Source: Fibrobacter sp. UWB16 (GTDB lineage: Bacteria; Fibrobacterota; Fibrobacteria; Fibrobacterales; Fibrobacteraceae). From it: DNA of 64,000 nucleotides. Location: the NCBI RefSeq assembly GCF_900215325.1, contig NZ_OCMS01000001.1:1240001-1304000 (forward strand), written 5' to 3'. Both the position numbers and the translations under genes were made by a program. Position 1 is the first letter of the stretch, and the number at the start of each line of letters is the position of its first letter. Of this stretch, positions 1 through 64,000 are shown in pieces. Under the pieces are notes generated by a model that was not told the origin of the DNA, did not search any database, and saw nothing but the letters and a program-made list of their open reading frames with translations.

Positions 1-462
1 AATAACGACATAGCGGCAAGCGCCCTTCCCGACAAAATTATCCAGGAATTCCTGCATATCGGGCGTAATGCAGATGACCATCGCTGAATGTTTAAAGTAA
101 CTGCGAATAAAGCATTTCACCAGAGCAGGCGATGTCGTACACATTCTTTTAAACTGGCTACCGTGAATATGGGCGATATATTTTTTCCCGCGCAAACGGA
201 GACAGAGGCTTATCAGGAACTTACGAAAGAAGCTGCCGTTAAAAGAGGTGTGGATCTGAAAATAAGGAGCCTTGGGCGGATTCAGCAAAAGCTTTAAGCA
301 CAAGCAAAAAAACAAAGGCAAGGATTTGATAAACGAGCCGTTATAGCTAGAAATAAAGTTCTTTTCAGGAAGATCAAACAAATCCCTATAACTTACAAGT
401 ACAGAGCTAATGCCCCCCTGAACATTTAACGCAGGGCCAATGTGACAAACCTTTTCAAACAT
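1..462 (-). CDS. Glycosyltransferase, GT4-like, N-terminal part (runs off left edge)
   Basis: The minus strand is open from an ATG at 462 to the window edge, 154 codons without a stop. The product begins MFEKVCHIGPALNVQGGIS, which resembles the start of GT-B glycosyltransferases of the GT4 type: a beta strand followed by a Gly-Gly-Ile loop. It continues with a hydrophobic stretch and the segment YIAHIHGSQFKR near residue 100, which resembles the H(I/V)HG motif common in GT4 N-terminal domains. The C-terminal nucleotide-sugar-binding half is outside the window. It starts 25 bp after the stop of the heparinase-like gene on the same strand, so the two are probably co-transcribed in a polysaccharide locus. 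The family call is inferred from these motifs only. The exact sugar is unknown. Confidence 0.7.
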   Translation of the reverse strand, partial: MFEKVCHIGPALNVQGGISSVLVSYRDLFDLPEKNFISSYNGSFIKSLPLFFCLCLKLLLNPPKAPYFQIHTSFNGSFFRKFLISLCLRLRGKKYIAHIHGSQFKRMCTTSPALVKCFIRSYFKHSAMVICITPDMQEFLDNFVGKGACRYVVI

Positions 463-487
463 GCATGAAATCTAGAAAAATAAAAGA

Positions 488-2410
488 CTACAGCACGCTT
501 ATCTTCGTCACGATTTCTACAGAATCCCTGCATTCAATTTTTGCATATAGGTATCGCGCCGGTTCCTTATCGCCAAAGTGCTCAGAATACCAGCCGTCTT
601 CACGAATGGAATACGAAAGTTTCTCGTCAAGAGCAATCTGAACGCGACGGGCCCCAGGCACCTCAACCGTAGCCAAAGACCCCTTCAGCAGCACATCCGC
701 AGTCGGATATAAATGGAACGGGATTTCCGCCGTAAACGGCGCGCGCCCATACAATGTATCCGTAATCGTGAATTCATCCTTTTCACGATTGTATTCGATT
801 TTGCGGACATGCTTCACGCCATCCTTGCGGTAGCCATCGTGCGTCGCTTCGACAAAGTCCTCGACAACATTCAACGTTTTGCAATGGTAGTGCGAAAGCC
901 ACATGGTAGGGCCCGCCTGCAAAGCCTGATTTTTACCGTTCACGCAAACCGTATTGTGCGCAAGCGTACTTACAAAGTAACTACGTAAATCCTTATGCGT
1001 ATGGTACGTAAACGTACCCGGGTCGACAATCACGGGGTTGCCATCGACATGCAGAATAAAGCTAAGCGCATCGGCATGGCCATGAGCGGCAATGCTTAAA
1101 AAGCCAAGCGGGGCCGCATCAAAATGCAGATACGTCTCGCGCACACCCGTAAAATCGCCTGCGCGTTTCACATCGTCACAAGATTTTACGGCCTTGCGGA
1201 AAATAAAATGTCCGCTTTCCGGGCAAAAATGATTGCGGCCAAGCGATTCTTGTTCATCCGCAACCATGAGCGATTTAAACTTTTCGCGACCTGTAGCACC
1301 GAACAGCAATTCATTCTTTTCATCCCAATCATTATTTGCGCGTTTGAGCGAAGCATCTTCAAAGTAAGTTGCAAACGAAACAAGCAACGACTTGAAGTTG
1401 TTGAAATGCCCCCCAACATCAGGGCGGAGTACAAAGCCGTCATCGCCATCACCGTACATCGGGTAATTGAAATTGCAATCTAAAAACGCATTCATGTAAC
1501 GCGCCATTTCATGCAAACGCTCATTGTAAGCTTTCGAAAATTCAGCACCAGCATGGCGCCCTGCGACAGCGGCAATCAAGAAGAAATCGTCTATAAACTG
1601 GATGTACTCGGCAGCCTCTTCGCGATTTACACCTTCTGTGGTATTCTGCAAAAGAATTTCGCGTTCAAGCCCAGCCTGCGCATACTTCAAGCGAGCATCC
1701 CGATTCGGGATGTTCCATTTGCAAGCAGCCACAAACAAGCCTGCATATTCCGAAATCAAATGGTTATTAGCCGAAGAGCAAAGCGACGGATGATTATACG
1801 AATATTCCGCATGTTCAAAAATGAGCGGCTGCCAGACAGAATCAACAAAATGCGAAAACACCGTATTCGATGCACAGAGATTTTCGACATCAAAAACTTG
1901 CCAGCAAAAATACCAGCAGATCAACCGCAGATTGACTTCGATATTGCTATACCAGTTGACCCCCACCATGTACGGGTTTGCGTTTTTCCAGCTCAACAAA
2001 TGATAGCAGAACAGATCCAAATACTTTGCATCACCGCTTTTTTTATAAAGCATCGCAATATGCAGCATAAACTGCATGCGGTTCACTTCCCACACATGTT
2101 TTGCGCTACCGTACTTGTCACTACGGATATCGATCTTATGCGCAAAAGACTTCGGGAATGTTCGCGCTGTCGAAACATCCAGATGCCAGTCAATCGGTTT
2201 AAAAATATCGATTGACTTTTCAAATACCGGATAATGCAAATGCGCCGATGGGTCATCAATCACAGATGATTTTGGCAAATTCACCGGGGCATTGGACAAA
2301 CCCATTACACGCTTATCCCAAATGTGGGTTCTAATACGCTGACGAACGCGAAAAAGAATTTCACTGGCAGAAAATGTCTGCAATCTTCTAAGGTACCACT
2401 GTAGATTCAC
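488..2410 (-). CDS. Heparinase II/III family protein (polysaccharide locus type)
   Basis: A 640-residue protein starting at a GTG; no nearby ATG gives a better start. The N-terminal half is an alpha-helical toroid of the alginate-lyase/heparinase II/III N type, with W- and Y-rich helices such as LHIAMLYKKSG. The C-terminal half, from about residue 430, has the family's signature AHGHADALSFILHVDG (around 445) followed by VDPGTFTYH, then beta-sheet sequence. Family members cleave uronic-acid-containing polysaccharides by beta-elimination. Proteins of this length with an N-terminal WYLRRL-type start are common in capsule or exopolysaccharide clusters. No signal peptide is obvious. It is followed by a glycosyltransferase, and an AlgD-like dehydrogenase lies nearby, so a role in trimming or processing a uronate polymer is plausible but inferred. 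Only 43 bp separate its start from the divergent gene at 2454. Confidence 0.8.
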   Translation of the reverse strand: MNLQWYLRRLQTFSASEILFRVRQRIRTHIWDKRVMGLSNAPVNLPKSSVIDDPSAHLHYPVFEKSIDIFKPIDWHLDVSTARTFPKSFAHKIDIRSDKYGSAKHVWEVNRMQFMLHIAMLYKKSGDAKYLDLFCYHLLSWKNANPYMVGVNWYSNIEVNLRLICWYFCWQVFDVENLCASNTVFSHFVDSVWQPLIFEHAEYSYNHPSLCSSANNHLISEYAGLFVAACKWNIPNRDARLKYAQAGLEREILLQNTTEGVNREEAAEYIQFIDDFFLIAAVAGRHAGAEFSKAYNERLHEMARYMNAFLDCNFNYPMYGDGDDGFVLRPDVGGHFNNFKSLLVSFATYFEDASLKRANNDWDEKNELLFGATGREKFKSLMVADEQESLGRNHFCPESGHFIFRKAVKSCDDVKRAGDFTGVRETYLHFDAAPLGFLSIAAHGHADALSFILHVDGNPVIVDPGTFTYHTHKDLRSYFVSTLAHNTVCVNGKNQALQAGPTMWLSHYHCKTLNVVEDFVEATHDGYRKDGVKHVRKIEYNREKDEFTITDTLYGRAPFTAEIPFHLYPTADVLLKGSLATVEVPGARRVQIALDEKLSYSIREDGWYSEHFGDKEPARYLYAKIECRDSVEIVTKISVL

Positions 2411-2453
2411 GGGGAAAAATATATATTAATTCAAAATCTCTTTTTGGTGCATT

Positions 2454-5231
2454 ATGGAAAAAACGAGCTATCTATTTATTCTGTTTTTATTGCTAGTGGG
2501 GGGCTGCGAAAACCATACCCTAGACATATCCGAAGATAAGCCAGAAGCTATTGACGGCATGATATTTGTCCAAGGCGGCATAGCCACACTCGGCAGCAAC
2601 GATCCTGAATTCAAGGCCTCGGAACGCCCAGCCATGAAGGTTAAGCTGGATTACGACTTTTATCTCGCCATTCATGAATTGACCTGCGGAGAATACCGCG
2701 CTTTAGCCAAAGAGCAAAAACTTAAAGATTTCGGCAAATGCGAAAACGACAGTCTACCACTTGCAAACGTCACCTACTACGACGCAGTTCTTTACGCCAA
2801 CGCCAAAAGCAAATCTGAAAATCGCGACACATCATACACATACTCCAAAGCGACATACGATAGCGAAGGGCACTGCACGTATTTAGATGCATTCGTATTC
2901 CATCCAGAAATAAAAGCCTACCGACTTCCCACCGAAGCCGAATGGGTTCTAGCGACATCAAAGGGCTGGAACCCAGCAAAGTTCAGTTGGAACGCAAACA
3001 ACTCGGAATACCGCGCTCATGACGTATGCAGTGCGGGCGCAGACGCATTCGGGTTCTGCGACCTCGCCGGTAATGTAAAAGAATGGGTGAACGACTGGGC
3101 TGGGCATTTTCAAGACACGACCGTAACAAACTACGTCGGCTCCCTTGATGGAGGCGACCTAGGCGAGCGCGTACTCAAAGGCGGCTTTTATTCAGAGAAG
3201 CCTTCCGAAATGAATACCGTTGCCCGCGGCGATGACTACACCGTTGAAGCATCGACGCGCGCAGAACGCATCGGATTCAGACTTGCATTCGGTCAAATAC
3301 CATCCCCAACTTGGCTTGACGCTAACGGCAAGGCAAAGACAAGCGTCGTATCCGCATTGGCAGACGCAGCCGCTCTCAAAAAATTAACCGGCACTTACAA
3401 CGCAATTCTCGTCTTCCGCAATGATATCAGCGGAAACCTAGCCTACATCAACTACAACGCAGGAAACTTATCCGTAACAGAAATTTACGACTCCATCGAA
3501 GTCTATCATCCCGATATTTCTCCTGATGGAAAGCATGTCGCATTTTGCACCAAGCCCGAGGGAATCTCAGGAATATCAGAACTCTACGTGCGAGACCTGA
3601 ACGCCAAAGGTACACATCGCATAAAACTGGATATCAAAAGCGCCGCCATCCCGCGTTGGCGTATTCAAGACAACGGCGACACCGTTATTGTTTACGTCAC
3701 CGACGCCGGCAACAACAAAGACGAATCCGCATTCAAGGAAACGTCCACATGGCAAGTTAAATTTGAAAACGGCAAATTCGGCACACCTAAAAAACTTTTC
3801 AACGGAGCCTATCACGGAGGCATCAGCGAAGACAACACGCTAGCCATTTCAGGGGCTCGCCTCCTCCGTGCGCGTCTTGCTAAAAAGGGCTCGACCATTA
3901 CAGAAAAAGCACGCGATACAATTTGGTACGACAAACAGCAAGCATGCAATGCTTCACTCGCCCAAGACAGAAGCAAACGCACGGCATTTCTCGACTTTAG
4001 CGGAGAGCCCGGCGAAGATTTTGTCGGGGAAAGCTATACCACACACGAGCGCATTTTCATCGCCGATAGCACAGGCAAATTAATCCAAAGCATTAAGTCC
4101 CCCAAGAGTTATACATTCGACCACAGCGAATGGGCAAGCAACGGAGAAACATCCAACATCGTTGCCACACTCACTAACATAAACGGCGCTCACACACAAA
4201 TCGTACTTGTAAATCCTTCTGACAGTAGCATCCTTGAACTTGCTGAAGGAGTAGAACTTTGGCACCCGTGCCTTTGGGTCGAACACAAAACACAATCGTC
4301 CCAAGATGCAAGCAGCGAGTTCGTTCTTGACCCCGACAGCGCCGGCGTTTATTACACATCAAACGCAAGTGCTAGAGCCTTAAAATGGCGATATAAAATG
4401 GAGGTTCTATGGCAACATAAAGATTCCGCCAATATTGCTATTATGGGATCATCTCGTGCATACTACGGTCTCGACCCCACACTTTTCTCGGCTCCAATTT
4501 ATGCAATTAATATCGCTATGGTAGAAAATACTATACAAGGAGTACTAAGTTTTGCCAATAATTATATCATTCCTCACATTAAAAAACTTAAATGCATCAT
4601 TCTCAGCACTGATTTAGATAGATTCAACTCTCGTGGAGGGTTTTGGAATAAAGAAGCATGGACTTTGCCCGGATACGCGTACGATCGAAACCATGACTTT
4701 TGGTCAATTAATTTTCCTGAAAGCCTTCTAGAAAAAACAAAAAAAGGGTTAGGTGACGAGGAGTATGTAAAAAAGATGTTGCCTTATAAAGGGTATTGGC
4801 ACCATGCAAGTTATGATTGGAATGAAAATCCATCGCCCTCCAATGATAGCAATTGGTTTGATTTAGATTCAACTCGTTTTTACAGCAATTTAAAAGATTT
4901 AGAATCCTTGATTGAGTTAGCTGAAGAACACAACATCTGGGTTATAGCCGTCGAGGTTCCACAGAATCCAAATTACAACAAAACAGGCGCGTATGGGAAA
5001 TATGGACTTAGAAGAAGTATTGCGCCAAGATTACTCAAATCTATCAATAATTTATCAACGACCCACTCCAACTTTATTTTTATAGATGAATACAACATGG
5101 GCGAAAACGACTACACAAGCGGTGTTTCCAATGACGATGATCACCTGGGAGATAAAGGGGCAGAACTTTTAACTTTCCGTATAGATTCCCTTATCAAAAC
5201 TCTAGACATAGAATTCAAAAGTTCAAAATGA
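2454..5231 (+). CDS. TIGR02171-type lipoprotein: SUMF1-like, beta-propeller and SGNH-like domains
   Basis: A 925-residue protein with a lipoprotein signal (MEKTSYLFILFLLLVGGC, lipobox VGGC at about residue 18). Residues about 35-280 form a formylglycine-generating-enzyme-like (SUMF1/C-type lectin) domain: YRLPTEAEW, GNVKEWVNDW and GFRLA are visible. Residues about 320-620 carry PD40/TolB-type propeller blades, for example HPDISPDGKHVAF. The last 280 residues begin with IAIMGSSRAYYG (about 660) and end with DDDHLGDKGAELL (about 893), matching an SGNH/DltD-like esterase fold with a Ser block I and a C-terminal Asp-x-x-His. The SUMF1-like part belongs to the Fibrobacter paralogous family TIGR02171. 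It overlaps the next gene by 4 bp (ATGA), so translation is probably coupled. The likely location is the cell surface. Whether either enzyme-like domain is active is unknown. Confidence 0.8.
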   Translation: MEKTSYLFILFLLLVGGCENHTLDISEDKPEAIDGMIFVQGGIATLGSNDPEFKASERPAMKVKLDYDFYLAIHELTCGEYRALAKEQKLKDFGKCENDSLPLANVTYYDAVLYANAKSKSENRDTSYTYSKATYDSEGHCTYLDAFVFHPEIKAYRLPTEAEWVLATSKGWNPAKFSWNANNSEYRAHDVCSAGADAFGFCDLAGNVKEWVNDWAGHFQDTTVTNYVGSLDGGDLGERVLKGGFYSEKPSEMNTVARGDDYTVEASTRAERIGFRLAFGQIPSPTWLDANGKAKTSVVSALADAAALKKLTGTYNAILVFRNDISGNLAYINYNAGNLSVTEIYDSIEVYHPDISPDGKHVAFCTKPEGISGISELYVRDLNAKGTHRIKLDIKSAAIPRWRIQDNGDTVIVYVTDAGNNKDESAFKETSTWQVKFENGKFGTPKKLFNGAYHGGISEDNTLAISGARLLRARLAKKGSTITEKARDTIWYDKQQACNASLAQDRSKRTAFLDFSGEPGEDFVGESYTTHERIFIADSTGKLIQSIKSPKSYTFDHSEWASNGETSNIVATLTNINGAHTQIVLVNPSDSSILELAEGVELWHPCLWVEHKTQSSQDASSEFVLDPDSAGVYYTSNASARALKWRYKMEVLWQHKDSANIAIMGSSRAYYGLDPTLFSAPIYAINIAMVENTIQGVLSFANNYIIPHIKKLKCIILSTDLDRFNSRGGFWNKEAWTLPGYAYDRNHDFWSINFPESLLEKTKKGLGDEEYVKKMLPYKGYWHHASYDWNENPSPSNDSNWFDLDSTRFYSNLKDLESLIELAEEHNIWVIAVEVPQNPNYNKTGAYGKYGLRRSIAPRLLKSINNLSTTHSNFIFIDEYNMGENDYTSGVSNDDDHLGDKGAELLTFRIDSLIKTLDIEFKSSK

Positions 5232-6640
5232 TCCATAGCAACATGCGCATCCACAGCCTTCATTCTTTTGGCGCAATCGTGCTGTTTCTTGGTCACAGCA
5301 TTTTGAGCGGTTGCAGCGACAACGCTTTAGACAACGCTACAGAATACGACTTTTCTCAACTTAACGCCCCTAATCGAGAAACACCTCAGACCATACCAGA
5401 GCTATTCATTTACGCCAATCATATAAACAGCAGCGATTACACGGACGCCTACTTCTACCTTTTTGATGCAAGCACCCACTTTTCATATTTCTCCCCCACA
5501 GAGGACTTCGAAAGTTCGGGGCATATCAAAATACGCGGAAATTCAACATCACAAAGTCCAAAGAAACCTTACAATATCAAATTCGAAAAAAAGACAAACC
5601 TTTTCGGCATGGGCAAAACCAAAAAATGGGCTTTACTTTCCAACCCCTTCGACCCGACGCTAATCCGCAACAAGCTGATTTACGATCTCGCCAGCAACTT
5701 GTCATTCATTTATTCGCCAGAATCATACTTCATTGATGTTTGGGTCAATGACACGTTCATGGGCAACTACCAGATTGTCGAGAAAATCGAATTTCAAAAG
5801 AGCCGCATCCCCTACGATGTCGATAACGGCGATTATCTTTTTGAACTAGTCGATAGCGAGAAACGCAACAAGGCAGACGACGTCTATTTCCGCACTCCCG
5901 TGAACCATCTTCGCATCACCATGACAGAACCCGAAGACCCGTCCTCCAAGCAAATGTACGATTTTCAGGAGAAGATGGAACGCATTGAAAACGCCATCGC
6001 AACCCAAGACTTCTCGGAATACGTCAAATACGTAGACCTGAGATCCATGATTGATTACTACTGGATCGAAGAATTCGTCAACGACCCGGATTTACACACT
6101 GGCTCGCTATTCTTCACCATCCACAACGGAATCATGAGAGTCGGTCCCGTTTGGGATTTCGACTTAACCCTCGGAAACACCAAATCCGAGAAACACTTCT
6201 CTACGGAAGGAATCAACGCACAAAAATACTGGTAGCGAGAGCTCATTCGCGACCCCTCGTATCAAAAGATCGCTTACGAAAGATACCTGCAAATCGAACC
6301 TTATTTCGACAACCTTGCCAACGATCACGAACTTGGCAAGAACAAGATTGACTCCATTCTTGATTACTTCAACGAGTCCTTCCGCCGAAACTACTCCGAT
6401 TCCGGGTGGGCCTATTGCGGCTCGCAAAAAGATAACGAAAAAAGGCAGCTCAGCTGCCCTTACAATCCCATTCCCCAGCCGACATTCGATGAGAACATCA
6501 AGGTTTTGAAAGAATGGATTACTGATAGAAACAAATACCTTAAAGCAACCGCATCTCGCAAATTAAAGAGCTTGAAAAATATAGAACTTACGCTAGACCG
6601 GGCGCTTGAAATTCAGGATTCCATCTTCTCAAGCCACTAG
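5228..6640 (+). pseudogene. CotH kinase family lipoprotein interrupted by an in-frame TAG
   Basis: The ATG at 5228 overlaps the previous stop. The first 335 codons encode a lipoprotein (lipobox SGC near residue 29) with a CotH-type protein-kinase-like fold: IKIRGNSTSQSPKKPYNIKF, WALLSNPFDPTLIRNKL, and the metal-binding GPVWDFDLTLG near residue 305. A TAG at 6233-6235 stops translation right after KYW. The same frame then stays open for 134 codons to a TAG at 6638-6640 and reads RELIRDPSYQKIAYERYL and so on, which is the normal continuation of CotH proteins (WY-x-E-L-x-x-D-P). The intact protein would be 470 residues. Either this is a real nonsense mutation, a suppressed amber codon, or a sequencing error. 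The catalytic core lies before the stop, so a truncated product might still fold. Confidence 0.8.
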
Positions 6641-6654
6641 GTCCGTATAAAGTT

Positions 6655-7866
6655 CTACATTCCCAAAATCTTCTTGTAAGCGCTAATCAACTTCGGTTTT
6701 TCGTAATCCCAGCTGAGTTCGTTCTGCACGCGCTTGCGGCCAAAGTCGCCCATTTCAGTAGCCTTTTCAGGATTATCCAGGAGCCACAGGATCTTATCGG
6801 CAAAGTCGTCCGTATCGGTATTCTTTGCGTAAAGAGAAGCTTCCTGAGCCGAGAACCTGCCTTCCTTGAGCGTAAACTGCACAATCGGCTTTCCAAACGC
6901 CATGTACTCCATAATTTTGTTCATGGTGGACTTGTCATTCATCTCCGAAGGCAAATCCGGATTCACGCAAACATCGGCCGTATTCATCACGTCAGCGAGG
7001 TATTCATCACTCACGCGACCCGGGAATTCCACGTAATCGGTAAGCGCCATCGTCTTGTTCAATTCGCGAAGCTCTTCCAAAGACGGGCCTCCGCCCATGA
7101 TGCAGAAACGGATGTCCTTGCGGCCTTTCTTGTTTACGATGTAATCGACAGACTTGAGCAAAAGATCAATGCCTTCCTGCTTGCCCATCACGCCGATATA
7201 ACCCACCAAGTACTTAAAGCCATTCTTGACTTCCGGCTTGGCTGGGCCAATCTTCAACTTCGAAAGGTTCGGACCGCTGCGCACGATCGTTACGTCTTCT
7301 TCGCGCTTATGGCCACGGCGCATCGCAATTTCCTTGTACGATTCATTCGTGACAATGGCATGCTTTGCGAAATGGTACGTCAAGCGTTCCACAAGAATCA
7401 TCGCACGGTAACCAAAGCCCTTCTTGCCAAACTTTGCAATCCAGAGTTCCGGATTGATATCGTGATGGTCAAAGAGGAATTTGCAACGAGTAAACGTAAA
7501 GAACAGGAACGCAGCAATGAAAATCAAGTCAGGCGGATTGCAGGCATGAATCACATCCTGCACACCCTGCTTTCGAAACACCTTGAACAGGAGGCGCGTT
7601 TCGTGATACAGAGCGCAAAAATATTCCTTGAAATAATCAAGCGTTCCCTTCGCTTCCGGCAAAGGATGGCGATAAATCTTGATGCCCTCGAGTTCCTCGT
7701 ATTCCTGAGGATACTTTTTTGTCTTCGGGCAAATAACCGTCACTTCGGCACCAGCTTCATGCAAGGATGTCGCTTCCTGCCAAACACGGCGGTCAAAAGG
7801 CACCGGGAGATTTTCAACAACAATGCAAACTTTCTTGCCAGAAAGTTCCTTCAAAGACTGTTCCAT
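6655..7866 (-). CDS. Glycosyltransferase family 4 protein
   Basis: A 403-residue GT-B enzyme. I chose the ATG at 7866 (MEQSLKELSGKK) because the longer frame would need a TTG start inside the upstream gene. The N-terminal domain has VCIVVENLPVPFDRRVWQEATSL, typical of GT4 acceptor domains. The C-terminal domain shows YIGVMGKQEGIDLLL, MGGGPSLEELREL, VEFPGRVSDEYLADVMNTADVCVNP and an EX7E-like region NKIMEYMAFGKPIV. It would transfer a sugar from a nucleotide donor to a growing glycan on the cytoplasmic side of the membrane. It starts 5 bp after the GDP-mannose dehydrogenase stop and is the last gene of a three-gene run with the two dehydrogenases, so the donor may be a uronic acid nucleotide; that link is inference. 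Confidence 0.88.
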   Translation of the reverse strand: MEQSLKELSGKKVCIVVENLPVPFDRRVWQEATSLHEAGAEVTVICPKTKKYPQEYEELEGIKIYRHPLPEAKGTLDYFKEYFCALYHETRLLFKVFRKQGVQDVIHACNPPDLIFIAAFLFFTFTRCKFLFDHHDINPELWIAKFGKKGFGYRAMILVERLTYHFAKHAIVTNESYKEIAMRRGHKREEDVTIVRSGPNLSKLKIGPAKPEVKNGFKYLVGYIGVMGKQEGIDLLLKSVDYIVNKKGRKDIRFCIMGGGPSLEELRELNKTMALTDYVEFPGRVSDEYLADVMNTADVCVNPDLPSEMNDKSTMNKIMEYMAFGKPIVQFTLKEGRFSAQEASLYAKNTDTDDFADKILWLLDNPEKATEMGDFGRKRVQNELSWDYEKPKLISAYKKILGM

Positions 7867-7871
7867 AGAAT

Positions 7872-9185
7872 TTACCAGCAAAAGCCTTCGTAATTAGGAA
7901 GCGTTTCTACAGACGAATCTTTCAAGCGCACCAAGTCCAAGAAATGGATTCCAGGATTCTTGCGAATAAGTTCTGGAATTTCCGGATTTCGAACCGTGAT
8001 AATGACAAGCGAAGCCGATTCCACGACATTCTCGACATTCTGTACCAGAAGCGGTAACAAGTGCGGAATTCTCTTGTTGAGTTCGCGCAAGTTCGTTTCT
8101 TTTTCGCGGGCGATATTCAGATAGCGGTCGTAAATGCTCAAGGAGCAGCCCTTGCCAAGCACACCTTCGGCCAAGCGGATTGCAGCCGAATTGCGCAGGT
8201 CATCTGTCCCCGCCTTGAACGTAAGGCCGACAATACCCACAGAGCGCACGCCAATCTGCTGCACGCGTTCAAGCACGCGTTCAATATGCCTGTTATTGCT
8301 GCATTCAATCGAAGAAAGCACAGGAACTTCAACCTGGTTGGATTCAGCCAAAAAATTAAGGCCGCGCAAATCCTTCGGAAGGCAGGATCCACCATAAGCA
8401 AATCCCGGCTTGAAGTAATACGGCGAAATATTCAGCTGCGTATCCTTGCAGAACAAGTTCATCACGCTATGGCTATCGATATCGAGCTTTTTGCAAATGG
8501 CACCAATTTCGTTACCGAACGTCACCTTCAGAGCATGGTACGAGTTATTGACAAACTTGATGATTTCAGCAACCTTCGGTTCGACTTCGACAATTTCGCT
8601 ACCAAGGGATTCGTATATACCTCTAAGGCTATCCAAAGCACGGCGGCTATTGCATCCAATCACGGTCAACGGCGGATTCAGATAATCAGCCACAGCCATG
8701 CCTTCGCGGAGGAATTCCGGGTTCGAGGCCACAGCAAAGTTAATGCCTTCGCGCTTGCCCGAAATCTTTTCGATCAAGGCCGTTGCAAGAGCGTTCGTTC
8801 CAGGCGGAACCGTACTGCGGATTACCACAATATGGAACGTCGACTTAGAACGGATAGCCTCGGCAATCGAACGCACGGCAGACATCAGATACGTTGTATC
8901 CAGGCGTCCATCTGGAGCATTAGGAGTGCCAACGCACAAGAACGAAATATCCGTTTTAGTAACAGCCTCGATAGCCGAAGAAGTCGCCGAAATGAGTCCA
9001 GCTTTATAGCCGTCCTGCATTACCTCATCAATATCGCGTTCAACAATAGTTGGGAGACCTGCTGCGATTCGGTTTACTTTACTTGCGTCAACATCGCAGC
9101 CAACAACCCGGTGTCCGAGCTTGGCCAAGCAAGCGATACCAACGCACCCTACATACCCCAACCCGAATACGCTAATAGAAGCCAT
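7872..9185 (-). CDS. algD: GDP-mannose 6-dehydrogenase (AlgD-like)
   Basis: A 437-residue nucleotide-sugar dehydrogenase that oxidises the C6 alcohol to a carboxylate with NAD+. The ATG at 9185 gives ASISVFGLGYVGCVG, the Rossmann GxGYVG motif, right at the N-terminus; further upstream only a TTG is available. Visible family features are SFLCVGTP, VIRSTVPPGT, SNPEFLREG, the catalytic cysteine in GFAYGGSCLPKDLRGL, and GLTFKAGTDDLRNSAA. From memory, the length, the NNRH segment and the C-terminal GFCW resemble Pseudomonas AlgD (436 residues) more than UDP-glucose dehydrogenases, so GDP-mannuronate is the likely product. No other alginate genes are visible in this window. It lies between the UDP-glucose dehydrogenase and the GT4 gene in one run. 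Confidence 0.82.
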   Translation of the reverse strand: MASISVFGLGYVGCVGIACLAKLGHRVVGCDVDASKVNRIAAGLPTIVERDIDEVMQDGYKAGLISATSSAIEAVTKTDISFLCVGTPNAPDGRLDTTYLMSAVRSIAEAIRSKSTFHIVVIRSTVPPGTNALATALIEKISGKREGINFAVASNPEFLREGMAVADYLNPPLTVIGCNSRRALDSLRGIYESLGSEIVEVEPKVAEIIKFVNNSYHALKVTFGNEIGAICKKLDIDSHSVMNLFCKDTQLNISPYYFKPGFAYGGSCLPKDLRGLNFLAESNQVEVPVLSSIECSNNRHIERVLERVQQIGVRSVGIVGLTFKAGTDDLRNSAAIRLAEGVLGKGCSLSIYDRYLNIAREKETNLRELNKRIPHLLPLLVQNVENVVESASLVIITVRNPEIPELIRKNPGIHFLDLVRLKDSSVETLPNYEGFCW

Positions 9186-9207
9186 AATCCATTTACTCTC
9201 TAATAAA

Positions 9208-10578
9208 TTACTCTGCCTTACCCTTACCAATGCTAGTCACTTCAAACCCAATTTTGCGAAGTGCATCAGCATCAAGAATATTACGACCGTCAAATACAAA
9301 TGCGGGCTTTGCCATCGAGCTGTAAATACGCTTCCAGTCAAGTTCGGCAAAGCACTTCCATTCCGTGCAGACGACAACGGCGTGTGCACCTTCTGCAGCC
9401 TTGTACGGGTCTTCTTCAAAAGAAACCTTTTCAATGACATCCTTCAAGTCGCGCTTGGCATCAGGAATAGCCTTCGGATCCGTCACGACAGGCAGCGCAT
9501 GTTCGGCAAGCAAATCGCGCACAACGAGGTTTGCCGGGCTTTCGCGGGTATCACCCGTATTCGCCTTGAACGCAAAACCGAACACGGCAATCTTCTTGCC
9601 TGCAATCGTATTGAACATCGTTTCGAGCATGCGGTCCACAACACGGTGCGTCTGCCACTCGTTAATCTTCACGACGCTTTCCCAGTAAGCAGCCACTTCC
9701 GGCAGTCCGTAATATCCGCAAAGGTAAACGAGGTTCAAGATATCCTTCTTGAAGCAGCTACCACCAAAACCGATAGAAGCCTTGAGGAATTTGGAACCAA
9801 TGCGGCGGTCCTTGCCCATCACGTAAGCCACTTCATCGACATCGGCACCGGTGCGTTCGCAAAGGGCACTGATGGAGTTAATGGAGCTGATGCGCTGTGC
9901 AAGGAAAGCATTAGCCGTAAGCTTCGTGAGTTCTGAACTCCAGAGGTTCGTCGTAAGGATGCGGTCACGCGGCACCCAGTGGGCGTACACGTCCACAAGC
10001 TTCTGGCAGGCAGCGAGGCCCGATTCCGTCTGATGGGAGCCAATGAGCACACGATCGGGCTCAAACAAGTCGTTGATGGCTGTACCTTCGGCGAGAAATT
10101 CCGGATTCGAAAGCACTTCAAAGTGAAGGCCCTTGTCGTTCGAATTCAAGATGCGTTCCATGGCAGCGGCCGTGCGTACCGGGAGCGTAGACTTTTCGAC
10201 GATGATCTTTCCTTCGTCAGCAATTTCCAAAATGTTGCGTGCAGTCTTTTCCCAGTACTGCAAGTCAGAAGCCTTACCGGCACCGTGACCAAATGTTTTT
10301 GTCGGCGTATTCACCGAAACGAAGATGATATCCGCTTCCTTGATGGCAGCAGGGATATCCGTGCTAAAGAACAGATTACGGCCACGGGCACGCTTTACAA
10401 CATCATCCAGGCCGGGTTCAAAAATCGGAAGGTTTTCGCTATTCCAGGCATCAATACGAGACTGGTTAATATCAACAACGGTGACCTTGACATCGGGGCA
10501 CTTGTCGGCAATTACAGTCATGGTGGGGCCACCGACATAGCCAGCACCAATGCAAACGATTTTAGTATCAAAACTCAT
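9208..10578 (-). CDS. ugd: UDP-glucose 6-dehydrogenase, eukaryote-like type
   Basis: A 456-residue enzyme predicted to make UDP-glucuronate from UDP-glucose. The ATG at 10578 gives [20 protein letters not shown], and only a TTG lies upstream. Motifs seen are [58 protein letters not shown], the catalytic cysteine in [18 protein letters not shown], and [17 protein letters not shown]. The TPTKT-Y/F-G and ADLKYWE-type segments are those of animal and plant UGDH and of a subset of bacterial enzymes, unlike the shorter Ugd/TuaD type. It is the first gene of the run with the AlgD-like enzyme (22 bp gap) and GT4. Together they would supply two different uronic acids for a surface polysaccharide. Confidence 0.9.
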
Positions 10579-10668
10579 GATGTTACAAGATAGCAAATAC
10601 CACTTGTAGGTTTTTTCGCATTCCGTAAAAAGTGCGTTTTTTGTAAGCTATAAGTATGCCCAAACGGC

Positions 10669-13446
10669 CTATTTAAAGAGCGCCGTGACCGTACTTGCGT
10701 ATTCTGGCTGTATAATGCGCTTCGGACTTGTTTCGCCATCGCTCCAACCTACAAAAGTACTTCCTGTTTCGGCTTCTGCATACAGAGTCACCGGGAATCC
10801 TTCAAAGAAGTCCACCGTCAATTTCGACGATTCGACAGGGAGATTGTGAACGAGAATCCGTCCCGGGCCATCGACAGCCAAAGTTACAGGAGCCACCGCG
10901 CCCAATTCAAAATATTCCTGAAGTTCGCTAGTCAATGTCGACGCTCTATTTCGAATAAATTCCTTAATCTTTTCAAGTTGATCATCCATTTCAGATGCAT
11001 CATGTTCCCATCTTTTTTGATCGTGCGGAATTTCCGATTCAATTTCAGACATCATCTTATCCACGCGAGCAAGGACTTTTGAGCTTTCAAAATTCATCTG
11101 CAGAAGTGTCGCCATGCGATTGATAAAGGCCGCCTTGAATCCTGGATTTTCAAGCAATCGGCGCAACAGCAAAGTATGTTCAGGGCCATTCGGCCATGAG
11201 TAACCATTTTCTTCCGTAATAAATTTAAAAATGTTGTACGTAAACATACTGTTTCCGCTGTCGAAACCAAAATCTAAGTCATAAAGGAACCATTTCCATT
11301 TTGTCTGTAAGCTTGTATTGCGCCACTTCTTGAGGTTATTCGCCGGCCAGTCGCGATTGTCGGCATACAGCTCCGTATGCACGTAATTGAGATAATTGTC
11401 AACATCCATTTGCGATGTCACATATGCATAATTTTCTTCATCATCCAGATTATTCGATTCAATCCAGTCCATTAAAGCGGCATAATCAATGGCATTCCCA
11501 GAAGACGCCTTATTATTCGCATCCAGCAGGTCGATTGCGTCAGGATCCATCCCGTAATGCGTTTCAAAATAATGTTCATTAGAACGCTCGCGGATATCAT
11601 GGATGCCATAATATTCACCATTGTAATAGACCACGGCAAAGCGCCCACGCTGATAGTCCACGCCAAGACCCTCGCTTACAGAACTGGCAAGCCTATCGCG
11701 GATATAGTCCTTTCCAAAATTGTTGCCGTTATTGCGCAAAATAAAGCTCTTAAACTTTTTCAATCCCGGAAATTCGGGGAAAAGATTGTAATCCAGACGC
11801 TTGTCGCCATACTGTTCGCGGAAGGTAATCGCAACGGACTTTTTCTTTTTGATACGGCTGTAGTTTCCAAATATCTTGAGTCCGGCAGCTTTTGCAAAGG
11901 CTGGTTCACTTGCACCCGATTCCATCAATTCGATAAACACCGGGATTTCCTTATCCTGCCAATAATTGGAGCCGTAATAAGGCGAGACTTCATTTGCTCC
12001 GGGGCCCTTCACATAAATTCCGGAATCAGGATCGAAAAGCGAATTCGGATTTGCCGTCAGGAACACCGCCGGAACAGACGGAGCCTTTTCAAAGACATAA
12101 GTACGTACAAGCTCTTCTCCGGGAAGCATTTCAGAGACAAATGACGCACAACGAATCGTCATAGTAGAATTCACTTTTAACGAAGTCACCACAGAGCTTT
12201 CTGCCGTAGGAAGATCCCCCCCTTTTGCACAGCGTACAGCAGCGCTTTGCGGGAACGTCAACGTAAACGAGTTCGTATAAAAGCCCGAAGAAGGGGCTAC
12301 CGTCAAGGAATCCAGCGCAGGCGAGCGCGTCGACACCACAGCCCCCACAGTAAAATCATAAGGAGTAGGTTCACTATAGCCAAAGCTTGCCGTAGTTCCA
12401 TCATCCAAAGTTCCTAGCGACCACGACTTTTCAGACGGCAGATTGGGATAGTCGACAAAATCAAGGATCTCTCCATTACCATCCAGCAGATAAATGTTCC
12501 CACCGTTTTTTTCAAGCTTGAAATTTGCATGCGGTTCATGGCCACGATTTCTGGCGATGTACGAAAACGCCTTCATCTCGACTTCTTGCATTTCCATATC
12601 TTCGGGACTAAAACGAGTACCGTAGATATGCTCCAAGTCAGGGTACGAGCCCCCCTGCGGCAAGACCAACCGGTACACCGTCGAAGAATCCCCCGTTCCG
12701 GTAAGCACATACTCATAGCCCTTCCAGTCATCGACATTGGGCTGCGCAAGGCGCATAGAAACCTTGCGGTCCTTTGTAATGTAGGCGTTCAACAAGATTT
12801 CATTCGTACTCGAAATATCGATATCGTCCGTCTTATCCGAAGAACCCGTCCCAACAAAAGCAGAAATTGAAGACCAGCCGAGCAAGTCATTTTCCATCAA
12901 GCGCATTTTTGCGCCAAACATGGACTTACCTTTTTCCTCGAAGCAGAATTCATCCTTGCCTTCGAGCGGATCCGCATAGCTTTCACCCGGAGTCTCTTCA
13001 TTTTGTGCATCCGTCCACACCCAGCAACCAGGGCCAACCATACTGATCGTATCATGCGGAGCCACGAAATCAGGCAAGTTCTTTCCAGACATGAATACAA
13101 CCATAAACGAATTCGGGGCCATCAGCACATTGCCGAATTTCCACTTCAACGGATCCTTGGCATCATCCGTCAAGTACATACCCGACAGATTCACCGTATC
13201 AGAAGACCTGTTATAAAGTTCAATCCACCCGGCATCGCCACCTTCATGGTCTTCGTACACCAGGTTCACGGTATTAATTTCAGAAATGACAACTGGAGAA
13301 TTCCCCGAAAACGGGGGCTTTGCCACCGGCAAATACTCCACTCCAGGTTCTTCAGATCCTGTGGTAATAACAGGGTTCGAATCTGTACACGCAGCTAAAA
13401 AGCCAAGCGTCCAGAACAGCAAAAATAAAGGGGAAATTTTTTGCAC
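10669..13446 (-). CDS. CotH kinase family lipoprotein with lamin-tail domain
   Basis: A 925-residue surface lipoprotein. I prefer the GTG at 13446, about 6 bp after a GAGG site, which gives VQKISPLFLLFWTLGFLAAC with lipobox LAAC; a longer frame would use a TTG. In order: a lamin-tail domain (VVISEINTVNL, GWIELYNRSSDTVNLSG, about residues 50-140), a chitobiase/sugar-binding-like region around 385-450 (SGFYTNSFTLTF), a CotH kinase-like domain at about 490-770 (LKIFGNYSRIKKKKSVAITF, FILRNNGNNFGKDYIRDRL, KWFLYDLDFGF), and a C-terminal beta repeat (TGSTFVGWSDGE) of the InlB B-repeat type. CotH proteins phosphorylate secreted proteins in spore formers; the role in this lineage is not known to me. 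It is monocistronic, with about 100 bp of AT-rich sequence upstream. Confidence 0.87.
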   Translation of the reverse strand: MQKISPLFLLFWTLGFLAACTDSNPVITTGSEEPGVEYLPVAKPPFSGNSPVVISEINTVNLVYEDHEGGDAGWIELYNRSSDTVNLSGMYLTDDAKDPLKWKFGNVLMAPNSFMVVFMSGKNLPDFVAPHDTISMVGPGCWVWTDAQNEETPGESYADPLEGKDEFCFEEKGKSMFGAKMRLMENDLLGWSSISAFVGTGSSDKTDDIDISSTNEILLNAYITKDRKVSMRLAQPNVDDWKGYEYVLTGTGDSSTVYRLVLPQGGSYPDLEHIYGTRFSPEDMEMQEVEMKAFSYIARNRGHEPHANFKLEKNGGNIYLLDGNGEILDFVDYPNLPSEKSWSLGTLDDGTTASFGYSEPTPYDFTVGAVVSTRSPALDSLTVAPSSGFYTNSFTLTFPQSAAVRCAKGGDLPTAESSVVTSLKVNSTMTIRCASFVSEMLPGEELVRTYVFEKAPSVPAVFLTANPNSLFDPDSGIYVKGPGANEVSPYYGSNYWQDKEIPVFIELMESGASEPAFAKAAGLKIFGNYSRIKKKKSVAITFREQYGDKRLDYNLFPEFPGLKKFKSFILRNNGNNFGKDYIRDRLASSVSEGLGVDYQRGRFAVVYYNGEYYGIHDIRERSNEHYFETHYGMDPDAIDLLDANNKASSGNAIDYAALMDWIESNNLDDEENYAYVTSQMDVDNYLNYVHTELYADNRDWPANNLKKWRNTSLQTKWKWFLYDLDFGFDSGNSMFTYNIFKFITEENGYSWPNGPEHTLLLRRLLENPGFKAAFINRMATLLQMNFESSKVLARVDKMMSEIESEIPHDQKRWEHDASEMDDQLEKIKEFIRNRASTLTSELQEYFELGAVAPVTLAVDGPGRILVHNLPVESSKLTVDFFEGFPVTLYAEAETGSTFVGWSDGETSPKRIIQPEYASTVTALFK

Positions 13447-13564
13447 CACACACCTCAAACATCCGAATTTAAATATATATGCAGTTTAAGGTGGTATAAC
13501 TTTTTAAATGAATACTTTTTAGGCGGTTTTTACATGCACAGGCCACTAAAACACTACACAAAGC

Positions 13565-14398
13565 TTACTTTTTCCTTCGCGGTCTGCGAACAATAAATAA
13601 GCACGCCCCAATCAGCACAAGCGACACAGAAATCACCTTGCCCATCGGAAAAGCCTCATAGAAAACGAGCGCCCCTGCAAGCGTAGGCACAGCAGCCCCG
13701 ACCGCAGCGCTGAACGGGATAATGAACAATGCACGCCCGCGCGAGAACGACACCTGCGAATACAAGAATGCAATGCCGTAAGTTGCCACATAGCCAAGCG
13801 TCCTAAAATCCAAAATCAAGTTCGCCACCGACGAAAATTCGATATTGTCGAGGTCAAAGTCCATCGCGAGACTCTTGTAAAAAGCAGCCGAAAGACCAAA
13901 GCCAACGCCCATGATGAGCGAATCCACCATCTCGCGGTCCTTCACCCAGAGGTGAGCGATCAAAGTCGCAAAACTGAGTCCGCCCGCATACAGCCAAAGC
14001 GTCCCGATATTTTGCACCGCCGTCGATTCCCCGAGATTTTCGACCGAGTAAAGGAGGCCCGCCACGACAAAGCAAATCGCAACGACAATGCGCTTGGTCA
14101 AGACCTCTTTCAAAATGCAGAATCCCATCAGCGCCGTCAGCACCGGATTCAAGACCATCATCGGCTGCACCTGGCTCAAGTCATACTGGGCCATGGCAAT
14201 GTAATAGCCAAGCGTTGCAAGCCCCGAGCAACCAATACCTAGCCACCAGAACTTATTTGTGACAACGCCCTTGAAGAATTCCCAAGGTCTAGAGGTGCCG
14301 CCCGTGCGCTTGCCAACAGCAGACACCCCGGATTTCTCCAGGATGTTTCCACAAGCAAATAAAAACGCAGGACCGATTGTCAAGAGCAGGAAAAGCAT
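13565..14398 (-). CDS. EamA/DMT-superfamily inner-membrane transporter
   Basis: A 277-residue hydrophobic protein with about ten predicted transmembrane segments and two halves of similar layout, as in the drug/metabolite transporter superfamily (EamA). It starts with MLFLLLTIGPAFLFACGNILEKSG and ends with the basic tail RRPRRKK. Typical features are PMMVLNPVLTALMGFCILKEVLTKR in the first repeat and an FSAAVGAAVPTLAGALVFYE segment near the end. The substrate cannot be told from sequence. The gene starts 3 bp after the stop of the lytic transglycosylase gene, so it is probably the last gene of the long minus-strand run. Confidence 0.85.
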   Translation of the reverse strand: MLFLLLTIGPAFLFACGNILEKSGVSAVGKRTGGTSRPWEFFKGVVTNKFWWLGIGCSGLATLGYYIAMAQYDLSQVQPMMVLNPVLTALMGFCILKEVLTKRIVVAICFVVAGLLYSVENLGESTAVQNIGTLWLYAGGLSFATLIAHLWVKDREMVDSLIMGVGFGLSAAFYKSLAMDFDLDNIEFSSVANLILDFRTLGYVATYGIAFLYSQVSFSRGRALFIIPFSAAVGAAVPTLAGALVFYEAFPMGKVISVSLVLIGACLFIVRRPRRKK

Positions 14399-14401
14399 CC
14401 G

Positions 14402-16681
14402 CTAAATCCCGTCATAGATTTCTTTGTAGATCCAGTAGTTTCCCATGACGCGCTTGACGTAGTCGCGGGTTTCCCAGTAGCTGATTTCTTCGACGCGCAA
14501 ATCCCACGGGAGGCCTTCGCTTTCAGACTGCCAGCGCTTCGTCGGCTTCGGGCCCGCATTGTAGTTGCAAAGCACGTACATGTAGTCGTTCTTGTATTCG
14601 TCCTTCAAGTCCACCAAGTAACGAATACCTAGGCGGATGTTCATGTAGGCGTTATACAAGCGTTTCGGATTAAAGCCCGAGATTTCTTCCTTGTCGGCAA
14701 GCATCTTGCCCGTCGCAGGCATAATCTGCAAGAGGCCGCAGGCGCCCGCAGGTGATGTAATCTGGAAATCGAAAATCGATTCCTGACGCATCACGCTATA
14801 CACAAAGAACGGATCAATGCTCGTGCCCGAATAGTAAACCACCGGGTCAGCATACGGGACCGGGAAAAGGTAATGCAGCACATCAATCGGCGGCGACATA
14901 AACAAGCGCCTATCCATCTTTGCCTGGAACTGGCGAGCAAGCCTGTAACCGGCAGCCGTTTCGCCCATTTCATAGAACAGCTTTCCGTATTCGTACAAGA
15001 AGTCCATGCGCTTGAAGTTTTTCTTCTTGATTTCTTCATAGAGCCTAAAGGCTTCTTCTTCAAAGCCGTAGAGGAACAGCTTCTTGATGCGTTCGTAACG
15101 TTCCTTGCTATAGGAGGCGTCCGGCTTTCCGAGCTTGTTGACCGAACGGATCCAGTCCATCGTTGCGGCATGGGACATCGGCACGCCATGAGCGTACGGA
15201 ATCTTGTCCGCAGGCAACAGCTTATTTTCCAAGAGCTTCATGCGGCTGCGGTGCGCGTAATACGAAAGCGGGAAATCCTTGATACAGTCGAGGTAAGCGG
15301 CACGGGCAAGAGAATCTTCACCCATCTTCTTGTACGTATCGCCAAGGAACATCCTAGATGCGCTACCGCTCCAGAGGAACGGATCCTTCGTCGCATCACG
15401 GAAATATGCAGCCGCTTCAACCCACATGCCACGCTTAAAGTAGCAGTAGCCAATGCGGAATCTCGCCCACTGACGCTTCAAATTATTCTTGAAACGCTTA
15501 TGGAGGAGCTTTGTATAGCATTCAATAGCCTTGTCGTACATCAGCTTCTGTTCGAACTCAAAACCGCGCAACCAGAGGTTGTTGGCGTTTTCGGTACTGA
15601 ACTGGCTTACATCCTGCAAAAGCGAATCGTAGCTGTGGATTTCTTCGTCAAACAGCCCTGCTGCTTCCTTGCGATAAAGCTTCAAGATTGCCTGAATCCA
15701 GGACGGACGCGGTTCCACATTCTCGATCAGGTAACGGTACTGTTCAATGGCGGCATCACTGCGGTTGAGCGCACGCAAGGCTGCAGCACGCTTTTCCCAC
15801 AAGACTATGCGGGTGTTCAAATCAAGCGTACTCTTCTTTAAACGCGCATAAGCCGGATCGTCGAGCACCACAACTGAGGCCGGATTTTTCTGAGCCTGCT
15901 GTGCATCCATAATCTGGATGGAATCAAGCAGCACGAGGCAGTTTTTCATCTCGTCCTTCGTGCAGGCCATCTTGGCATAAGCGACCTTTTCGGCAAGCGA
16001 TTCCGGGGCGCCAAGGACTTCTCTCAGGCGGCGGATTGAAGCATAAGCCGAATCCTTGTACGAAGTACGGCTCGTCAAAAGCTTCATGTACATGCGCTTC
16101 GCCTGCTTCAGCTGGTAGGAATCTTCCAAGTAGCGGGCATAGCGGTACTTCAGCGGGTCCACATCGTCGCCATCTGGGTTTCCATTGAGGAACACCATCA
16201 GGGAATCTGCACGGGCCACATCGTTCAACGAGAAATCCGCCATCGAGGCTTCAATTCTCAAGCGGTCCGCCGCATCGCGCCAAGCCCTGTCATTTTCCAG
16301 GCTCTTTTCGAGGCGGAGCGTTTCGCGCATCTTGGCATACTTTTCCTGCTTAAAGTTCGCCTTCGCCATGCGGAGCACGACCGTTCCAAGCAGTTCCGGT
16401 TCACGATGGCGCAAGGAATTATAAGCCGCATAGGCGCTATCCCACTGGCCACTGTAATAGTAATAAGCAGCACGCGCAAAATCACGGTGGTTCTGCGAAA
16501 TCGAAATATCATTCATCGTTTTCTTGGCACGCGCAGCGCGGACAACGGCATCCTGGAACTGATCCGGAGCGATCATTTCCTGATCCGAGAACGGAGTCTT
16601 GTACAAAGAATACACCGAGCCATCCACCTGTGCACACACGGCGGCTGCACATGCAAGTAATAATGAATAAAATAATTTCAT
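14402..16681 (-). CDS. Soluble lytic murein transglycosylase (Slt-like)
   Basis: A 759-residue periplasmic protein. The ATG at 16681 (MKLFYSLLLACAAAVCAQ) gives a clean signal peptide; the longer frame adds five residues before it. Residues about 60-560 are tetratricopeptide-like helical pairs (for example ALRALNRSDAAIEQYRYLIE and YDKAIECYTKLLHKRFKN), forming the superhelical ring of Slt70-type enzymes. The catalytic SLT domain is at about 600-750: MRQESIFDFQITSPAGACGLLQIMP, with the catalytic Glu in RQES, then YNAYMNIRLGIRYL and CNYNAGP. It cleaves the MurNAc-GlcNAc bond to give 1,6-anhydro ends. It follows ptsI by about 20 bp and is followed by the DMT permease. Confidence 0.9.
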   Translation of the reverse strand: MKLFYSLLLACAAAVCAQVDGSVYSLYKTPFSDQEMIAPDQFQDAVVRAARAKKTMNDISISQNHRDFARAAYYYYSGQWDSAYAAYNSLRHREPELLGTVVLRMAKANFKQEKYAKMRETLRLEKSLENDRAWRDAADRLRIEASMADFSLNDVARADSLMVFLNGNPDGDDVDPLKYRYARYLEDSYQLKQAKRMYMKLLTSRTSYKDSAYASIRRLREVLGAPESLAEKVAYAKMACTKDEMKNCLVLLDSIQIMDAQQAQKNPASVVVLDDPAYARLKKSTLDLNTRIVLWEKRAAALRALNRSDAAIEQYRYLIENVEPRPSWIQAILKLYRKEAAGLFDEEIHSYDSLLQDVSQFSTENANNLWLRGFEFEQKLMYDKAIECYTKLLHKRFKNNLKRQWARFRIGYCYFKRGMWVEAAAYFRDATKDPFLWSGSASRMFLGDTYKKMGEDSLARAAYLDCIKDFPLSYYAHRSRMKLLENKLLPADKIPYAHGVPMSHAATMDWIRSVNKLGKPDASYSKERYERIKKLFLYGFEEEAFRLYEEIKKKNFKRMDFLYEYGKLFYEMGETAAGYRLARQFQAKMDRRLFMSPPIDVLHYLFPVPYADPVVYYSGTSIDPFFVYSVMRQESIFDFQITSPAGACGLLQIMPATGKMLADKEEISGFNPKRLYNAYMNIRLGIRYLVDLKDEYKNDYMYVLCNYNAGPKPTKRWQSESEGLPWDLRVEEISYWETRDYVKRVMGNYWIYKEIYDGI

Positions 16682-16701
16682 CGGCAAACCAACCAACTGT
16701 T

Positions 16702-18534
16702 TTATTTTTCAACCTGTCCCACAAAACCGGATATGCCAAGTTCCATAATCGTTTGAGCATACTTCTTATGCAAAAACTCATTCACACTCTCGGCATCATC
16801 CATTTGCAAAACAGTCAACGCAGCATCACGAACATCTTCAAAGTTGATGGAGCGGATAATCTTCTTCGTCGTCATCACGCTCCACGGAGTCATCGAAAGT
16901 TCATCAACACCAAGACCAACCAACAAAAGCACACTCATCGGGTCCGTACACATTTCACCGCAAACCGCCACCGGGATTCCTTCACGGTGTGCCGCCACCA
17001 CAGTCTGGTAAATCATGCTGAGCACTGCCGGATGGTGCGGCTGGAACATGTCGGTAATAAGTTCGTTTGTACGGTCAACAGCAAGCGTAAACTGGATCAA
17101 GTCGTTTGTACCCAGGCTAAAGAAGTCCACTTCCTTAGCAAGCTTGTCTACAATCATCACAGCAGCTGGGACTTCGATCATCGAGCCAATCTTCACGACA
17201 GGGAGCTTATGCCCTTCGTCTTCGAGCTGTTTGCGGGCCTTGGCAATGCAGGCCTTCGCACGGCGCAGTTCCGTCATGCTCGAAATCATCGGCAAGAGGA
17301 TGCGCAAATTGCCCTTTGTATTTGCAAGCAGCAGGGCGCGCAACTGCGTGATGAAAATATCTTCGCGGTCAAGGCACACGCGGATAGAACGCCAACCCAT
17401 AAACGGGTTCGATTCGTTCACCGCAGAAACCCCCGAAACAAGCTTATCGCCACCGGCATCAAGCGTACGGATGACAACCGGATACGGATCCATTTTTTCG
17501 AGGATATGCCTATAGGCACTTTCCTGTTCCTTTTCAGTCGGAGTATCCTTCTTGAAGAACAAGAACTCCGAACGGTAAAGGCCGATACCCGTAGCACCAA
17601 AGTCCGTTACCTTGTCTGCTTCGGTCGGGATTTCGATATTCGCGTGCAGCACAATGTACTTGCCATCGCGAGTCATCGGCTCCAGCTGGCGCATCGTGAA
17701 AAGCTCACGGCGCTGGCGTTCGAACATTTCCTGGCGTTCGTGGAACTTGCGGATATCCTCATCGTTCGGGTTGATGATAACCTTACCATCAGCACCGTCA
17801 ACAATAATCGTATCGCCACTCTTGACGAGGGCAGCAACATTTCTAAGGCCTGAGACTGCAGGGATCTGCAATGCTCTAGACAAGATGGCCACATGGCTTG
17901 TACGGCCACCCGTATCCATCACGATGGCGTTCACCTGACCAGGCTTGAGCGTCATCAAGAAACTTGGAACAAACTCATGGGCTACAAGGACAATGCCTTC
18001 TTCGTCAGACACATCCTCCAATACCGGTCCGGAGTCGTCCATCGCAGACATCAGGCGGTTATACAAGTCCCTGAGGTCTGCCGCCTTGTCACGCATGGCA
18101 GGCGAGTCGATCTTTTCAAACTTTTCGATGTAGGCGCCAAATACGACATGTACCGCCCACTTCGCATTCTTGTGTTTTTTCTTGATCTTGTCGAGAACTC
18201 CATTCACGAGTCCCGGATCCTGCAAGATCATCAGGTGGGTTGCAAAAATCAGGCTGTCCTTGACGCCAGCTCTGGTTTCCGAGATTTCCTTAATCTGGGC
18301 AATTTCCTTGGAGGTCTTACTGATGGCCTTCAGGAACATCTGTTCTTCTGCAGCAAGGCGGCTCTCCGGGAGAGTCTCATCGACCACAGAAAATTCACGG
18401 TTTGCAACAGGAAAAACCGTACCCATGGCAAAGCCAGGGGACGATGGCACACCAACGAGTTCAATCCTCTGGGACTTCACTTCATTGGCGGTCTTCGCTA
18501 CAAAATCAGCAGGGTTCTTCGTTGAAGTGGTCAT
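16702..18534 (-). CDS. ptsI: Phosphoenolpyruvate-protein phosphotransferase, PTS enzyme I
   Basis: A 610-residue enzyme I that moves phosphate from PEP to HPr. The start is the ATG at 18534, inside the end of ptsH (29 bp overlap with the HPr stop region). Seen are the N-terminal VGVPSSPGFAMGTVF, the phosphohistidine region MDTGGRTSHVAILSRAL at about residue 200, VDGADGKVIINP, GIGLYRSEFLFF and the PEP-binding C-terminal barrel ending in AVCGEMCTDPMSVLLLVGLG. The N-terminus has about 25 extra residues before the usual start. No sugar-specific EII component is encoded anywhere in this window, so the pair may serve a regulatory role; that is inference, since EII genes could lie elsewhere. Confidence 0.93.
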   Translation of the reverse strand: MTTSTKNPADFVAKTANEVKSQRIELVGVPSSPGFAMGTVFPVANREFSVVDETLPESRLAAEEQMFLKAISKTSKEIAQIKEISETRAGVKDSLIFATHLMILQDPGLVNGVLDKIKKKHKNAKWAVHVVFGAYIEKFEKIDSPAMRDKAADLRDLYNRLMSAMDDSGPVLEDVSDEEGIVLVAHEFVPSFLMTLKPGQVNAIVMDTGGRTSHVAILSRALQIPAVSGLRNVAALVKSGDTIIVDGADGKVIINPNDEDIRKFHERQEMFERQRRELFTMRQLEPMTRDGKYIVLHANIEIPTEADKVTDFGATGIGLYRSEFLFFKKDTPTEKEQESAYRHILEKMDPYPVVIRTLDAGGDKLVSGVSAVNESNPFMGWRSIRVCLDREDIFITQLRALLLANTKGNLRILLPMISSMTELRRAKACIAKARKQLEDEGHKLPVVKIGSMIEVPAAVMIVDKLAKEVDFFSLGTNDLIQFTLAVDRTNELITDMFQPHHPAVLSMIYQTVVAAHREGIPVAVCGEMCTDPMSVLLLVGLGVDELSMTPWSVMTTKKIIRSINFEDVRDAALTVLQMDDAESVNEFLHKKYAQTIMELGISGFVGQVEK

Positions 18535-18778
18535 CAAAAAGCTTTTCCAACTGCTGAACGACTAACTCTTCATCCTCGCCATCGATTTCGAATTTCACTT
18601 CGGAACCAGCCGGGATAGCAAGCATCATCACGTTAAGGATGCTCTTCGCATTGGCCTTCGAACCATCAAATACAATGGACACATTGCTCTTTGCCTGGCC
18701 CGTGATATCAACTATCATACCGGCCGGACGAGCGTGAATGCCCAGTTTGTTGGAAACAGTAAGTAACTTTGTAATCAT
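18506..18778 (-). CDS. ptsH: HPr phosphocarrier protein
   Basis: A 90-residue HPr starting at the ATG at 18778 (MITKLLTVSNKLGIHARPAG). His15 in GIHARPAG is the site phosphorylated by enzyme I. Ser46 in NAKSILNVMML matches the regulatory serine phosphorylated by HPr kinase in many bacteria. The C-terminus HFNEEPC ends in a cysteine, and the gene overlaps ptsI by 29 bp, so the two are translationally coupled. It starts 7 bp after the mlaD-like gene. The fold and length are standard for HPr. Confidence 0.95.
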   Translation of the reverse strand: MITKLLTVSNKLGIHARPAGMIVDITGQAKSNVSIVFDGSKANAKSILNVMMLAIPAGSEVKFEIDGEDEELVVQQLEKLFDDHFNEEPC

Positions 18779-18785
18779 CAATTCC

Positions 18786-19706
18786 TCAGAAGAAATCCAC
18801 ATTAATGTCAAGACCATCCTGCAAGATAATCTTGAACAGGCTGTCCGCAGAACGCACCGTCTTGACCAAGTCGTCATGCAGCTGTCTGTCGTTCAGCAAA
18901 ATGCCCACCGTATTGTCTTTTGAATCCATCTTGGACTGCACCTTGGCGATCAGGCCATCCAAGTGCTTGGTCACATCTTCCAGTTCGGAGATCAAATGGT
19001 TTGCATTTCCCATGACCTTGTCCGTTCCGGCAAAAAGACCATTGATCGGTTCCTTGACACCATCGACAAGTTCGTTCACCTTGACCGTCACCTTGTTCAA
19101 GTTCGCAAGGCTCTTCTTGAGCTGCGGATCGGTAGTCGTCACAAGGGACATCAATCGGTCTTCAAGATTTTCAGCCTTCACCAAAAGCGTCTTGAATCGG
19201 TCCTGGAAATCCGGATTTGCAATTGTCCCGTTCAAGGCAGTCTTGACCGCTTCCAAGAGCACCTTCGTGGAATCGCAAACTTCACCGGCAAGGCCAAGCG
19301 CTTCGGCAATGCCCGCATCGAACTGGCCAGTGATCGTATCGCCCGGCACGTAGTATTCTTCGGAATCGCCGAGAATCATGCCAATCTGGCGTTCACCCAT
19401 GATGCCGATATTCTGCACGCGGATTTCGGAATCTTTCGGGATTTTCACGTTGGACTTGAGCCTGACCGTCACCACGACGCGGTGGCCAGCAAGTTCAATG
19501 GATTCCACACGGCCAAGCTTCACGCCATTGATTTTGACCGGGTCATCCAAAACAAGCGTACTCACCTGCGTAAAGCGCAAGTGGTACACGTCAAACGTTT
19601 CACGCAGATCCTTCTCGTTCAAGAAAAACATGCCAAAAATCAAGATGAAAATGGCAAGAAGAACGACAAGTCCGACGGAGAAGTATAAAGCGGTATTCTT
19701 TTTCAT
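18786..19706 (-). CDS. mlaD: MlaD-like MCE-domain protein
   Basis: A 306-residue periplasmic protein with a single N-terminal membrane anchor (MKKNTALYFSVGLVVLLAIF) followed by an MCE domain at about residues 40-120: KINGVKLGRVESIEL, VQNIGIMGERQIGMILG. The C-terminal 180 residues are helical with a run of tether-like sequence (LVDGVKEPINGLFAGTDKVMGNANHLISELEDV), as in lipid-transport MCE proteins. MlaD binds phospholipids between the two membranes as part of an MlaFEDB ABC system. No mlaE or mlaF gene is next to it here; the upstream neighbour is trmH (62 bp) and the downstream one ptsH. Confidence 0.85.
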   Translation of the reverse strand: MKKNTALYFSVGLVVLLAIFILIFGMFFLNEKDLRETFDVYHLRFTQVSTLVLDDPVKINGVKLGRVESIELAGHRVVVTVRLKSNVKIPKDSEIRVQNIGIMGERQIGMILGDSEEYYVPGDTITGQFDAGIAEALGLAGEVCDSTKVLLEAVKTALNGTIANPDFQDRFKTLLVKAENLEDRLMSLVTTTDPQLKKSLANLNKVTVKVNELVDGVKEPINGLFAGTDKVMGNANHLISELEDVTKHLDGLIAKVQSKMDSKDNTVGILLNDRQLHDDLVKTVRSADSLFKIILQDGLDINVDFF

Positions 19707-19767
19707 TCTAAAAACAATCTAGCATATTTTGCGATTGGCATTGGATGCCTCTCGAAAAATAAGAGGA

Positions 19768-20424
19768 TTATCCCTCCACCCTCACGATGGGGCTGTTTGT
19801 TTCAATTCCGTTCACATGGCGGTCAAGCCAATCGAGCAACAAAGCGTCGCGTTCCGCCTGCGGCAAGGCAAACTTTTCGCGGCCCTGCTTCTGCATGAAC
19901 ACATCAAGGTAAGTCATCAGCACGCCACCGGCCACGGAGACGTTCATCGATTCGGTAATGCCATACTGCGGAAGCTTGAATTCATAGTCCGCATGGGCAA
20001 GCGTATCCGGATGGTTGCCATGGAATTCACTGCCCAGGTAGAATGCCATCGGCTGGCTCAAATCAAGGTCGAGCACGGAGTTCGTGGTATTCGTGCTTGC
20101 AACAGCAATCTTGTAGCCCTTGGCGCGGAGCTTTTCCATGCAGAGCATACGCTTCTTGTACAGATAAATGCTCATCCACTTGTAAGAGCCCTTCAAAATG
20201 GACTTGTTCACACTGTAGGCGTTGTCTTCTTCGATGACATGAACATCCTGGAGGCCAAAGACCTCGGCAGTACGGATAACAGCGGAAATGTTGTGCGGAT
20301 CGAACAGGTCTTCAAGCACCATGCAGAAATGACGCGTACGGCGATTGACCACAGACGTCAAGAGTTCACGACGGCGTTCCGTCACACGTGCAAGCAAAGT
20401 TTCCAAATCCTTAGGTTCACTCAT
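19768..20424 (-). CDS. trmH: TrmH-family tRNA 2'-O-methyltransferase
   Basis: A 218-residue SPOUT methyltransferase. Seen are the RNA-contacting segment RRTRHFCMVLEDLFDPHNISAVIRTAEVFG and the knotted C-terminal SAM site with FYLGSEFHG and LPQYGITESMNVSVAGGVLM. The order and length fit TrmH, which methylates the ribose of G18 in tRNA, better than the longer RlmB group with an N-terminal extension. It starts 3 bp after the stop of the preceding gene at 20428, so the two are tightly coupled. Confidence 0.87.
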   Translation of the reverse strand: MSEPKDLETLLARVTERRRELLTSVVNRRTRHFCMVLEDLFDPHNISAVIRTAEVFGLQDVHVIEEDNAYSVNKSILKGSYKWMSIYLYKKRMLCMEKLRAKGYKIAVASTNTTNSVLDLDLSQPMAFYLGSEFHGNHPDTLAHADYEFKLPQYGITESMNVSVAGGVLMTYLDVFMQKQGREKFALPQAERDALLLDWLDRHVNGIETNSPIVRVEG

Positions 20425-20427
20425 TTT

Positions 20428-21510
20428 CTAGTCCTTTTTGATAAAAGTATTTGCTTTGAAATCGGGAGAATCAATCGGTTCCTTAGGTTCTCTCGGTTCT
20501 GCCGGCCTAACGACCGGCTTCGGAGCGCTAAGTTCCATTTGACGACGTTCAATGCGTTCAGCATCCCCGAGTTTCCAAGTGGCGCCCGAAACAACCTTAT
20601 CGAATTCCTCGATATGGCGGATATTTTCGGGAGTCCGCAATTTAGCATTTTCCTTAAGAGGTTTACGATTGCCCTTGTAGTACATCGATGCCGCCTTCTT
20701 GATATCGTTCACGACATCGTCAATCTTCGAATTCACGACGCTCTTGAAGACCCTCAACTGCATAATGGAATTGAGCACGGAATTTCCAGGGAACACGACT
20801 GCGGTGAGCTTATACTTCAGCGTCCTCGGAGCGACAAGGTCCATGTCCAGGAATGCGACAGCCGTTCCCTTGAGCGACCACTTCAAAATCTGCGCGTAGC
20901 CATAGCCAAAGAACATATTGCGAAGCATGGGCTTTACGCCGGCACTGTCCTGCAACGCCCAGTAAAAATCACCCGAGAGTCCATGACCGTTACCGCCCGA
21001 GAAATAGCGGCGGTTCGTACTGTTGTACTCCAGCGTGTATTCCGATTCCAAATACGCATTAATCAAGTCCGCCGTAAACGGCATATTATCAAACAGGAAC
21101 GTAATTTCGTTGACCTCGAGCGGAAGAGTTCCTTCGCTTTCGTAAATCGCCCTGTACTGGCGGCCTAGACGCATGAACAAATCCGTCATCATGGGCGCCT
21201 TGATATCGGTCGAAAAGCCGCGCTTGACAATTTCCTTATAAGGAGCACAAAACTCGTTGTTGTACTCGATTTTCGGCCACGGCTTCATATCGACATCTGT
21301 ACAGGCCTCGTACTTGATATCCAGGCACTTGTACATGCCCGAACAGAACGAGCGCATATTGTCGGCATTGTTCTTCATTTTCATCAAGAGCTGCCGACGG
21401 GAGACCTCCGATACCGAAACGCTTTTAGCGGCATAAGACAGAGAAGAGCCAAGCACCATCAAGACGCTAAAGCACATCAACAACGAAAAACGCAAACTCT
21501 TTCCCTGCAT
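20428..21510 (-). CDS. Secreted protein of unknown function, Cys-containing N-terminus
   Basis: A 360-residue protein with a signal peptide (MQGKSLRFSLLMCFSVLMVLGSS then SYAAKS). I do not recognise the family. Four cysteines at about residues 55-90 (SFCSGMYKCL, YEACTD, NEFCAPY) could form two disulfides after export. The middle is a mixed alpha/beta region with aromatic segments (YTLEYNSTNRRYFSGG). The C-terminal 50 residues are proline- and charge-rich (PKPVVRPAEPREPKEP), suggesting an unstructured tail. It lies between the M16-like lipoprotein and trmH in the same run, and is probably periplasmic. Confidence 0.6.
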   Translation of the reverse strand: MQGKSLRFSLLMCFSVLMVLGSSLSYAAKSVSVSEVSRRQLLMKMKNNADNMRSFCSGMYKCLDIKYEACTDVDMKPWPKIEYNNEFCAPYKEIVKRGFSTDIKAPMMTDLFMRLGRQYRAIYESEGTLPLEVNEITFLFDNMPFTADLINAYLESEYTLEYNSTNRRYFSGGNGHGLSGDFYWALQDSAGVKPMLRNMFFGYGYAQILKWSLKGTAVAFLDMDLVAPRTLKYKLTAVVFPGNSVLNSIMQLRVFKSVVNSKIDDVVNDIKKAASMYYKGNRKPLKENAKLRTPENIRHIEEFDKVVSGATWKLGDAERIERRQMELSAPKPVVRPAEPREPKEPIDSPDFKANTFIKKD

Positions 21511-21530
21511 ATAGACCTCGCTCCTTAAGG

Positions 21531-23051
21531 TTATCTAAATTCAAGACTATCTAGCGGAATCACCGTGAACGGTTTCAGAGAATCGAACATGGCGACAGGA
21601 CCGACAATCGAAATAGTCATTTTTTCTCTATCAAAATACTTAGCGATCATCGCCTTGACCTGTTCAGCCGTCACCGCATTGATTTCCGTCACATAATCTA
21701 TATAATGATTGTCCGATTTGCCAAGCAATTCGCCCTTTGCAAAGATCGAAGCCGTTGATGCCGGGGAATCAAAAAGGCTCGGCAGGCTCTCGACCAGGGA
21801 TTTTTTAGCCTGGGAAAGTTCTTCGGCAGTCGGGCCGTCCTTTGCAAGCTTTTCCACTTCTTCAAAAATGAGCTTCATGGCATAATCCACCGTCTCCACC
21901 TTCGTCTGGAGAGCAATCGTCGTCATGGCCGTATCGCGGTAGTCATTGCCAACCGTGCTATAGACGCTATAGGCAAGGCCTTCATCGCTACGGACACGGT
22001 TCATGAGTCTAGAACTGAAGCTACCACCGCCCAAAATGAAGCTAGCCACAGCGGTCGGATAGTAATCCGGATGCGGGCGCTTCACAAATGGCTGGTTCAT
22101 GGTGATGTTCGCCTGCGTGATATCCTTGTCGACGACATAGACACCCGGCTTGCGGGCAAAGGTAAGTGGCGTCGGCTTTGGCTTTTCGGTCTTCGCAGGT
22201 TCCACTTTCCAGTCCGCAAAGAACTTCTTGAGTGCCACAACAGCGGAATCCTTATCCACATCACCGGCAAGAGCAAACACAATGCGCTTGGACGAGAAGA
22301 CGCCCTTTGCAAGTCGTTTCACATCGGCGGCAGTCACTGCCTTGTACTCAGCGGCGTTTGCATCCCAAAGTCTCGGGTTCGGCGCATAGTTCACCTTGGA
22401 CTTGAGTGCCGAAAGCACCTTGGCAGGCGTTTCAAAGCGGCGTTCGTATGCCGTAACGTAATTCGCCTTTACGATTTCAAGCTGATTCTTGTCGAAAGAC
22501 GGGTCCGTAAGAACCTTCTTTGAAAGCTCAAGCATAGACGGGAAATACGCAGAAAGGCAGTTGATGTCGAAAGCCGAGAGGAACGTACCGACGCTTGTCG
22601 AAATCGAGGCGCTTACAAATTCCAGGGAGTCTTCGAGCACGTGCGGAGTAATCCCGCCGCCTGAACCGCGACGGATCATGGAGCCCACCATTTCAAAGGC
22701 GGCTTCATCCTTCAAGACCTGCGGCAAGTTGCTTTCTTCAAAATAAACCGTAAAATCCACCAGCGGGAGCGAACGGTCGCTTACGATATAGCCCGTAATG
22801 CCATCAGCAATTTGCACACGGAAATCCTTCGGATACGGGGCCACGTACTTATATTCCGGAAACTCAATCTTGCTATAGTGTTCAGGCAAATTGCTCCCGG
22901 CAGGCAAAACAGAGCTCGAGCTCTCTGCAGCGGTGGCATACATATCCGGTGTATGTTTAACATGAGACGTTTTTTTAGGCATCATGGAACATGATGTCAA
23001 AGCCACTAAAGCCGCAAAAGCAGCGGCAGGAATCATATAATTCGTTTTCAT
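21531..23051 (-). CDS. M16-family peptidase-like lipoprotein lacking the zinc motif
   Basis: A 506-residue lipoprotein (MKTNYMIPAAAFAALVALTSC, lipobox LTSC) with two M16 repeats. I use the ATG at 23051 because the preceding codon is TTG. The fold is supported by VDFTVYFEESNLPQV, ELSKKVLTDPSFDKNQLEIVK, AGDVDKDSAVVALKKFF and, in the second half, HPDYYPTAVASFILGGGSFSSRLMNRVRSDEGLAYSVYS, a typical M16B non-catalytic half. Where active M16 enzymes have HxxEH, this protein has DEAAFEMVGSMI with no histidine, so zinc binding is unlikely. It may be the inactive partner of another M16 protein or a scaffold. It is the first gene of a long minus-strand run. Confidence 0.82.
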   Translation of the reverse strand: MKTNYMIPAAAFAALVALTSCSMMPKKTSHVKHTPDMYATAAESSSSVLPAGSNLPEHYSKIEFPEYKYVAPYPKDFRVQIADGITGYIVSDRSLPLVDFTVYFEESNLPQVLKDEAAFEMVGSMIRRGSGGGITPHVLEDSLEFVSASISTSVGTFLSAFDINCLSAYFPSMLELSKKVLTDPSFDKNQLEIVKANYVTAYERRFETPAKVLSALKSKVNYAPNPRLWDANAAEYKAVTAADVKRLAKGVFSSKRIVFALAGDVDKDSAVVALKKFFADWKVEPAKTEKPKPTPLTFARKPGVYVVDKDITQANITMNQPFVKRPHPDYYPTAVASFILGGGSFSSRLMNRVRSDEGLAYSVYSTVGNDYRDTAMTTIALQTKVETVDYAMKLIFEEVEKLAKDGPTAEELSQAKKSLVESLPSLFDSPASTASIFAKGELLGKSDNHYIDYVTEINAVTAEQVKAMIAKYFDREKMTISIVGPVAMFDSLKPFTVIPLDSLEFR

Positions 23052-23151
23052 CAAGTAGAAAATAGTAAACTAATCGGGAACATTCCAAAATAGACCAATC
23101 ATTTTAAGGTTTATCGCTCCCCATTCTGTATTTAGACATATATTAATAATT

Positions 23152-23296
23152 GAGCCTTCCTAGTGGCCACAACACGCGTAGTAAGCCTACCTCCGGCTTC
23201 CGCACAGTTCTCCAGTCGAGACACAAGCCCCACCAGGAAGGCTTCTTCAATCCCTCCTATGAAAAAGACCCGACGCGAGCGCGCCGGGCCTTTTTT
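23152..23296 (+). ncRNA. Candidate structured small RNA with its own terminator
   Basis: This 145-nt intergenic stretch has no good reading frame but strong RNA signals. A 14-bp closing helix pairs AGCCTTCCT/GTGG at 23153-23166 with CCAC/AGGAAGGCT at 23230-23243, broken by one A-C mismatch. Inside are two hairpins: AAGCC(23183-23187)/GGCTT(23195-23199) with a 7-nt loop, and TCTC(23209-23212)/GAGA(23218-23221). A G+C-rich terminator with six Ts follows at 23267-23296, and a -10-like TATTAATAAT (23141-23150) lies just upstream. It therefore looks like an independent plus-strand transcript. It lacks the conserved core of SRP RNA, tmRNA, 6S RNA and the common riboswitches. Identity unknown. Confidence 0.5.
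23267..23296 (+). terminator. Rho-independent terminator after candidate RNA
   Basis: Stem CCCG-a-CGC, loop GAGC, GCG-c-CGGG, followed by TTTTTT at 23291-23296. An A-run at 23262-23266 makes it usable in the minus direction too. Confidence 0.8.
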
Positions 23297-23300
23297 CATT

Positions 23301-23355
23301 CCATGTCATTCCCGCCCACTCTATGTCATTCCCGCCTTGAGCGGGAATCTCCATC
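23301..23355. repeat. Dispersed palindromic repeat (REP-like, TGTCATTCCCGCC type)
   Basis: Two tandem copies of TGTCATTCCCGCC, the second forming the palindrome ATTCCCGC-ttga-GCGGGAAT. The same element recurs at 62334-62355, and related forms with CCGG arms lie near 48750, 52870 and 56090. It lies between the candidate RNA terminator and the terminator of the 23425 gene. Confidence 0.6.
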
Positions 23356-23365
23356 TTGTAATAAA

Positions 23366-23390
23366 AATGCCCGCATGAATGCGGGCAAGA
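23366..23390 (-). terminator. Rho-independent terminator of the VWA gene
   Basis: On the minus strand TGCCCGCAT, a short loop and ATGCGGGCA form a near-perfect hairpin followed by TTTTTATT. It lies 35 bp after the stop of the VWA gene at 23425. Confidence 0.8.
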
Positions 23391-23424
23391 CATATCCTAA
23401 TAGCTAATGACCATTGACCAAAGA

Positions 23425-24453
23425 CTAACTGAATCTTCCGTTGAGCTGCTTGCGGCGGCGGCCGCGTTCCGAAATGACAGCCTCGATCAAGAACAGGAGG
23501 GCTGCAAGCCCGAGGAAAATCTGGTAGCGGTCCTGATAATTTTCCATGCGGTCGCTGCTCTGGTCTTTCTTTTCGAGCGTTGCTATTTCGGTCAAGACCT
23601 TTTGCAGCTGGAACTCGCCCGGGCTCGCATAAAAGTAGAGCGCACCCGTCACGTTTGCGATTTCCTGAAGCGTCCCTTCTTCAAGGCGTGTCGTTACGAT
23701 ATTGCCTTGCATGTCCTTCTTGTAGACACTTCCGCCATTCTTGCTTTTGAGCGGTATAGGAACGCCTTCGCGAGAGCCGATACCAATCGTGTAAATCTTG
23801 ATGCCAAGTTCAGCGGCTTCCTTGGCGGCATTGACGGCAGCATCTTCGAGTTCTTCGCCATCGCTCATGAGAATCATCACGGAATGCTGGCTAGCGCCAC
23901 CGGAATTTTCGAACAAAGTCATTCCCTTACGGATTGCGCTTTCGAGATTCGTGCCCGGCATAAGCCAGCCCGGATTGAGTTCACGAAGCACCATCTGCAC
24001 AGTACCGTAATCAAGCGTCAGAGGAACCATCACTTGCGCCTCGCCACTGAATGCCACAAGGCCAACGCGATCCCCCGTGAGAGATTCCAAAAATGCAGAA
24101 ATTTCATGACGGCTACGCACCAGGCGGTTCGGCTTTACATCTTCGGCAAGCATCGAAAGCGAAATATCCTGCAACAGCACAAGGTCCTGACCGCGGCGTT
24201 CCACATGTTCCATCTTGCGGCCCCACTGCGGACGGGCAAGTGCCACAAACAAGAAAGCAATAGCAAGGAGCAAAAGCAGGACCTTCGTGAGGCGCCTCCA
24301 CGGCGAGACGCTCGTCGAAAGTTTAGAAAGCATCGAAAGCGAGACAAAGCGGGCTGCTAATTTTTTACGACGATGATAAGCATAGACAAACAAAAGCGCA
24401 AATAGAGGCAGAGTAAAAAGGCCCCACAAAAAATTCGGTTCTGCAAATCTCAT
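23425..24453 (-). CDS. VWA-domain membrane protein (BatA-like)
   Basis: A 342-residue protein with an N-terminal membrane pair (FLWGLFTLPLFALLFVYAYHRRKK and VLLLLLAIAFLFVALARPQWG), a VWA domain at about residues 90-290 and a C-terminal transmembrane helix followed by a basic tail. The MIDAS motif reads LLQDISLSML, with Asp, Ser and Ser in place, and ILMSDGEELED follows. This is the BatA layout (Bacteroides aerotolerance operon), in which the VWA domain faces the periplasm. Here no moxR or other bat genes are adjacent. A second BatA-like gene is at 26016, with a plus-strand GGDEF gene in between. Function in this organism is unknown. Confidence 0.83.
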   Translation of the reverse strand: MRFAEPNFLWGLFTLPLFALLFVYAYHRRKKLAARFVSLSMLSKLSTSVSPWRRLTKVLLLLLAIAFLFVALARPQWGRKMEHVERRGQDLVLLQDISLSMLAEDVKPNRLVRSRHEISAFLESLTGDRVGLVAFSGEAQVMVPLTLDYGTVQMVLRELNPGWLMPGTNLESAIRKGMTLFENSGGASQHSVMILMSDGEELEDAAVNAAKEAAELGIKIYTIGIGSREGVPIPLKSKNGGSVYKKDMQGNIVTTRLEEGTLQEIANVTGALYFYASPGEFQLQKVLTEIATLEKKDQSSDRMENYQDRYQIFLGLAALLFLIEAVISERGRRRKQLNGRFS

Positions 24454-24678
24454 TATCTACTCCGATAAAATTCCTTGCATCAAACAAGCACCAAGAATAT
24501 ACAAAAGTCTACGAAAAAAAACTTCCTTTCACCAAATAACGCGAGGCTAGAAAACTAAAAACAAATCAAAAGAAATCGTCGAGAGAAATTTCAAAAATGG
24601 TTTTGATTTCTTTTCATAAAGCCTTCATACGAAAAGCTTTCAAATAATTATATTTCTTTTCAAGGTTAGGTTGCGAAA

Positions 24679-25848
24679 ATGTCTTATCCAAGCTTAATAG
24701 AAATCAATATCATTTGCATAGCAGTATTGCTCATTACACTGCTACAATTCAGGGATAGCATTCTCAGGCACCTCGAAGAGCGCATTCTCGGTTTCACCAT
24801 CATCGACACCATCATCTATATCGTGTTGAGTACCGTGACCAAGATGCTTTACTCGGTCCACATGCAAAGCGACCTGTACTCCAGTAACCAGAAAATTTGC
24901 GTCATATACGCCGTTCTTTACGCACTGAGCTTGAGTTCTTCGCTTTTACTTGCGCAATTGTGGTTCTCGTTCATCTTCCTCCGCATCCGCAAGAGCGTTT
25001 ACTCTTACAAGCACCTGTTCCCGCTTTTTTCGACACCGAGCATTATTGGCATTTTCATTTGCATTGGCATCAGCATTTACGGTTTTACAAATGACTGCCA
25101 CACGACGTCACTCCAGTTCAGGCGCCTTTTACCGTTCCTTATCGGGCTGAACTTCATTTACATCTTCGCCACAATGTTCCTCGGCATCCAACATGCCATT
25201 ACGCAAAAGAACTCCACCAACCGAAAAGAAGCGTTCTACCTCTCGTTTATCGCCTTCGTGCCAAGTTGCGCTTGCATTATCCAGTATTTCATTCCAGACG
25301 TTCCGCTCACCGATCCGATTTTCGCCCTCACGCTCCTACACGTCTACGTTACACTTTTGAAGTACAGAATCACATCTGACCCGCTGACTGGCGTGAACAA
25401 CAAAATTCGACTGGTCGATTACCTCCAGTACATCACGCAGCACCAGGACCCGAGCAAGCGACTCTTCCTTCTCGTTATGGATGTGGACTATTTCAAGGAA
25501 ATCGTGCGCAACTTCGGCTACGAAATGTCTGACCGCGTGATTGCAGACCTCGCCTCTTTCTTCAAGCGCCAGTGCAGAGGGCAAAACGCCTTCCTCGCAA
25601 GGACTAGAGAGAACCAGTTTTCGATTGTCATGGAACGCGATGAAGTTTCTGAAATCGAAGCCTTCTGCCAAAAGCTCGTACGCGAATGCGACCGCGACAG
25701 CATGCAATCTGACATGACTTCGTGGAAGATTTCGTTCAGCTTGCACTACGCCGAAATCTCGAACATTTCCACAAGCAATATTTCGCAGATCTTTGCCGAA
25801 GCCAAGAAGAACTGCTACAAGCCAGAAACTCCGGCACCGAAAGACTAA
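24679..25848 (+). CDS. Membrane GGDEF-domain protein with degenerate active site
   Basis: A 389-residue protein with about seven transmembrane segments over residues 1-225 and a GGDEF domain at about 232-385 (DPLTGVNNKIRLVDYLQ, LFLLVMDVDYFKEIVRNFG). At the position of GG(D/E)EF near residue 310 the sequence is TRENQFSIV, so the glycines that hold GTP are missing and diguanylate cyclase activity is unlikely. It may instead bind GTP or c-di-GMP as a sensor, or act only as a dimerisation module. An AT-rich region upstream contains a TATATT -10-like site. It stands alone on the plus strand between two VWA genes. Confidence 0.82.
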   Translation: MSYPSLIEINIICIAVLLITLLQFRDSILRHLEERILGFTIIDTIIYIVLSTVTKMLYSVHMQSDLYSSNQKICVIYAVLYALSLSSSLLLAQLWFSFIFLRIRKSVYSYKHLFPLFSTPSIIGIFICIGISIYGFTNDCHTTSLQFRRLLPFLIGLNFIYIFATMFLGIQHAITQKNSTNRKEAFYLSFIAFVPSCACIIQYFIPDVPLTDPIFALTLLHVYVTLLKYRITSDPLTGVNNKIRLVDYLQYITQHQDPSKRLFLLVMDVDYFKEIVRNFGYEMSDRVIADLASFFKRQCRGQNAFLARTRENQFSIVMERDEVSEIEAFCQKLVRECDRDSMQSDMTSWKISFSLHYAEISNISTSNISQIFAEAKKNCYKPETPAPKD

Positions 25849-25855
25849 AAACTTA

Positions 25856-25947
25856 ACTGGATTCTTCGGGCTATGCCCTCAGAATGACGAAGGCAAACAT
25901 CGTCATTCTGAGCGATGAGACAAAGTCTCAAAAGCGAAGAATCCAGT
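25856..25947. repeat. Nested palindromic repeat element (BIME-like)
   Basis: Two nested perfect 13-bp inverted repeats: outer ACTGGATTCTTCG (25856-25868) with CGAAGAATCCAGT (25935-25947), inner CTCAGAATGACGA (25878-25890) with TCGTCATTCTGAG (25900-25912). GGGC-tat-GCCC and GAGAC-aaa-GTCTC lie between. It looks like two REP units in opposite orientation after the GGDEF gene. Related ACTGGAT...GATGACG units recur near 30280, 42770, 45705 and 52995. Confidence 0.7.
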
Positions 25948-26015
25948 CATTTCTTGAAACTAGACTTTACTGGATGGGGGCAAGCCCCATGACGAGTGAA
26001 GCGTCGGATGCCGAA

Positions 26016-27119
26016 TCACGGGATTCTCACGAATCTTGTATTTGCGAGGATGAGTTCCAGCAAAATGAGGAGCGCCCCGACCAAAAGCCACGGGTAGAAT
26101 TTTTCGGCATAGCGTGCGTAAGCGATCGTCTCGATTTCCGTCTTTTCGAGTTCATCGATTTCAGAGTAAATCTTTTCGAGTTCGGCCTTGTTTTCGGCAC
26201 GGTAGAAACGTCCACCCGTCTTCGAAGCAATCGCCTTGAGCACGTCTTCGTCAATGCCTTCTTCAGGCGTAATGTCGCGTTCGCCCCAGGAGATTTCACC
26301 CGTCCACGGGTTCTGCTGGAACGAAAGGATCTTGCCATTCTTTTTGCCGACGCCAACCGTATAAACCTTCACGCCCAGAGACTTCGCCACTTCAGCGGCG
26401 CGCACCGGCGGAACGACACTTGCGTTATCGCGGCCATCGGTCAAGAGAATCACCACACGGGACTTGGCATCGGACATCTTGAGCCTTGCAAGCGCGTTCA
26501 TCAAGCCATCGCCAATAGCGGTCCTGTTATTCACAAGCGTATCGCGAGCGAGGTCGTCACTTGCCTTCAAGATTTCGAGCAGGGAACCGTAATCCATCGT
26601 GAGCGGGCACTGCGTAAACGAACGGGCGCCAAAAGCCGAAAGGCCAATGCGGTCGCTATGGCGCTTGCCTATGAATTCGGCAATCACGTCCTGAGCGTAA
26701 CCAAGACGACTGTATTTCCAATATTCACCGCGCTTCAAGATACGTTCGGCATTCATCACGCCAAGCTTTGCCTGTTCGGTACGGGTAAGCATGTCGAGAG
26801 TCCCCATAGAGCCCGAAACGTCAAGCGCAAGCATAATGTCGACACCATCCGTCGAAGTGTATTCGACTTCCATCGCGTTCTGCGGGCGGGCAAGCGCCAC
26901 CACAAAGCAAACAAGGGCTGCCAAACGGAGCGCAGGGACAATATGCCTAAACTTCACACGACGGCTAGGAACCGCCTTCTTTGCAAGTGCAAGCGCCGGG
27001 AACTTGATCGTACTCTTACGACGCTGCTGGCGGTAAACATAAAGCGCAATCAACAGCGGAACAAACAACAACAGCCAAAAGGCTTCGGGATTTTGAAAAT
27101 GAAGGGCTCCAATATCCAT
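26016..27119 (-). CDS. VWA-domain membrane protein (BatA-like)
   Basis: A 367-residue protein with the same plan as the one at 23425: an N-terminal membrane helix (AFWLLLFVPLLIALYVY), a second helix ending in ALARPQNAMEVEY, a VWA domain at about 90-300 with an intact MIDAS (IMLALDVSGSMGTLDM) and LLTDGRDNASVV, and a C-terminal membrane helix (FYPWLLVGALLILLELI). The VWA insert YSRLGYAQDVIAEFI matches BatA rather than BatB. The two BatA-like genes are 1.5 kb apart and differ clearly, so they are old paralogues. Gene symbol withheld because no bat operon is present. Confidence 0.84.
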   Translation of the reverse strand: MDIGALHFQNPEAFWLLLFVPLLIALYVYRQQRRKSTIKFPALALAKKAVPSRRVKFRHIVPALRLAALVCFVVALARPQNAMEVEYTSTDGVDIMLALDVSGSMGTLDMLTRTEQAKLGVMNAERILKRGEYWKYSRLGYAQDVIAEFIGKRHSDRIGLSAFGARSFTQCPLTMDYGSLLEILKASDDLARDTLVNNRTAIGDGLMNALARLKMSDAKSRVVILLTDGRDNASVVPPVRAAEVAKSLGVKVYTVGVGKKNGKILSFQQNPWTGEISWGERDITPEEGIDEDVLKAIASKTGGRFYRAENKAELEKIYSEIDELEKTEIETIAYARYAEKFYPWLLVGALLILLELILANTRFVRIP

Positions 27120-27231
27120 TTCAGCTCCAAAATAACGAAAAACGGTAAATTACACGCAAGAATATACAATTTAGTGGCTGTAGAAACATGCTTTTCACAT
27201 TCAGAAAAAACAAAATTTTCCAAAAAGCCCC

Positions 27232-27480
27232 TTTTTTACGTGAATTTCTAATCAAATTCATCTTTTTTCACGTAATTTCACAATGTTATATGTAATATAT
27301 TCTGTATTTTCCCAAAGATTCCATTCTTTAGGAATGGCCATTTAGTCCCAAACAAGTATTCGCGCACTCAAAAAGCAGAAAAAAAAGACTCACGAGCAGA
27401 CATTTTTAAGCACATTCATTTATGTTGTCGTTAATTTTACGTGAAAAAATCACAAGCAAAACTCATTTTCACGTAAAAAA
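27232..27480. repeat. Paired inverted repeats TTTTACGTGAAA/TTTCACGTAAAA
   Basis: This 400-bp gap between the VWA gene start and azlD is AT-rich and shows no gene. It holds two pairs of inverted half-sites: TTACGTGAA (27236-27244) with TTCACGTAA (27267-27275), and TTTTACGTGAAAA (27435-27447) with its perfect complement TTTTCACGTAAAA (27466-27478). In both pairs the centres are 31 bp apart. The outermost arms are also inverted copies of each other, so the whole 249-bp block could be a small MITE-like element or a double operator. Confidence 0.6.
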
Positions 27481-27517
27481 CGGCAAAATTTTAGAATTTG
27501 CCTTTCAAATCCAAATT

Positions 27518-27838
27518 CTACAAGAGCATGAGCCCGTCGACGCCGAGCACGGTAAGGCAAGAGACCGCAGCAACAGTCACAAGGCCACCACCGAGGAGCG
27601 ATGCGACCACAGCGGCAAGGAGCGCGCAGGCGCCCGTCAAACGGCTATCTGTTGCAAAGAAGATGGCAGGCACTGTCATCGCGCTGAGCACCGTGTACGG
27701 CACGTAAGCGAGGAACGAGCTCCAGAACACGCTTTTGAGCTTCTTGCGCAGCAAAATGAACGGCACCGCACGCAAGAATAGCGTCACGCCAGCCATCACG
27801 AGCAAGTAAATCAGGTAAGTCTGCATGTCGATCTTCAT
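27518..27838 (-). CDS. azlD: AzlD-family branched-chain amino acid transport protein
   Basis: A 106-residue membrane protein with four hydrophobic segments, the size and layout of AzlD, the small partner of AzlC in export of branched-chain amino acids. Visible are LLVMAGVTLFLRAVPFILLRKKLKSVFWSSFLAYVPYTVLSAMTVPAIFF, which matches the family. Its ATG overlaps the azlC stop by 4 bp (ATGA), so translation is coupled. No AzlB-type regulator is next to it. Confidence 0.88.
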   Translation of the reverse strand: MKIDMQTYLIYLLVMAGVTLFLRAVPFILLRKKLKSVFWSSFLAYVPYTVLSAMTVPAIFFATDSRLTGACALLAAVVASLLGGGLVTVAAVSCLTVLGVDGLMLL

Positions 27839-28545
27839 TTGGCCTCCTCGTCATCTGCATTGACGTTTTGCATCGGGAAGAGCCACGCCGCAACAAAGGA
27901 TGCTACAAGCGCGCAAATGATAATCGCAAAACCGACAGACACGCCGCTCAGCGGCGGGAAGAACTTAAATGCGCAACTGAGCGCTACAGCAATAACGACG
28001 GCAAAAACCGTCGGGCCATGCACCTTCATCTGCGGCACGACAATCGCCACAAACATGCCATAAAGCGCAACGCCAAGGGCGTTCGTCACCATCGCCGGGA
28101 GAATTTCACCACAAATGGCACCAACCATCGTTCCAAGCGACCAGCCAATGTAAGGGAGCGTCGAAAGTCCAAGGAAATATATCGGCGTCACGCGCTTCTG
28201 CGACATCGCCACTGCAAAAATTTCATCCGTAATGCCAGTCGCGAGCAAAAGGCGCTTCACCGTACCAAAGTCCGGCGAAACCTTCTGGGAAAGTGAAATT
28301 GCCATCAGCGAATAGCGGAGGTTGATAAAGAACGTCGCAAGCGCCATCTCGATAAACGTGCCGGCGGCATCAGCCATGATCTGAAGCCCGGCAAACTGAC
28401 CTGCCGAGGTCAAGTTCGTCATGGATATAAGCGTCACAAGCGGCCACGAAAAAATTTTCGAGCCAGCGATACCAAACGAGAACGAGACCGCAAAGTAGCC
28501 AAGTCCAATCGGGGAACCGTCTTTTAAGCCCTTCAAATAACTCAT
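27835..28545 (-). CDS. azlC: AzlC-family branched-chain amino acid exporter subunit
   Basis: A 236-residue membrane protein of the AzlC/YgaZ family. It starts SYLKGLKDGSPIGLGYFAVSFSFGIAG and has the family feature FFINLRYSLMAISLSQK and a conserved TDEIFAVA segment, with about seven to eight membrane helices. With AzlD it forms an inner-membrane exporter, known for azaleucine or valine/methionine efflux. The pair forms a two-gene operon with a 4-bp overlap. Substrate specificity cannot be deduced here. Confidence 0.9.
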   Translation of the reverse strand: MSYLKGLKDGSPIGLGYFAVSFSFGIAGSKIFSWPLVTLISMTNLTSAGQFAGLQIMADAAGTFIEMALATFFINLRYSLMAISLSQKVSPDFGTVKRLLLATGITDEIFAVAMSQKRVTPIYFLGLSTLPYIGWSLGTMVGAICGEILPAMVTNALGVALYGMFVAIVVPQMKVHGPTVFAVVIAVALSCAFKFFPPLSGVSVGFAIIICALVASFVAAWLFPMQNVNADDEEAK

Positions 28546-28657
28546 GGGCGCAAAGATAGCATTTTTAAGAGACTTTTGGGGGATTTATGCAAATATTTAA
28601 ATACATGCAATTTCTGTAGGTAGTTGGATTACGGGCAACCTGCAGAACTTAGGGAAT

Positions 28658-28687
28658 AAAAAAAGCCCGCAGCACTAAGCCACGGGT
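28658..28687 (-). terminator. Terminator of the 28711 gene
   Basis: On the minus strand ACCCG-tg-GC, loop, GC-tg-CGGGC is followed by TTTTTTT. It lies about 25 bp after the stop of the small secreted protein. Confidence 0.65.
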
Positions 28688-28710
28688 CAAACAAGCTTGA
28701 ATGTCAACAA

Positions 28711-29154
28711 CTAGTTTTCGTTGTTGCGGATTTCAATCTGTTCACGGTCCATCGTGTGCTGAAGGTATTCCTTGAAGTCACGGTCGATGTTCACACCGTC
28801 GAAGTCGATGTCGTCGTTTTCCAACACGAACACGGCGCTCGGGTTATCAAGCCAGCCCACGATGTCCACGTCTTCCAACTTCATGGACTTGTCGCCAGCC
28901 TTCTGGGCAACGTATTCAATCTTGGACTTCGGAACCCAGCCCTGACCGCAGCTGCCCTTCACGAGGACTTCGGTATCGCCTTCCTTCAAGACTGTCAGTT
29001 CGTCGTTAAAGCCAGCCGTGCAGACAACGGAGCCACCATCTTTTTCTTTGGTGAGTTCCACATCGCCAAGCTTGGACTTAACCTTCTTGGCTGCGAAGGA
29101 AGAAGCAACCAGCAAAGCGAAGGCGACAAACATAATTTTTTTCATCATTTTCAT
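28711..29154 (-). CDS. Small secreted protein of unknown function, SH3-like
   Basis: A 147-residue protein with a clear signal peptide (MKMMKKIMFVAFALLVASSFAAKK). The mature part starts with short beta strands around two cysteines (SVVCTAGFNDELTVLKEGDTEVLVKGSCGQGWVPKSKI), a pattern that resembles a bacterial SH3-like barrel with one disulfide. The second half is acidic (DNPSAVFVLENDDIDFDGVNIDRDFKEYL). I do not recognise a named family. It has its own terminator and is divergent from mltG across about 100 bp of AT-rich promoter sequence. Confidence 0.65.
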   Translation of the reverse strand: MKMMKKIMFVAFALLVASSFAAKKVKSKLGDVELTKEKDGGSVVCTAGFNDELTVLKEGDTEVLVKGSCGQGWVPKSKIEYVAQKAGDKSMKLEDVDIVGWLDNPSAVFVLENDDIDFDGVNIDRDFKEYLQHTMDREQIEIRNNEN

Positions 29155-29250
29155 AGCGAATCCTCAAAACAAGGGAAATATTCAACAATGCAATACGAAT
29201 ATACCTTTTATTTTGCCAATCCGTTGCATTTTCTTTTAAATTTTTACGCA

Positions 29251-30264
29251 ATGAAGAAGATTTTTTCAATTACCGCCATTATCCTCGTTTTAACCGCTGT
29301 TTTTGCGTATTTCCACGTAAATCAACGGTTGAGCGCCGTTTCACTCAACGAAAAAACCGTCATTTTGGAGATTCCAAAGGGCAGTTCCCCCACAAAAGTT
29401 TTACAAATTTTACACGAAAAAGGGGTCTGGACAGACGACCTGGCGTTCAATTTATGGTGCAAATTGAACAAACCGGCCCTCAAGGCCGGCTGGTACGAGG
29501 TTCCTGCCCACCAGACGCTCGACGAGCTGACTGAACTCTTCGAAAGTGGCAAAAGTGCAGTCCGCAAGGTGACCATCCCCGAAGGTCGAGCCTCCTGGGA
29601 AATCCCCGCCTACCTTAAAAAGAGCTTCCCGGACCTCGACACGGCCCGTTGGAACAAACTAGTCCAGGACCCGAAGTTCGCCCATTCACTCGGCATCGAA
29701 GGGAACTCCCTTGAAGGCTACCTGTTGCCAGATACGTACCCATTCGCCATCAACTCCGACGAAGAATCCATACTGCGACAGATGGTCGCCGCCAACTTTA
29801 AGGTCCGCGACGAGATGAAACAGCGCAAAGGATCCAAGTGGGAAACGCTTGGCAACTGGCACCGCGTGTTGACACTTGCAAGCGTGGTCGAAGAAGAAAC
29901 GGGCATTCCGGACGAACGTCCGCTCATTGCAGGCGTGTTCCACAACCGCCTCCGCATCGGCATGCCGCTCGGGGCAGACCCGACAGTGCGGTTCATCTTC
30001 AAGAACTTGACAGGCCCGATCTACAAAAGCCAGTTGAATAGCGACAGCCCCTACAACACCCGAAAGTTCCCGGGACTCATGCCGGGCCCGATTTCAAATC
30101 CGGGTCGCAAGGCCATCGAAGCAACGCTCTTCCCCGACAAGACCGAGGCACTTTACTTTGTTGCAAAGGACGACGGTTCGCACACGCACTTCTTCAGTAC
30201 GAACCTCGCCGATCACAACAAGTATAAGGATGTCGCCGCCAAGAACCGCGGGGAGAAGAAATAA
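29251..30264 (+). CDS. mltG: Endolytic murein transglycosylase MltG
   Basis: A 337-residue protein starting at the ATG at 29251 (MKKIFSITAIILVLTAVFAYF); the frame is open further upstream, but that part is the shadow of the divergent gene. It has one N-terminal membrane anchor, a LysM-like region (VILEIPKGSSPTKVLQIL), and the YceG/MltG catalytic domain: EGYLLPDTYPF, LASVVEEETGIPDERPLIAGVFHNRL with the catalytic Glu, GMPLGADPTVRF, SPYNTRKFPGLMPGPISNPG and FVAKDDGSHTHFFS. It cuts nascent glycan strands at the inner membrane and sets their length. Confidence 0.93.
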   Translation: MKKIFSITAIILVLTAVFAYFHVNQRLSAVSLNEKTVILEIPKGSSPTKVLQILHEKGVWTDDLAFNLWCKLNKPALKAGWYEVPAHQTLDELTELFESGKSAVRKVTIPEGRASWEIPAYLKKSFPDLDTARWNKLVQDPKFAHSLGIEGNSLEGYLLPDTYPFAINSDEESILRQMVAANFKVRDEMKQRKGSKWETLGNWHRVLTLASVVEEETGIPDERPLIAGVFHNRLRIGMPLGADPTVRFIFKNLTGPIYKSQLNSDSPYNTRKFPGLMPGPISNPGRKAIEATLFPDKTEALYFVAKDDGSHTHFFSTNLADHNKYKDVAAKNRGEKK

Positions 30265-30271
30265 GTTTAAC

Positions 30272-30458
30272 CTCAAGAATTGACTGGATGGGGCAAGCCC
30301 CAACTCCTTGGCTCGGTCATGCCCATGCAAGCATGGTCGCGACATTGACGCTTCGCGTCTTGCTAAACGGCTCAGCCATATTTGTGCAAGCACAACTGCA
30401 TTCGCCTTGGGGCATACTCGCCTTTTGAGTTGTCTTCGCTGCGCTCAGGATGACGTCT
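30272..30458. repeat. Cluster of short palindromes at a convergent gene junction
   Basis: Between mltG and the patatin gene the sequence is a chain of small palindromes: GGGGCAAGCCCC, CCATGCAAGCATGG, GACGCTTCGCGTC, TTGTGCAAGCACAA, ending in a TCAGGATGACG unit. Several share the centre GCAAGC, also seen at 25977-25988 (GGGGCAAGCCCC) and in complement near 52922. No gene is seen here. Confidence 0.6.
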
Positions 30459-30461
30459 ACA

Positions 30462-32717
30462 TTAAAACAGATTGTAGTCGCCGATACGGATAAAGTACCT
30501 ATAGTCCTTAAAGCGTTTTAAATCGCCGAAGGTTTCCGTATCGACAACGCGGTTAAGCCCGGCATAAACCGTGAAAGAGCGATACTTATAGCGGAGTGCC
30601 GGTTCAAAGACAAACTTATTTGGTTTCAGCTTTGCAGTCGCCTTGTCTTCGAAATCATGGACATAGGCAAACGAGAGCCAGGCTCCAAAGCCATAACGCT
30701 GGACACCGCCGTTCATGCGCAACATCGCATAGCCATGCGTGGCAAGTTCCGGATCCAGATAATCTTCGGACCACGGTGTAGCCGCCACATGCAAACGATA
30801 GCGGTCTTCCATCACGGCATTTTCAAAAGTCGTGGGGAACTTGAAATGCCCATCACGATAAGCGTCAAAACCCACTGCCGCCCCAAAAGTCACTGAAGAG
30901 TTACGAGTCGGAGCGCAGGAAATCTTTCCATCAAAAGCGTAAATGCCGTGTATCGGCCCTCTCTGATGGAAGCCATAGCCAATCAAGTTCATGCCAACAT
31001 AGGCGTTAGCCGAATAGCCATTAGACGCAAACCAAGGATTGTCATCACCCTTCAACAGAGAATACCGAATACTTTGCGTTGCCGGATTCGTTTCGTACTT
31101 GCTGACATATTTGAATAAATCTTCCTCTTCGTAGTACTGGTCACTAGGGAATGGAGGCATTTTAAAATCGCGGCTGCCAAAAAGGAACTTGACCTCGACA
31201 GACTGCATGTCATCCAACGCATATCTTGCCGACAAGAAGAGGTCATTGCGCTTTTCATACACAATCCGATTTTCGTCCAGGATGTAATCCTTTTCGAACG
31301 ATTTTAAATATTGCAGCTTCATCAAGTCATAGCCAAAGCAGAACTTCCATCGGCGGCTAATCAGGTTAGAAATTTCAAGGCGCGGGCGGAATCCGTAAGA
31401 CGCAGTACCATAAAAGCCCGCAAGTTTCAGATTTATTTCCATCTGATTTACGTAATTAAACGTCAATTCACCATAGGCGTTGGCGCCGTTTACATTAGAG
31501 CCAAAACCACCGGCCGCCACATCAAGCGTCGGATGAACGCCCACATCAATCAATAGCCCGCCATCCGGCTGCATATTGAACGAGACCGTATCGTATGGGA
31601 CCTTGGAGGCGATGGCATAAGCAAAATTTCTCGGAGCATCAAAACCCGTATCTTGAGGATTCCAGTAAGAAAGGACAGACGAATGGAGTTCCGATGACAG
31701 ACTGTCAAAAACCGGATTAAACGCAAACCAGGCTTCGGACTTTTGCTTTTCGGTGTATTCCCTACGCCCATCGACGACCGGGATAATATCGCGCAAACGA
31801 TGCTCCACCGCCGAGAACCCCGCCTGAATCATAGACTTTCGGGAAGTATCGCGGATGGAATGCGGCCTGATGAAAATGCCCTGAGCATTCAATTTCGACA
31901 AGGCGTTTTTCTTGAGCATCTGCATCTCGGGATTTCCATCAAGTTCATAACGGACGGGATCGGAGATCGCAATCAGCGAAGTCTCTTGCTGATTTTTAGA
32001 TGATGGCACAGCCAAATACGGGCAAAGTTCCCCGGACTTACCGTTCCCCGCAAGCGGAAGCGATGCGACAATATCGGCATAAGACGGATTTTCAATCACG
32101 CTATCGCAAGTGAGAAGCGTAAAAGGGATACGAAAAGAACCGCGTTGGCGATAAAGAGATTCCTCAAAGCGGAGCCGCGAAAGCGAACGTTCAATGGAGG
32201 AGGTATCAGGGACAAGCGCATGCATGCTGCGATAGACATTCCCTGCCGTATCGGCATAAAACGAGAATCTTTGGCGAAGCGACGGGATTCCATCAACGGA
32301 AACAGGCAGGCCAAATGCATCGTGCTCTGTCTTTGCATTAATAGAATTCACCCCTAAATAATCTGCAACATGCGGGTCTAGCATCAGGCGCTGGATATCG
32401 TCAATCGAGACACCTAGCGACCACAAAGCCCCCATCCAGGCGCCCCACGATGTGGCGACAATGGAATCGACAGGAATCTTGTATTCTTCCAAAGCGTACA
32501 GGACACCCAAATGATACCACGGAGAATGTTCGCCACCGCCAAGGTAAAGCACCGATTTTGCTTTTTTAGCCTGTAACGAATCAGGCACCAGCTGCATAGC
32601 ACTCAAAAGCGTTTCATCAGCGGAATGTGCCGCCTCTACAGGCGCCACATAAACAGAGGCAATAGCCGCCGTCAAAAGGAGCGTTTTTTTAAGCCAGCCG
32701 TGCGGGATTGGAAACAT
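30462..32717 (-). CDS. Patatin-like phospholipase fused to an outer-membrane beta-barrel
   Basis: A 751-residue protein with a signal peptide (LKKTLLLTAAIASVYVAPVEAA). The patatin domain covers about residues 50-400: the oxyanion loop YLGGGEHSPWYHLGVLYAL, the nucleophile elbow IVATSWGAWMGALWSLG (Ser in TSWG), and DGGLLIDVG with the catalytic Asp. The first glycine of GxSxG is replaced by Ala, which is tolerated in some members. From about 400 the sequence alternates polar and aromatic residues and ends in YFIRIGDYNLF, as expected for a beta-barrel with a C-terminal Phe. This is the PlpD/type Vd-like plan. It overlaps the upstream PilT-like gene by 29 bp. Confidence 0.82.
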   Translation of the reverse strand: MFPIPHGWLKKTLLLTAAIASVYVAPVEAAHSADETLLSAMQLVPDSLQAKKAKSVLYLGGGEHSPWYHLGVLYALEEYKIPVDSIVATSWGAWMGALWSLGVSIDDIQRLMLDPHVADYLGVNSINAKTEHDAFGLPVSVDGIPSLRQRFSFYADTAGNVYRSMHALVPDTSSIERSLSRLRFEESLYRQRGSFRIPFTLLTCDSVIENPSYADIVASLPLAGNGKSGELCPYLAVPSSKNQQETSLIAISDPVRYELDGNPEMQMLKKNALSKLNAQGIFIRPHSIRDTSRKSMIQAGFSAVEHRLRDIIPVVDGRREYTEKQKSEAWFAFNPVFDSLSSELHSSVLSYWNPQDTGFDAPRNFAYAIASKVPYDTVSFNMQPDGGLLIDVGVHPTLDVAAGGFGSNVNGANAYGELTFNYVNQMEINLKLAGFYGTASYGFRPRLEISNLISRRWKFCFGYDLMKLQYLKSFEKDYILDENRIVYEKRNDLFLSARYALDDMQSVEVKFLFGSRDFKMPPFPSDQYYEEEDLFKYVSKYETNPATQSIRYSLLKGDDNPWFASNGYSANAYVGMNLIGYGFHQRGPIHGIYAFDGKISCAPTRNSSVTFGAAVGFDAYRDGHFKFPTTFENAVMEDRYRLHVAATPWSEDYLDPELATHGYAMLRMNGGVQRYGFGAWLSFAYVHDFEDKATAKLKPNKFVFEPALRYKYRSFTVYAGLNRVVDTETFGDLKRFKDYRYFIRIGDYNLF

Positions 32718-33696
32718 ACCGACCTGCCTCTGCAGCAGTCACATAATTCGAGCGAACAAGTTCGGCCAAGCAATCATCCATCAAGAGCATGCCTTCGGAT
32801 GCGGAGGACGCCATCACGGATGGGAGTTTGAATTGTTCGCCATTGCGAATGTGAGCTGCCACGTTTTGCGTGTTAAAAAGGATTTCCCAGGCCGAAACTG
32901 CGCCACCGCCTTCAGCTGCGGAAGGCAAAAGCCTTTGCACAACGACAGCCTTGAGTGCGGCCGCAAGCATCGTACGGACAAGGTCGCGATTTTCGGGAGT
33001 AGCTGCAGAAAGGAGAGCATCGACAACGCCAACGGCGTTACCCGCAGTCACGTTCATGACCACTAGAGCGCCCGATTCTGCGGCTCGCAAAATGGAAATC
33101 AATGACAAGCCGTCAAAATCGCCAAGCCAGAAAAGATCTGTTCCGCTGCGAAGGCCTTGTTCCAGCTTTTCTGAGGTCGAACCAACCGTATTCACAAGCT
33201 TTAAGCTTTCGCCCGTTTTCACAGGCAGTTCATGACTTTCGTCCAAATCGCAGAACCGCAAAATGCCAGAACTGCACAAAGCCGAAACATAAGACGTCGC
33301 CGAGACCGTTTTTCCAGAGCACGCTGGCCCTGCAAAAATCACGAGACCGGAACTAAGACCAAGCAGGCTATCGAGAGCCGCAGGCGCGCCAAGCGCTGTA
33401 AATTCCGGGCATTCGGCCATGAGCGGGCGGAAAATTGCCGCATTGCCAAGCGCTTCGCGGAAGTACTTTACGCGCCACTTGGAGTTCACCCAAGGCCCAC
33501 CGACAAACGTTCCCGATTCGCCATCGAGAGCGCCCAAAAATTCAAGCAAAGAACCAAACGGGAGTGCAGAAGATTCAGGGACCGCACAGACGCGACCCGC
33601 AAAGCGGACCGCCGAAGGAGCGCCCTCAGTCACAATCAATTCGCTTGCCCCGATGTTCAAGGCGTATTCCAAAAGAGATTCAATTTCTGATGCCAT
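32689..33696 (-). CDS. PilT-like ATPase, divergent
   Basis: A 335-residue protein; the ATG at 33696 (MASEIESLLEYALNIGASELIVTEG) is 11 bp after the stop of the previous gene and gives the usual PilT start. Walker A is intact (GPACSGKTVSATS, about residue 121). The Walker B/Asp box that reads VGEMRD in PilT is here FWLGDFDGLSLISILRAAESG, and the His-box (TLHTNSA) is VMNVTAGNAVG, so ATP hydrolysis may be impaired. The C-terminal AAALKAVVVQRLLPSAAEGGGAVSAWEILFNT matches PilT. It belongs to an operon with a second PilT-like protein, an ABC transporter and a patatin-barrel gene, with no pilus genes nearby. A non-pilus role is possible. Confidence 0.78.
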   Translation of the reverse strand: MASEIESLLEYALNIGASELIVTEGAPSAVRFAGRVCAVPESSALPFGSLLEFLGALDGESGTFVGGPWVNSKWRVKYFREALGNAAIFRPLMAECPEFTALGAPAALDSLLGLSSGLVIFAGPACSGKTVSATSYVSALCSSGILRFCDLDESHELPVKTGESLKLVNTVGSTSEKLEQGLRSGTDLFWLGDFDGLSLISILRAAESGALVVMNVTAGNAVGVVDALLSAATPENRDLVRTMLAAALKAVVVQRLLPSAAEGGGAVSAWEILFNTQNVAAHIRNGEQFKLPSVMASSASEGMLLMDDCLAELVRSNYVTAAEAGRYVSNPARLA

Positions 33697-33707
33697 GATG
33701 AACCTCG

Positions 33708-35354
33708 CTAAACCTTGCGGTAAGACGCAAAACGGCGGCTGTCGTTTGCACGTTTCCAGGCTTCGTTGCCTTCGATGTAACCGGATTCTACGCACATCTG
33801 CAAAGAATCGTCGAGCGTAATGCCTTGGTCTTTCTGGTTGCTAATCGCAGAGAGGATCTGCGACACATCGCATTTGCGGATCATGCCCGCAATCGTCGAC
33901 GTGACTTTCATCGCTTCGGTGGCAAGCACAAGTCCCTGGTTTTGCACTGCAGGAATCAAGTGCTGCACGATAACGCCCTTGAGTTGTTCAGCAAGTGAGC
34001 ATGCAAAGGCGCTGCGGTTCTCGCTCGGCACAGACATGAGGAGGCGCGAAAGAAGCGCGTTGATATTGTTACCGCTCGCGACAGCAAATACGAGAGCGCC
34101 CGCGTTCGAAGCCTGCATGAGCAGAGAAAGTTCTTCCATCGTTTCGAGATGGTCAAAGAGAATCACGTCGGCGCCGGTGCGAATGGCAAGTTCGATGCCA
34201 GCGGCACCGGAGCGCACATGCAAGCCCACTTCACGTTGGGCGATGGAACCGTTCGGATTCTGGAGCAAGCGTTCAATCGGCTTTTCGACCGTCTGGATGA
34301 ACACCTGGCGATTCGCAGCAATGCATTCGGCAAAGGCGGTCATCGTCGTGGAGCGGCCGCTCGACGACGGGCCCGCAATGAGCACAAGCCCGCTATTGAG
34401 CGTCGCAAACTGCATGCTGAATTCGGGCAAGTAAAGATTCTCGAGCGCCACCGATTCCATCGGAATGATGCGGATGGAAATGCTCGGCGTGACGTCGTTC
34501 CACGTCACGGAAATGCGGGCACGACCAACACCGGGGAGGGCAAAAGTCTTACTGAAATTGCGACCGATTACAATCTTGTAGCCGTCCGCAAAACCTTCGG
34601 CAGCTTCGGCCAGGCGGTCCATCAAATGCGTTTTTTCGAGCACCTTTTCGGATGCGATAAAGAGCTTGCCGGACTGGCGCATGGTTATCTGGCGGTCGGC
34701 GTAGAGATAAACGTCCGTGACGTTAAACTTGCGAGCGTAAGCGATGATTTTTGCAAGCGGCGTAATCGGATGCAAGACATCGGGAGCTTCGACAGCTTCG
34801 CCTTCGCCGGTTGCAACGGCGAACTGCGACGGAAGTTCTTCGGTCGCAGTTTCTTCGGCGGGCGTTTCGCTTTCGACCGGAACTTGCACGCTCGCCATGC
34901 TCGTAGTTTCGAGACCTTCGACTTTTTCGATAACGACCGTCGAAGATGAGGCTTCGCCGTAAAGGCTGCTGTTGCCTTCAATTTTTATGGCAGGTTCTTC
35001 CGCCGGCTGCGGAGCAGGCGCGGCAGAAACTGCTGGAGCAGGCTGCACAGGGGGTGCAGAATGCGCCGGAGACGAAGGTTGCGCTGGCGTTGATGCGGAA
35101 TGCGCGGGAGCTGCGGCAGACGCAGGTGCCGCGGGCTTTTCTGCAGGTTTTGCAGCGGGCTTCGCGTTTTTCGCTTCGAGGTTCTTCACAAACGCGAGAA
35201 CCTTATCGTACATGGACTGTTTCAAGATTCCCGCACGAACAAGAACCTGACCGATATCCATCGAGTCGGAGATTTCGCCCCAGTGGGCCTTGACCTGGTC
35301 CTCGGACACAACCTTGTTGTGCACAAGGACCTTTGCCATGTACTGATTTCTCAT
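33708..35354 (-). CDS. PilT/GspE-like ATPase with Ala/Pro linker and Lys-to-Arg Walker A
   Basis: A 548-residue protein. An N-terminal domain (about 1-60: VLVHNKVVSEDQVKAHWGEI, GQVLVRAGILKQSMYDKVLAFV) resembles the GspE/PilB N-domain. It is followed by an Ala/Pro-rich linker (about 65-125) and a PilT-like domain from about 190. Walker A at about 326 reads GPSSSGRSTTM, with Arg where the catalytic Lys should be, and the Walker B region reads GADVILFDHLETMEEL. ATP turnover is therefore doubtful. The ATG overlaps the permease stop by 4 bp, and the ribosome site GGAGGG lies inside the permease codons, indicating coupling. Confidence 0.78.
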   Translation of the reverse strand: MRNQYMAKVLVHNKVVSEDQVKAHWGEISDSMDIGQVLVRAGILKQSMYDKVLAFVKNLEAKNAKPAAKPAEKPAAPASAAAPAHSASTPAQPSSPAHSAPPVQPAPAVSAAPAPQPAEEPAIKIEGNSSLYGEASSSTVVIEKVEGLETTSMASVQVPVESETPAEETATEELPSQFAVATGEGEAVEAPDVLHPITPLAKIIAYARKFNVTDVYLYADRQITMRQSGKLFIASEKVLEKTHLMDRLAEAAEGFADGYKIVIGRNFSKTFALPGVGRARISVTWNDVTPSISIRIIPMESVALENLYLPEFSMQFATLNSGLVLIAGPSSSGRSTTMTAFAECIAANRQVFIQTVEKPIERLLQNPNGSIAQREVGLHVRSGAAGIELAIRTGADVILFDHLETMEELSLLMQASNAGALVFAVASGNNINALLSRLLMSVPSENRSAFACSLAEQLKGVIVQHLIPAVQNQGLVLATEAMKVTSTIAGMIRKCDVSQILSAISNQKDQGITLDDSLQMCVESGYIEGNEAWKRANDSRRFASYRKV

Positions 35355-36154
35355 AGGAAATCCCTCCGGCTAAACCACCAACTTGCGATGGCTAAGAACA
35401 CGCCGATGTAACCGAGTGCATAAACGCTGTTCCAGAACACATACATGTCCGGGAGCGCAACCCCATGCACCACATAGTTCGTCACGTTAAAACGATAAAG
35501 TCCTGGGAATACGGCGTGAATCACGACCGCCGCCTTTTCAAGAATTGCAGAAGATGCTCCCTGCAGTTCGCCCATGCGGCTTGCAAACTTGACCTGTTCC
35601 ATAAGCTGGTCGCTCAAGTGGCCCGCAAAATAAACGCCAAGCGTAAAGAGCGCCGAGAGCACCGTGCTACTGAAACTGCTGAACAGGAGTGCAACCGCAA
35701 TCACAACCGCCATCTCACAGAAGATGAGGTAGATTGCCGTCAAGAGGCTAAGCGTCGGGCTAGAATTTGTAACCCACAGAATCGCATAATAGATTCCCGT
35801 GAGGAGCACGAGATGCACTGCGACAACCGCCAAAAGCCCAAAGTACTTGCCCACGATAAACGCTGCACGGCTAATGGGTTTTGACAAAAGCGTGAGCACC
35901 GTACGGCGCTGGATTTCCTTTTGCACAAGGCTAATGCCCACGAAGATGGAAATCAAAAGGCCCGAAAGGCTCATCACCGAAAGCGTCGTGGACTTGATGA
36001 CATAAGCGCGATCAAACACCGACCACTCGCCAAGCACAATGCTAAAAAGCGTAAGTGCAATCGCCAAAAAGCCAATGTTATAAAGAATCTTGTCGCGAAT
36101 GGATTCGCGGAACGTATTGAGGGCAATAATGCCGATATGCTTAAGCGTCTGCAC
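35351..36154 (-). CDS. ABC-2 type transporter permease
   Basis: A 267-residue membrane protein with six hydrophobic segments. I favour the GTG at 36154, nine bases after GGAGG, over a TTG two codons upstream. The sequence LNTFRESIRDKILYNIGFLAIALTL and the KEIQRRTVLTLLSKPISRAAFIVGKYFGLL block are typical of ABC-2 permeases of the gliding/NosY type. It works with the ATPase encoded directly upstream, whose stop lies inside its start region (14-bp overlap). Substrate is unknown; the downstream partners are two PilT-like proteins and a patatin-barrel protein. Confidence 0.87.
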   Translation of the reverse strand: MQTLKHIGIIALNTFRESIRDKILYNIGFLAIALTLFSIVLGEWSVFDRAYVIKSTTLSVMSLSGLLISIFVGISLVQKEIQRRTVLTLLSKPISRAAFIVGKYFGLLAVVAVHLVLLTGIYYAILWVTNSSPTLSLLTAIYLIFCEMAVVIAVALLFSSFSSTVLSALFTLGVYFAGHLSDQLMEQVKFASRMGELQGASSAILEKAAVVIHAVFPGLYRFNVTNYVVHGVALPDMYVFWNSVYALGYIGVFLAIASWWFSRRDFL

Positions 36155-37064
36155 GGGCAATTTCCTCCGTCAAAATATCTTCGAGACTCGGACGCTTGTG
36201 GTCCATCTTTTCTACGGCAATCCCGTTCGAGAGGCAGAAACCGAGCAAACGGTCACGGGCGACATCGTCAGCGCAGATGTATTCTTGCGGGTGACCGGTA
36301 AGCGTTACACCGCGCGGCAAGTCCGCTTCCAAAATTGCCTGACGCGTACGCACATGGTATTCCACGCCGCAGGATTCCGTGATTTCATCGACGGTCCCTT
36401 CGCGGACAATCTTGCCATCGACAATCATCGCCACGCGGTGGCTGATGCTTTCCACGTCGCTCAATAAATGGCTCGAATAGAAAATCGTCACGCCATCGCG
36501 GTTGAGCTGCTGGATAGCCTCGCGCACGTCGCGGCGACCCATCGGGTCCAGGCCGCTCATCGGTTCGTCAAGAATCAAAAGCTTCGGCTTGCCAAGAATC
36601 GCCTGGGCAATCCCCACGCGCTGCATCATGCCCTTGGAATACGAACGCAAGCGGCGGTCGATCCAGTCCTTGTTCGCGTGCAAAAGTTCAAGAGCCCAGC
36701 CAATGCGAGACTCGAGTTCGGCCCCCTTGAGGCCCACGAGCTTTCCGTAAAAGCGCAAAAGTTCACGGCCCGAGAGGTAATCGTAAAAATACGGCTGTTC
36801 CGGAGAATAACCGATGTACTGGCGACTCTTCACATCGCGCGGGCTGATGCCGTTCACAAGCACCTTGCCCGAATCAAAATTCAAAAGCCCCGTCAAAACC
36901 TTAATCGTTGTAGACTTGCCAGCGCCGTTAGGCCCAATAAATCCATACACCTTGCCCGCTTCGACTTTGAAGCTCACGTCCTTGAGCGCAAGCTTCGGCT
37001 TCATCGTAAAGCCACTGCGGTACGTCTTGTGCAGGTGCTCAATTTCAATCATCAAATCGCTCAT
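36141..37064 (-). CDS. ABC transporter ATP-binding protein (ABC-2 type)
   Basis: A 307-residue ATPase. The ATG at 37064 (MSDLMIEIEHLHKTY) is used; a GTG four codons upstream and an ATG at 37052 are alternatives. Walker A is GFIGPNGAGKSTTIKVL, the signature is RSYSKGMMQRVGIAQAIL, Walker B is LLILDEPMSGLDPMG, and the switch His is in YSSHLLSDVESISHRV. The C-terminal about 80 residues form the extra domain common in ABC-2 ATPases. It energises export by the permease encoded next. It starts 9 bp after the stop of the small membrane protein at 37073. Confidence 0.92.
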   Translation of the reverse strand: MSDLMIEIEHLHKTYRSGFTMKPKLALKDVSFKVEAGKVYGFIGPNGAGKSTTIKVLTGLLNFDSGKVLVNGISPRDVKSRQYIGYSPEQPYFYDYLSGRELLRFYGKLVGLKGAELESRIGWALELLHANKDWIDRRLRSYSKGMMQRVGIAQAILGKPKLLILDEPMSGLDPMGRRDVREAIQQLNRDGVTIFYSSHLLSDVESISHRVAMIVDGKIVREGTVDEITESCGVEYHVRTRQAILEADLPRGVTLTGHPQEYICADDVARDRLLGFCLSNGIAVEKMDHKRPSLEDILTEEIARADA

Positions 37065-37072
37065 ACACGCAA

Positions 37073-37390
37073 TCACTTGTTAGAATTTTCGTCGGAATCG
37101 CTAGCCGCATCTTCGCTAGACTCATTATCAGAATCGCCGAGGCCTGCCGCCTTATAGGATTCTTCAATTTCTCGACGGCGGCGGTCTGCCTTTTCCTTTT
37201 TATTGACAAAAAAGTAAATGACGGCACCGATCAAATACACGATAATGCCCGAATAGAAAATCGGGTTGATAGATCTGCCCTCAAGACCGGGGAAAACGTT
37301 CAAAATAATTTCGTGGCCAAAAAGCGAAAGCAGCACCAAGATAAAACCGAGCGCCCTAAGCACGTGAGTGACAATCACAATTTTTTGCAT
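37073..37390 (-). CDS. Small two-helix membrane protein with charged tail
   Basis: A 105-residue protein with two hydrophobic helices (VTHVLRALGFILVLLSLFGHEIIL and INPIFYSGIIVYLIGAVIYFFV) followed by a highly charged C-terminal tail (KKEKADRRRREIEESYK then SDNESSEDAASDSDE). I do not recognise a family. It is the first gene of the transporter operon, with 9 bp to the ABC ATPase, so it may be an accessory subunit. It is preceded by a region with a terminator from the upstream gene. Confidence 0.65.
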   Translation of the reverse strand: MQKIVIVTHVLRALGFILVLLSLFGHEIILNVFPGLEGRSINPIFYSGIIVYLIGAVIYFFVNKKEKADRRRREIEESYKAAGLGDSDNESSEDAASDSDENSNK

Positions 37391-37511
37391 CGTAAACCTC
37401 TAAACGATGCCGTACAACCCGCACGGCATTCACATTTTGAATATATGTATTTATAGATGAAAAAGGCGAGCGAAATCGCGAATATCGTGCGATTTTAAGC
37501 GAAATACACGC

Positions 37512-37546
37512 AAAAAAGGCCTTGCGACGGGATGCCACAGGGCCTT
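37512..37546 (-). terminator. Likely terminator of the 37601 lipoprotein gene
   Basis: On the minus strand AAGGCC...GGCCTT flanks an imperfect stem and is followed by TTTTTT. It lies about 55 bp after the FISUMP lipoprotein stop. Confidence 0.55.
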
Positions 37547-37600
37547 CTTGTTATGATTCAGCTAAGAGGATTGTGTTTTAGCGCATTGCGGGCGCTGTAG

Positions 37601-38125
37601 TTATTTCGCCTTGACGCAACGGACGGAGGCGGCGATGGTCTTGTTGTAATGTTCATACGTTACTTTGTCCTGTACGCGGACCATCACAGCGCGGGATTCG
37701 TCGAATGCATCAGCAGTCCAGAAGCTTGCGCTCACGTTTTCGTCAGCGAACTTGCCATCGTAATAGCGGAAGCCATCCTTACCAATGTTGAGAGCCTTGA
37801 GATCGGCCTTTTCAAAGTCTGCCTGTTTTGGGAGTTCCCAGCCTGTGGGGCATGCGTCATTAGCGGATTTCCAATCGTAGAGGCGGCCATACTTTTTGCA
37901 GTTGTCGAGGTTATTGCCGTAGCAGTAACTGGAATCAAAATTCAGAAGGTTGGCGTTTTCAGCCATCCACACGCGGCCACCCGTTTCGACGGTGGAATAG
38001 GTCTGGCCTTGGCATTTGAGCGTCTTGGCGGATTCATCGTAGTGGCAGTTTTCAACTTTTTCGCATGCAGTAAATGCAATTGCGGTTACAAAAAGAGCCA
38101 ATACGGCAACGAACTTGAACTTCAT
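37601..38125 (-). CDS. Short FISUMP-domain lipoprotein
   Basis: A 174-residue lipoprotein. The ATG at 38125 gives MKFKFVAVLALFVTAIAFTAC (lipobox FTAC); the open frame upstream has no signal peptide and lacks a better ribosome site. Nearly the whole mature protein is one FISUMP domain: GQTYSTVETGGRVWMAENANLLNF, YGNNLDNCKKYGRLYDWKSANDACPTGWELP and the C-terminal ASVRCVKAK. The family (Fibrobacter succinogenes major paralogous domain) has no known biochemical role. Its paired cysteines suggest disulfides outside the cytoplasm. No TIGR02147 gene accompanies it. It is the smallest FISUMP protein in the window. Confidence 0.88.
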   Translation of the reverse strand: MKFKFVAVLALFVTAIAFTACEKVENCHYDESAKTLKCQGQTYSTVETGGRVWMAENANLLNFDSSYCYGNNLDNCKKYGRLYDWKSANDACPTGWELPKQADFEKADLKALNIGKDGFRYYDGKFADENVSASFWTADAFDESRAVMVRVQDKVTYEHYNKTIAASVRCVKAK

Positions 38126-38307
38126 ATGTTCAATCTCCTTAAGATTGTTTTGGGCACCTCCATTTCTAGAGGCTGCCATTAATGATTTTTTCAAGAGCTC
38201 TTTTTTTCGGGCACAAATGTAGATGGAATTAGCCGTTTTGACTAATACTTTCTTTCAATAAGATTCATAATTTTTATTGATGAATTAAGAAAATTCTATA
38301 AGACAAT

Positions 38308-39669
38308 TTAAATCGTTTGGGATGTACTAAGGATTTCCCAATAGCCTTCCTTTTTTCCATTTCGTCGCGCAATAACATTGGCTTTCTTCATCTTGTTGAT
38401 ATGATAACGAATCCCATCAATTGTGATATTGCCAATAATTTCAGCCAATTCTTTATTTGTTACAGAAGGCCGCTCTCTGATAATTTCAAGAATCTGACGT
38501 GTTTTGTTATCGGTAGTCTTATCGGTAGTCTTATCGGTAGTCTTATCGGTAGTTCTCCGCGCGAAAACACTAACTTTTAGCCCACTCCCTACAATTTCGA
38601 ATTTTGGAACACTAAGTCCAGCAGCACGGAACAATTCGATCACACGCGTAACACCCGATCCATACTTTTCAATTTCGCCTAACTGATGAAAATGATTGGC
38701 TATAGCCTTGTTGCGAAGAGTTGAAAGATACTGATTATTCAATAAATCTTCAACATTCATACCATCCAACAATCGACCAGGATTAAAAAATTCAATATGA
38801 TCTGAAAACACCTTAACACATGATTCAGAAGGAGATCGATAATCTCGATGCACTACCATATTTAAAATCAGTTCACGTAGCGCATCTAAGGGATAATCCC
38901 AAACCAAATCATTTTCTGGCTTACCCGTAATCACAACAGCGCAATTTATATGTTTCTTAACAAAATTGAAAATTCGCTCAACCTGACTTACCAAATCGCC
39001 CTGCGCTTCATCTCGATCCTTAATAACCGTCGGAGTCTGAAAGAATCCCATTTGGACAGCAGTATTCATATGCCACTCTTTGGCGAAAAGCATCTCAGCC
39101 GCAAAGGTTAATTTACCGTTCCTTAACAATCGATTCTTTCGTAAAAAATCTAGAGGATCTTGAGAAACGTGATATCCACGTTGATTTATCCGTTGAATAC
39201 TCTGTTCTACTTTTTCAAGCGAAATATCATTTAAAGAACTAGAATCATCCAATACATAATCCCAACTTGAATTTTGCGTCTGAAGCATGCAATCACCTAT
39301 TTCCGCAGGAGTCATAATATGATTGCTGTTTTTATGACGCATAAAGCAACGCCCCTGAACTGCCACTGGTTTTACAGCACTTTCTCGAACAACTATAGCT
39401 ATTAGATTTTTCCCTTTATATTTAAAGGACTCCACATCAGGAACTTGCACCGGCTCTGTTTTGCTTTTTATTTCATTAATCCATTGTTGCAAACTTTCTG
39501 CACCTAATTGTAAGCCATGAACTTTTTCACTCGATTTAAGCCCAATAATTATGGATCCACCATGCTTATTCGCAAACGCACATACGGATTCTATAACCTC
39601 TTGGTTAAAAGAAGACTTAAATTCTATTTTTTCATTTTCTCCTAACGTTATCAGCTCCTCAAAGTTCAC
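38308..39669 (-). CDS. AlbA_2/Schlafen-type ATP-binding transcriptional regulator-like protein
   Basis: A 453-residue protein starting at a GTG 8 bases after GAGG. Domains: an AlbA_2 (divergent AAA-4/Schlafen-like) domain at about 1-120 (ENEKIEFKSSFN, ANKHGGSIIIGL), a GHKL-like ATPase module at about 240-370 (YPLDALRELILNMVVHRDYRSP, IEFFNPGRLLDGM, NHFHQLGEIEKYGSGV), and a C-terminal winged helix (PSVTNKELAEIIGNITIDGIRYHINKMKKANVI). Such proteins are common in prophages and islands and are thought to regulate transcription or act in defence; the role here is open. A TTDK tandem repeat joins the last two domains. The gene lies between two FISUMP genes. Confidence 0.83.
   Translation of the reverse strand: MNFEELITLGENEKIEFKSSFNQEVIESVCAFANKHGGSIIIGLKSSEKVHGLQLGAESLQQWINEIKSKTEPVQVPDVESFKYKGKNLIAIVVRESAVKPVAVQGRCFMRHKNSNHIMTPAEIGDCMLQTQNSSWDYVLDDSSSLNDISLEKVEQSIQRINQRGYHVSQDPLDFLRKNRLLRNGKLTFAAEMLFAKEWHMNTAVQMGFFQTPTVIKDRDEAQGDLVSQVERIFNFVKKHINCAVVITGKPENDLVWDYPLDALRELILNMVVHRDYRSPSESCVKVFSDHIEFFNPGRLLDGMNVEDLLNNQYLSTLRNKAIANHFHQLGEIEKYGSGVTRVIELFRAAGLSVPKFEIVGSGLKVSVFARRTTDKTTDKTTDKTTDNKTRQILEIIRERPSVTNKELAEIIGNITIDGIRYHINKMKKANVIARRNGKKEGYWEILSTSQTI
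38507..38554. repeat. 12-bp tandem repeat, four units, inside the 38308 gene
   Basis: Four in-frame copies of TTATCGGTAGTC (last base changed in unit 4) encode TTDK-TTDK-TTDK-TTDN in the linker before the winged helix. Unit gain or loss would keep the frame and change linker length. Confidence 0.9.
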
Positions 39670-39981
39670 TTAAAGCACCTCATTTTTTTCCAAACAGCCT
39701 GCCGTTGTCATCAATATAATAAAAGCATTTGCAACACAGCAAGAGGCCGCAAATACCGATTTTGCGAAATAAACTTCCTAATTAGAGTAGATAATTATTT
39801 TCTTTTTCGAAAAGAACACTTTCATCACTAAAAAAATATGGTATATTTATTTTGACGTTAAGTTTTTTTTCACAAAAGAAATTTAACGGTTATAGCAGAT
39901 ACCTTTTGCTGAAGGAATTCTTTAAGCGCATTAAGAAGGAGCGTTATAGGAAAACCCCAAATTGTATTTGCAAATAGATTT

Positions 39982-40207
39982 TAGAGTTCGCTCTTATTCT
40001 AGCAATTGGAAAACGACCAAAATTTCAATCCTCTAGGAATAAGGCAGAGCACTCACACCTCGTGGTGTGGGTCGTTTGTGCCTACTAGAAGGAAAAGGTT
40101 TCTTGGTCGTTACCTCAATTGCTGTGGGTGCTTGCGATTCCACACTTTTTTATTGGAATCAAGCACCCATTGTAAGGGGAACTCCGCGAGTTTTTTAACC
40201 ACGGAGG
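39982..40207 (+). promoter_or_regulatory. Structured 5' leader of FISUMP lipoprotein gene
   Basis: The roughly 540 bp before the 40213 gene hold no other gene. A rod-like element pairs AGCAATTG 40001-40008 with CAATTGCT 40116-40123, AACGACCA 40012-40019 with TGGTCGTT 40104-40111, TCCTCTAG 40029-40036 with CTAG-a-AGGA 40085-40093, AGGCA with TGCCT, and ends in CACACC-TCGT-GGTGTG (40054-40069). A UUCG hairpin AGAG-TTCG-CTCT precedes it. A strong hairpin GGGTGCTTG/CAAGCACCC (40126-40134/40160-40168) follows, then AACTC-CGC-GAGTT with a T-run (40180-40196), terminator-like. CTCCG in that last hairpin can instead pair with CGGAG of the ribosome site (40202-40206). It could be a riboswitch-like leader or an sRNA. 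Upstream, about 39840-39880, is AT-rich promoter-like sequence. Confidence 0.6.
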
Positions 40208-40212
40208 TCAAT

Positions 40213-41781
40213 ATGAAGAAGACAAACCTAATCACACTAGTAAGAAACATCATTCTTACATTTCCACTATATTCCGCTGCATTTATTGGTTGTGGCGAAG
40301 AAGTTACCGAAGTCACAAATGTGACAAATGAAGTAACGGGAATGGAGCAAGTCAAAAAATATTCAGACTTGCCCAAATGCTCTTCTGATAATTTCGGTTT
40401 GATATACTACGTATCAGACTCTGCCAAAGTATTTTACTGCAACGAAAAGAAATGGCTAACACTAAACGGAAGCAACGGAAAAGATGGTTCAGACGGTAAA
40501 GACGGCAAGAACGGCACCAACGGAAAGGACGGCGTTTCTCCCGTATTGTTCGATTCAGCTGGGAATTATATCCCAGGAAACGGCGACTCAATTACCGTTG
40601 TGATAAAAAACTATGGTAAAACCGTTACGGGGCTAGGGGAATGCACTTCCAAACGCGAAGGCGAAGTTGCACATTTAGACTCTGTAGACAACCCCCTATA
40701 TTACATCTGCAAGTCCAAATCATGGAAAACAGCGACACCGCTTGAATATGACACCTATAAATGGGCAGACACAACTGATGGTGCGTCAAAATTAGGAAAA
40801 GTCACCAAGAAAATGTACGTTTTCGACAAGACTAAATGGCGTGCAGCAATTGGTGCAGAAATCGAACTAGGACTATGCATTGAAAAACGTACTGGCGAAG
40901 TGTCTAAATATTACGAAGTTTATTTTACATGCAACAACAGGCAGTGGAGTCCTTCGACTCTGCTTGAGTATGATACTTACGGGAAAGACTGCCTAGAAAA
41001 CGGATCTATTGATAGCGGTAAAATTTTTCCCTATAACAAGTATGTGTGTGATAGAGGAATGTTTAGATTCGCCATGCCAATGGAATTAGCTATAAAGCAA
41101 GGATGTTCTAGCTACAACAAGGGCGAAAAGGTCCAATATCAGTATTCGAATTATGTGTGTGACCCAGATTCGAGTATAGCATGGAATGTTTACTACAATA
41201 CCGATTTGTGGTTTGCAGATAGAGATTCATCTGGGTGGAGTTTCGATTTTGACCATATAAACATGGGAACAATGAAAGACCCCCGTGATGGCAAGGTATA
41301 CAAAACCGTAGGGCTGAAATCACAAATGTGGATGGCAGAAAATTTGAAATATGAACTGAAGGGGAGTTACTGCTATCACGATAGTTTGAAGTATTGTGAT
41401 AAATATGGAGTATATTACAAAGAGTCTTCAATTTCGAAGGCATGCCCCGAAGGATGGCACGTTCCAACAGCAATAGAATGGGGAGTATTGTTTAGTTTAC
41501 CAATTACGCAAAATCCGGATGGATTGTGGATAGACGGCGAATACAAATTTAATTATGACGCAACAGGTCCTTGCCGTTCAGAATCAACATACAACGGACA
41601 TACCACAGTAAATTGGTATGATAACGACTGTGCTGATGGATATTGGACATCGAGTAAAGGTGGAGATTACTATTTAGTGACATCCATTAGTAGTGGTTAT
41701 GGTTATTATGAGTATACGACTACAACGGTTTATGATAATAATGAAGTTCGTCAAATTCGTTGCATTAAAGATACGGAATAA
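40213..41781 (+). CDS. FISUMP-domain lipoprotein with collagen-like segment
   Basis: A 522-residue lipoprotein starting at ATG 40213, with GGAGG 5 bp upstream; the signal MKKTNLITLVRNIILTFPLYSAAFIGC has lipobox FIGC. Residues about 90-115 are Gly-X-Y triplets (GSNGKDGSDGKDGKNGTNGK), collagen-like. After that come three repeats of a module with a Cys pair, aromatic residues and a conserved LxEYDTY. The C-terminal 170 residues are the FISUMP domain (GTMKDPRDGKVYKTVGLKSQMWMAENLKYEL, CPEGWHVPTAIEWGVLF, ending VRQIRCIKDTE). It is a surface protein of unknown ligand, on the opposite strand from the other FISUMP genes, with no TIGR02147 partner but a structured leader. Confidence 0.88.
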   Translation: MKKTNLITLVRNIILTFPLYSAAFIGCGEEVTEVTNVTNEVTGMEQVKKYSDLPKCSSDNFGLIYYVSDSAKVFYCNEKKWLTLNGSNGKDGSDGKDGKNGTNGKDGVSPVLFDSAGNYIPGNGDSITVVIKNYGKTVTGLGECTSKREGEVAHLDSVDNPLYYICKSKSWKTATPLEYDTYKWADTTDGASKLGKVTKKMYVFDKTKWRAAIGAEIELGLCIEKRTGEVSKYYEVYFTCNNRQWSPSTLLEYDTYGKDCLENGSIDSGKIFPYNKYVCDRGMFRFAMPMELAIKQGCSSYNKGEKVQYQYSNYVCDPDSSIAWNVYYNTDLWFADRDSSGWSFDFDHINMGTMKDPRDGKVYKTVGLKSQMWMAENLKYELKGSYCYHDSLKYCDKYGVYYKESSISKACPEGWHVPTAIEWGVLFSLPITQNPDGLWIDGEYKFNYDATGPCRSESTYNGHTTVNWYDNDCADGYWTSSKGGDYYLVTSISSGYGYYEYTTTTVYDNNEVRQIRCIKDTE

Positions 41782-41806
41782 GATACCGCCATTTTAAATA
41801 AATTCA

Positions 41807-41839
41807 AATCGCCCTGACTCTTGTTGGGACGATTTTATT
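41807..41839 (+). terminator. Terminator of the 40213 lipoprotein gene
   Basis: AATCGCCC (41807-41814), loop, GGG-a-CGATT (41826-41834) followed by TTATT. It lies 26 bp after the stop codon. Confidence 0.7.
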
Positions 41840-41911
41840 CGTAAAGCCAAAGCCACCTATTTGAAAAGAAAAAAAACATGAGATCCTTCGACTTTGCTCA
41901 GGATGACAGCA

Positions 41912-42667
41912 CTAACCCTTTACATGTATAGCCGAAGCAAATTCTTTCAAGAGTGCAGGATCGTTGACTTTTTCCCAGAGGGTGCCTGTCACAATGATCT
42001 GGGCGCCAGCGGCAACGCGGACGGCTGCAGTCTGCGGGTCCTTGATTCCACCACCGGTGATAATCGTCATTTCGGTCGCCTTGCGAGTGTAGGCGATGTG
42101 TTCGACCGGCACAGGTTCTTCTGCACCGCTACCGGCTTCGAGGTAAACGTAACGCATGCCCATGAGTTCTGCAGCGATGGAATTCACCATGCTGAGCTTC
42201 GGCTTGTTGGCCGGCACCGGCATCGTATTGCTGATGTATTCGACCGTCGTGCGCTTGCCACTGTTAATGAGCTGGTATGCCGTCGGGATTGCTTCCATGT
42301 TGAGCGCACGCACGAGGGCGCCACCGCGCACCTGTTCATCAATAAGGTAGTTCGGATTGCGACCGCTCACGAGCGTCATGAAAAGCATGGCATCAAAGCC
42401 AGGAACAACCTGAGAAGCGCCACCCGGGAAAAGGATTACCGGCAAGTCGACTGCGGCCTTAAGGGCTGCGACCTGTTTCGGGAGCGTAAAATTGCCGAGG
42501 TAAGAACCGCCGACCAAGAGCAAGTCCGCACCATTTTCTGCAGCCATCGAGCCAGCCTTGACAAAGGCGGCCTCGTCCGAAGTATCCGGATCCAAGAGCA
42601 CCGCAAAAAGTGCGCCGCGCTTTTCGATATCAGCATTCAAACGGAGTTCAGTCTTACCAGGTTTCAT
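41912..42667 (-). CDS. Geranylgeranylglyceryl phosphate synthase family protein (PcrB/GGGPS-like)
   Basis: A 251-residue TIM-barrel enzyme. Seen are FAVLLDPDTSD, GADLLLVGGSYLG, PVILFPGGASQVVPGFDAMLFMTLVSGRNPNYLIDEQ, MRYVYLEAGSGA, ITGGGIKDPQTAA and AGAQIIVTGTLWE. These match GGGP/heptaprenylglyceryl-phosphate synthases, which link sn-glycerol-1-phosphate to a polyprenyl diphosphate. Such enzymes make the core lipid of archaea but also occur in Bacteroidetes and a few other bacteria. The prenyl chain length cannot be deduced from this inspection. It is a single gene between FISUMP loci, with no partner enzyme in view. Confidence 0.88.
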   Translation of the reverse strand: MKPGKTELRLNADIEKRGALFAVLLDPDTSDEAAFVKAGSMAAENGADLLLVGGSYLGNFTLPKQVAALKAAVDLPVILFPGGASQVVPGFDAMLFMTLVSGRNPNYLIDEQVRGGALVRALNMEAIPTAYQLINSGKRTTVEYISNTMPVPANKPKLSMVNSIAAELMGMRYVYLEAGSGAEEPVPVEHIAYTRKATEMTIITGGGIKDPQTAAVRVAAGAQIIVTGTLWEKVNDPALLKEFASAIHVKG

Positions 42668-42756
42668 AACAATTCCTTTTCACACATAATGCGCTAGATA
42701 GAGTAAAGATACAATATTTCCACAAGGAGATTCCTGTTCAGGCCAAGGTAACATCG

Positions 42757-42806
42757 CAAATCAAGATTTCACGGGATCCTTCAGGCTTTCGCCCTCAGGA
42801 TGACGA
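42757..42806. repeat. Dispersed palindromic repeat (GGATCCTTCAGG...CTCAGGATGACG type)
   Basis: TTTCACGGGATCCTTCAGGC, a short loop and GCCCTCAGGATGACGAGG match the repeat units at 45706 and, in part, 25856, 41883 and 52995. It sits in the 240-bp gap between the GGGPS start and the FISUMP terminator. Confidence 0.6.
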
Positions 42807-42823
42807 GGCGCACGAGCATGACA

Positions 42824-42857
42824 AAGCAAAAAGAAGGCGGGCCTCAGCCCGCCTTCT
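42824..42857 (-). terminator. Terminator of FISUMP module 1
   Basis: AGAAGGCGGGC (42832-42842), loop CTCA, and GCCCGCCTTCT (42847-42857) form a perfect 11-bp stem; an A-run at 42828-42832 gives Ts on the minus strand. A GTTAGGAGGA copy (42867-42876) lies between stop codon and hairpin. Confidence 0.8.
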
Positions 42858-42907
42858 GTCCCTCTATCCTCCTAACAACAACCCAAGCACTATTAGAGGG
42901 AGCAAAT

Positions 42908-44659
42908 TCAATTTTTAACGCAACGGATCGAGAAATCTTGCATATAGAAGCCTTCCAGCACAGTCCAACTCACAAAATTTATTCCAAGCAATGTGTATTT
43001 GCCATCACCGTCCCGCGTCAAAGAGGGGTATGTTTCTACGGCCAAATCACCAAAACCGATTTGTGTCAAATTCCGCCCCATCCGACCATCTACACGGCAG
43101 ATTTCACCGCACGACTCACGCACAAAGTCAAACAATTCATTCCATTCCTCGCCTTGCGGGATATGCCATCCGTCCGGACATAGGCCTTGATAATACCCGT
43201 TCGCCGTTTCAACAGAATCAACATAGGTAGCAAGCTTTGACGACCCGAAATATCCATCATCAAAATCAATAACATAACGGCAAACCAAAGTGTCCAAAAC
43301 GTCCGCAGGTTGTTCCAGCCCCGTAAGGCAATCACTATAAAAAACAAGTGCTTGATTCGGATCCAGGCCCAAAACGTCTTCAACATTTTCATAACGAACC
43401 CAAGTGTTCCAATACGCAGAATCAAGCGTGTTGCGATATTCCAGAAAATCACGGTCACCCCCTTGATCGCGGGCAACTTCAGCAGAATCATACCCCACAG
43501 CAGGGACAATTCGTTCATCGCTGTAATTCAGATTTTCGGCCATCCAAGTCATCGGTTTTCCATTTATATTATACGTAACCGTACGGTAAGTTTTTCCGTC
43601 ACGCGGATCCGTCATCGACCCCGTTTCGTAATCCACCTGTTCAGCAATCTTGTATCTATAAGTCTTACGCCACTGTTTAGCGTTGCAAGTCAAAACGGCC
43701 CAGCGCTCATAATCGATATCGATTTCCAAAGAGCGGCCATCATTACCGTCATCGCATTTACCGAGTCCATTTATGCCGGCCATCAACTGAGTCAAATATT
43801 CTTTTTCGCCTTCATTTTGGGCATAGACAAATTCAAAATCCAAGCGCCACGAGAATGTATTTTTCACGGAGTCGTTCGCTGCGAAAGATCCAGTCTGAGC
43901 AAAGGTTTTAAAAGAAGCCAAAGGCGTTTCCGAGTCACCCCAACCAACGACAAGCGAGCTCAAGTAGCGCAACGCCATCTGCTTGTAATCATCTTCCCAA
44001 TAGTCAAGTTTGTCAAAATCAAATGTCGCATCAAAAAGACCAACAGCATCTAAAACCTCACGGTCGGCCTGTTGTTTTGCAGCGACAAAGCTCATCCCTT
44101 GCTTCACCAAGTACCGCACGCGAATCGCTTCGAGATAGGTCATCATGTTGATGCCGACATTTTTCGTTTCGCGCAGGTCCACAATAGCACTATACAGCAC
44201 ATCGTCATCAAACGACCAAGTACCATCCCACTCCCAATAAGCATTTTCTTGCCATGGAGAGAGTTCAAGCAAGACATACGGACTATGGACTGTCACGCTA
44301 TCAAAACGGAACATCCCAGACGTATCCGTGCAGCGCGTCATATAAGAAGCACCAGTTGTATCCAAAGTAACAGAATCAAGTTCAGACATTCTTATTACGG
44401 ATCCCAATTCGACATCGCTAATCAAGGCAAGAGGAGTACCACCAACAGAATCGGCAGCCAAGCGCACAGCCATCACATTCACGGATATATTTTTAAGCAG
44501 TGCAGTTTCTTCCGTGGAGCCACCATCATGCGCAAGCGGAGACCGATCAAGATCTTCGGAACAGCTCGAAAGAAACAAGAGAAGAAGCAGCGCTACAATC
44601 AGGCAAAACGCCGCTTCTACAAAATCACGCCACAGCGTGTTTTGATCTGATTTTTTCAT
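42908..44659 (-). CDS. FISUMP-domain lipoprotein, module 1
   Basis: A 583-residue lipoprotein (signal AAFCLIVALLLLLFLSSC, lipobox LSSC near residue 33). Residues about 50-135 resemble a carboxypeptidase-regulatory-type beta sandwich shared with modules 2-4 (VIRMSELDSVTLDTTGASY, FRFDSVTVHSPYVLLEL). A helical middle follows (MTYLEAIRVRYLVKQGMSFVAAKQQADREVLDAVGLF). The C-terminal third is the FISUMP domain (GSMTDPRDGKTYRTVTYNINGKPMTWMAENLNY, CPDGWHIPQGEEWNELF, FSIRCVKN). The ATG is 8 bp after the TIGR02147 gene, and the stop codon TAG of that gene is part of the ribosome site TAGGAGG, so the two are coupled. Likely surface-exposed; ligand unknown. Confidence 0.88.
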   Translation of the reverse strand: MKKSDQNTLWRDFVEAAFCLIVALLLLLFLSSCSEDLDRSPLAHDGGSTEETALLKNISVNVMAVRLAADSVGGTPLALISDVELGSVIRMSELDSVTLDTTGASYMTRCTDTSGMFRFDSVTVHSPYVLLELSPWQENAYWEWDGTWSFDDDVLYSAIVDLRETKNVGINMMTYLEAIRVRYLVKQGMSFVAAKQQADREVLDAVGLFDATFDFDKLDYWEDDYKQMALRYLSSLVVGWGDSETPLASFKTFAQTGSFAANDSVKNTFSWRLDFEFVYAQNEGEKEYLTQLMAGINGLGKCDDGNDGRSLEIDIDYERWAVLTCNAKQWRKTYRYKIAEQVDYETGSMTDPRDGKTYRTVTYNINGKPMTWMAENLNYSDERIVPAVGYDSAEVARDQGGDRDFLEYRNTLDSAYWNTWVRYENVEDVLGLDPNQALVFYSDCLTGLEQPADVLDTLVCRYVIDFDDGYFGSSKLATYVDSVETANGYYQGLCPDGWHIPQGEEWNELFDFVRESCGEICRVDGRMGRNLTQIGFGDLAVETYPSLTRDGDGKYTLLGINFVSWTVLEGFYMQDFSIRCVKN

Positions 44660-44667
44660 ATATCCTC

Positions 44668-45498
44668 CTAACCCTTTTTAACACTCTTTTTTGTCATCGG
44701 GAAAAACTGCACATTCAAACGGTAGACTTCATCCGTTTCATCATCGCGTGTTGCAATCGCAATAATTTTTTTGCGGAAGGCAGCAATTTCCTGAACAATT
44801 TCATCGTAAGCGCGACGCGTAACACCAAGCGTAAGGCCCGAAAAATGGCGCTCATCTTGCGAAACGCCTTCAATAGCATCAAGTGCAAACTCGCCCATCT
44901 GGCGGTGCATCCCGCGAACAGCCAAAGGAGTCACATCCATCGGCCCCGTCGTTATAGACTTTTCCGTCTGTACGTAATTTCCATTTTCATCTTTTTGCAA
45001 AAAATTCGACTTGAGCAAAAAATTCAGCGATTCGCTGACTTCGGCAGCCGTGACTTCCGGACGGCAGGCTTTAGCAAGGGCAAGCGGCTTTGCGCCAGGC
45101 ATGGCAGGGGCGAGTTCACGGAGCACTGGATTTTTCCAGCTTTCAAAATAACGGAAGGAATCGCCTTCGATAATCCTCACCTTGTGAATATCAGCGATAG
45201 CGAGCATTTTATTAAAAATGGCTTTTTTCTCTTCATCCTTTTTTGCGTGGTCGAACTTAACCATTTCGCAAAAATAATCGAGCTCATAATTTTCAAGCCC
45301 CATTGCAGAAGCCACACGGGCAGCAGCATCTTCACTGAGATTGAAACGGCCTTCGCTTACATATTTAAGATAAACCGGCGACGAGAAACCCGCCGCACGC
45401 GTAAGCACTTGCCAGGTAAACGCAGATTTCGCCTTCTTTTCGGCGTAATAATCCGCTATATACTGGCGGTAGTTCGTGTATTCCAACACGTCCTTCAT
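44668..45498 (-). CDS. TIGR02147/DUF4423 protein, putative regulator of module 1
   Basis: A 276-residue cytoplasmic protein. It opens with MKDVLEYTNYRQYIADYYAEKK, then a helix-turn-helix-like stretch at about 28-75 (FTWQVLTRAAGFSSPVYLKYVSEGRFNLSEDAAARVASAMGL) that resembles an XRE-type domain in layout. Residues about 80-276 are the DUF4423-type region, with VTTGPM-like and GLTLGVTRRAYDEIVQEIAAFRKKI segments. No signal peptide or catalytic motif is seen. The family is a paralogous one known from Fibrobacter and predatory bacteria; a regulatory role is inferred from the HTH-like segment and from its fixed place upstream of a lipoprotein gene. Confidence 0.85.
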   Translation of the reverse strand: MKDVLEYTNYRQYIADYYAEKKAKSAFTWQVLTRAAGFSSPVYLKYVSEGRFNLSEDAAARVASAMGLENYELDYFCEMVKFDHAKKDEEKKAIFNKMLAIADIHKVRIIEGDSFRYFESWKNPVLRELAPAMPGAKPLALAKACRPEVTAAEVSESLNFLLKSNFLQKDENGNYVQTEKSITTGPMDVTPLAVRGMHRQMGEFALDAIEGVSQDERHFSGLTLGVTRRAYDEIVQEIAAFRKKIIAIATRDDETDEVYRLNVQFFPMTKKSVKKG

Positions 45499-45553
45499 TC
45501 ATCCTCCCAAAAAACACCCTTTACTTTTGTACGCCCGTATTGTTGTACGATAT

Positions 45554-45680
45554 AAATATAAATGAATTTTTCGTAAATTCTTTAAAATCACGATAAAAAA
45601 GTGTTGTTTTCGTTGTAATTTTACAAATTTCTTTGATTTTTAGGAAATTTCATGAAATTTTATGATACATATAAATTAAT
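45554..45680 (-). promoter_or_regulatory. Promoter region of module 1 with A-rich box
   Basis: On the minus strand a TATATTT -10-like element (complement at 45554-45560) lies 56 bp before the regulator ATG. ACGATAAAAAA (45590-45600) sits 30 bp upstream of it, the position held by ACAAYAYAAAA boxes in the other modules. A second, weak match ACATATAAATT is at 45667. Box 2 is not convincing here. Confidence 0.45.
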
Positions 45681-45705
45681 TATCATCTAAACAAGATTTC
45701 ACTGG

Positions 45706-45830
45706 ATCCCTCGGGCTAACGCCCTCGGGATGACGAGGGGCAAGCCTCGGGATGACGAGATACAAGCCTCGGGATGACGAGGGGCAAGCCTTAAATGACG
45801 AGAGGCAGATTCAGGATGACGAGATATAAC
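45706..45830. repeat. 22-bp tandem repeat array after a palindromic repeat
   Basis: Three units of CCTCGGGATGACGAGGGGCAAG (45723-45744, 45745-45766 with ATA for GGG, 45767-45788) are followed by two diverged units up to 45830. They extend the ATCCCTCGGGC...GCCCTCGGGATGACGAGG palindrome. The array lies between the module 1 promoter and the module 2 terminator. No gene is seen in this 400-bp gap. Confidence 0.85.
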
Positions 45831-45866
45831 AAGAAAGGCGGGCCGAAGCCCGCCTTCCCTTTCCTC
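45831..45866 (-). terminator. Hairpin terminator of FISUMP module 2
   Basis: AAGGCGGGC (45835-45843), loop CGAA, GCCCGCCTT (45848-45856). The minus-strand tail is only moderately T-rich. A GTTAGGAGGA copy (45862-45871) precedes it. Confidence 0.65.
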
Positions 45867-45897
45867 CTAACAAATATTTTTATTGCGTCTTGAATGC

Positions 45898-47688
45898 TTA
45901 TTTCTTGATGCAGCGGACAGCGGCAGAAGTATTCGGTGCATAAGGGCTATTGTCATACCCCTCACTTTCTATTCTTTTCACAAAGACATGCATATCCGCC
46001 AACCCTAAACTAAAGCCAATGGGTTTCCAATTGAAAATCTCCAGTTTATACAAAGGCACATCCGCTAAAACAAACTCGTTAGTGTACCCAAAGGTTATGA
46101 AATACACAAGACGAAGTTCTTCCTCAATGCTAGCCTGAACCCAGCCATTCAAACCAAATCCCGTCGCAACAGCATCATAAAGCGCCGGCAAAACGTCATT
46201 TTGATCAACACCATATCGTTCACCCATATTTCGCAACAACGTTTGCCAATCTTCAAATGTCGGGATTCTCCACCCATCCGGGCAAACGCCCTGATACGCA
46301 TTATGATTAGACGGTGTGATATAATCTGTATAATTCCAAGTCCAAGTTTTTTCAGAATTTTCTTCAGACGAATCCGACTTTGCAAAATACGTTGTATCCC
46401 CTAGAGCATCAACGGAATACACCTTCACATCATCGTCTCCAATATTCATTGCGGCTTTCCACTGATATTCATGCCCATACACACCACAATCCGCACTTCT
46501 AGAATCTTCCTTGCGGTAGCAGTCGATACTTCCAGACAAATTCGCTCTTAACGAACTATCAACGCTCAAAGATGTGGTATCCACAAAATCAAGATTTTCA
46601 GCCATCCATGTTTGCGAGACATCGCCCCAATTATACGTCACCGTCTTATAAGTTTTTCCATCTCGATTATCCGTCATAGAACCCATGGTATGTTCAATCG
46701 TTTTAAATCCCAAGGTCCACTTAGAGGAGCGGCAAACCACAGACACCTTACCATGAGCGACGTCAATTTCAGCGACCGCATTTTCACGAGCATCCGTGCA
46801 CTTGCCAAGGTCATTCAATCGAGCCAAATAGCCAACCTTATAGTCTATCATTTTTTTCGAATTCAAATAATATTGTTCTCGAATTTCACCTCGTCCGACA
46901 AATAATTTCGGCGGCACGGCATAAACGAGCATAGGATCCATTCCTCGAAGATCTTTAAGCACATCTTTTTCGCACATTCGAATCAGTTCATTCACATAAG
47001 CCAATTCAGAATTTCCGTCTTTTAAATTTTCAAATCCACCGAAATCTTCATATATACCAAGATTTTCAAGGATTTCGCGCTCCGCCATTTCGCCCGCCTC
47101 CGCAAAGGATTTTCCTTCAGCGAAATACTTTTGCAACAACGGCATCTTGGAAGTAGTGAGAGAGCTTACACTTACTTTTTTCACATCTCTCAAATCCACA
47201 ATAGCCTTCAACTCCTGCGAATACATACGACGGTCACGTGAACTATCTACCATGCTTGCCGGCCTAGACGCATTACGCCCATAGAAAGCTCCACGTTCTC
47301 GACAATCTTCTACATAGCACGAATCCAAAGTTTCAATCAGCACATATGGGCTATTTAGAGCCAACGACTCAAATGCAAAACGACCACTATCATTATCAAC
47401 GGTATCTACAAAAGAACGGCCCGTTTTTTCAAGCGTCAACGAATCCAATTCATAAACAGAAACAACCGTCCCCTTAGCAGCAAACACAGAACCATCGTTC
47501 TTCAAAGAATCCTCCGATCCGTTCTCGTCCGCTGTCGACCTCAGCAACGCAGGATACACATCGCCCACGCGACCAGCCAAGGAGTACACGCACGTTTCTT
47601 CTTCAGTACCACCAGCAACATCATTATCAGAGCAAGCCGTCCAAAGGAGCGCCATCAGCGCAGCCGAAGTAATTTTGTTGAAATTCAT
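45898..47688 (-). CDS. FISUMP-domain lipoprotein, module 2
   Basis: A 596-residue lipoprotein (MNFNKITSAALMALLWTAC, lipobox WTAC). After a short Asp/Glu-rich spacer comes the beta-sandwich region (YSLAGRVGDVYPALL, GTVVSVYELDSLTLEKTGRSFVDTVDNDSGRFAFESLALNSPYVLIE), a helical region (MPLLQKYFAEGKSFAEAGEMAEREILENLGIY), and the FISUMP domain (GSMTDNRDGKTYKTVTYNWG, TWMAENLDFVDT, CPDGWRIPTFEDWQTLL, AVRCIKK). The signal and first 130 residues closely resemble module 3, so these two are recent duplicates in that part, while the middle and tail differ more. Translation is coupled to the regulator at 47698 through TTAGGAGG. Confidence 0.88.
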   Translation of the reverse strand: MNFNKITSAALMALLWTACSDNDVAGGTEEETCVYSLAGRVGDVYPALLRSTADENGSEDSLKNDGSVFAAKGTVVSVYELDSLTLEKTGRSFVDTVDNDSGRFAFESLALNSPYVLIETLDSCYVEDCRERGAFYGRNASRPASMVDSSRDRRMYSQELKAIVDLRDVKKVSVSSLTTSKMPLLQKYFAEGKSFAEAGEMAEREILENLGIYEDFGGFENLKDGNSELAYVNELIRMCEKDVLKDLRGMDPMLVYAVPPKLFVGRGEIREQYYLNSKKMIDYKVGYLARLNDLGKCTDARENAVAEIDVAHGKVSVVCRSSKWTLGFKTIEHTMGSMTDNRDGKTYKTVTYNWGDVSQTWMAENLDFVDTTSLSVDSSLRANLSGSIDCYRKEDSRSADCGVYGHEYQWKAAMNIGDDDVKVYSVDALGDTTYFAKSDSSEENSEKTWTWNYTDYITPSNHNAYQGVCPDGWRIPTFEDWQTLLRNMGERYGVDQNDVLPALYDAVATGFGLNGWVQASIEEELRLVYFITFGYTNEFVLADVPLYKLEIFNWKPIGFSLGLADMHVFVKRIESEGYDNSPYAPNTSAAVRCIKK

Positions 47689-47697
47689 GATATCCTC

Positions 47698-48531
47698 CTA
47701 ACCTTTTTTATTTAAATGTTTATTCGTCATCGGAAAGAACTGCATATTCAAGCGATACACTTCTTCCGTTGCATCATCTTCTCTCGCGATTGCAACGATG
47801 CGTTTGCGGCACTCGGCAATTTCCTGAACGATTTTTTCGTAGGCTTTGCGCGTGATGCCAAGTGTAAGGCCCGAAAAATGGCGTTCATCCTGAGATACGC
47901 CTTCGATAGCCTCGAGCGCGAATTCGCCCATTTGCCGATGGAGCGAACGAACCGCTACCGGTGTCGCCTGCAGGGGACCCGTCGTCACGGATTTTTCGGT
48001 CTGTACATAATTTCCATCCTTGCCCTTTTGCAATAAATTCGCCTTAACCAAAAAGCTTAGCGACTCCGTCACTTCAGCAGCAGTAATTTCTGGACGGCAG
48101 GCACGGGCAAGAGCAAGGGGCTTTGCGCCCGGCATCGAAGGTGCCAGTTCACGGAGCACCGGATTTTTCCAGTCTTCGAAAAAGCGGTAAGAATCGGCCT
48201 CTATGATTTTCACCTTGTGCGCAGCAGCGATCGCAAGCATCTTGTTGAAGAAAAACTTTTTTTCTTCATCCGTCTTGGCGTGGTCAAAGCGGACCATTTC
48301 ACAGAAATAATCCCGCTCGTATTCCACAAGGGACATTGCTGAAGCAACGCGGAGCGCAGCTTCTTCGCTCAAGTTGAACCGGCCTTCGCTCACGTACTTC
48401 AGGTAAACGGGCGAAGAAAAGCCAGCCTTCTCAGCAAACATCTGCCAGGTAAATGCGGACTTAGCTTTTCTATCGGCGTAATAGTCCACAATATACTGCC
48501 GATAGCTAGTGTATTCTAGCACATCTCTCAT
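47698..48531 (-). CDS. TIGR02147/DUF4423 protein, putative regulator of module 2
   Basis: A 277-residue protein; the ATG at 48531 (MRDVLEYTSYRQYIVDYYADRKAKSAF) lies 5 bp after AGGAGG and is preferred to an upstream start. The HTH-like region (FTWQMFAEKAGFSSPVYLKYVSEGRFNLSEEAALRVASAMSL) and the DUF4423-type region (ACRPEITAAEVTESLSFLVKANLLQKGKDGNYVQTEKSVTTGPL, FALEAIEGVSQDERHFSGLTLGITRKAYEKIV) align along the full length with the other three. Differences cluster in residues 29-37 of the HTH segment and in the extreme C-terminus. Putative cytoplasmic regulator of the lipoprotein gene that follows. Confidence 0.85.
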   Translation of the reverse strand: MRDVLEYTSYRQYIVDYYADRKAKSAFTWQMFAEKAGFSSPVYLKYVSEGRFNLSEEAALRVASAMSLVEYERDYFCEMVRFDHAKTDEEKKFFFNKMLAIAAAHKVKIIEADSYRFFEDWKNPVLRELAPSMPGAKPLALARACRPEITAAEVTESLSFLVKANLLQKGKDGNYVQTEKSVTTGPLQATPVAVRSLHRQMGEFALEAIEGVSQDERHFSGLTLGITRKAYEKIVQEIAECRKRIVAIAREDDATEEVYRLNMQFFPMTNKHLNKKG

Positions 48532-48599
48532 GTTTCCTCCTAACAAACGGCTTTACGATTCCACACATTGCGAATAAAGCATAAACCGTTTCACGGTTC

Positions 48600-48720
48600 A
48601 AATATACATTCAATTTCTAAAAAGTCAATAGTTTTTACAATATAAAATCTAATTTTTTATCAAATTTTAGCGTTTTATAAAAATTTAATTAAAAAATCAA
48701 TCATTTTTCACAATATAAAA
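48600..48720 (-). promoter_or_regulatory. Promoter and paired boxes of module 2
   Basis: TATATTT -10-like element (complement at 48600-48606) about 70 bp before the regulator ATG. Two identical direct copies of ACAATATAAAA lie at 48637-48647 (30 bp upstream of the -10 element, preceded by CAATAG) and 48710-48720, 73 bp apart. These resemble operator sites. Confidence 0.6.
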
Positions 48721-48743
48721 CAGTCTAGTAAAAAAACAAGAAG

Positions 48744-48806
48744 GTGATCCCGGCACAAGGCCGGGATGACACAGCACAAAAAGAAGGCGGGGCGAACCCC
48801 GTCTTC
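48744..48806 (-). terminator. Palindromic repeat and terminator of FISUMP module 3
   Basis: ATCCCGGC-acaa-GGCCGGGAT (REP-like, about 48747-48767) is followed by GAAGGCGGGG (48783-48792), loop CGAA and CCCCGTCTTC (48797-48806) with an A-run at 48778-48782, giving Ts on the minus strand. A GTTAGGAGGA copy is at 48811-48820. Confidence 0.75.
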
Positions 48807-48846
48807 CCTTTCCTCCTAACCAATAATTGTATTACGTTTTGACTAT

Positions 48847-50769
48847 TTATTCTTTTATGCAGCGCACAGCACCCATCATATAAGGAGCATAAGGATCGTT
48901 CCACAAGAACGGAAGATCCGGGCCTCGCCCTCGATTTTCCGGATGTTCCAGATAATCCTCATAGACATCCAAAGGATATCTCAGATCTCCCATTTCAATG
49001 CCCAAGCTTTCGCCCTTCATGAAATACTCGAAGACCTCAAAAACATACATTGGAATATCAGCGACGAGGAAATTGTTATAAAACCCTGAATTCACCCCAA
49101 CACGGACACGATCTGAGTCATACAATTTAATGGCAACATTATTTTTCAAACCAAAACCAGTCGCCGCCTCGTCATACAGAACAATTGTTCCGACACCATC
49201 AAAGCCATACGCTTTACTCATATTTTTCAGCAAAGCTTTCCAATCGTTAAACGTCGGCATTCTCCATCCATCCGGGCAGACTCCTTTATACGCACTTTGA
49301 TTAATCTGCGTAGCATAATCTGCATAGTTCCATGTCCAATATTTAAAATACGGCAAACTTCCCATATGTTCTTCAGGATAGTACAGCGTATCGCACGCGT
49401 TTCTGATACTATCATAAGGATAATTCCAATCATTCAAAAATCCATCGACGCACTTCTTTTCGACATATGTCGTATCTCCCAAAGAATCAACCGTATACGT
49501 CCTAGCATCATCATAATTAACATTCATCGCAGCACGCCACTGATACGCAAGCCCGTAAACATCGCAGTTTTCGTTATCACGCGCCGAGCGATAGCACGAC
49601 ACACTTCCTCGCAGATTAGCCTTCAACGCACTATCCGCACTCAACGAAGTCGTATCGGCGTAATTGAGATTTTCCGCCATCCAGGTTTGCGAGCCATCAC
49701 CCCAATTATACGTTACGGTCTTATAGCTTTTGCCGTCACGATCATCCACCATAGTTCCATTCGTGTGCTCAATCGTTTTAAAACCAATAGTCCAATTACC
49801 AGAGCGGCACACCACAGACGCATATTTATGTTCATATGCCCCAGCCTTAACCCTACCTTCAGTATTTTCACGAGATTCATCGCACCTTCCTAAGCCATCT
49901 TTTTTAGCCATATAATTCGTCTTATATTGCATCATTTTCATGGAATTCAAATAAAACTGTTCCACGACAGGTTCTCGAATAGAGAAAGCCTTTGGCGATG
50001 CAAAATAGAGCATTACATCAGTAAAGAGAAAATCAATACGCAGATCCCAATCATCCAAACGAGCCAATTCATTAACAAAAGGTAATTCGGAACCCTCCTG
50101 ATCCATAGTTTCAAAAGCCCCAAGATCACTATATATACCGAAGTCCTCAAGAATTTTGCGTTCCGCCATCCGGTTCGCTTCATCAAAAGACTTTCCTTCT
50201 GCAATAAATTCACGTAACAACGGAATCTTCACACTTGTCAATGTGCTAACGTTTAATTTTTTCACTTGTCGTAAATCTACAATAGCACTCAACGTGAGCG
50301 GATACTTATCCCCTCTTGTACTATCAACGGCCTTTCCTGCACGACGTCCATAGAAAATTCCTCGCTCTCCGCAGTTCTCATAATAACAGGAGTCACGAGT
50401 TTCAATCAACACATATGGACTATTCAAAGCAAGATCTTTAAATTCAAAGCGACCATCATCGTTGTCGACAGTATCAACAAAAGAACGACCCGTCGTATCG
50501 AAAGTCAAAGAATCCAATTCATAAACAGTGACAACCGTTCCCTTAGCAGCAAATATAGATCCTTCATATTCTAAAGAATCGCTTGATGTTTTTTCCGAAT
50601 CCGTAACCTTCACCAATTTCGGATAGATGTCGCCAACCATCCCAGCCAAGGCATAGACGCCCTGTTCTTCTTCGGCTCCACCCATCGCGCTAACAGACTT
50701 GTTATCATCGGAGCAAGCCACAAAAAGGAGCGCCATCAGCGCAGCCAAAGTAATTTTGTTGAAATTCAT
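48847..50769 (-). CDS. FISUMP-domain lipoprotein, module 3
   Basis: A 640-residue lipoprotein (MNFNKITLAALMALLFVAC, lipobox FVAC). The N-terminal beta sandwich (GMVGDIYPKLV, GTVVTVYELDSLTFDTTGRSFVDTVDNDDGRFEFKDLALNSPYVLIETRDSC) is nearly that of module 2. A helical region follows (IPLLREFIAEGKSFDEANRMAERKILEDFGIY). The FISUMP domain has GTMVDDRDGKSYKTVTYNWGDGSQTWMAENLNY, YGLAYQWRAAMN, an insertion of about 35 residues rich in Cys and aromatic residues, CPDGWRMPTFNDWKALL and AVRCIKE. It is coupled to the regulator at 50779 by a TAGGAGG site containing the stop codon. A likely cell-surface protein of unknown ligand. Confidence 0.88.
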   Translation of the reverse strand: MNFNKITLAALMALLFVACSDDNKSVSAMGGAEEEQGVYALAGMVGDIYPKLVKVTDSEKTSSDSLEYEGSIFAAKGTVVTVYELDSLTFDTTGRSFVDTVDNDDGRFEFKDLALNSPYVLIETRDSCYYENCGERGIFYGRRAGKAVDSTRGDKYPLTLSAIVDLRQVKKLNVSTLTSVKIPLLREFIAEGKSFDEANRMAERKILEDFGIYSDLGAFETMDQEGSELPFVNELARLDDWDLRIDFLFTDVMLYFASPKAFSIREPVVEQFYLNSMKMMQYKTNYMAKKDGLGRCDESRENTEGRVKAGAYEHKYASVVCRSGNWTIGFKTIEHTNGTMVDDRDGKSYKTVTYNWGDGSQTWMAENLNYADTTSLSADSALKANLRGSVSCYRSARDNENCDVYGLAYQWRAAMNVNYDDARTYTVDSLGDTTYVEKKCVDGFLNDWNYPYDSIRNACDTLYYPEEHMGSLPYFKYWTWNYADYATQINQSAYKGVCPDGWRMPTFNDWKALLKNMSKAYGFDGVGTIVLYDEAATGFGLKNNVAIKLYDSDRVRVGVNSGFYNNFLVADIPMYVFEVFEYFMKGESLGIEMGDLRYPLDVYEDYLEHPENRGRGPDLPFLWNDPYAPYMMGAVRCIKE

Positions 50770-50778
50770 AGTTTCCTC

Positions 50779-51609
50779 CTAGTCCTTTTTAACACTCTTT
50801 TTTGTCATCGGGAAGAACTGCACGTTCAGACGGTAGACTTCTTCCGTTGCAGTTTCACTTGTCGCAATCGCAATGATGTCCTTGCGAAATTCGGCAATCC
50901 TCTGCACGATTTTTTCGTACGCTTCACGAGTGATACCAAGTGTAAGACCCGAGAAATGGCGTTCATCTTGCGGGACGCCTTCAATTGCGTCGAGTGCAAA
51001 CTCGCCCATTTGGCGGTGCAATCCGCGAACGGCAAGCGGAGTGAATTCCATCGGACCAGTCGTCACGACTTTGTCGGTTTGGGCGTAGTTCCCGTCTTTG
51101 TCTTTTTGAAGCAAATTTGCCTTGACCAAAAAACTCAGCGACTCAGAAATTTCAGCTGCCGAAACTTCAGGGCGGCAAGCATGCGCCATTGCCAAAGGCT
51201 TTGCACCCGGCATCGCAGGGGCGAGTTCACGGAGCACCGGATTTTTCCAATCTTCAAAAAAGCGGAAGGATTCTCCATCGACGATTTTCGCCTTGCGGGA
51301 TTCCGCGATTGAGACCATCTTGCTAAACGCGGCGCGTTTTTCGCTATCGTTCTTCGCATGGTCAAACTTGACCATCTCGACAAAGAACTCGCGTTCGTAA
51401 TCAGCAAGACACATTGCCTGCGCCGTGCGAGTTGCAGCATCTTCGCTCAAGTTAAAGCGGCCCTCGCTCACATATTTAAGATAGACCGGCGAAGAGAATC
51501 CCGCCGTTTTGGCAAACTCCTGCCAAGAAAATGCAGTCTTCGCCTTTCGATCGGCATAGTAATCTGCAATATACTGGCGGTAGTCCGTATATTCAAGTAT
51601 TTCTTTCAT
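50779..51609 (-). CDS. TIGR02147/DUF4423 protein, putative regulator of module 3
   Basis: A 276-residue protein; ATG 51609 (MKEILEYTDYRQYIADYYADRKAKTAF), with AGGAGG upstream. HTH-like region FSWQEFAKTAGFSSPVYLKYVSEGRFNLSEDAATRTAQAMCL; DUF4423-type region with PEVSAAEISESLSFLVKANLLQKDKDGNYAQTDKVVTTGPM and DERHFSGLTLGITREAYEKIVQRIAEFRKDII. It is a full-length paralogue of the three other regulators. The gene upstream (GSCFA, 51813) is divergent, so the 200-bp gap contains this operon's promoter and probably that of the GSCFA gene. Confidence 0.85.
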   Translation of the reverse strand: MKEILEYTDYRQYIADYYADRKAKTAFSWQEFAKTAGFSSPVYLKYVSEGRFNLSEDAATRTAQAMCLADYEREFFVEMVKFDHAKNDSEKRAAFSKMVSIAESRKAKIVDGESFRFFEDWKNPVLRELAPAMPGAKPLAMAHACRPEVSAAEISESLSFLVKANLLQKDKDGNYAQTDKVVTTGPMEFTPLAVRGLHRQMGEFALDAIEGVPQDERHFSGLTLGITREAYEKIVQRIAEFRKDIIAIATSETATEEVYRLNVQFFPMTKKSVKKD

Positions 51610-51660
51610 TTTTCCTCCTAACCAACGACCCATTCGCTAACGATCGTTTGTTGTTACTTT

Positions 51661-51790
51661 AAATATAGCTCATACATTTTCAAAAATCAATAGTTTTACA
51701 ATATATTTTATTGATTTTTACGATAAATTTAAAGATTTCAATAACAATTATAAAAATTACATAATTTCACAATATAAAGAATATTGTAGT
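51661..51790 (-). promoter_or_regulatory. Promoter and paired boxes of module 3
   Basis: TATATTT -10-like element (complement at 51661-51667). ACAATATA at 51698-51705, 30 bp upstream and preceded by CAATAG, lies inside a perfect 10-bp inverted repeat AAAATCAATA (51683-51692)/TATTGATTTT (51709-51718). The second box starts at 51769 as the palindrome ACAATAT-aaaga-ATATTGT, 71 bp from the first. This box also overlaps the likely promoter of the divergent 51813 gene. Confidence 0.6.
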
Positions 51791-51812
51791 TTTATCCTAC
51801 TATATTTACTTC

Positions 51813-52862
51813 ATGGACTTTTTTACGAAAATCGATATTCCGGCTGCTGATTGGCAGATTGACTACAATTCTAGGCTCGCATTTTTCGGATCTTGCTTTG
51901 CCGACAACATCTCGGCACAGTTTGCATCGCGAAAATTCAACGTTTTAGCAAATCCGTTCGGGACGGTTTACAATCCGCTTTCAGCGGCGATGCAGATTAA
52001 AGCGATTGCAAACGGGAAAATTTTTGGAGAGGCGGACGTTTTCCAGGACATGCGATTGGGCGTTTCGGAGAGCCGCAACGAGATTCGCGGCCCTTGGCAT
52101 TGCTGGAACGCACACGGCTCGCTCTCGGCAGCAACTCGTGAAGAATGTATTGCAAAATTGAACGCAGCCACGCAAGAAGCTCGAGAGTTTTTGCAGAAAG
52201 CCGACGTCGTGTTTATCACGCTCGGAACCGCGTTCGTGTACTTTTTGAAGGAGAGCGGCATCGCCGTTTCGAATTGCCACAGGCAAAATCCAAACCTGTT
52301 TATTCGCAAGATGATTTCTGTAGACCACGCCACCGAAGCGCTGAAAAGCATCGTGCGGGATTTACTGAAGTTAAAAAATGACCGAATCATTCCGCCTTCG
52401 GCTCGCAATGACGAGCAAGGCAAGAATCGCGAATTTCACATTGTCTTTACGGTTTCGCCGTTACGGCATTTAAGCGATGGCGCACACGAGAACACGCTAT
52501 CGAAAGCGACTTTGCAACTTGCGATAGAGAAGGTCATCAGAGAAATCGTCACAGAGTCTGCGACGACCATCAGTTATTTCCCGAGTTACGAGATCGTGAT
52601 GGACGAGCTGCGCGACTACCGTTTTTACGATGATGACATGATTCATTTGTCAAAGACGGCGGAAGGCTACATTTTCGAGCGCATGGCAGAAACTTACTGC
52701 GACGGGAAAACGCTTGAAGACATCAAGCAGGTCGAAAAGTTCTTGAAAAGCGCGAACCACCGCATACAAGATGTTAATTCGCCCGCCACGGCGGCGTTCT
52801 TGCAAAAGATGCACTCCGAAGCCCAAAAACTCGAAAGACAAATCGAAGGGCTGAAATTATAA
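51813..52862 (+). CDS. GSCFA-domain protein
   Basis: A 349-residue protein with the family-defining motif FFGSCFADNISAQF near residue 28, followed by NVLANPFGTVYNP, WHCWNAHGSLSAA, VFITLGTAFVYF, FTVSPLRHLSDGAHENTLSKATLQ and YFPSYEIVMDELRDYRFYDDDMIHLSKTAEGYIFERM. GSCFA proteins are SGNH-hydrolase-like: the Ser of GSCF and the DxxH near 280 (DDDMIHLS) would be catalytic. Their substrate is not established. It is the only plus-strand gene inside the module array and separates modules 3 and 4. No signal peptide. Confidence 0.88.
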   Translation: MDFFTKIDIPAADWQIDYNSRLAFFGSCFADNISAQFASRKFNVLANPFGTVYNPLSAAMQIKAIANGKIFGEADVFQDMRLGVSESRNEIRGPWHCWNAHGSLSAATREECIAKLNAATQEAREFLQKADVVFITLGTAFVYFLKESGIAVSNCHRQNPNLFIRKMISVDHATEALKSIVRDLLKLKNDRIIPPSARNDEQGKNREFHIVFTVSPLRHLSDGAHENTLSKATLQLAIEKVIREIVTESATTISYFPSYEIVMDELRDYRFYDDDMIHLSKTAEGYIFERMAETYCDGKTLEDIKQVEKFLKSANHRIQDVNSPATAAFLQKMHSEAQKLERQIEGLKL

Positions 52863-52865
52863 CGC

Positions 52866-53030
52866 AGAGGAGATTCCGGCTCAAGGCTGGAATGACAAAG
52901 GAGCCGAGAGATGCAGGAACACGCTTGCATGTTCCTATATCCGAGGCGAACGAGTCATGCACGAAGTGCAATGACAACGCAAAGCGAGAGTTGACTGGAT
53001 CCTTCGTCGCTTCGCGACTCTGGATGACGT
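52866..53030. repeat. Palindromic repeats between GSCFA and module 4
   Basis: GATTCCGGC-tcaa-GGCTGGAATGAC (about 52871-52894), GAACACGCTTGCATGTTC (52918-52935), CATGCACGAAGTGCA, and GACTGGATCC...CTGGATGACG around TCGCTTCGCGA (52993-53030). They look like a composite of several REP-like units. No gene is seen in the gap. Confidence 0.6.
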
Positions 53031-53060
53031 AAAAAAGAAGGCGGGCCGAAGCCCGCCCTC
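53031..53060 (-). terminator. Terminator of FISUMP module 4
   Basis: AGGCGGGC (53039-53046), loop CGAA, GCCCGCC-c-T (53051-53059), with AAAAAA at 53031-53036 giving Ts on the minus strand. A GTTAGGAGGA copy (53067-53076) precedes it. Confidence 0.75.
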
Positions 53061-53118
53061 CTCCTTTCCTCCTAACAAAAAACAGAAAGTGAGAGAGAGA
53101 ATTTTACAGTGAACTTTA

Positions 53119-55041
53119 TTAGTCCTTGATGCAACGGACAAAATACGGATCAAAGACATAGTAGTAAGAATCCGCAGGCCAATAGCTATAACTCATCCTA
53201 TCGCCAATTAGGACTCCGCTCGCGCCAGCAAAAGGACCATCCTGAAAATCAGGAGCCACAATATAGGAACGAATCGGAGCCACAATCATCCAATCACCAT
53301 CTCCATGGTATGGGTGTAAATCGTCCTTCATCCCAAACCCGAAACCGACTTCATCGGCAAGGACCGCGCCCACTCTAGCCGTATCCACTCCATACTGTTC
53401 CACTATATACTGACGCAGGGTTTCCCAATCGCTTTTATTCGGAATTCGCCAGCCATCGGGGCAAATTCCCTGATAAGACGAAGAATTAAATTCAGGAATC
53501 AGCTCCGCATAGTTCCAGTTCCACGCACCCAAGCCACCATTTTCTTCAAATATGGCAGCGCAGTACCCCGTGCCAGCAGCGTCCCACCACAAATTTCCTA
53601 AGCATTCTTCTTCTGGCGAACTACAGGAAATCGCATGCCAAGCGGCTTCGCTGTCGGCCATCACCTTATACGAATACATACACGTATCCGGCATATAGGC
53701 CGTATCACTCGAAGAATCGACTGCCAAGAACCGCACCGATTCCTTGTCAAGATTCATCGCGGCTTCCCAACGGTACTCGCGGCTACTAGCTTCGCAGCTC
53801 GAATTTCTTTCATATGTCCTGCGTTCCGATTCCTTTTTATCAAAGCAAACCGAGCGTTCAAGCAAATCCGCCTTGAGAGAATCTCCCGATGCAGAAATCG
53901 CTCCCGTATAATCCAAATCTTCCGCCATCCACGTTTGCGTTTTTCCATTGATATCGTACGTGACGGTTTTATAAACCTTTCCATCGCGAGCATCGACAAG
54001 TTCACCCGTCGTATACTCGATTGACTTATAACCAGGCACCCATTCACCCGAACGGCACACGATCATCGAGGAATTATATTCATATTGGTTCAGTTCAAAC
54101 ATTTCTCCTTCATTTTTCTCTGTACACTGGGCGTGTCCCATTTTCTTCGCCCAATAGCCAAGCTTGTATTTCAGCATCTTTATCGTATTCCAATACATCT
54201 GTTCCTTACCTTCAGACGCGTAAACCTTAGGAGGAACATTCCAATATTGTTCAATCAGCATTTCCAGATTATCGTGATTAGGAACCACATTCGTATCTAG
54301 CCCTGCATATTCCTGGACCAGTTGTCTTACAAATGCAAGTTCCTCATTTTCTGCACTGTCGAGGCTTTCAAAGCGGCCCAGTTTCTTATATATTCCATAA
54401 TTTTCAAGAACCAGACGTTCGGCCTCCACATTCGCCTCGTCAAACGAACTTCCCGAAGCGACAAGCCCTCGAACTACAGGACTTTTCATGTGAGTCAAAA
54501 TATTGATACTGACATTTTCCGATTTACGCAGATCAATAACAGCACTCAACATTCTTGAATACTCAATTTGATCGTAATCATCACTAAAGTAGATATCACT
54601 CCGGTAATATTTCAGTTCTTCTCGACCACACTCTATACTACCGCAAGATTCCAGCACGGACACTAACACATACGGACTATGGAAGGCAATGTTTTCAAAA
54701 GAGAATTTACCGTCATCGCTCAAAACGGTATCTATAACGTAGTTACCGGTCGTATCAAGCGTTACGGAATCCAGCTCGAACAATGTGACAACAGAGCCCT
54801 TCTTTACAGTAACATCGTTTTCGGCACTCCAGGAAATTTCCTGTCCGCTACTAGTCCTCGCCGACAACATACTCGGATAAACATTTCCAATACGGCCCGC
54901 CATGGCATAGACGCCAGTCTCTTCGACGGTGCCACCGGCAACATTGTTTCCTGAATCCGTTTCCGAGCACGCTGCAAACATAAAGGCGAGCAGCATCGCC
55001 ATTTTGCAGACAAACTGTCCGCTAAATTTTGAGTAATTCAT
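53119..55041 (-). CDS. FISUMP-domain lipoprotein, module 4
   Basis: A 640-residue lipoprotein (signal FVCKMAMLLAFMFAAC, lipobox FAAC near residue 25). It has the same plan as the others: beta sandwich (YAMAGRIGNVYPSML, GSVVTLFELDSVTLDTTGNYVIDTVLSDDGKFSFENIAFHSPYVLVSVLESC), a helical region (SPVVRGLVASGSSFDEANVEAERLVLENYGIYKKLG), and the FISUMP domain (GELVDARDGKVYKTVTYDINGKTQTWMAEDLDY, CPDGWRIPNKSDWETLRQYI, FVRCIKD). It carries an insertion of about 45 residues with several Cys (SCSSPEEECLGNLWWDAAGTGYC). The ribosome site is TTGGAGG 10 bp after the regulator stop, a slightly looser arrangement than in modules 1-3. Confidence 0.88.
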   Translation of the reverse strand: MNYSKFSGQFVCKMAMLLAFMFAACSETDSGNNVAGGTVEETGVYAMAGRIGNVYPSMLSARTSSGQEISWSAENDVTVKKGSVVTLFELDSVTLDTTGNYVIDTVLSDDGKFSFENIAFHSPYVLVSVLESCGSIECGREELKYYRSDIYFSDDYDQIEYSRMLSAVIDLRKSENVSINILTHMKSPVVRGLVASGSSFDEANVEAERLVLENYGIYKKLGRFESLDSAENEELAFVRQLVQEYAGLDTNVVPNHDNLEMLIEQYWNVPPKVYASEGKEQMYWNTIKMLKYKLGYWAKKMGHAQCTEKNEGEMFELNQYEYNSSMIVCRSGEWVPGYKSIEYTTGELVDARDGKVYKTVTYDINGKTQTWMAEDLDYTGAISASGDSLKADLLERSVCFDKKESERRTYERNSSCEASSREYRWEAAMNLDKESVRFLAVDSSSDTAYMPDTCMYSYKVMADSEAAWHAISCSSPEEECLGNLWWDAAGTGYCAAIFEENGGLGAWNWNYAELIPEFNSSSYQGICPDGWRIPNKSDWETLRQYIVEQYGVDTARVGAVLADEVGFGFGMKDDLHPYHGDGDWMIVAPIRSYIVAPDFQDGPFAGASGVLIGDRMSYSYWPADSYYYVFDPYFVRCIKD

Positions 55042-55054
55042 GATTCCTCCAACT

Positions 55055-55885
55055 CTATTTTTTTAATTCTTGTTTTTGCGTCAGCGGGAAAAGCTGCATG
55101 TTCAGGCGATAGACTTCGTCTGTAGCGGCGTTTTTCCGAGCAATGGCGATAACTTTTTTACGGCAATCGGCAATTTCTTGCACGATTTCATCGTAGCCTT
55201 CTTTAGTGATACCGAATGTAACACCCGAGAAATTTCGCTTGTCCTGAGCGACACCTTCAATCGCCTCAAGCGCGAGTTCGCCCATTTGGCGGTGCATCGT
55301 GCGGACAGCCAAAGGCGTTACCCCCATGGGGCCCGTTGTCAAGGACTTTTCCGTTTGTACGTAATTGCCTTCGTCATCTTTTTTCAGGAATCCGCCTTTG
55401 ACGAGGAAGTTCAGCACATCGCTGACTTCGGCAGCGGTAATTTCTGGGCGGCAGGCATGAGCTAGAGCAAGCGGTTTTGCGCCAGGCATTGATGGAGCGA
55501 GTTCACGAATGACCGGATTTTTCCAGCTTTCGAAAAAGCGGAAAGCATCGCCTTCCAAGATTTTAGCCTTGTGGGCGTCCGCAATTGCAAGCATTTTGCT
55601 GAAAGCGGCCTTCTTTTCTGTGTCCGTCTTGGCGTGGTCAAACTTGACCATTTCGGTGAAATATTCGCGTTCGTAATCGAACAAGCGCATGGCATCTGCC
55701 ACGCGAGCGGCCGCCGAATCGCTCAAATTGAAGCGGCCTTCGCTCACGTATTTTAGATAAACACGCGAAGAAAAACCTGCTTCGTTCGCGAACTCCTGCC
55801 AAGTAAACGCAGATTTCGCCTTTTTATCGGCATAGTAATCTGCAATATACTGGCGATAGCTCGTATATTCCAGGATTTCTCTCAT
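55055..55885 (-). CDS. TIGR02147/DUF4423 protein, putative regulator of module 4
   Basis: A 276-residue paralogue (MREILEYTSYRQYIADYYADKKAKSAF). HTH-like segment FTWQEFANEAGFSSRVYLKYVSEGRFNLSDSAAARVADAMRL; it has Arg where the other three have Pro after GFSS, inside the likely recognition region. DUF4423-type part: PEITAAEVSDVLNFLVKGGFLKKDDEGNYVQTEKSLTTGPM, DKRNFSGVTFGITKEGYDEIVQEIADCRKKV. It ends in TQKQELKK. It is upstream of the module 4 lipoprotein and downstream of its own paired boxes, which differ from those of modules 2 and 3. Confidence 0.85.
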   Translation of the reverse strand: MREILEYTSYRQYIADYYADKKAKSAFTWQEFANEAGFSSRVYLKYVSEGRFNLSDSAAARVADAMRLFDYEREYFTEMVKFDHAKTDTEKKAAFSKMLAIADAHKAKILEGDAFRFFESWKNPVIRELAPSMPGAKPLALAHACRPEITAAEVSDVLNFLVKGGFLKKDDEGNYVQTEKSLTTGPMGVTPLAVRTMHRQMGELALEAIEGVAQDKRNFSGVTFGITKEGYDEIVQEIADCRKKVIAIARKNAATDEVYRLNMQLFPLTQKQELKK

Positions 55886-55941
55886 TTTTCCTCCTTTATT
55901 TTGAATTGGAGATTTTACCCGTCCAAATCACTCTCGAAGCC

Positions 55942-56072
55942 AAATATACAACAAAAATTTAAAAACAGCAATAGTCTACAACACAAAATAGTGATTTTTG
56001 TTAAAATTATTGTGATTTTACAGATTATTATAAAATTTTAATCATTTTCCACAACACAAAAGTATTGTAGAT
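55942..56072 (-). promoter_or_regulatory. Promoter and paired boxes of module 4
   Basis: TATATTT -10-like element (complement at 55942-55948). Two identical copies of ACAACACAAAA lie at 55978-55988 (29 bp upstream of the -10 element, preceded by CAATAG) and 56051-56061, 73 bp apart. Both have the variant AACACA instead of AATATA. The upper one is part of CYACAA...TTGTAG. Confidence 0.6.
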
Positions 56073-56084
56073 TTTTTTTCAATA

Positions 56085-56412
56085 GGGAATGGCGATCCCG
56101 GAACGGAGTCCGGGATGACAACGCAAAAGGAGACGCCCGCTCACTTCGACTGCGCTCAGCACAGGCTCCGACGGGCATGACAATACGATGGAATGGCGAT
56201 TCCGGCACCCCGGAACACGTCCGGGGCAGGCTCAAGCCGGGATGACAATGTAAAGGGAGATGCCCTCCCCATACGCGGATCACGACTACAAAGCAGCAAA
56301 ACTGCAAGTAGTCAAAGAGATCAAGTCGGGCATGGCAATACGATGGAATGGCGATCCCGGCACAAGGCCGGGATGACAATGTAAAGGAAATGCGCGGGCG
56401 TTGCGCCCGCAG
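56085..56412. repeat. Composite block of palindromic and direct repeats
   Basis: Three AATGGCGATYCCGG...CCGGGATGACAA palindromic units and other short palindromes. A 34-bp near-identical direct repeat starts near 56173 and 56331 (GCATGRCAATACGATGGAAT, then GGCGATYCCGGCAC). GCGGGCG-ttg-CGCCCGC at 56395-56411 could act as terminator of the helicase gene. No gene is seen in the 535-bp gap. Confidence 0.7.
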
Positions 56413-56419
56413 CGATATT

Positions 56420-57955
56420 TTAATGCTGTTGGGATTGCGATTCGCGCATGCGGCGGCGAGCACGGGAACCCGGGCGGTTACGGCGATGACGGCGACCGCC
56501 GTTCTGCGGATTCGGGGTGTTGTCGGCAGGAGCGTTCTGCGCGTTCACATTCTGGGCGGAATTGCGAGATTCATTGCGAGAGTCCTGTTCGTGATTGCGC
56601 GGAGCATTGTTACGCTGAAGATTTTCATCATTTGCATTACGGGCATTCTCGCGATTTTCATTGCGGTTGTCCTTGCGACCGCGAGGACCGCGATTATCCT
56701 TATGCGAACCTTGTTTATTGCGAGTTTTCGCAGCGCAGGCCTGAGCTTCTTCGCGCGACATGCGACCGCGAGAATTGCGCATCATGCTTTCGGCAGTTTC
56801 TTTTTGCGGAGGCGGGAGCTTCTCGTAAATGCTCTGATCGCCTTCCGGGATTTTCACACGAGTAAGCTTTTCAATCCCGCGCAAATCGGATTCTTCGTCC
56901 GGAGAACAGAACGAAATAGCAACGCCTTCCTTCCCTGCACGGGCCGTACGGCCAATGCGATGCACGAACGTTTCGTGTTCATTCGGCAAGTCGTAATTGA
57001 ATACATGGCTCACATCGTCCACGTCAATGCCACGTGCAGCAATGTCTGTAGCCACAAGTACTCGAATTTGTTCGCACTTAAAATTTCCGAGAGCTTCTTG
57101 ACGACGGTTCTGGCTCTTGTTCCCGTGAATGGCGGCACACTTGATGCCGGCCTTTTCGAGAACGCGCACAATTTTATCGGCACCATGCTTTGTACGACAG
57201 AAGACAAGCACCTTTTTCATTTCAGGGTGTTCTGCCAAGAGTTCCTTGAGGAGAGCCCCCTTGCGGCGCTTGTCAATGCGGTAAAGTTCCTGACGGATGC
57301 GTTCAATCGGAGTGCTCTGCGGCGCAACTTCAACACGCACCGGATTCGGGCGCAAAATCGTCGCGGCAAGTTTCGAAATTTCTTCCGGCATCGTAGCACT
57401 AAAGAACAAATTCTGTCGGTCTTGCGGGAGCATCGCGACGACCTTGCGGATATCATGGATAAAGCCCATGTCCAGCATGCGGTCTGCTTCGTCAAGCACA
57501 AAGAATTCAAGCTTCTTGAGCGACACGGCCTTTTGACCAATTAAATCCAACAAACGTCCTGGGGTAGCGACAAGCACATCGACACCACGAATAAGCTTTT
57601 GCTTTTGCGGATTGTCGTTCACGCCACCAAAAATGCACGCCGTCGAAATCGCCGTGAACTGCGCATAATCCTTGAAGCAGTCTTCCACCTGGATGGCAAG
57701 CTCACGTGTCGGCAACAAAATCAAAGCACGGCAAGTTTTGGGAGAACGGAACTTCCCGGAATCCAAAAGTCGCTGCAAAATCGGGAGAGCAAAAGCAGCC
57801 GTCTTACCGGTTCCCGTCTGAGCAATTCCCAAGAGATCCTTGCCTTCGAGAAGGCTCGGGATGGAACGTTCTTGAATCGGGGTCGGGGTTTCGTAACCAA
57901 CAGCGCGGACAGCCCGCTGCAATGGATTTGCCAAAGGAAGTTCTTCAAATTTCAT
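56420..57955 (-). CDS. rhlE: DEAD-box RNA helicase, RhlE-like
   Basis: A 511-residue ATP-dependent RNA helicase; ATG 57955 (MKFEELPLANPLQRAVRAVGY) is used rather than the start three codons upstream. Motifs: Q motif TPTPIQERSIP, Walker A AQTGTGKTAAF, PTRELA, GVDVLVATPGRLLD, DEAD box VLDEADRMLD, FSATMP, VLVATDIAARGIDVDDVSHVFNYDLP and HRIGRTARAGKEG. The last about 110 residues are rich in Asn, Arg and Gln (RNKQGSHKDNRGPRGRKDNRNEN), a disordered RNA-binding tail usual in RhlE-type proteins. It unwinds short RNA duplexes in ribosome assembly or RNA decay. It is a single gene with 45 bp to the upstream diguanylate cyclase. Confidence 0.9.
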   Translation of the reverse strand: MKFEELPLANPLQRAVRAVGYETPTPIQERSIPSLLEGKDLLGIAQTGTGKTAAFALPILQRLLDSGKFRSPKTCRALILLPTRELAIQVEDCFKDYAQFTAISTACIFGGVNDNPQKQKLIRGVDVLVATPGRLLDLIGQKAVSLKKLEFFVLDEADRMLDMGFIHDIRKVVAMLPQDRQNLFFSATMPEEISKLAATILRPNPVRVEVAPQSTPIERIRQELYRIDKRRKGALLKELLAEHPEMKKVLVFCRTKHGADKIVRVLEKAGIKCAAIHGNKSQNRRQEALGNFKCEQIRVLVATDIAARGIDVDDVSHVFNYDLPNEHETFVHRIGRTARAGKEGVAISFCSPDEESDLRGIEKLTRVKIPEGDQSIYEKLPPPQKETAESMMRNSRGRMSREEAQACAAKTRNKQGSHKDNRGPRGRKDNRNENRENARNANDENLQRNNAPRNHEQDSRNESRNSAQNVNAQNAPADNTPNPQNGGRRHRRNRPGSRARRRMRESQSQQH

Positions 57956-57999
57956 ACTGCGCAAAGATAGAAAAAGAGAGGCTTATACCTCTCGAACAG

Positions 58000-59157
58000 T
58001 CAGCGCTTACGGCGATTCATTTCGGCATGAGCGGCATAGAACGCTTCTTTATCCTCGTACATGCGCTCATCAACAGCGTTAATAAAGGCATCCGCACTTT
58101 CGTTCTTCATGTCGAACTTGTGGAAGCCAACAGAAATAAAAAGTTTGTAGGGTTTGTCAGTTTCTTTATTGAATTTATCAAAAGAGTGGCGGATTCGAGC
58201 AAGGCAATTTTCTATTGCAACGTCATCTTGAGTATTCAACAAAATAATAAATTCATCGCCCGCATAGCGAACTACGCTACCTGCGTTACCCACCGCCGAT
58301 TTCAGGATTCGGGCCGTTATCACCAATGCATCGTCACCCACCGCATGGCCTAATTCATCGTTGATACGCTTGAACCCATTCAAGTCAATCATGATACCCG
58401 TAATGTTCAACTTCGTCCGGTCCGTAAGTTTGTCCAACAGATAATTCAAATAGGAACGGTTAAAAAGACCTGTCAGCTGGTCATGGTAAATCATTTCGTT
58501 CTGGAGACTCGCAAGCACGCCCGCAATCGAGACGGCGATACTCGTCGGAATCACAGAAATTCCATAATAAAGCGACTGCACCACACCACCGATGAGAATC
58601 GGCGCGAGATAAACCCAAATCGGGAAAAACTTGAGGATGCCGCCCTTTGAGCGCGCCTTGATATAAACCACAACGCTATAAACGACAAAAAAGTAATCTA
58701 CCACTAAGAAGAAAGCGTACAGATCAGTTCTCGAATAAAGGTTGTTCTCGTCGATAGAAAATACAATCGGCGTAAAGATATTTATCAAGAGCAAAGTAAT
58801 GCCAACGGCAACAATTGAGTCGAGCACAATTCTAGAACGGCGCGGGATTCCACCATTCAAATGGAACGAAAGGAATCGCACCCAGAAAAAGCTTGCAAGC
58901 ATATTCGCCGCAAAAAGCCACGTACTCGTCGCATAAACGGCAATCTTTGGAACAAGGCCGGGCACGCCCTTCATCGAATAAGAAATCGGGTCGGCTATGC
59001 AGCTCGTGAGAGCAAGGAACATCATCAATAGCAAATTCCGGTCCGCACGGCTGCGCGTCTGGAAACGCCATAAATTACAAACAATCATGACAGCAATCAG
59101 AACTATCCCGATTACGTTTGTAACATAAATGCTTTCTAGATTAAATAACGGCTCCAT
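58000..59157 (-). CDS. Membrane diguanylate cyclase (GGDEF)
   Basis: A 385-residue protein with about seven membrane segments over residues 1-220 and a GGDEF domain at about 228-380: DQLTGLFNRSYLNYLLDKL, GIMIDLNGFKRINDELGHAVGDDAL and the active-site loop VVRYAGDEFIILL (about 300). AGDEF is an accepted active variant, so c-di-GMP synthesis is likely, in contrast to the degenerate protein at 24679. The membrane part is probably a sensor of unknown signal. It is a single gene with about 100 bp to the next gene upstream. Confidence 0.88.
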   Translation of the reverse strand: MEPLFNLESIYVTNVIGIVLIAVMIVCNLWRFQTRSRADRNLLLMMFLALTSCIADPISYSMKGVPGLVPKIAVYATSTWLFAANMLASFFWVRFLSFHLNGGIPRRSRIVLDSIVAVGITLLLINIFTPIVFSIDENNLYSRTDLYAFFLVVDYFFVVYSVVVYIKARSKGGILKFFPIWVYLAPILIGGVVQSLYYGISVIPTSIAVSIAGVLASLQNEMIYHDQLTGLFNRSYLNYLLDKLTDRTKLNITGIMIDLNGFKRINDELGHAVGDDALVITARILKSAVGNAGSVVRYAGDEFIILLNTQDDVAIENCLARIRHSFDKFNKETDKPYKLFISVGFHKFDMKNESADAFINAVDERMYEDKEAFYAAHAEMNRRKR

Positions 59158-59262
59158 ATTTCCAACCTGCTCCCTAATTATACATTATAATTAGGCAATC
59201 TTGGCAATAAGGGTTCCGCAGAAAAACGCTTTTTGCAACAAAAAAAAAGAAGTTTCAAGAAA

Positions 59263-59949
59263 TTATTTAGGACTTTTCTGGCGTCCAAAACTCCCGATAG
59301 GGTATTTCACCACCAAAGTTGCCGCCTTGTTGCCGAGGAACTGGATAACCTCCACCATCGCAATGATGATAACGACCGATTCGATCATTACGTCAGTACG
59401 GAAACGCTGGTAGCCATAACGGATGGCTAGATCACCAAGACCTCCCCCGCCGATTGCCCCCGCCATCGCCGAATAGCCAATCAGCGTGATTATAGTCAAA
59501 GTAACACCAGAAATAATCGATGGAAGCGCTTCGGGAATCAACACTTTTCGCACCACCTGACGTTTGGATGCGCCCATGGCAACAGCCGCCTGGATTACGC
59601 CCTTGTCCACCTCGTTCAACGCCGTTTCGGTCAAGCGCGCAATAAAAGGAGCCGCCGCAATGGATAGCGGAATAATCGTAGCCTCAGTTCCAATCGCCGT
59701 ACCCAACACCACACGGGAAAGCGGGAACAGCACAATCATCAAAATCACGAACGGGAACGAACGTAGCACATTCACGATACGGCTAATTAATTGATACGGA
59801 ATAATTTTGGGAGCGATACCGCGCGGGGATGTGACAAATAAGAAAATTCCAAGAGGAAATCCGAGAAGAATCGCGAACAACGTCGAAAAGAAAACCATGA
59901 CGACAGTTTCCCAAGTCGATTGCAAAACCAGTTCTGTTATAGGACTCAT
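59263..59949 (-). CDS. metI: Methionine ABC transporter permease MetI
   Basis: A 228-residue permease with five to six membrane helices. The MetI family features are visible: STLFAILLGFPLGIFLF, NVLRSFPFVILMIVLFPLSRVVLGTAIGT, and the EAA-type coupling loop AVAMGASKRQVVRKVLIPEALPSIISGVTLTIITLIGYSAMAGAIGGGGLGDLAIRYGYQRF. It imports D- or L-methionine with MetN and MetQ. The ATG overlaps the metN stop by 4 bp, so translation is coupled. Confidence 0.93.
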   Translation of the reverse strand: MSPITELVLQSTWETVVMVFFSTLFAILLGFPLGIFLFVTSPRGIAPKIIPYQLISRIVNVLRSFPFVILMIVLFPLSRVVLGTAIGTEATIIPLSIAAAPFIARLTETALNEVDKGVIQAAVAMGASKRQVVRKVLIPEALPSIISGVTLTIITLIGYSAMAGAIGGGGLGDLAIRYGYQRFRTDVMIESVVIIIAMVEVIQFLGNKAATLVVKYPIGSFGRQKSPK

Positions 59950-60755
59950 CTTTTGTTCACCTCGTAACCTTGAGCCTGCAAATAAGCGATAGCGGAATCC
60001 ACTGTGATTTCTTCGCGACGGATGTTCGACAAAAATTCACGAGTGATTTCGTGCCTGGGTGAACGGAAAACATCCGACACCGCCCCCGTCTCGATAACGT
60101 AACCTTTGTCTACAACAGCGACATATTGGCAAGCATCGCGCACCACTTCCATCTGGTGCGTAATCATCACCACTGTGAGATTCATTCCTGCGTGGATTTT
60201 CTTAATCAAGTCCAGAATTTCGTGAGTCGTCTGCGGGTCGAGCGCACTCGTCGCTTCGTCGCAAAAAAGAATGTTCGGCCGCGGCGCCAAGGCACGTGCA
60301 ATCGCCACGCGCTGTTTTTGACCACCCGAAAGTGTTGTAATCGGCGACTTCTCGCGGTCTTCAAGGCCCACAAGCGCAAGCATCTCTTTGACGCGAGCGT
60401 CGATATCGCGGCGGTTCCAGCCTGCAAGTTCCAGCGGGAACGCCACATTCTTGCCTGCCGTGCGAGAACTGAACAAATTAAAATTCTGGAAAATCATTCC
60501 GATTTCGAGCCTACGGCGGTTCAGCTCTTTTTTTGGCAAATGGTCCACACGAACGCCATCGTAATAGACCTCACCCCTATCGGGAGTTTCCAACAAACTC
60601 GCAAGCCGCAACAGCGAAGATTTGCCAGCCCCGCTCTTGCCGATAATGCCGATGATGGAATTATCAGGAAAATCAAGGGAAACATCCTTGACTGCCGTGA
60701 CGCTTGCGCGTTTTGTCGTGTATGTTTTATTGAGATGTTCGAGCCTAAGCTGCAT
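59946..60755 (-). CDS. metN: Methionine ABC transporter ATP-binding protein MetN
   Basis: A 269-residue ATPase: Walker A GIIGKSGAGKSSLLRL, Q loop FQNFNLFSSRTAGKNVAFPLELAGW, signature TLSGGQKQRVAIARALAPRPNILFCDEATSALDPQTT, switch His in VMITHQMEVVRDAC. The order of genes (metQ, metN, metI) and the sequence LRLEHLNKTYTTKRASVTAVKDVSLDFP match MetN. At 269 residues it is shorter than MetN proteins of about 340 residues because the C-terminal ACT-like regulatory domain is absent, so feedback inhibition by methionine through that domain is not expected. Confidence 0.9.
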   Translation of the reverse strand: MQLRLEHLNKTYTTKRASVTAVKDVSLDFPDNSIIGIIGKSGAGKSSLLRLASLLETPDRGEVYYDGVRVDHLPKKELNRRRLEIGMIFQNFNLFSSRTAGKNVAFPLELAGWNRRDIDARVKEMLALVGLEDREKSPITTLSGGQKQRVAIARALAPRPNILFCDEATSALDPQTTHEILDLIKKIHAGMNLTVVMITHQMEVVRDACQYVAVVDKGYVIETGAVSDVFRSPRHEITREFLSNIRREEITVDSAIAYLQAQGYEVNKR

Positions 60756-60764
60756 TGACGCAAT

Positions 60765-61559
60765 CTAAAAAACGGGAACCACTTCGCCCTTGGTGTACTT
60801 GCCCTTAATCCAATTCTTGACCTTTTCGCTCTTGAGGGCGTTCACCAAGGCCTGAATCTTTGCAGACTTCTCGTTACCCGCCTTGACCGCAATAACATTC
60901 ACGTAAGGCGAACTCGCATTTTCAACAAACAAACCATGAGACGATGCATTAAGACCTGCCGGAATCGCATAGTTGCCGTTGATGGCGGCCGCATCCACAT
61001 CCTGCAAAATGCGCGGGAGCGAAGCAGCCTCCAGTTCCTTGAACTTCAGCTTTTTCGGATTCTCGGTAATATCAATGGGAGTTGCAGTGATGCCAGACTT
61101 TGGATCAAGCTTAATAAGGCCAGCAGCCTGCAACAAAAGCAAGGCGCGCCCTTCGTTGGTCGGGTCGTTCGGAATCGCAATCGTTGCACCTTTCTTCAAA
61201 TCTGCAAGCGATTTGACCTTTTTCTTGGAATTCTTCGACGGATAAAGTGCGAAAGGTTCCACATGAATGCCGCCCGCATTCACAAGATGCGTTCCCTTTT
61301 CTTTATTGAAACTTTCGAGGTAAGGCAAATGCTGGAAGTAATTGGCATCTAATTCGCCAGATTCCAGCGCCTCGTTCGGAGTCACGTAATCTGTGAACTC
61401 AACAACCTTGAGTTCATAGCCCGCCTTGGCAAGGTCATCCTTAACCAAGTTCAAGATGGAAGCATGCGGCTCCGGAGTCGCACCAACCTTGATGACTTCG
61501 GCAGAAAACGTAGCAATAGCGGCAAAAGCAACAGACAAAATAATCTTACTGATATTCAT
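60765..61559 (-). CDS. metQ: Methionine-binding protein MetQ (NlpA family)
   Basis: A 264-residue periplasmic binding protein. The ATG at 61559 (MNISKIILSVAFAAIATFSAEVIKVG) gives the signal peptide; the longer frame places hydrophilic residues before it. The mature protein begins VIKVGATPEPHASILNLVKDDL, and NYFQHLPYLESFNKEKGTHLVNAGG and IPNDPTNEGRALLLLQAAGLIKL are hallmarks of MetQ. Most family members are lipoproteins, but here no cysteine follows the signal, so the protein is predicted to be soluble in the periplasm. First gene of the metQNI run. Confidence 0.9.
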   Translation of the reverse strand: MNISKIILSVAFAAIATFSAEVIKVGATPEPHASILNLVKDDLAKAGYELKVVEFTDYVTPNEALESGELDANYFQHLPYLESFNKEKGTHLVNAGGIHVEPFALYPSKNSKKKVKSLADLKKGATIAIPNDPTNEGRALLLLQAAGLIKLDPKSGITATPIDITENPKKLKFKELEAASLPRILQDVDAAAINGNYAIPAGLNASSHGLFVENASSPYVNVIAVKAGNEKSAKIQALVNALKSEKVKNWIKGKYTKGEVVPVF

Positions 61560-61581
61560 TTTTACTCTCCTATTTTTTTTC

Positions 61582-61667
61582 GCACAAAAGATAGGATTAG
61601 CAAGAGTTATCAGCAAGATATATTTAACTATAGCGTTTTATAGGATTTTTCTATACGTATTTTGTGC
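61582..61667. promoter_or_regulatory. Inverted repeat around the metQ promoter region
   Basis: GCACAAAA (61582-61589) and TTTTGTGC (61660-61667) are perfect 8-bp inverted repeats flanking the AT-rich promoter region of metQ. They may be operator half-sites or coincidental. No S-box-like sequence is seen in this 117-bp gap. Confidence 0.35.
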
Positions 61668-61675
61668 AAAACGCT

Positions 61676-62125
61676 TTACGCTTGTTTCCAATGCTTTAGT
61701 TGCGAGAGGTGTTTGTCGAAAAAGGCGCGGCGTTCTGCATCGGGAGTATTGTCGGGATTGGGCATGTGCGAAAGCAGAAAATCGAGGAGGACCGACTTGT
61801 CGTTGTAAACAAACTTACCGTCGGTATAGCACCACTTGCAATAATCTTCGTTGAATTCGCCGTTCAGTTCACGGCTGATCATGGAATCTTCGCTGAGAGG
61901 CATTCCGCAGCATTGGCAGAAGAGTTGGCGCGGAGCGCCGAGTAACGTGTTGATGGACACGTCGAATTCACGGGAGATGACTTTGAGCATTTCGGTATTC
62001 GGCTGGGTTTCGCCAGTTTCCCAGCGGCTCACAGCTTGGCGCGTTACATGCAAGCGTTCGGCCATCTGGTCCTGGGTCAGGTTTTGATTCGAGCGCAACT
62101 TAAGCAAAACTTCTCGTACTTCCAT
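61676..62125 (-). CDS. XRE-family regulator with C-terminal zinc ribbon
   Basis: A 149-residue protein. The ATG at 62125 (MEVREVLLKLRSNQNLTQDQMAERLHVTRQAVSRWETGETQPNTEMLKVISREFDVSINTLLG) gives a standard HTH_3 domain at residues 1-65. It is followed by a treble-cleft zinc-ribbon-like region with FCQCCGMPLSEDS and EDYCKWCYTDGKF (four cysteines, as in PF12674-type domains), and a helical tail. Proteins with this pair of domains are common regulators. The position next to metQNI on the same strand hints at a local target, but nothing in the sequence proves it. Confidence 0.87.
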   Translation of the reverse strand: MEVREVLLKLRSNQNLTQDQMAERLHVTRQAVSRWETGETQPNTEMLKVISREFDVSINTLLGAPRQLFCQCCGMPLSEDSMISRELNGEFNEDYCKWCYTDGKFVYNDKSVLLDFLLSHMPNPDNTPDAERRAFFDKHLSQLKHWKQA

Positions 62126-62262
62126 AATATTCTCCTTTTGCAAATAAAATATTTTTTATCGTTTATCATTTCTTTTGACGAGTATAATATAGAACCAAGC
62201 TATAACAAAAGCAAGCAACAGGTTGTTGCTTTTTTACGAGAGATGCGCAACCGAGAAACGCG

Positions 62263-62271
62263 CCCCCCCCC
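62263..62271. repeat. Run of nine Cs in intergenic DNA
   Basis: Nine consecutive C residues in the 230-bp gap between alaS and the XRE gene. It is outside any gene I can support and is a likely site of slippage or sequencing error. Confidence 0.8.
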
Positions 62272-62283
62272 AGGTCCACAAAC

Positions 62284-62321
62284 AAAAAAAAGGCGCCACG
62301 CATAAATGCGAGGAACACCTT
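62284..62321 (-). terminator. Terminator of alaS
   Basis: On the minus strand AGGTGTTCCT, CGCA-ttta-TGCG and a GGCGCCT arm form an imperfect hairpin followed by TTTTTTT. It lies about 40 bp after the alaS stop. Confidence 0.65.
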
Positions 62322-62327
62322 TTATAG

Positions 62328-62358
62328 GAGGAGATTCCCGCTCGGAGGCGGGAATGAC
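62328..62358. repeat. REP-like palindrome after alaS
   Basis: ATTCCCGC (62334-62341), loop TCGGAG, GCGGGAAT (62348-62355), followed by GACAT. Same unit as at 23301-23355. Confidence 0.7.
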
Positions 62359-62359
62359 A

Positions 62360-64000
62360 TTATGCACCGAGCTTTGCTCTAATCCAGTTGTTAGCGTTAG
62401 CGATAGCTTCGGCAATCTTTTCCGGTTCGCGGGTACCAGCCTGAGCGCGGTCCGGACGGCCACCGCCCTTACCGTTGCAAGCCTTAGCGAGATCCTTGAC
62501 GATGTCGCCAGCCTTGATGCCCTTGGCCTGAACGTTCTTGCCAACCATCACGGCGATGCTACCGGAACCATTGTCCTTGTTCGCAATCACAGCAACGCTA
62601 TCGACGTCAAGCTTGTTCTGAACGCCGTCGAGCAAGTTCTTGTACTTTTCATCCGGCAAGGAGAGTTCGCGAACGTAGAGGTTCACGCCCATCACGTTGA
62701 TGCCACCGTTCAAGAGTTCGGCAGCGGCGAGCGTTGCGAGTTCAAGCTTCACGGACTGGAGGCTCTTTTCGAGGTTCTGCGTCTTGGCAAACGTCTGCTG
62801 AATGCGGTCGAGAACTTCGGCATCCTTGCAGCGGAGCTGTTCACGGAGAGCCGTGAGGATCTGCGTACCAGCACGGAGGAGGCTCAAGGCGCCACGGCCA
62901 GAAACGGCTTCGATACGGCGCACGCCTGCGGACACGCTAGATTCAGAAACGATCTTCACCATGCCGATGTTACCGGTGTTCTGCACATGCAAGCCACCGC
63001 AAAGTTCGCGGGAGAATTCGACGCCAGCGTCACCCATTTTCACGACGCGGACCTTGTCGCCATACTTTTCGCCGAACAGAGCCATAGCACCGCTAGCCTT
63101 AGCTTCATCGACGTCCATCACGTCGGTGTGAACCGGCAAGCATTCCATGATCTTGGCGTTCACGATGTCTTCGACCTTCTGGATTTCTTCAGTGGTCATG
63201 GCGTTGAAGTGGCTGAAGTCGAAGCGGAGGAGTTCGTTCGAAACGAAGCTACCCTGCTGCTGCACGTGAGTACCAAGCACTTCACGGAGAGCGGCTTGGA
63301 GCAAGTGCGTTGCGGAGTGGTTCTTGCGGATGTCAGCGCGACGATCGTTATCGACAGTAGCCATGAACACGGCGCCCATCGTTTTTTCGTTAGCATCGCC
63401 CTTCACAACCTTACCACGGCAGAGAGCAGTATCGTTCACCTTCACGGTGTCGAACACCTGGATTTCGAGGTCGGCAGAAACGAGCGTTCCCTTGTCACCA
63501 ACCTGGCCACCCATTTCGGCGTAGAACGGAGAGGTTTCGAGGACGATGGAGAGCACGCCCTTGTCTTCGCGCCAGCGGACAACCTTCGTTTCGCAAGCGG
63601 AGAGTTCATAACCGACAAAGTTTGTGCTAGCTTCGCTGTACTGCGTCCAGCCTTCGGTACCCATCGTGTTGATGCCCTGCTTCATGTTAGCGCGGGCGCG
63701 TTCCTTCTGTTCATTCATGCACTTTTCATAGCCTTCTTCATCAATGAGGAGGCCCTTTTCTTCGGCGAGAATGCCAGTGAGGTCCGGCGGGAATCCATAA
63801 GTATCATAGAGCAAGAACACCTTGTCGCCCGGAATCTTGTCGCCCTTCTTGAGTTCGGCAGAGATAGCGGCGAAGCGTTCGAGACCAGCGTCGAGCGTAC
63901 GGATAAAGCTTTCTTCTTCGCTCTTAATCACGCTAGCAACAAATTCCTTGCGTTCACGGATTTCCGGGAAGGCATCGCCCATCGTGTCGGCGAGCACCTG
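62360..64000 (-). CDS. alaS: Alanyl-tRNA synthetase, C-terminal part (runs off right edge)
   Basis: About 546 codons of AlaS are present; the gene continues beyond the window, so its start and the aminoacylation domain are missing. Seen here are the linker DTMGDAFPEIRERKEFVASVIKSEEESF, KVFLLYDTYGFPPDLT, the editing domain with the zinc-binding HSATHLLQAALREVLG and FSRELCGGLHVQNTGNIG (HxxxH and CxxxH), RRIEAVSGRGA, and the C-Ala domain ending in GGGRPDRAQAGTREPEKIAEAI. It charges tRNA-Ala and removes mischarged serine or glycine. A REP-like palindrome and a terminator follow. Confidence 0.95.
   Translation of the reverse strand, partial: QVLADTMGDAFPEIRERKEFVASVIKSEEESFIRTLDAGLERFAAISAELKKGDKIPGDKVFLLYDTYGFPPDLTGILAEEKGLLIDEEGYEKCMNEQKERARANMKQGINTMGTEGWTQYSEASTNFVGYELSACETKVVRWREDKGVLSIVLETSPFYAEMGGQVGDKGTLVSADLEIQVFDTVKVNDTALCRGKVVKGDANEKTMGAVFMATVDNDRRADIRKNHSATHLLQAALREVLGTHVQQQGSFVSNELLRFDFSHFNAMTTEEIQKVEDIVNAKIMECLPVHTDVMDVDEAKASGAMALFGEKYGDKVRVVKMGDAGVEFSRELCGGLHVQNTGNIGMVKIVSESSVSAGVRRIEAVSGRGALSLLRAGTQILTALREQLRCKDAEVLDRIQQTFAKTQNLEKSLQSVKLELATLAAAELLNGGINVMGVNLYVRELSLPDEKYKNLLDGVQNKLDVDSVAVIANKDNGSGSIAVMVGKNVQAKGIKAGDIVKDLAKACNGKGGGRPDRAQAGTREPEKIAEAIANANNWIRAKLGA

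Follow-up and report, generated by a model that had tools for sequence, protein, structure and literature searches.

Why should a lipoprotein gene of Fibrobacter sp. UWB16 be preceded by a gap of 543 bp (39669 to 40213) with, as an earlier note had already observed, no plausible gene inside? That note had proposed that this part of the window (the whole stretch of 64,000 nt that was analyzed) encodes a long structured RNA, either a cis-regulatory leader of the attenuator type or a small RNA. The answer we favor, with a probability of about 0.6, is that positions 39980–40151 carry a copy of a 5′ leader RNA that is spread across the Fibrobacteraceae and would work as a transcription attenuator. 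On the best reading of the compared sequences, this attenuator would control defense and surface accessory genes.

Anatomy of the leader at the window locus

The leader stretch of 236 nt folds at −93 kcal/mol, against −58.6 ± 4.7 kcal/mol for dinucleotide shuffles (z = −7.3; 0 of 200). This lies far beyond chance, because compensatory changes keep the structure in many relatives. The parts described previously are all present where they had been placed: the nested rod, the 15-bp hairpin, a small hairpin AACTC-CGC-GAGTT with a T6 run at 40180–40196, and the complementarity between CTCCG and the ribosome site (Table 1). Their proposed roles fared differently. The hairpin at 40180–40196, which had been read as the terminator, is not conserved in relatives, and the likelier terminator is the helix of strands B and C that abuts another T6 run. 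This run, at 40146–40151, is the 3′ end of the conserved element and falls in the loop of the 15-bp hairpin; many DNA alignments to other Fibrobacter genomes stop exactly there, at window position 40151. The 15-bp pairing itself (C:D) is weak as a family-wide part, with z below −2 in 29 of 126 copies, and was rejected as such.

Table 1. Features of the leader and the gene behind it (window positions; roles are putative; CM, covariance model)
Feature	Position	Strand	Basis
−10-like box GTATTTG, family consensus TATATTTA	39964–39970	+	alignment of 31 copies; consensus over 79 copies
P1 hairpin AGAG-UUCG-CUCU, 5′ end	39983–39994	+	copy alignments, CM
Rod P2–P6	40002–40122	+	covariation: sequence-only alignment; CM alignments of 82 and 47 distinct copies
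P2	40002–40008 / 40116–40122	+	covariation
P3	40013–40020 / 40103–40110	+	covariation
P4	40030–40036 / 40085–40092	+	covariation
P5–P6	within 40039–40086	+	covariation
Strand A: 5′ side of P5–P6, pairs with B in rod (antiterminator arm)	40039–40059	+	covariation
Strand B: 3′ side of P5–P6, common to rod and terminator helix	40065–40086	+	covariation, duplex energies
Strand C: about 20 bp pairing with B directly before T-run (terminator stem)	40121–40145	+	duplex energies, covariation
T6 run, near-invariant 3′ end of element (terminator U-tract)	40146–40151	+	alignments
Strand D: pairs with C as 15-bp hairpin 40126–40168; variable, complementary in some copies only	40152–40168	+	
CTCCG (40182–40186) / CGGAG (40202–40206), may cover Shine–Dalgarno site	40182–40206	+	copy alignment
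Lipoprotein gene with Fib_succ_major (FISUMP) domain, putative regulated gene	40213–41781	+	Pfam PF09603, E = 7.4e-10

Across copies, the element extends for about 170 nt, or 230 nt in one subfamily, from a conserved promoter to a closing, near-invariant U-run. From 5′ to 3′, its parts are the promoter, an extra 5′ hairpin in most non-lipoprotein copies, P1, a conserved CUCUUAUUC, the rod, strand C, and the T-run. In the alignment of 31 copies, TATATTTA followed by GACATAG immediately precedes the element, the flanks farther upstream being unrelated; transcription would probably start near GACATAG, at about 39973–39978. Outside the helices, conservation extends to AA facing CC between P2 and P3 and to bases around P5.

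No tRNA or tmRNA was found, Rfam 15 gave 0 matches in the window at gathering score, and nothing plausible appeared on 39680–40260 even at E up to 10; known riboswitches, the T-box, 6S RNA, and any other Rfam family were rejected for want of a match. Neither the earlier suggestion of a 6S-like RNA nor that of a free-standing small RNA finds support, the element always being a leader and never a free-standing gene. A long open reading frame running from TTG 40006 through the leader into the lipoprotein was judged an accident of conserved sequence, because relatives differ by indels whose lengths are not divisible by three. DNA searching recovered a second copy in the source genome (C1:202556-202725, minus strand, 77% identity), and both copies stand before lipoprotein genes. 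The window has further lipoprotein-like, FISUMP-like genes without a leader (37601–38194, 42908–44659, and 45898–47688); with only two copies in the genome, the RNA is therefore not a general FISUMP leader.

Covariation of the rod and of the B:C helix

Compensatory changes, whose absence from homologs would by the earlier note have refuted its reading, were looked for in the aligned copies and were found. Rod cells are paired in 97.7% of cases, and 835 show two-sided change; shuffling gives 234 ± 14 such cells, and sliding the strands no more than 133. Covariation supports 32 of the 45 rod pairs in the covariance-model alignment, and the diverged copy set holds 502 two-sided rod changes where 153 would be expected. 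Structure-guided, model-fitted alignments lean towards the rod, whereas the sequence-only alignment, which does not, still holds 148 two-sided rod cells versus 47 in shuffles. P3 is invariant in the close copy set and fully covarying in the wider one. The aligned copies thus show that the long rod (P2–P6) is conserved by compensatory change. Together with the fixed place upstream of genes and the conserved promoter, this gives strong support to the earlier proposal of a cis-regulatory, attenuator-like leader.

The aligned copies also show that the helix between strands B and C covaries. Averaged over 128 copies, the B:C duplex has 21 pairs and −27 kcal/mol and abuts the T-run; when C is swapped between copies, B:C loses 4.3 kcal/mol on average, against 0.1 and −1.0 for control strand pairs. 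The sequence-only alignment has 97.5% of B:C cells paired, compared with 35–58% when slid, and 18 two-sided changes where 5.5 ± 2.7 are expected. Counted by pairs with two-sided change, the excess is modest (4 vs. 2.4, a value of 4 being reached in 43 of 500 shuffles). Columns 82 (rod partner), 95, and 174 (terminator partner) change in concert, A-U/U-A giving way to G-C/C-G, and so tie the rod to the terminator helix.

Because the rod and the B:C helix both use strand B, the two folds are mutually exclusive on topological grounds. As aligned, a strand common to two covarying folds is the signature of an antiterminator and a terminator. Sequence features that mark an attenuator—a terminator stem followed directly by a U-run (here B:C abutting T6), an exclusive antiterminator that shares a strand with it, compensatory change in both, and a position upstream of a same-strand gene—are present. 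Weighing against attenuation, the full rod is by nearest-neighbor energies more stable than the forced B:C state by 11.8 ± 6.0 kcal/mol on average, the two being nearly equal in several C5-methylase members. With the rod thus favored, read-through looks like the thermodynamic default, and for termination something would have to hold the 5′ strands. The unusually large loop of the B:C hairpin, about 35–45 nt, also counts against it.

Distribution and the genes behind the leader

Of 80 Fibrobacter genomes, 52 gave copies on DNA searching and 78 did so with a covariance model, for which 30 copies had served as input. Phylum-wide, 87 of 168 genomes, many of them drafts with mechanical gene calls, were positive by covariance model (78 Fibrobacter and 9 from four sister genera), and none of the others scanned, outside these five genera of one family, contained the element. 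Copies number 1 to 19 per genome, and 2 to 19 in each of the 12 genomes searched more deeply. A core DNA pattern run over 84,980 species matched only Fibrobacter records (one titled Fibrobacterales bacterium) and, by chance, one Comamonadaceae contig (L128) without a covariance-model match; no copy was found in the viral contigs, phages, and plasmids searched. The RNA family was previously unlisted and belongs to no curated RNA family.

The first gene lies on the same strand as the element, usually 57–101 nt past the T-run; its start codon falls within 150 nt in 106 of 123 copies (median 67). Most copies with a more distant start codon belong to the C5-methylase subfamily, where a second half-element intervenes. 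Among the three copies without a called gene, one (L162) does have a methylase there, and the other two (L095 and the second L158 copy) lie near a contig end. Downstream genes of 132 fetched copies were classified by PADLOC, Pfam, and similarity; because loci were chosen by score and diversity, the resulting counts are not frequencies. Restriction-modification (R-M) genes of all main types (I, II, IIG, and III) stand behind about 70 copies, including type I methylase (16), type IIG (15), type III methylase (11), C5 methylase (11), and other type II or N6/N4 methylases and Tsp45I-type nucleases (16). The remaining copies precede a lipoprotein or secreted protein, as in the window (about 27), a family of 802 aa (8), DUF4417-type genes (6), a DrmD-like helicase (2), a GTPase (2), EndoU (2), a UvrD/GajB-like gene (1), or other unknowns. 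Counted in reverse, a leader lies within 2 kb upstream of 17 of 51 N6_Mtase genes in 12 genomes. The alignments and gene calls show an element that has its own conserved promoter and precedes a same-strand gene, most often an R-M operon; the tie to a FISUMP lipoprotein drawn earlier is true of the window copy and too narrow for the rest.

The 802-aa family (L086, L087, L088, L099, L108, L078, L124, and L076) has no PADLOC, Pfam, or NCBIfam match and is a candidate new defense gene. DUF4417-type operons (L079 808–2257 and 7737–10139; L080–L083) adjoin type III R-M and other leader-bearing systems, and these loci are defense islands with one leader per system.

This range of genes bears on an alternative in which termination at the U-run would yield an abundant, trans-acting RNA (about 175 nt) that works on proteins or other leaders in the manner of an antitoxin or small RNA, the gene being expressed by leak-through. 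Such an RNA would end at the U-run before the gene, as RCd22 does before abiF, where a terminated RNA before one defense gene acts as an antitoxin (PMC12373285), and cores so alike could let copies in one genome cross-talk. However, the downstream proteins (methylases, helicases, GTPases, lipoproteins) are unrelated, which makes it unlikely that one RNA fold binds each of them as an antitoxin, and this mode of action has no need for a strand B shared by two covarying alternatives. Likeness to the abiF RNA/RCd22 (RF03085) and to type III toxin–antitoxin RNAs extends to a structured RNA with promoter and intrinsic terminator 5′ of an anti-phage gene. The RNAs of those systems consist of repeats and recognize a single protein family, whereas here neither a single toxin family downstream nor tandem antitoxin repeats were found. 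We consider a trans-acting role unlikely.

The same leader type before unrelated genes could also denote a mobile promoter–leader cassette or recombination point, in which the fold is there for DNA exchange and any regulation comes second. Varying lipoprotein genes with the leader share one place beside trpB (L002, L006, L008, L012, L013, L017, L024, and L025), possibly a hot spot for gene exchange. Set against this are the many two-sided compensatory changes, the use of wobble pairs, and the U-run, all consistent with selection acting at the RNA level; the element was not seen to travel with a recombinase or to have a conserved 3′ boundary past the gene. An exchange cassette is, on this evidence, very improbable.

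Attenuation remains our preferred reading, and the element resembles riboswitch- or protein-controlled attenuators in its shared strand, its U-run before the gene, its conserved internal loops, and its leader position. It differs from them in lacking any known aptamer (even a permissive threshold brings up no Rfam match), and in that one Fibrobacteraceae leader family serves dozens of unrelated, mostly defense-type operons. Among defense genes, abiD1 yields a short, prematurely terminated leader transcript, and a phage protein binds its 5′ UTR and activates translation (PMC12373285); the likeness, as described, is a defense gene under 5′ UTR control, although abiD1 is a single gene. RptR, BrxR/CapW, CapR, and C proteins are DNA-binding regulators of defense operons that act at the promoter (PMC12255303), and EcoRI and Eco29kI are controlled by antisense RNA specific to one system (PMC3874152). 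These likewise control R-M or defense operons, whereas the shared element of the Fibrobacteraceae is a folded RNA. No description of an RNA leader common to many defense systems was found in the open-access literature searched. One RNA leader before unrelated R-M and conflict genes would differ from known defense-operon control, which is mainly by DNA-binding repressors or system-specific antisense RNA.

Putative mechanism and its variation among subfamilies

If the rod forms, strand B would be occupied and RNA polymerase would read through, leaving the gene on. If the 5′ strands are displaced or kept from pairing, B would instead pair with C to form an intrinsic terminator at the T6 run, turning the gene off and freeing a leader of about 175 nt. 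We infer this direction of control, read-through with the rod and termination with B:C, from sequence. The rod's conserved internal loops (GAAA facing CC, and the sequence around P5) would be the likely site for a protein, small molecule, or partner RNA. An infection-linked signal, or one tied to acquisition of new genes, is a natural guess because so many targets are anti-phage. More broadly, and only tentatively, one RNA-switch family could be the common control layer of the lineage's immune repertoire; it would sense a signal linked to infection or entry and co-ordinately open R-M operons of all types, other defense genes, and surface lipoproteins with a protective role, every system gained by horizontal transfer having been put under the same leader. 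If the leader does regulate defense operons, control of immunity could be tested through one RNA, with the leader also serving as a marker for new defense genes (the 802-aa family, DUF4417-type operons, and other unknowns behind it).

A simpler arrangement would be a constitutive terminator with a rod, setting a fixed low level of expression with no sensing. R-M genes are harmful when overexpressed, and the element has no known ligand or protein partner, both of which speak for such an arrangement; a fixed leak, however, needs neither two exclusive covarying folds nor conserved internal loops, and we judge it highly improbable.

In the lipoprotein copies the extra 5′ hairpin is missing, and the ribosome site is spanned by a CTCCN..NGGAG pairing, kept through a G-C to A-T change (CTCCG/CGGAG to CTCCA/TGGAG) and found also as CTCCATTG/CAATGGAG. 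A second, weaker layer of control may therefore cover the ribosome site in these members, for which the aligned sequences give modest support; the masking by CTCCG suggested for the window holds within this group and is not a common feature of the family. As a family-wide trait it was rejected, the pairing over all copies being only slightly in excess of controls (0.68 vs. 0.61) and differing between gene groups. Mainly translational control, with a leader that hides the ribosome site and opens on a signal, would draw on the compensatory change just described and on short AAGGGC..GCCCTT hairpins that, in type I and 802-aa members (L027, L091, L087, and relatives), surround the ribosome site immediately upstream of the start codon. 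The site pairing lies, however, outside the conserved element, which stops at the T-run, and translational control as the main mode likewise seems improbable.

Variation of another kind is seen in the C5-methylase and Tsp45I-type copies: the tip of their rod is longer by about 60 nt, and their T-run is followed by a second 5′ half of the element that has no 3′ partner of its own. This half comprises P2a-P3a-P4a-A (L148, L150, L151, L153, L155, L156, and L183) and in several of these copies is followed by a strong hairpin, a T-run, and then the methylase gene; the repeated half may be a second switching step, making a tandem switch.
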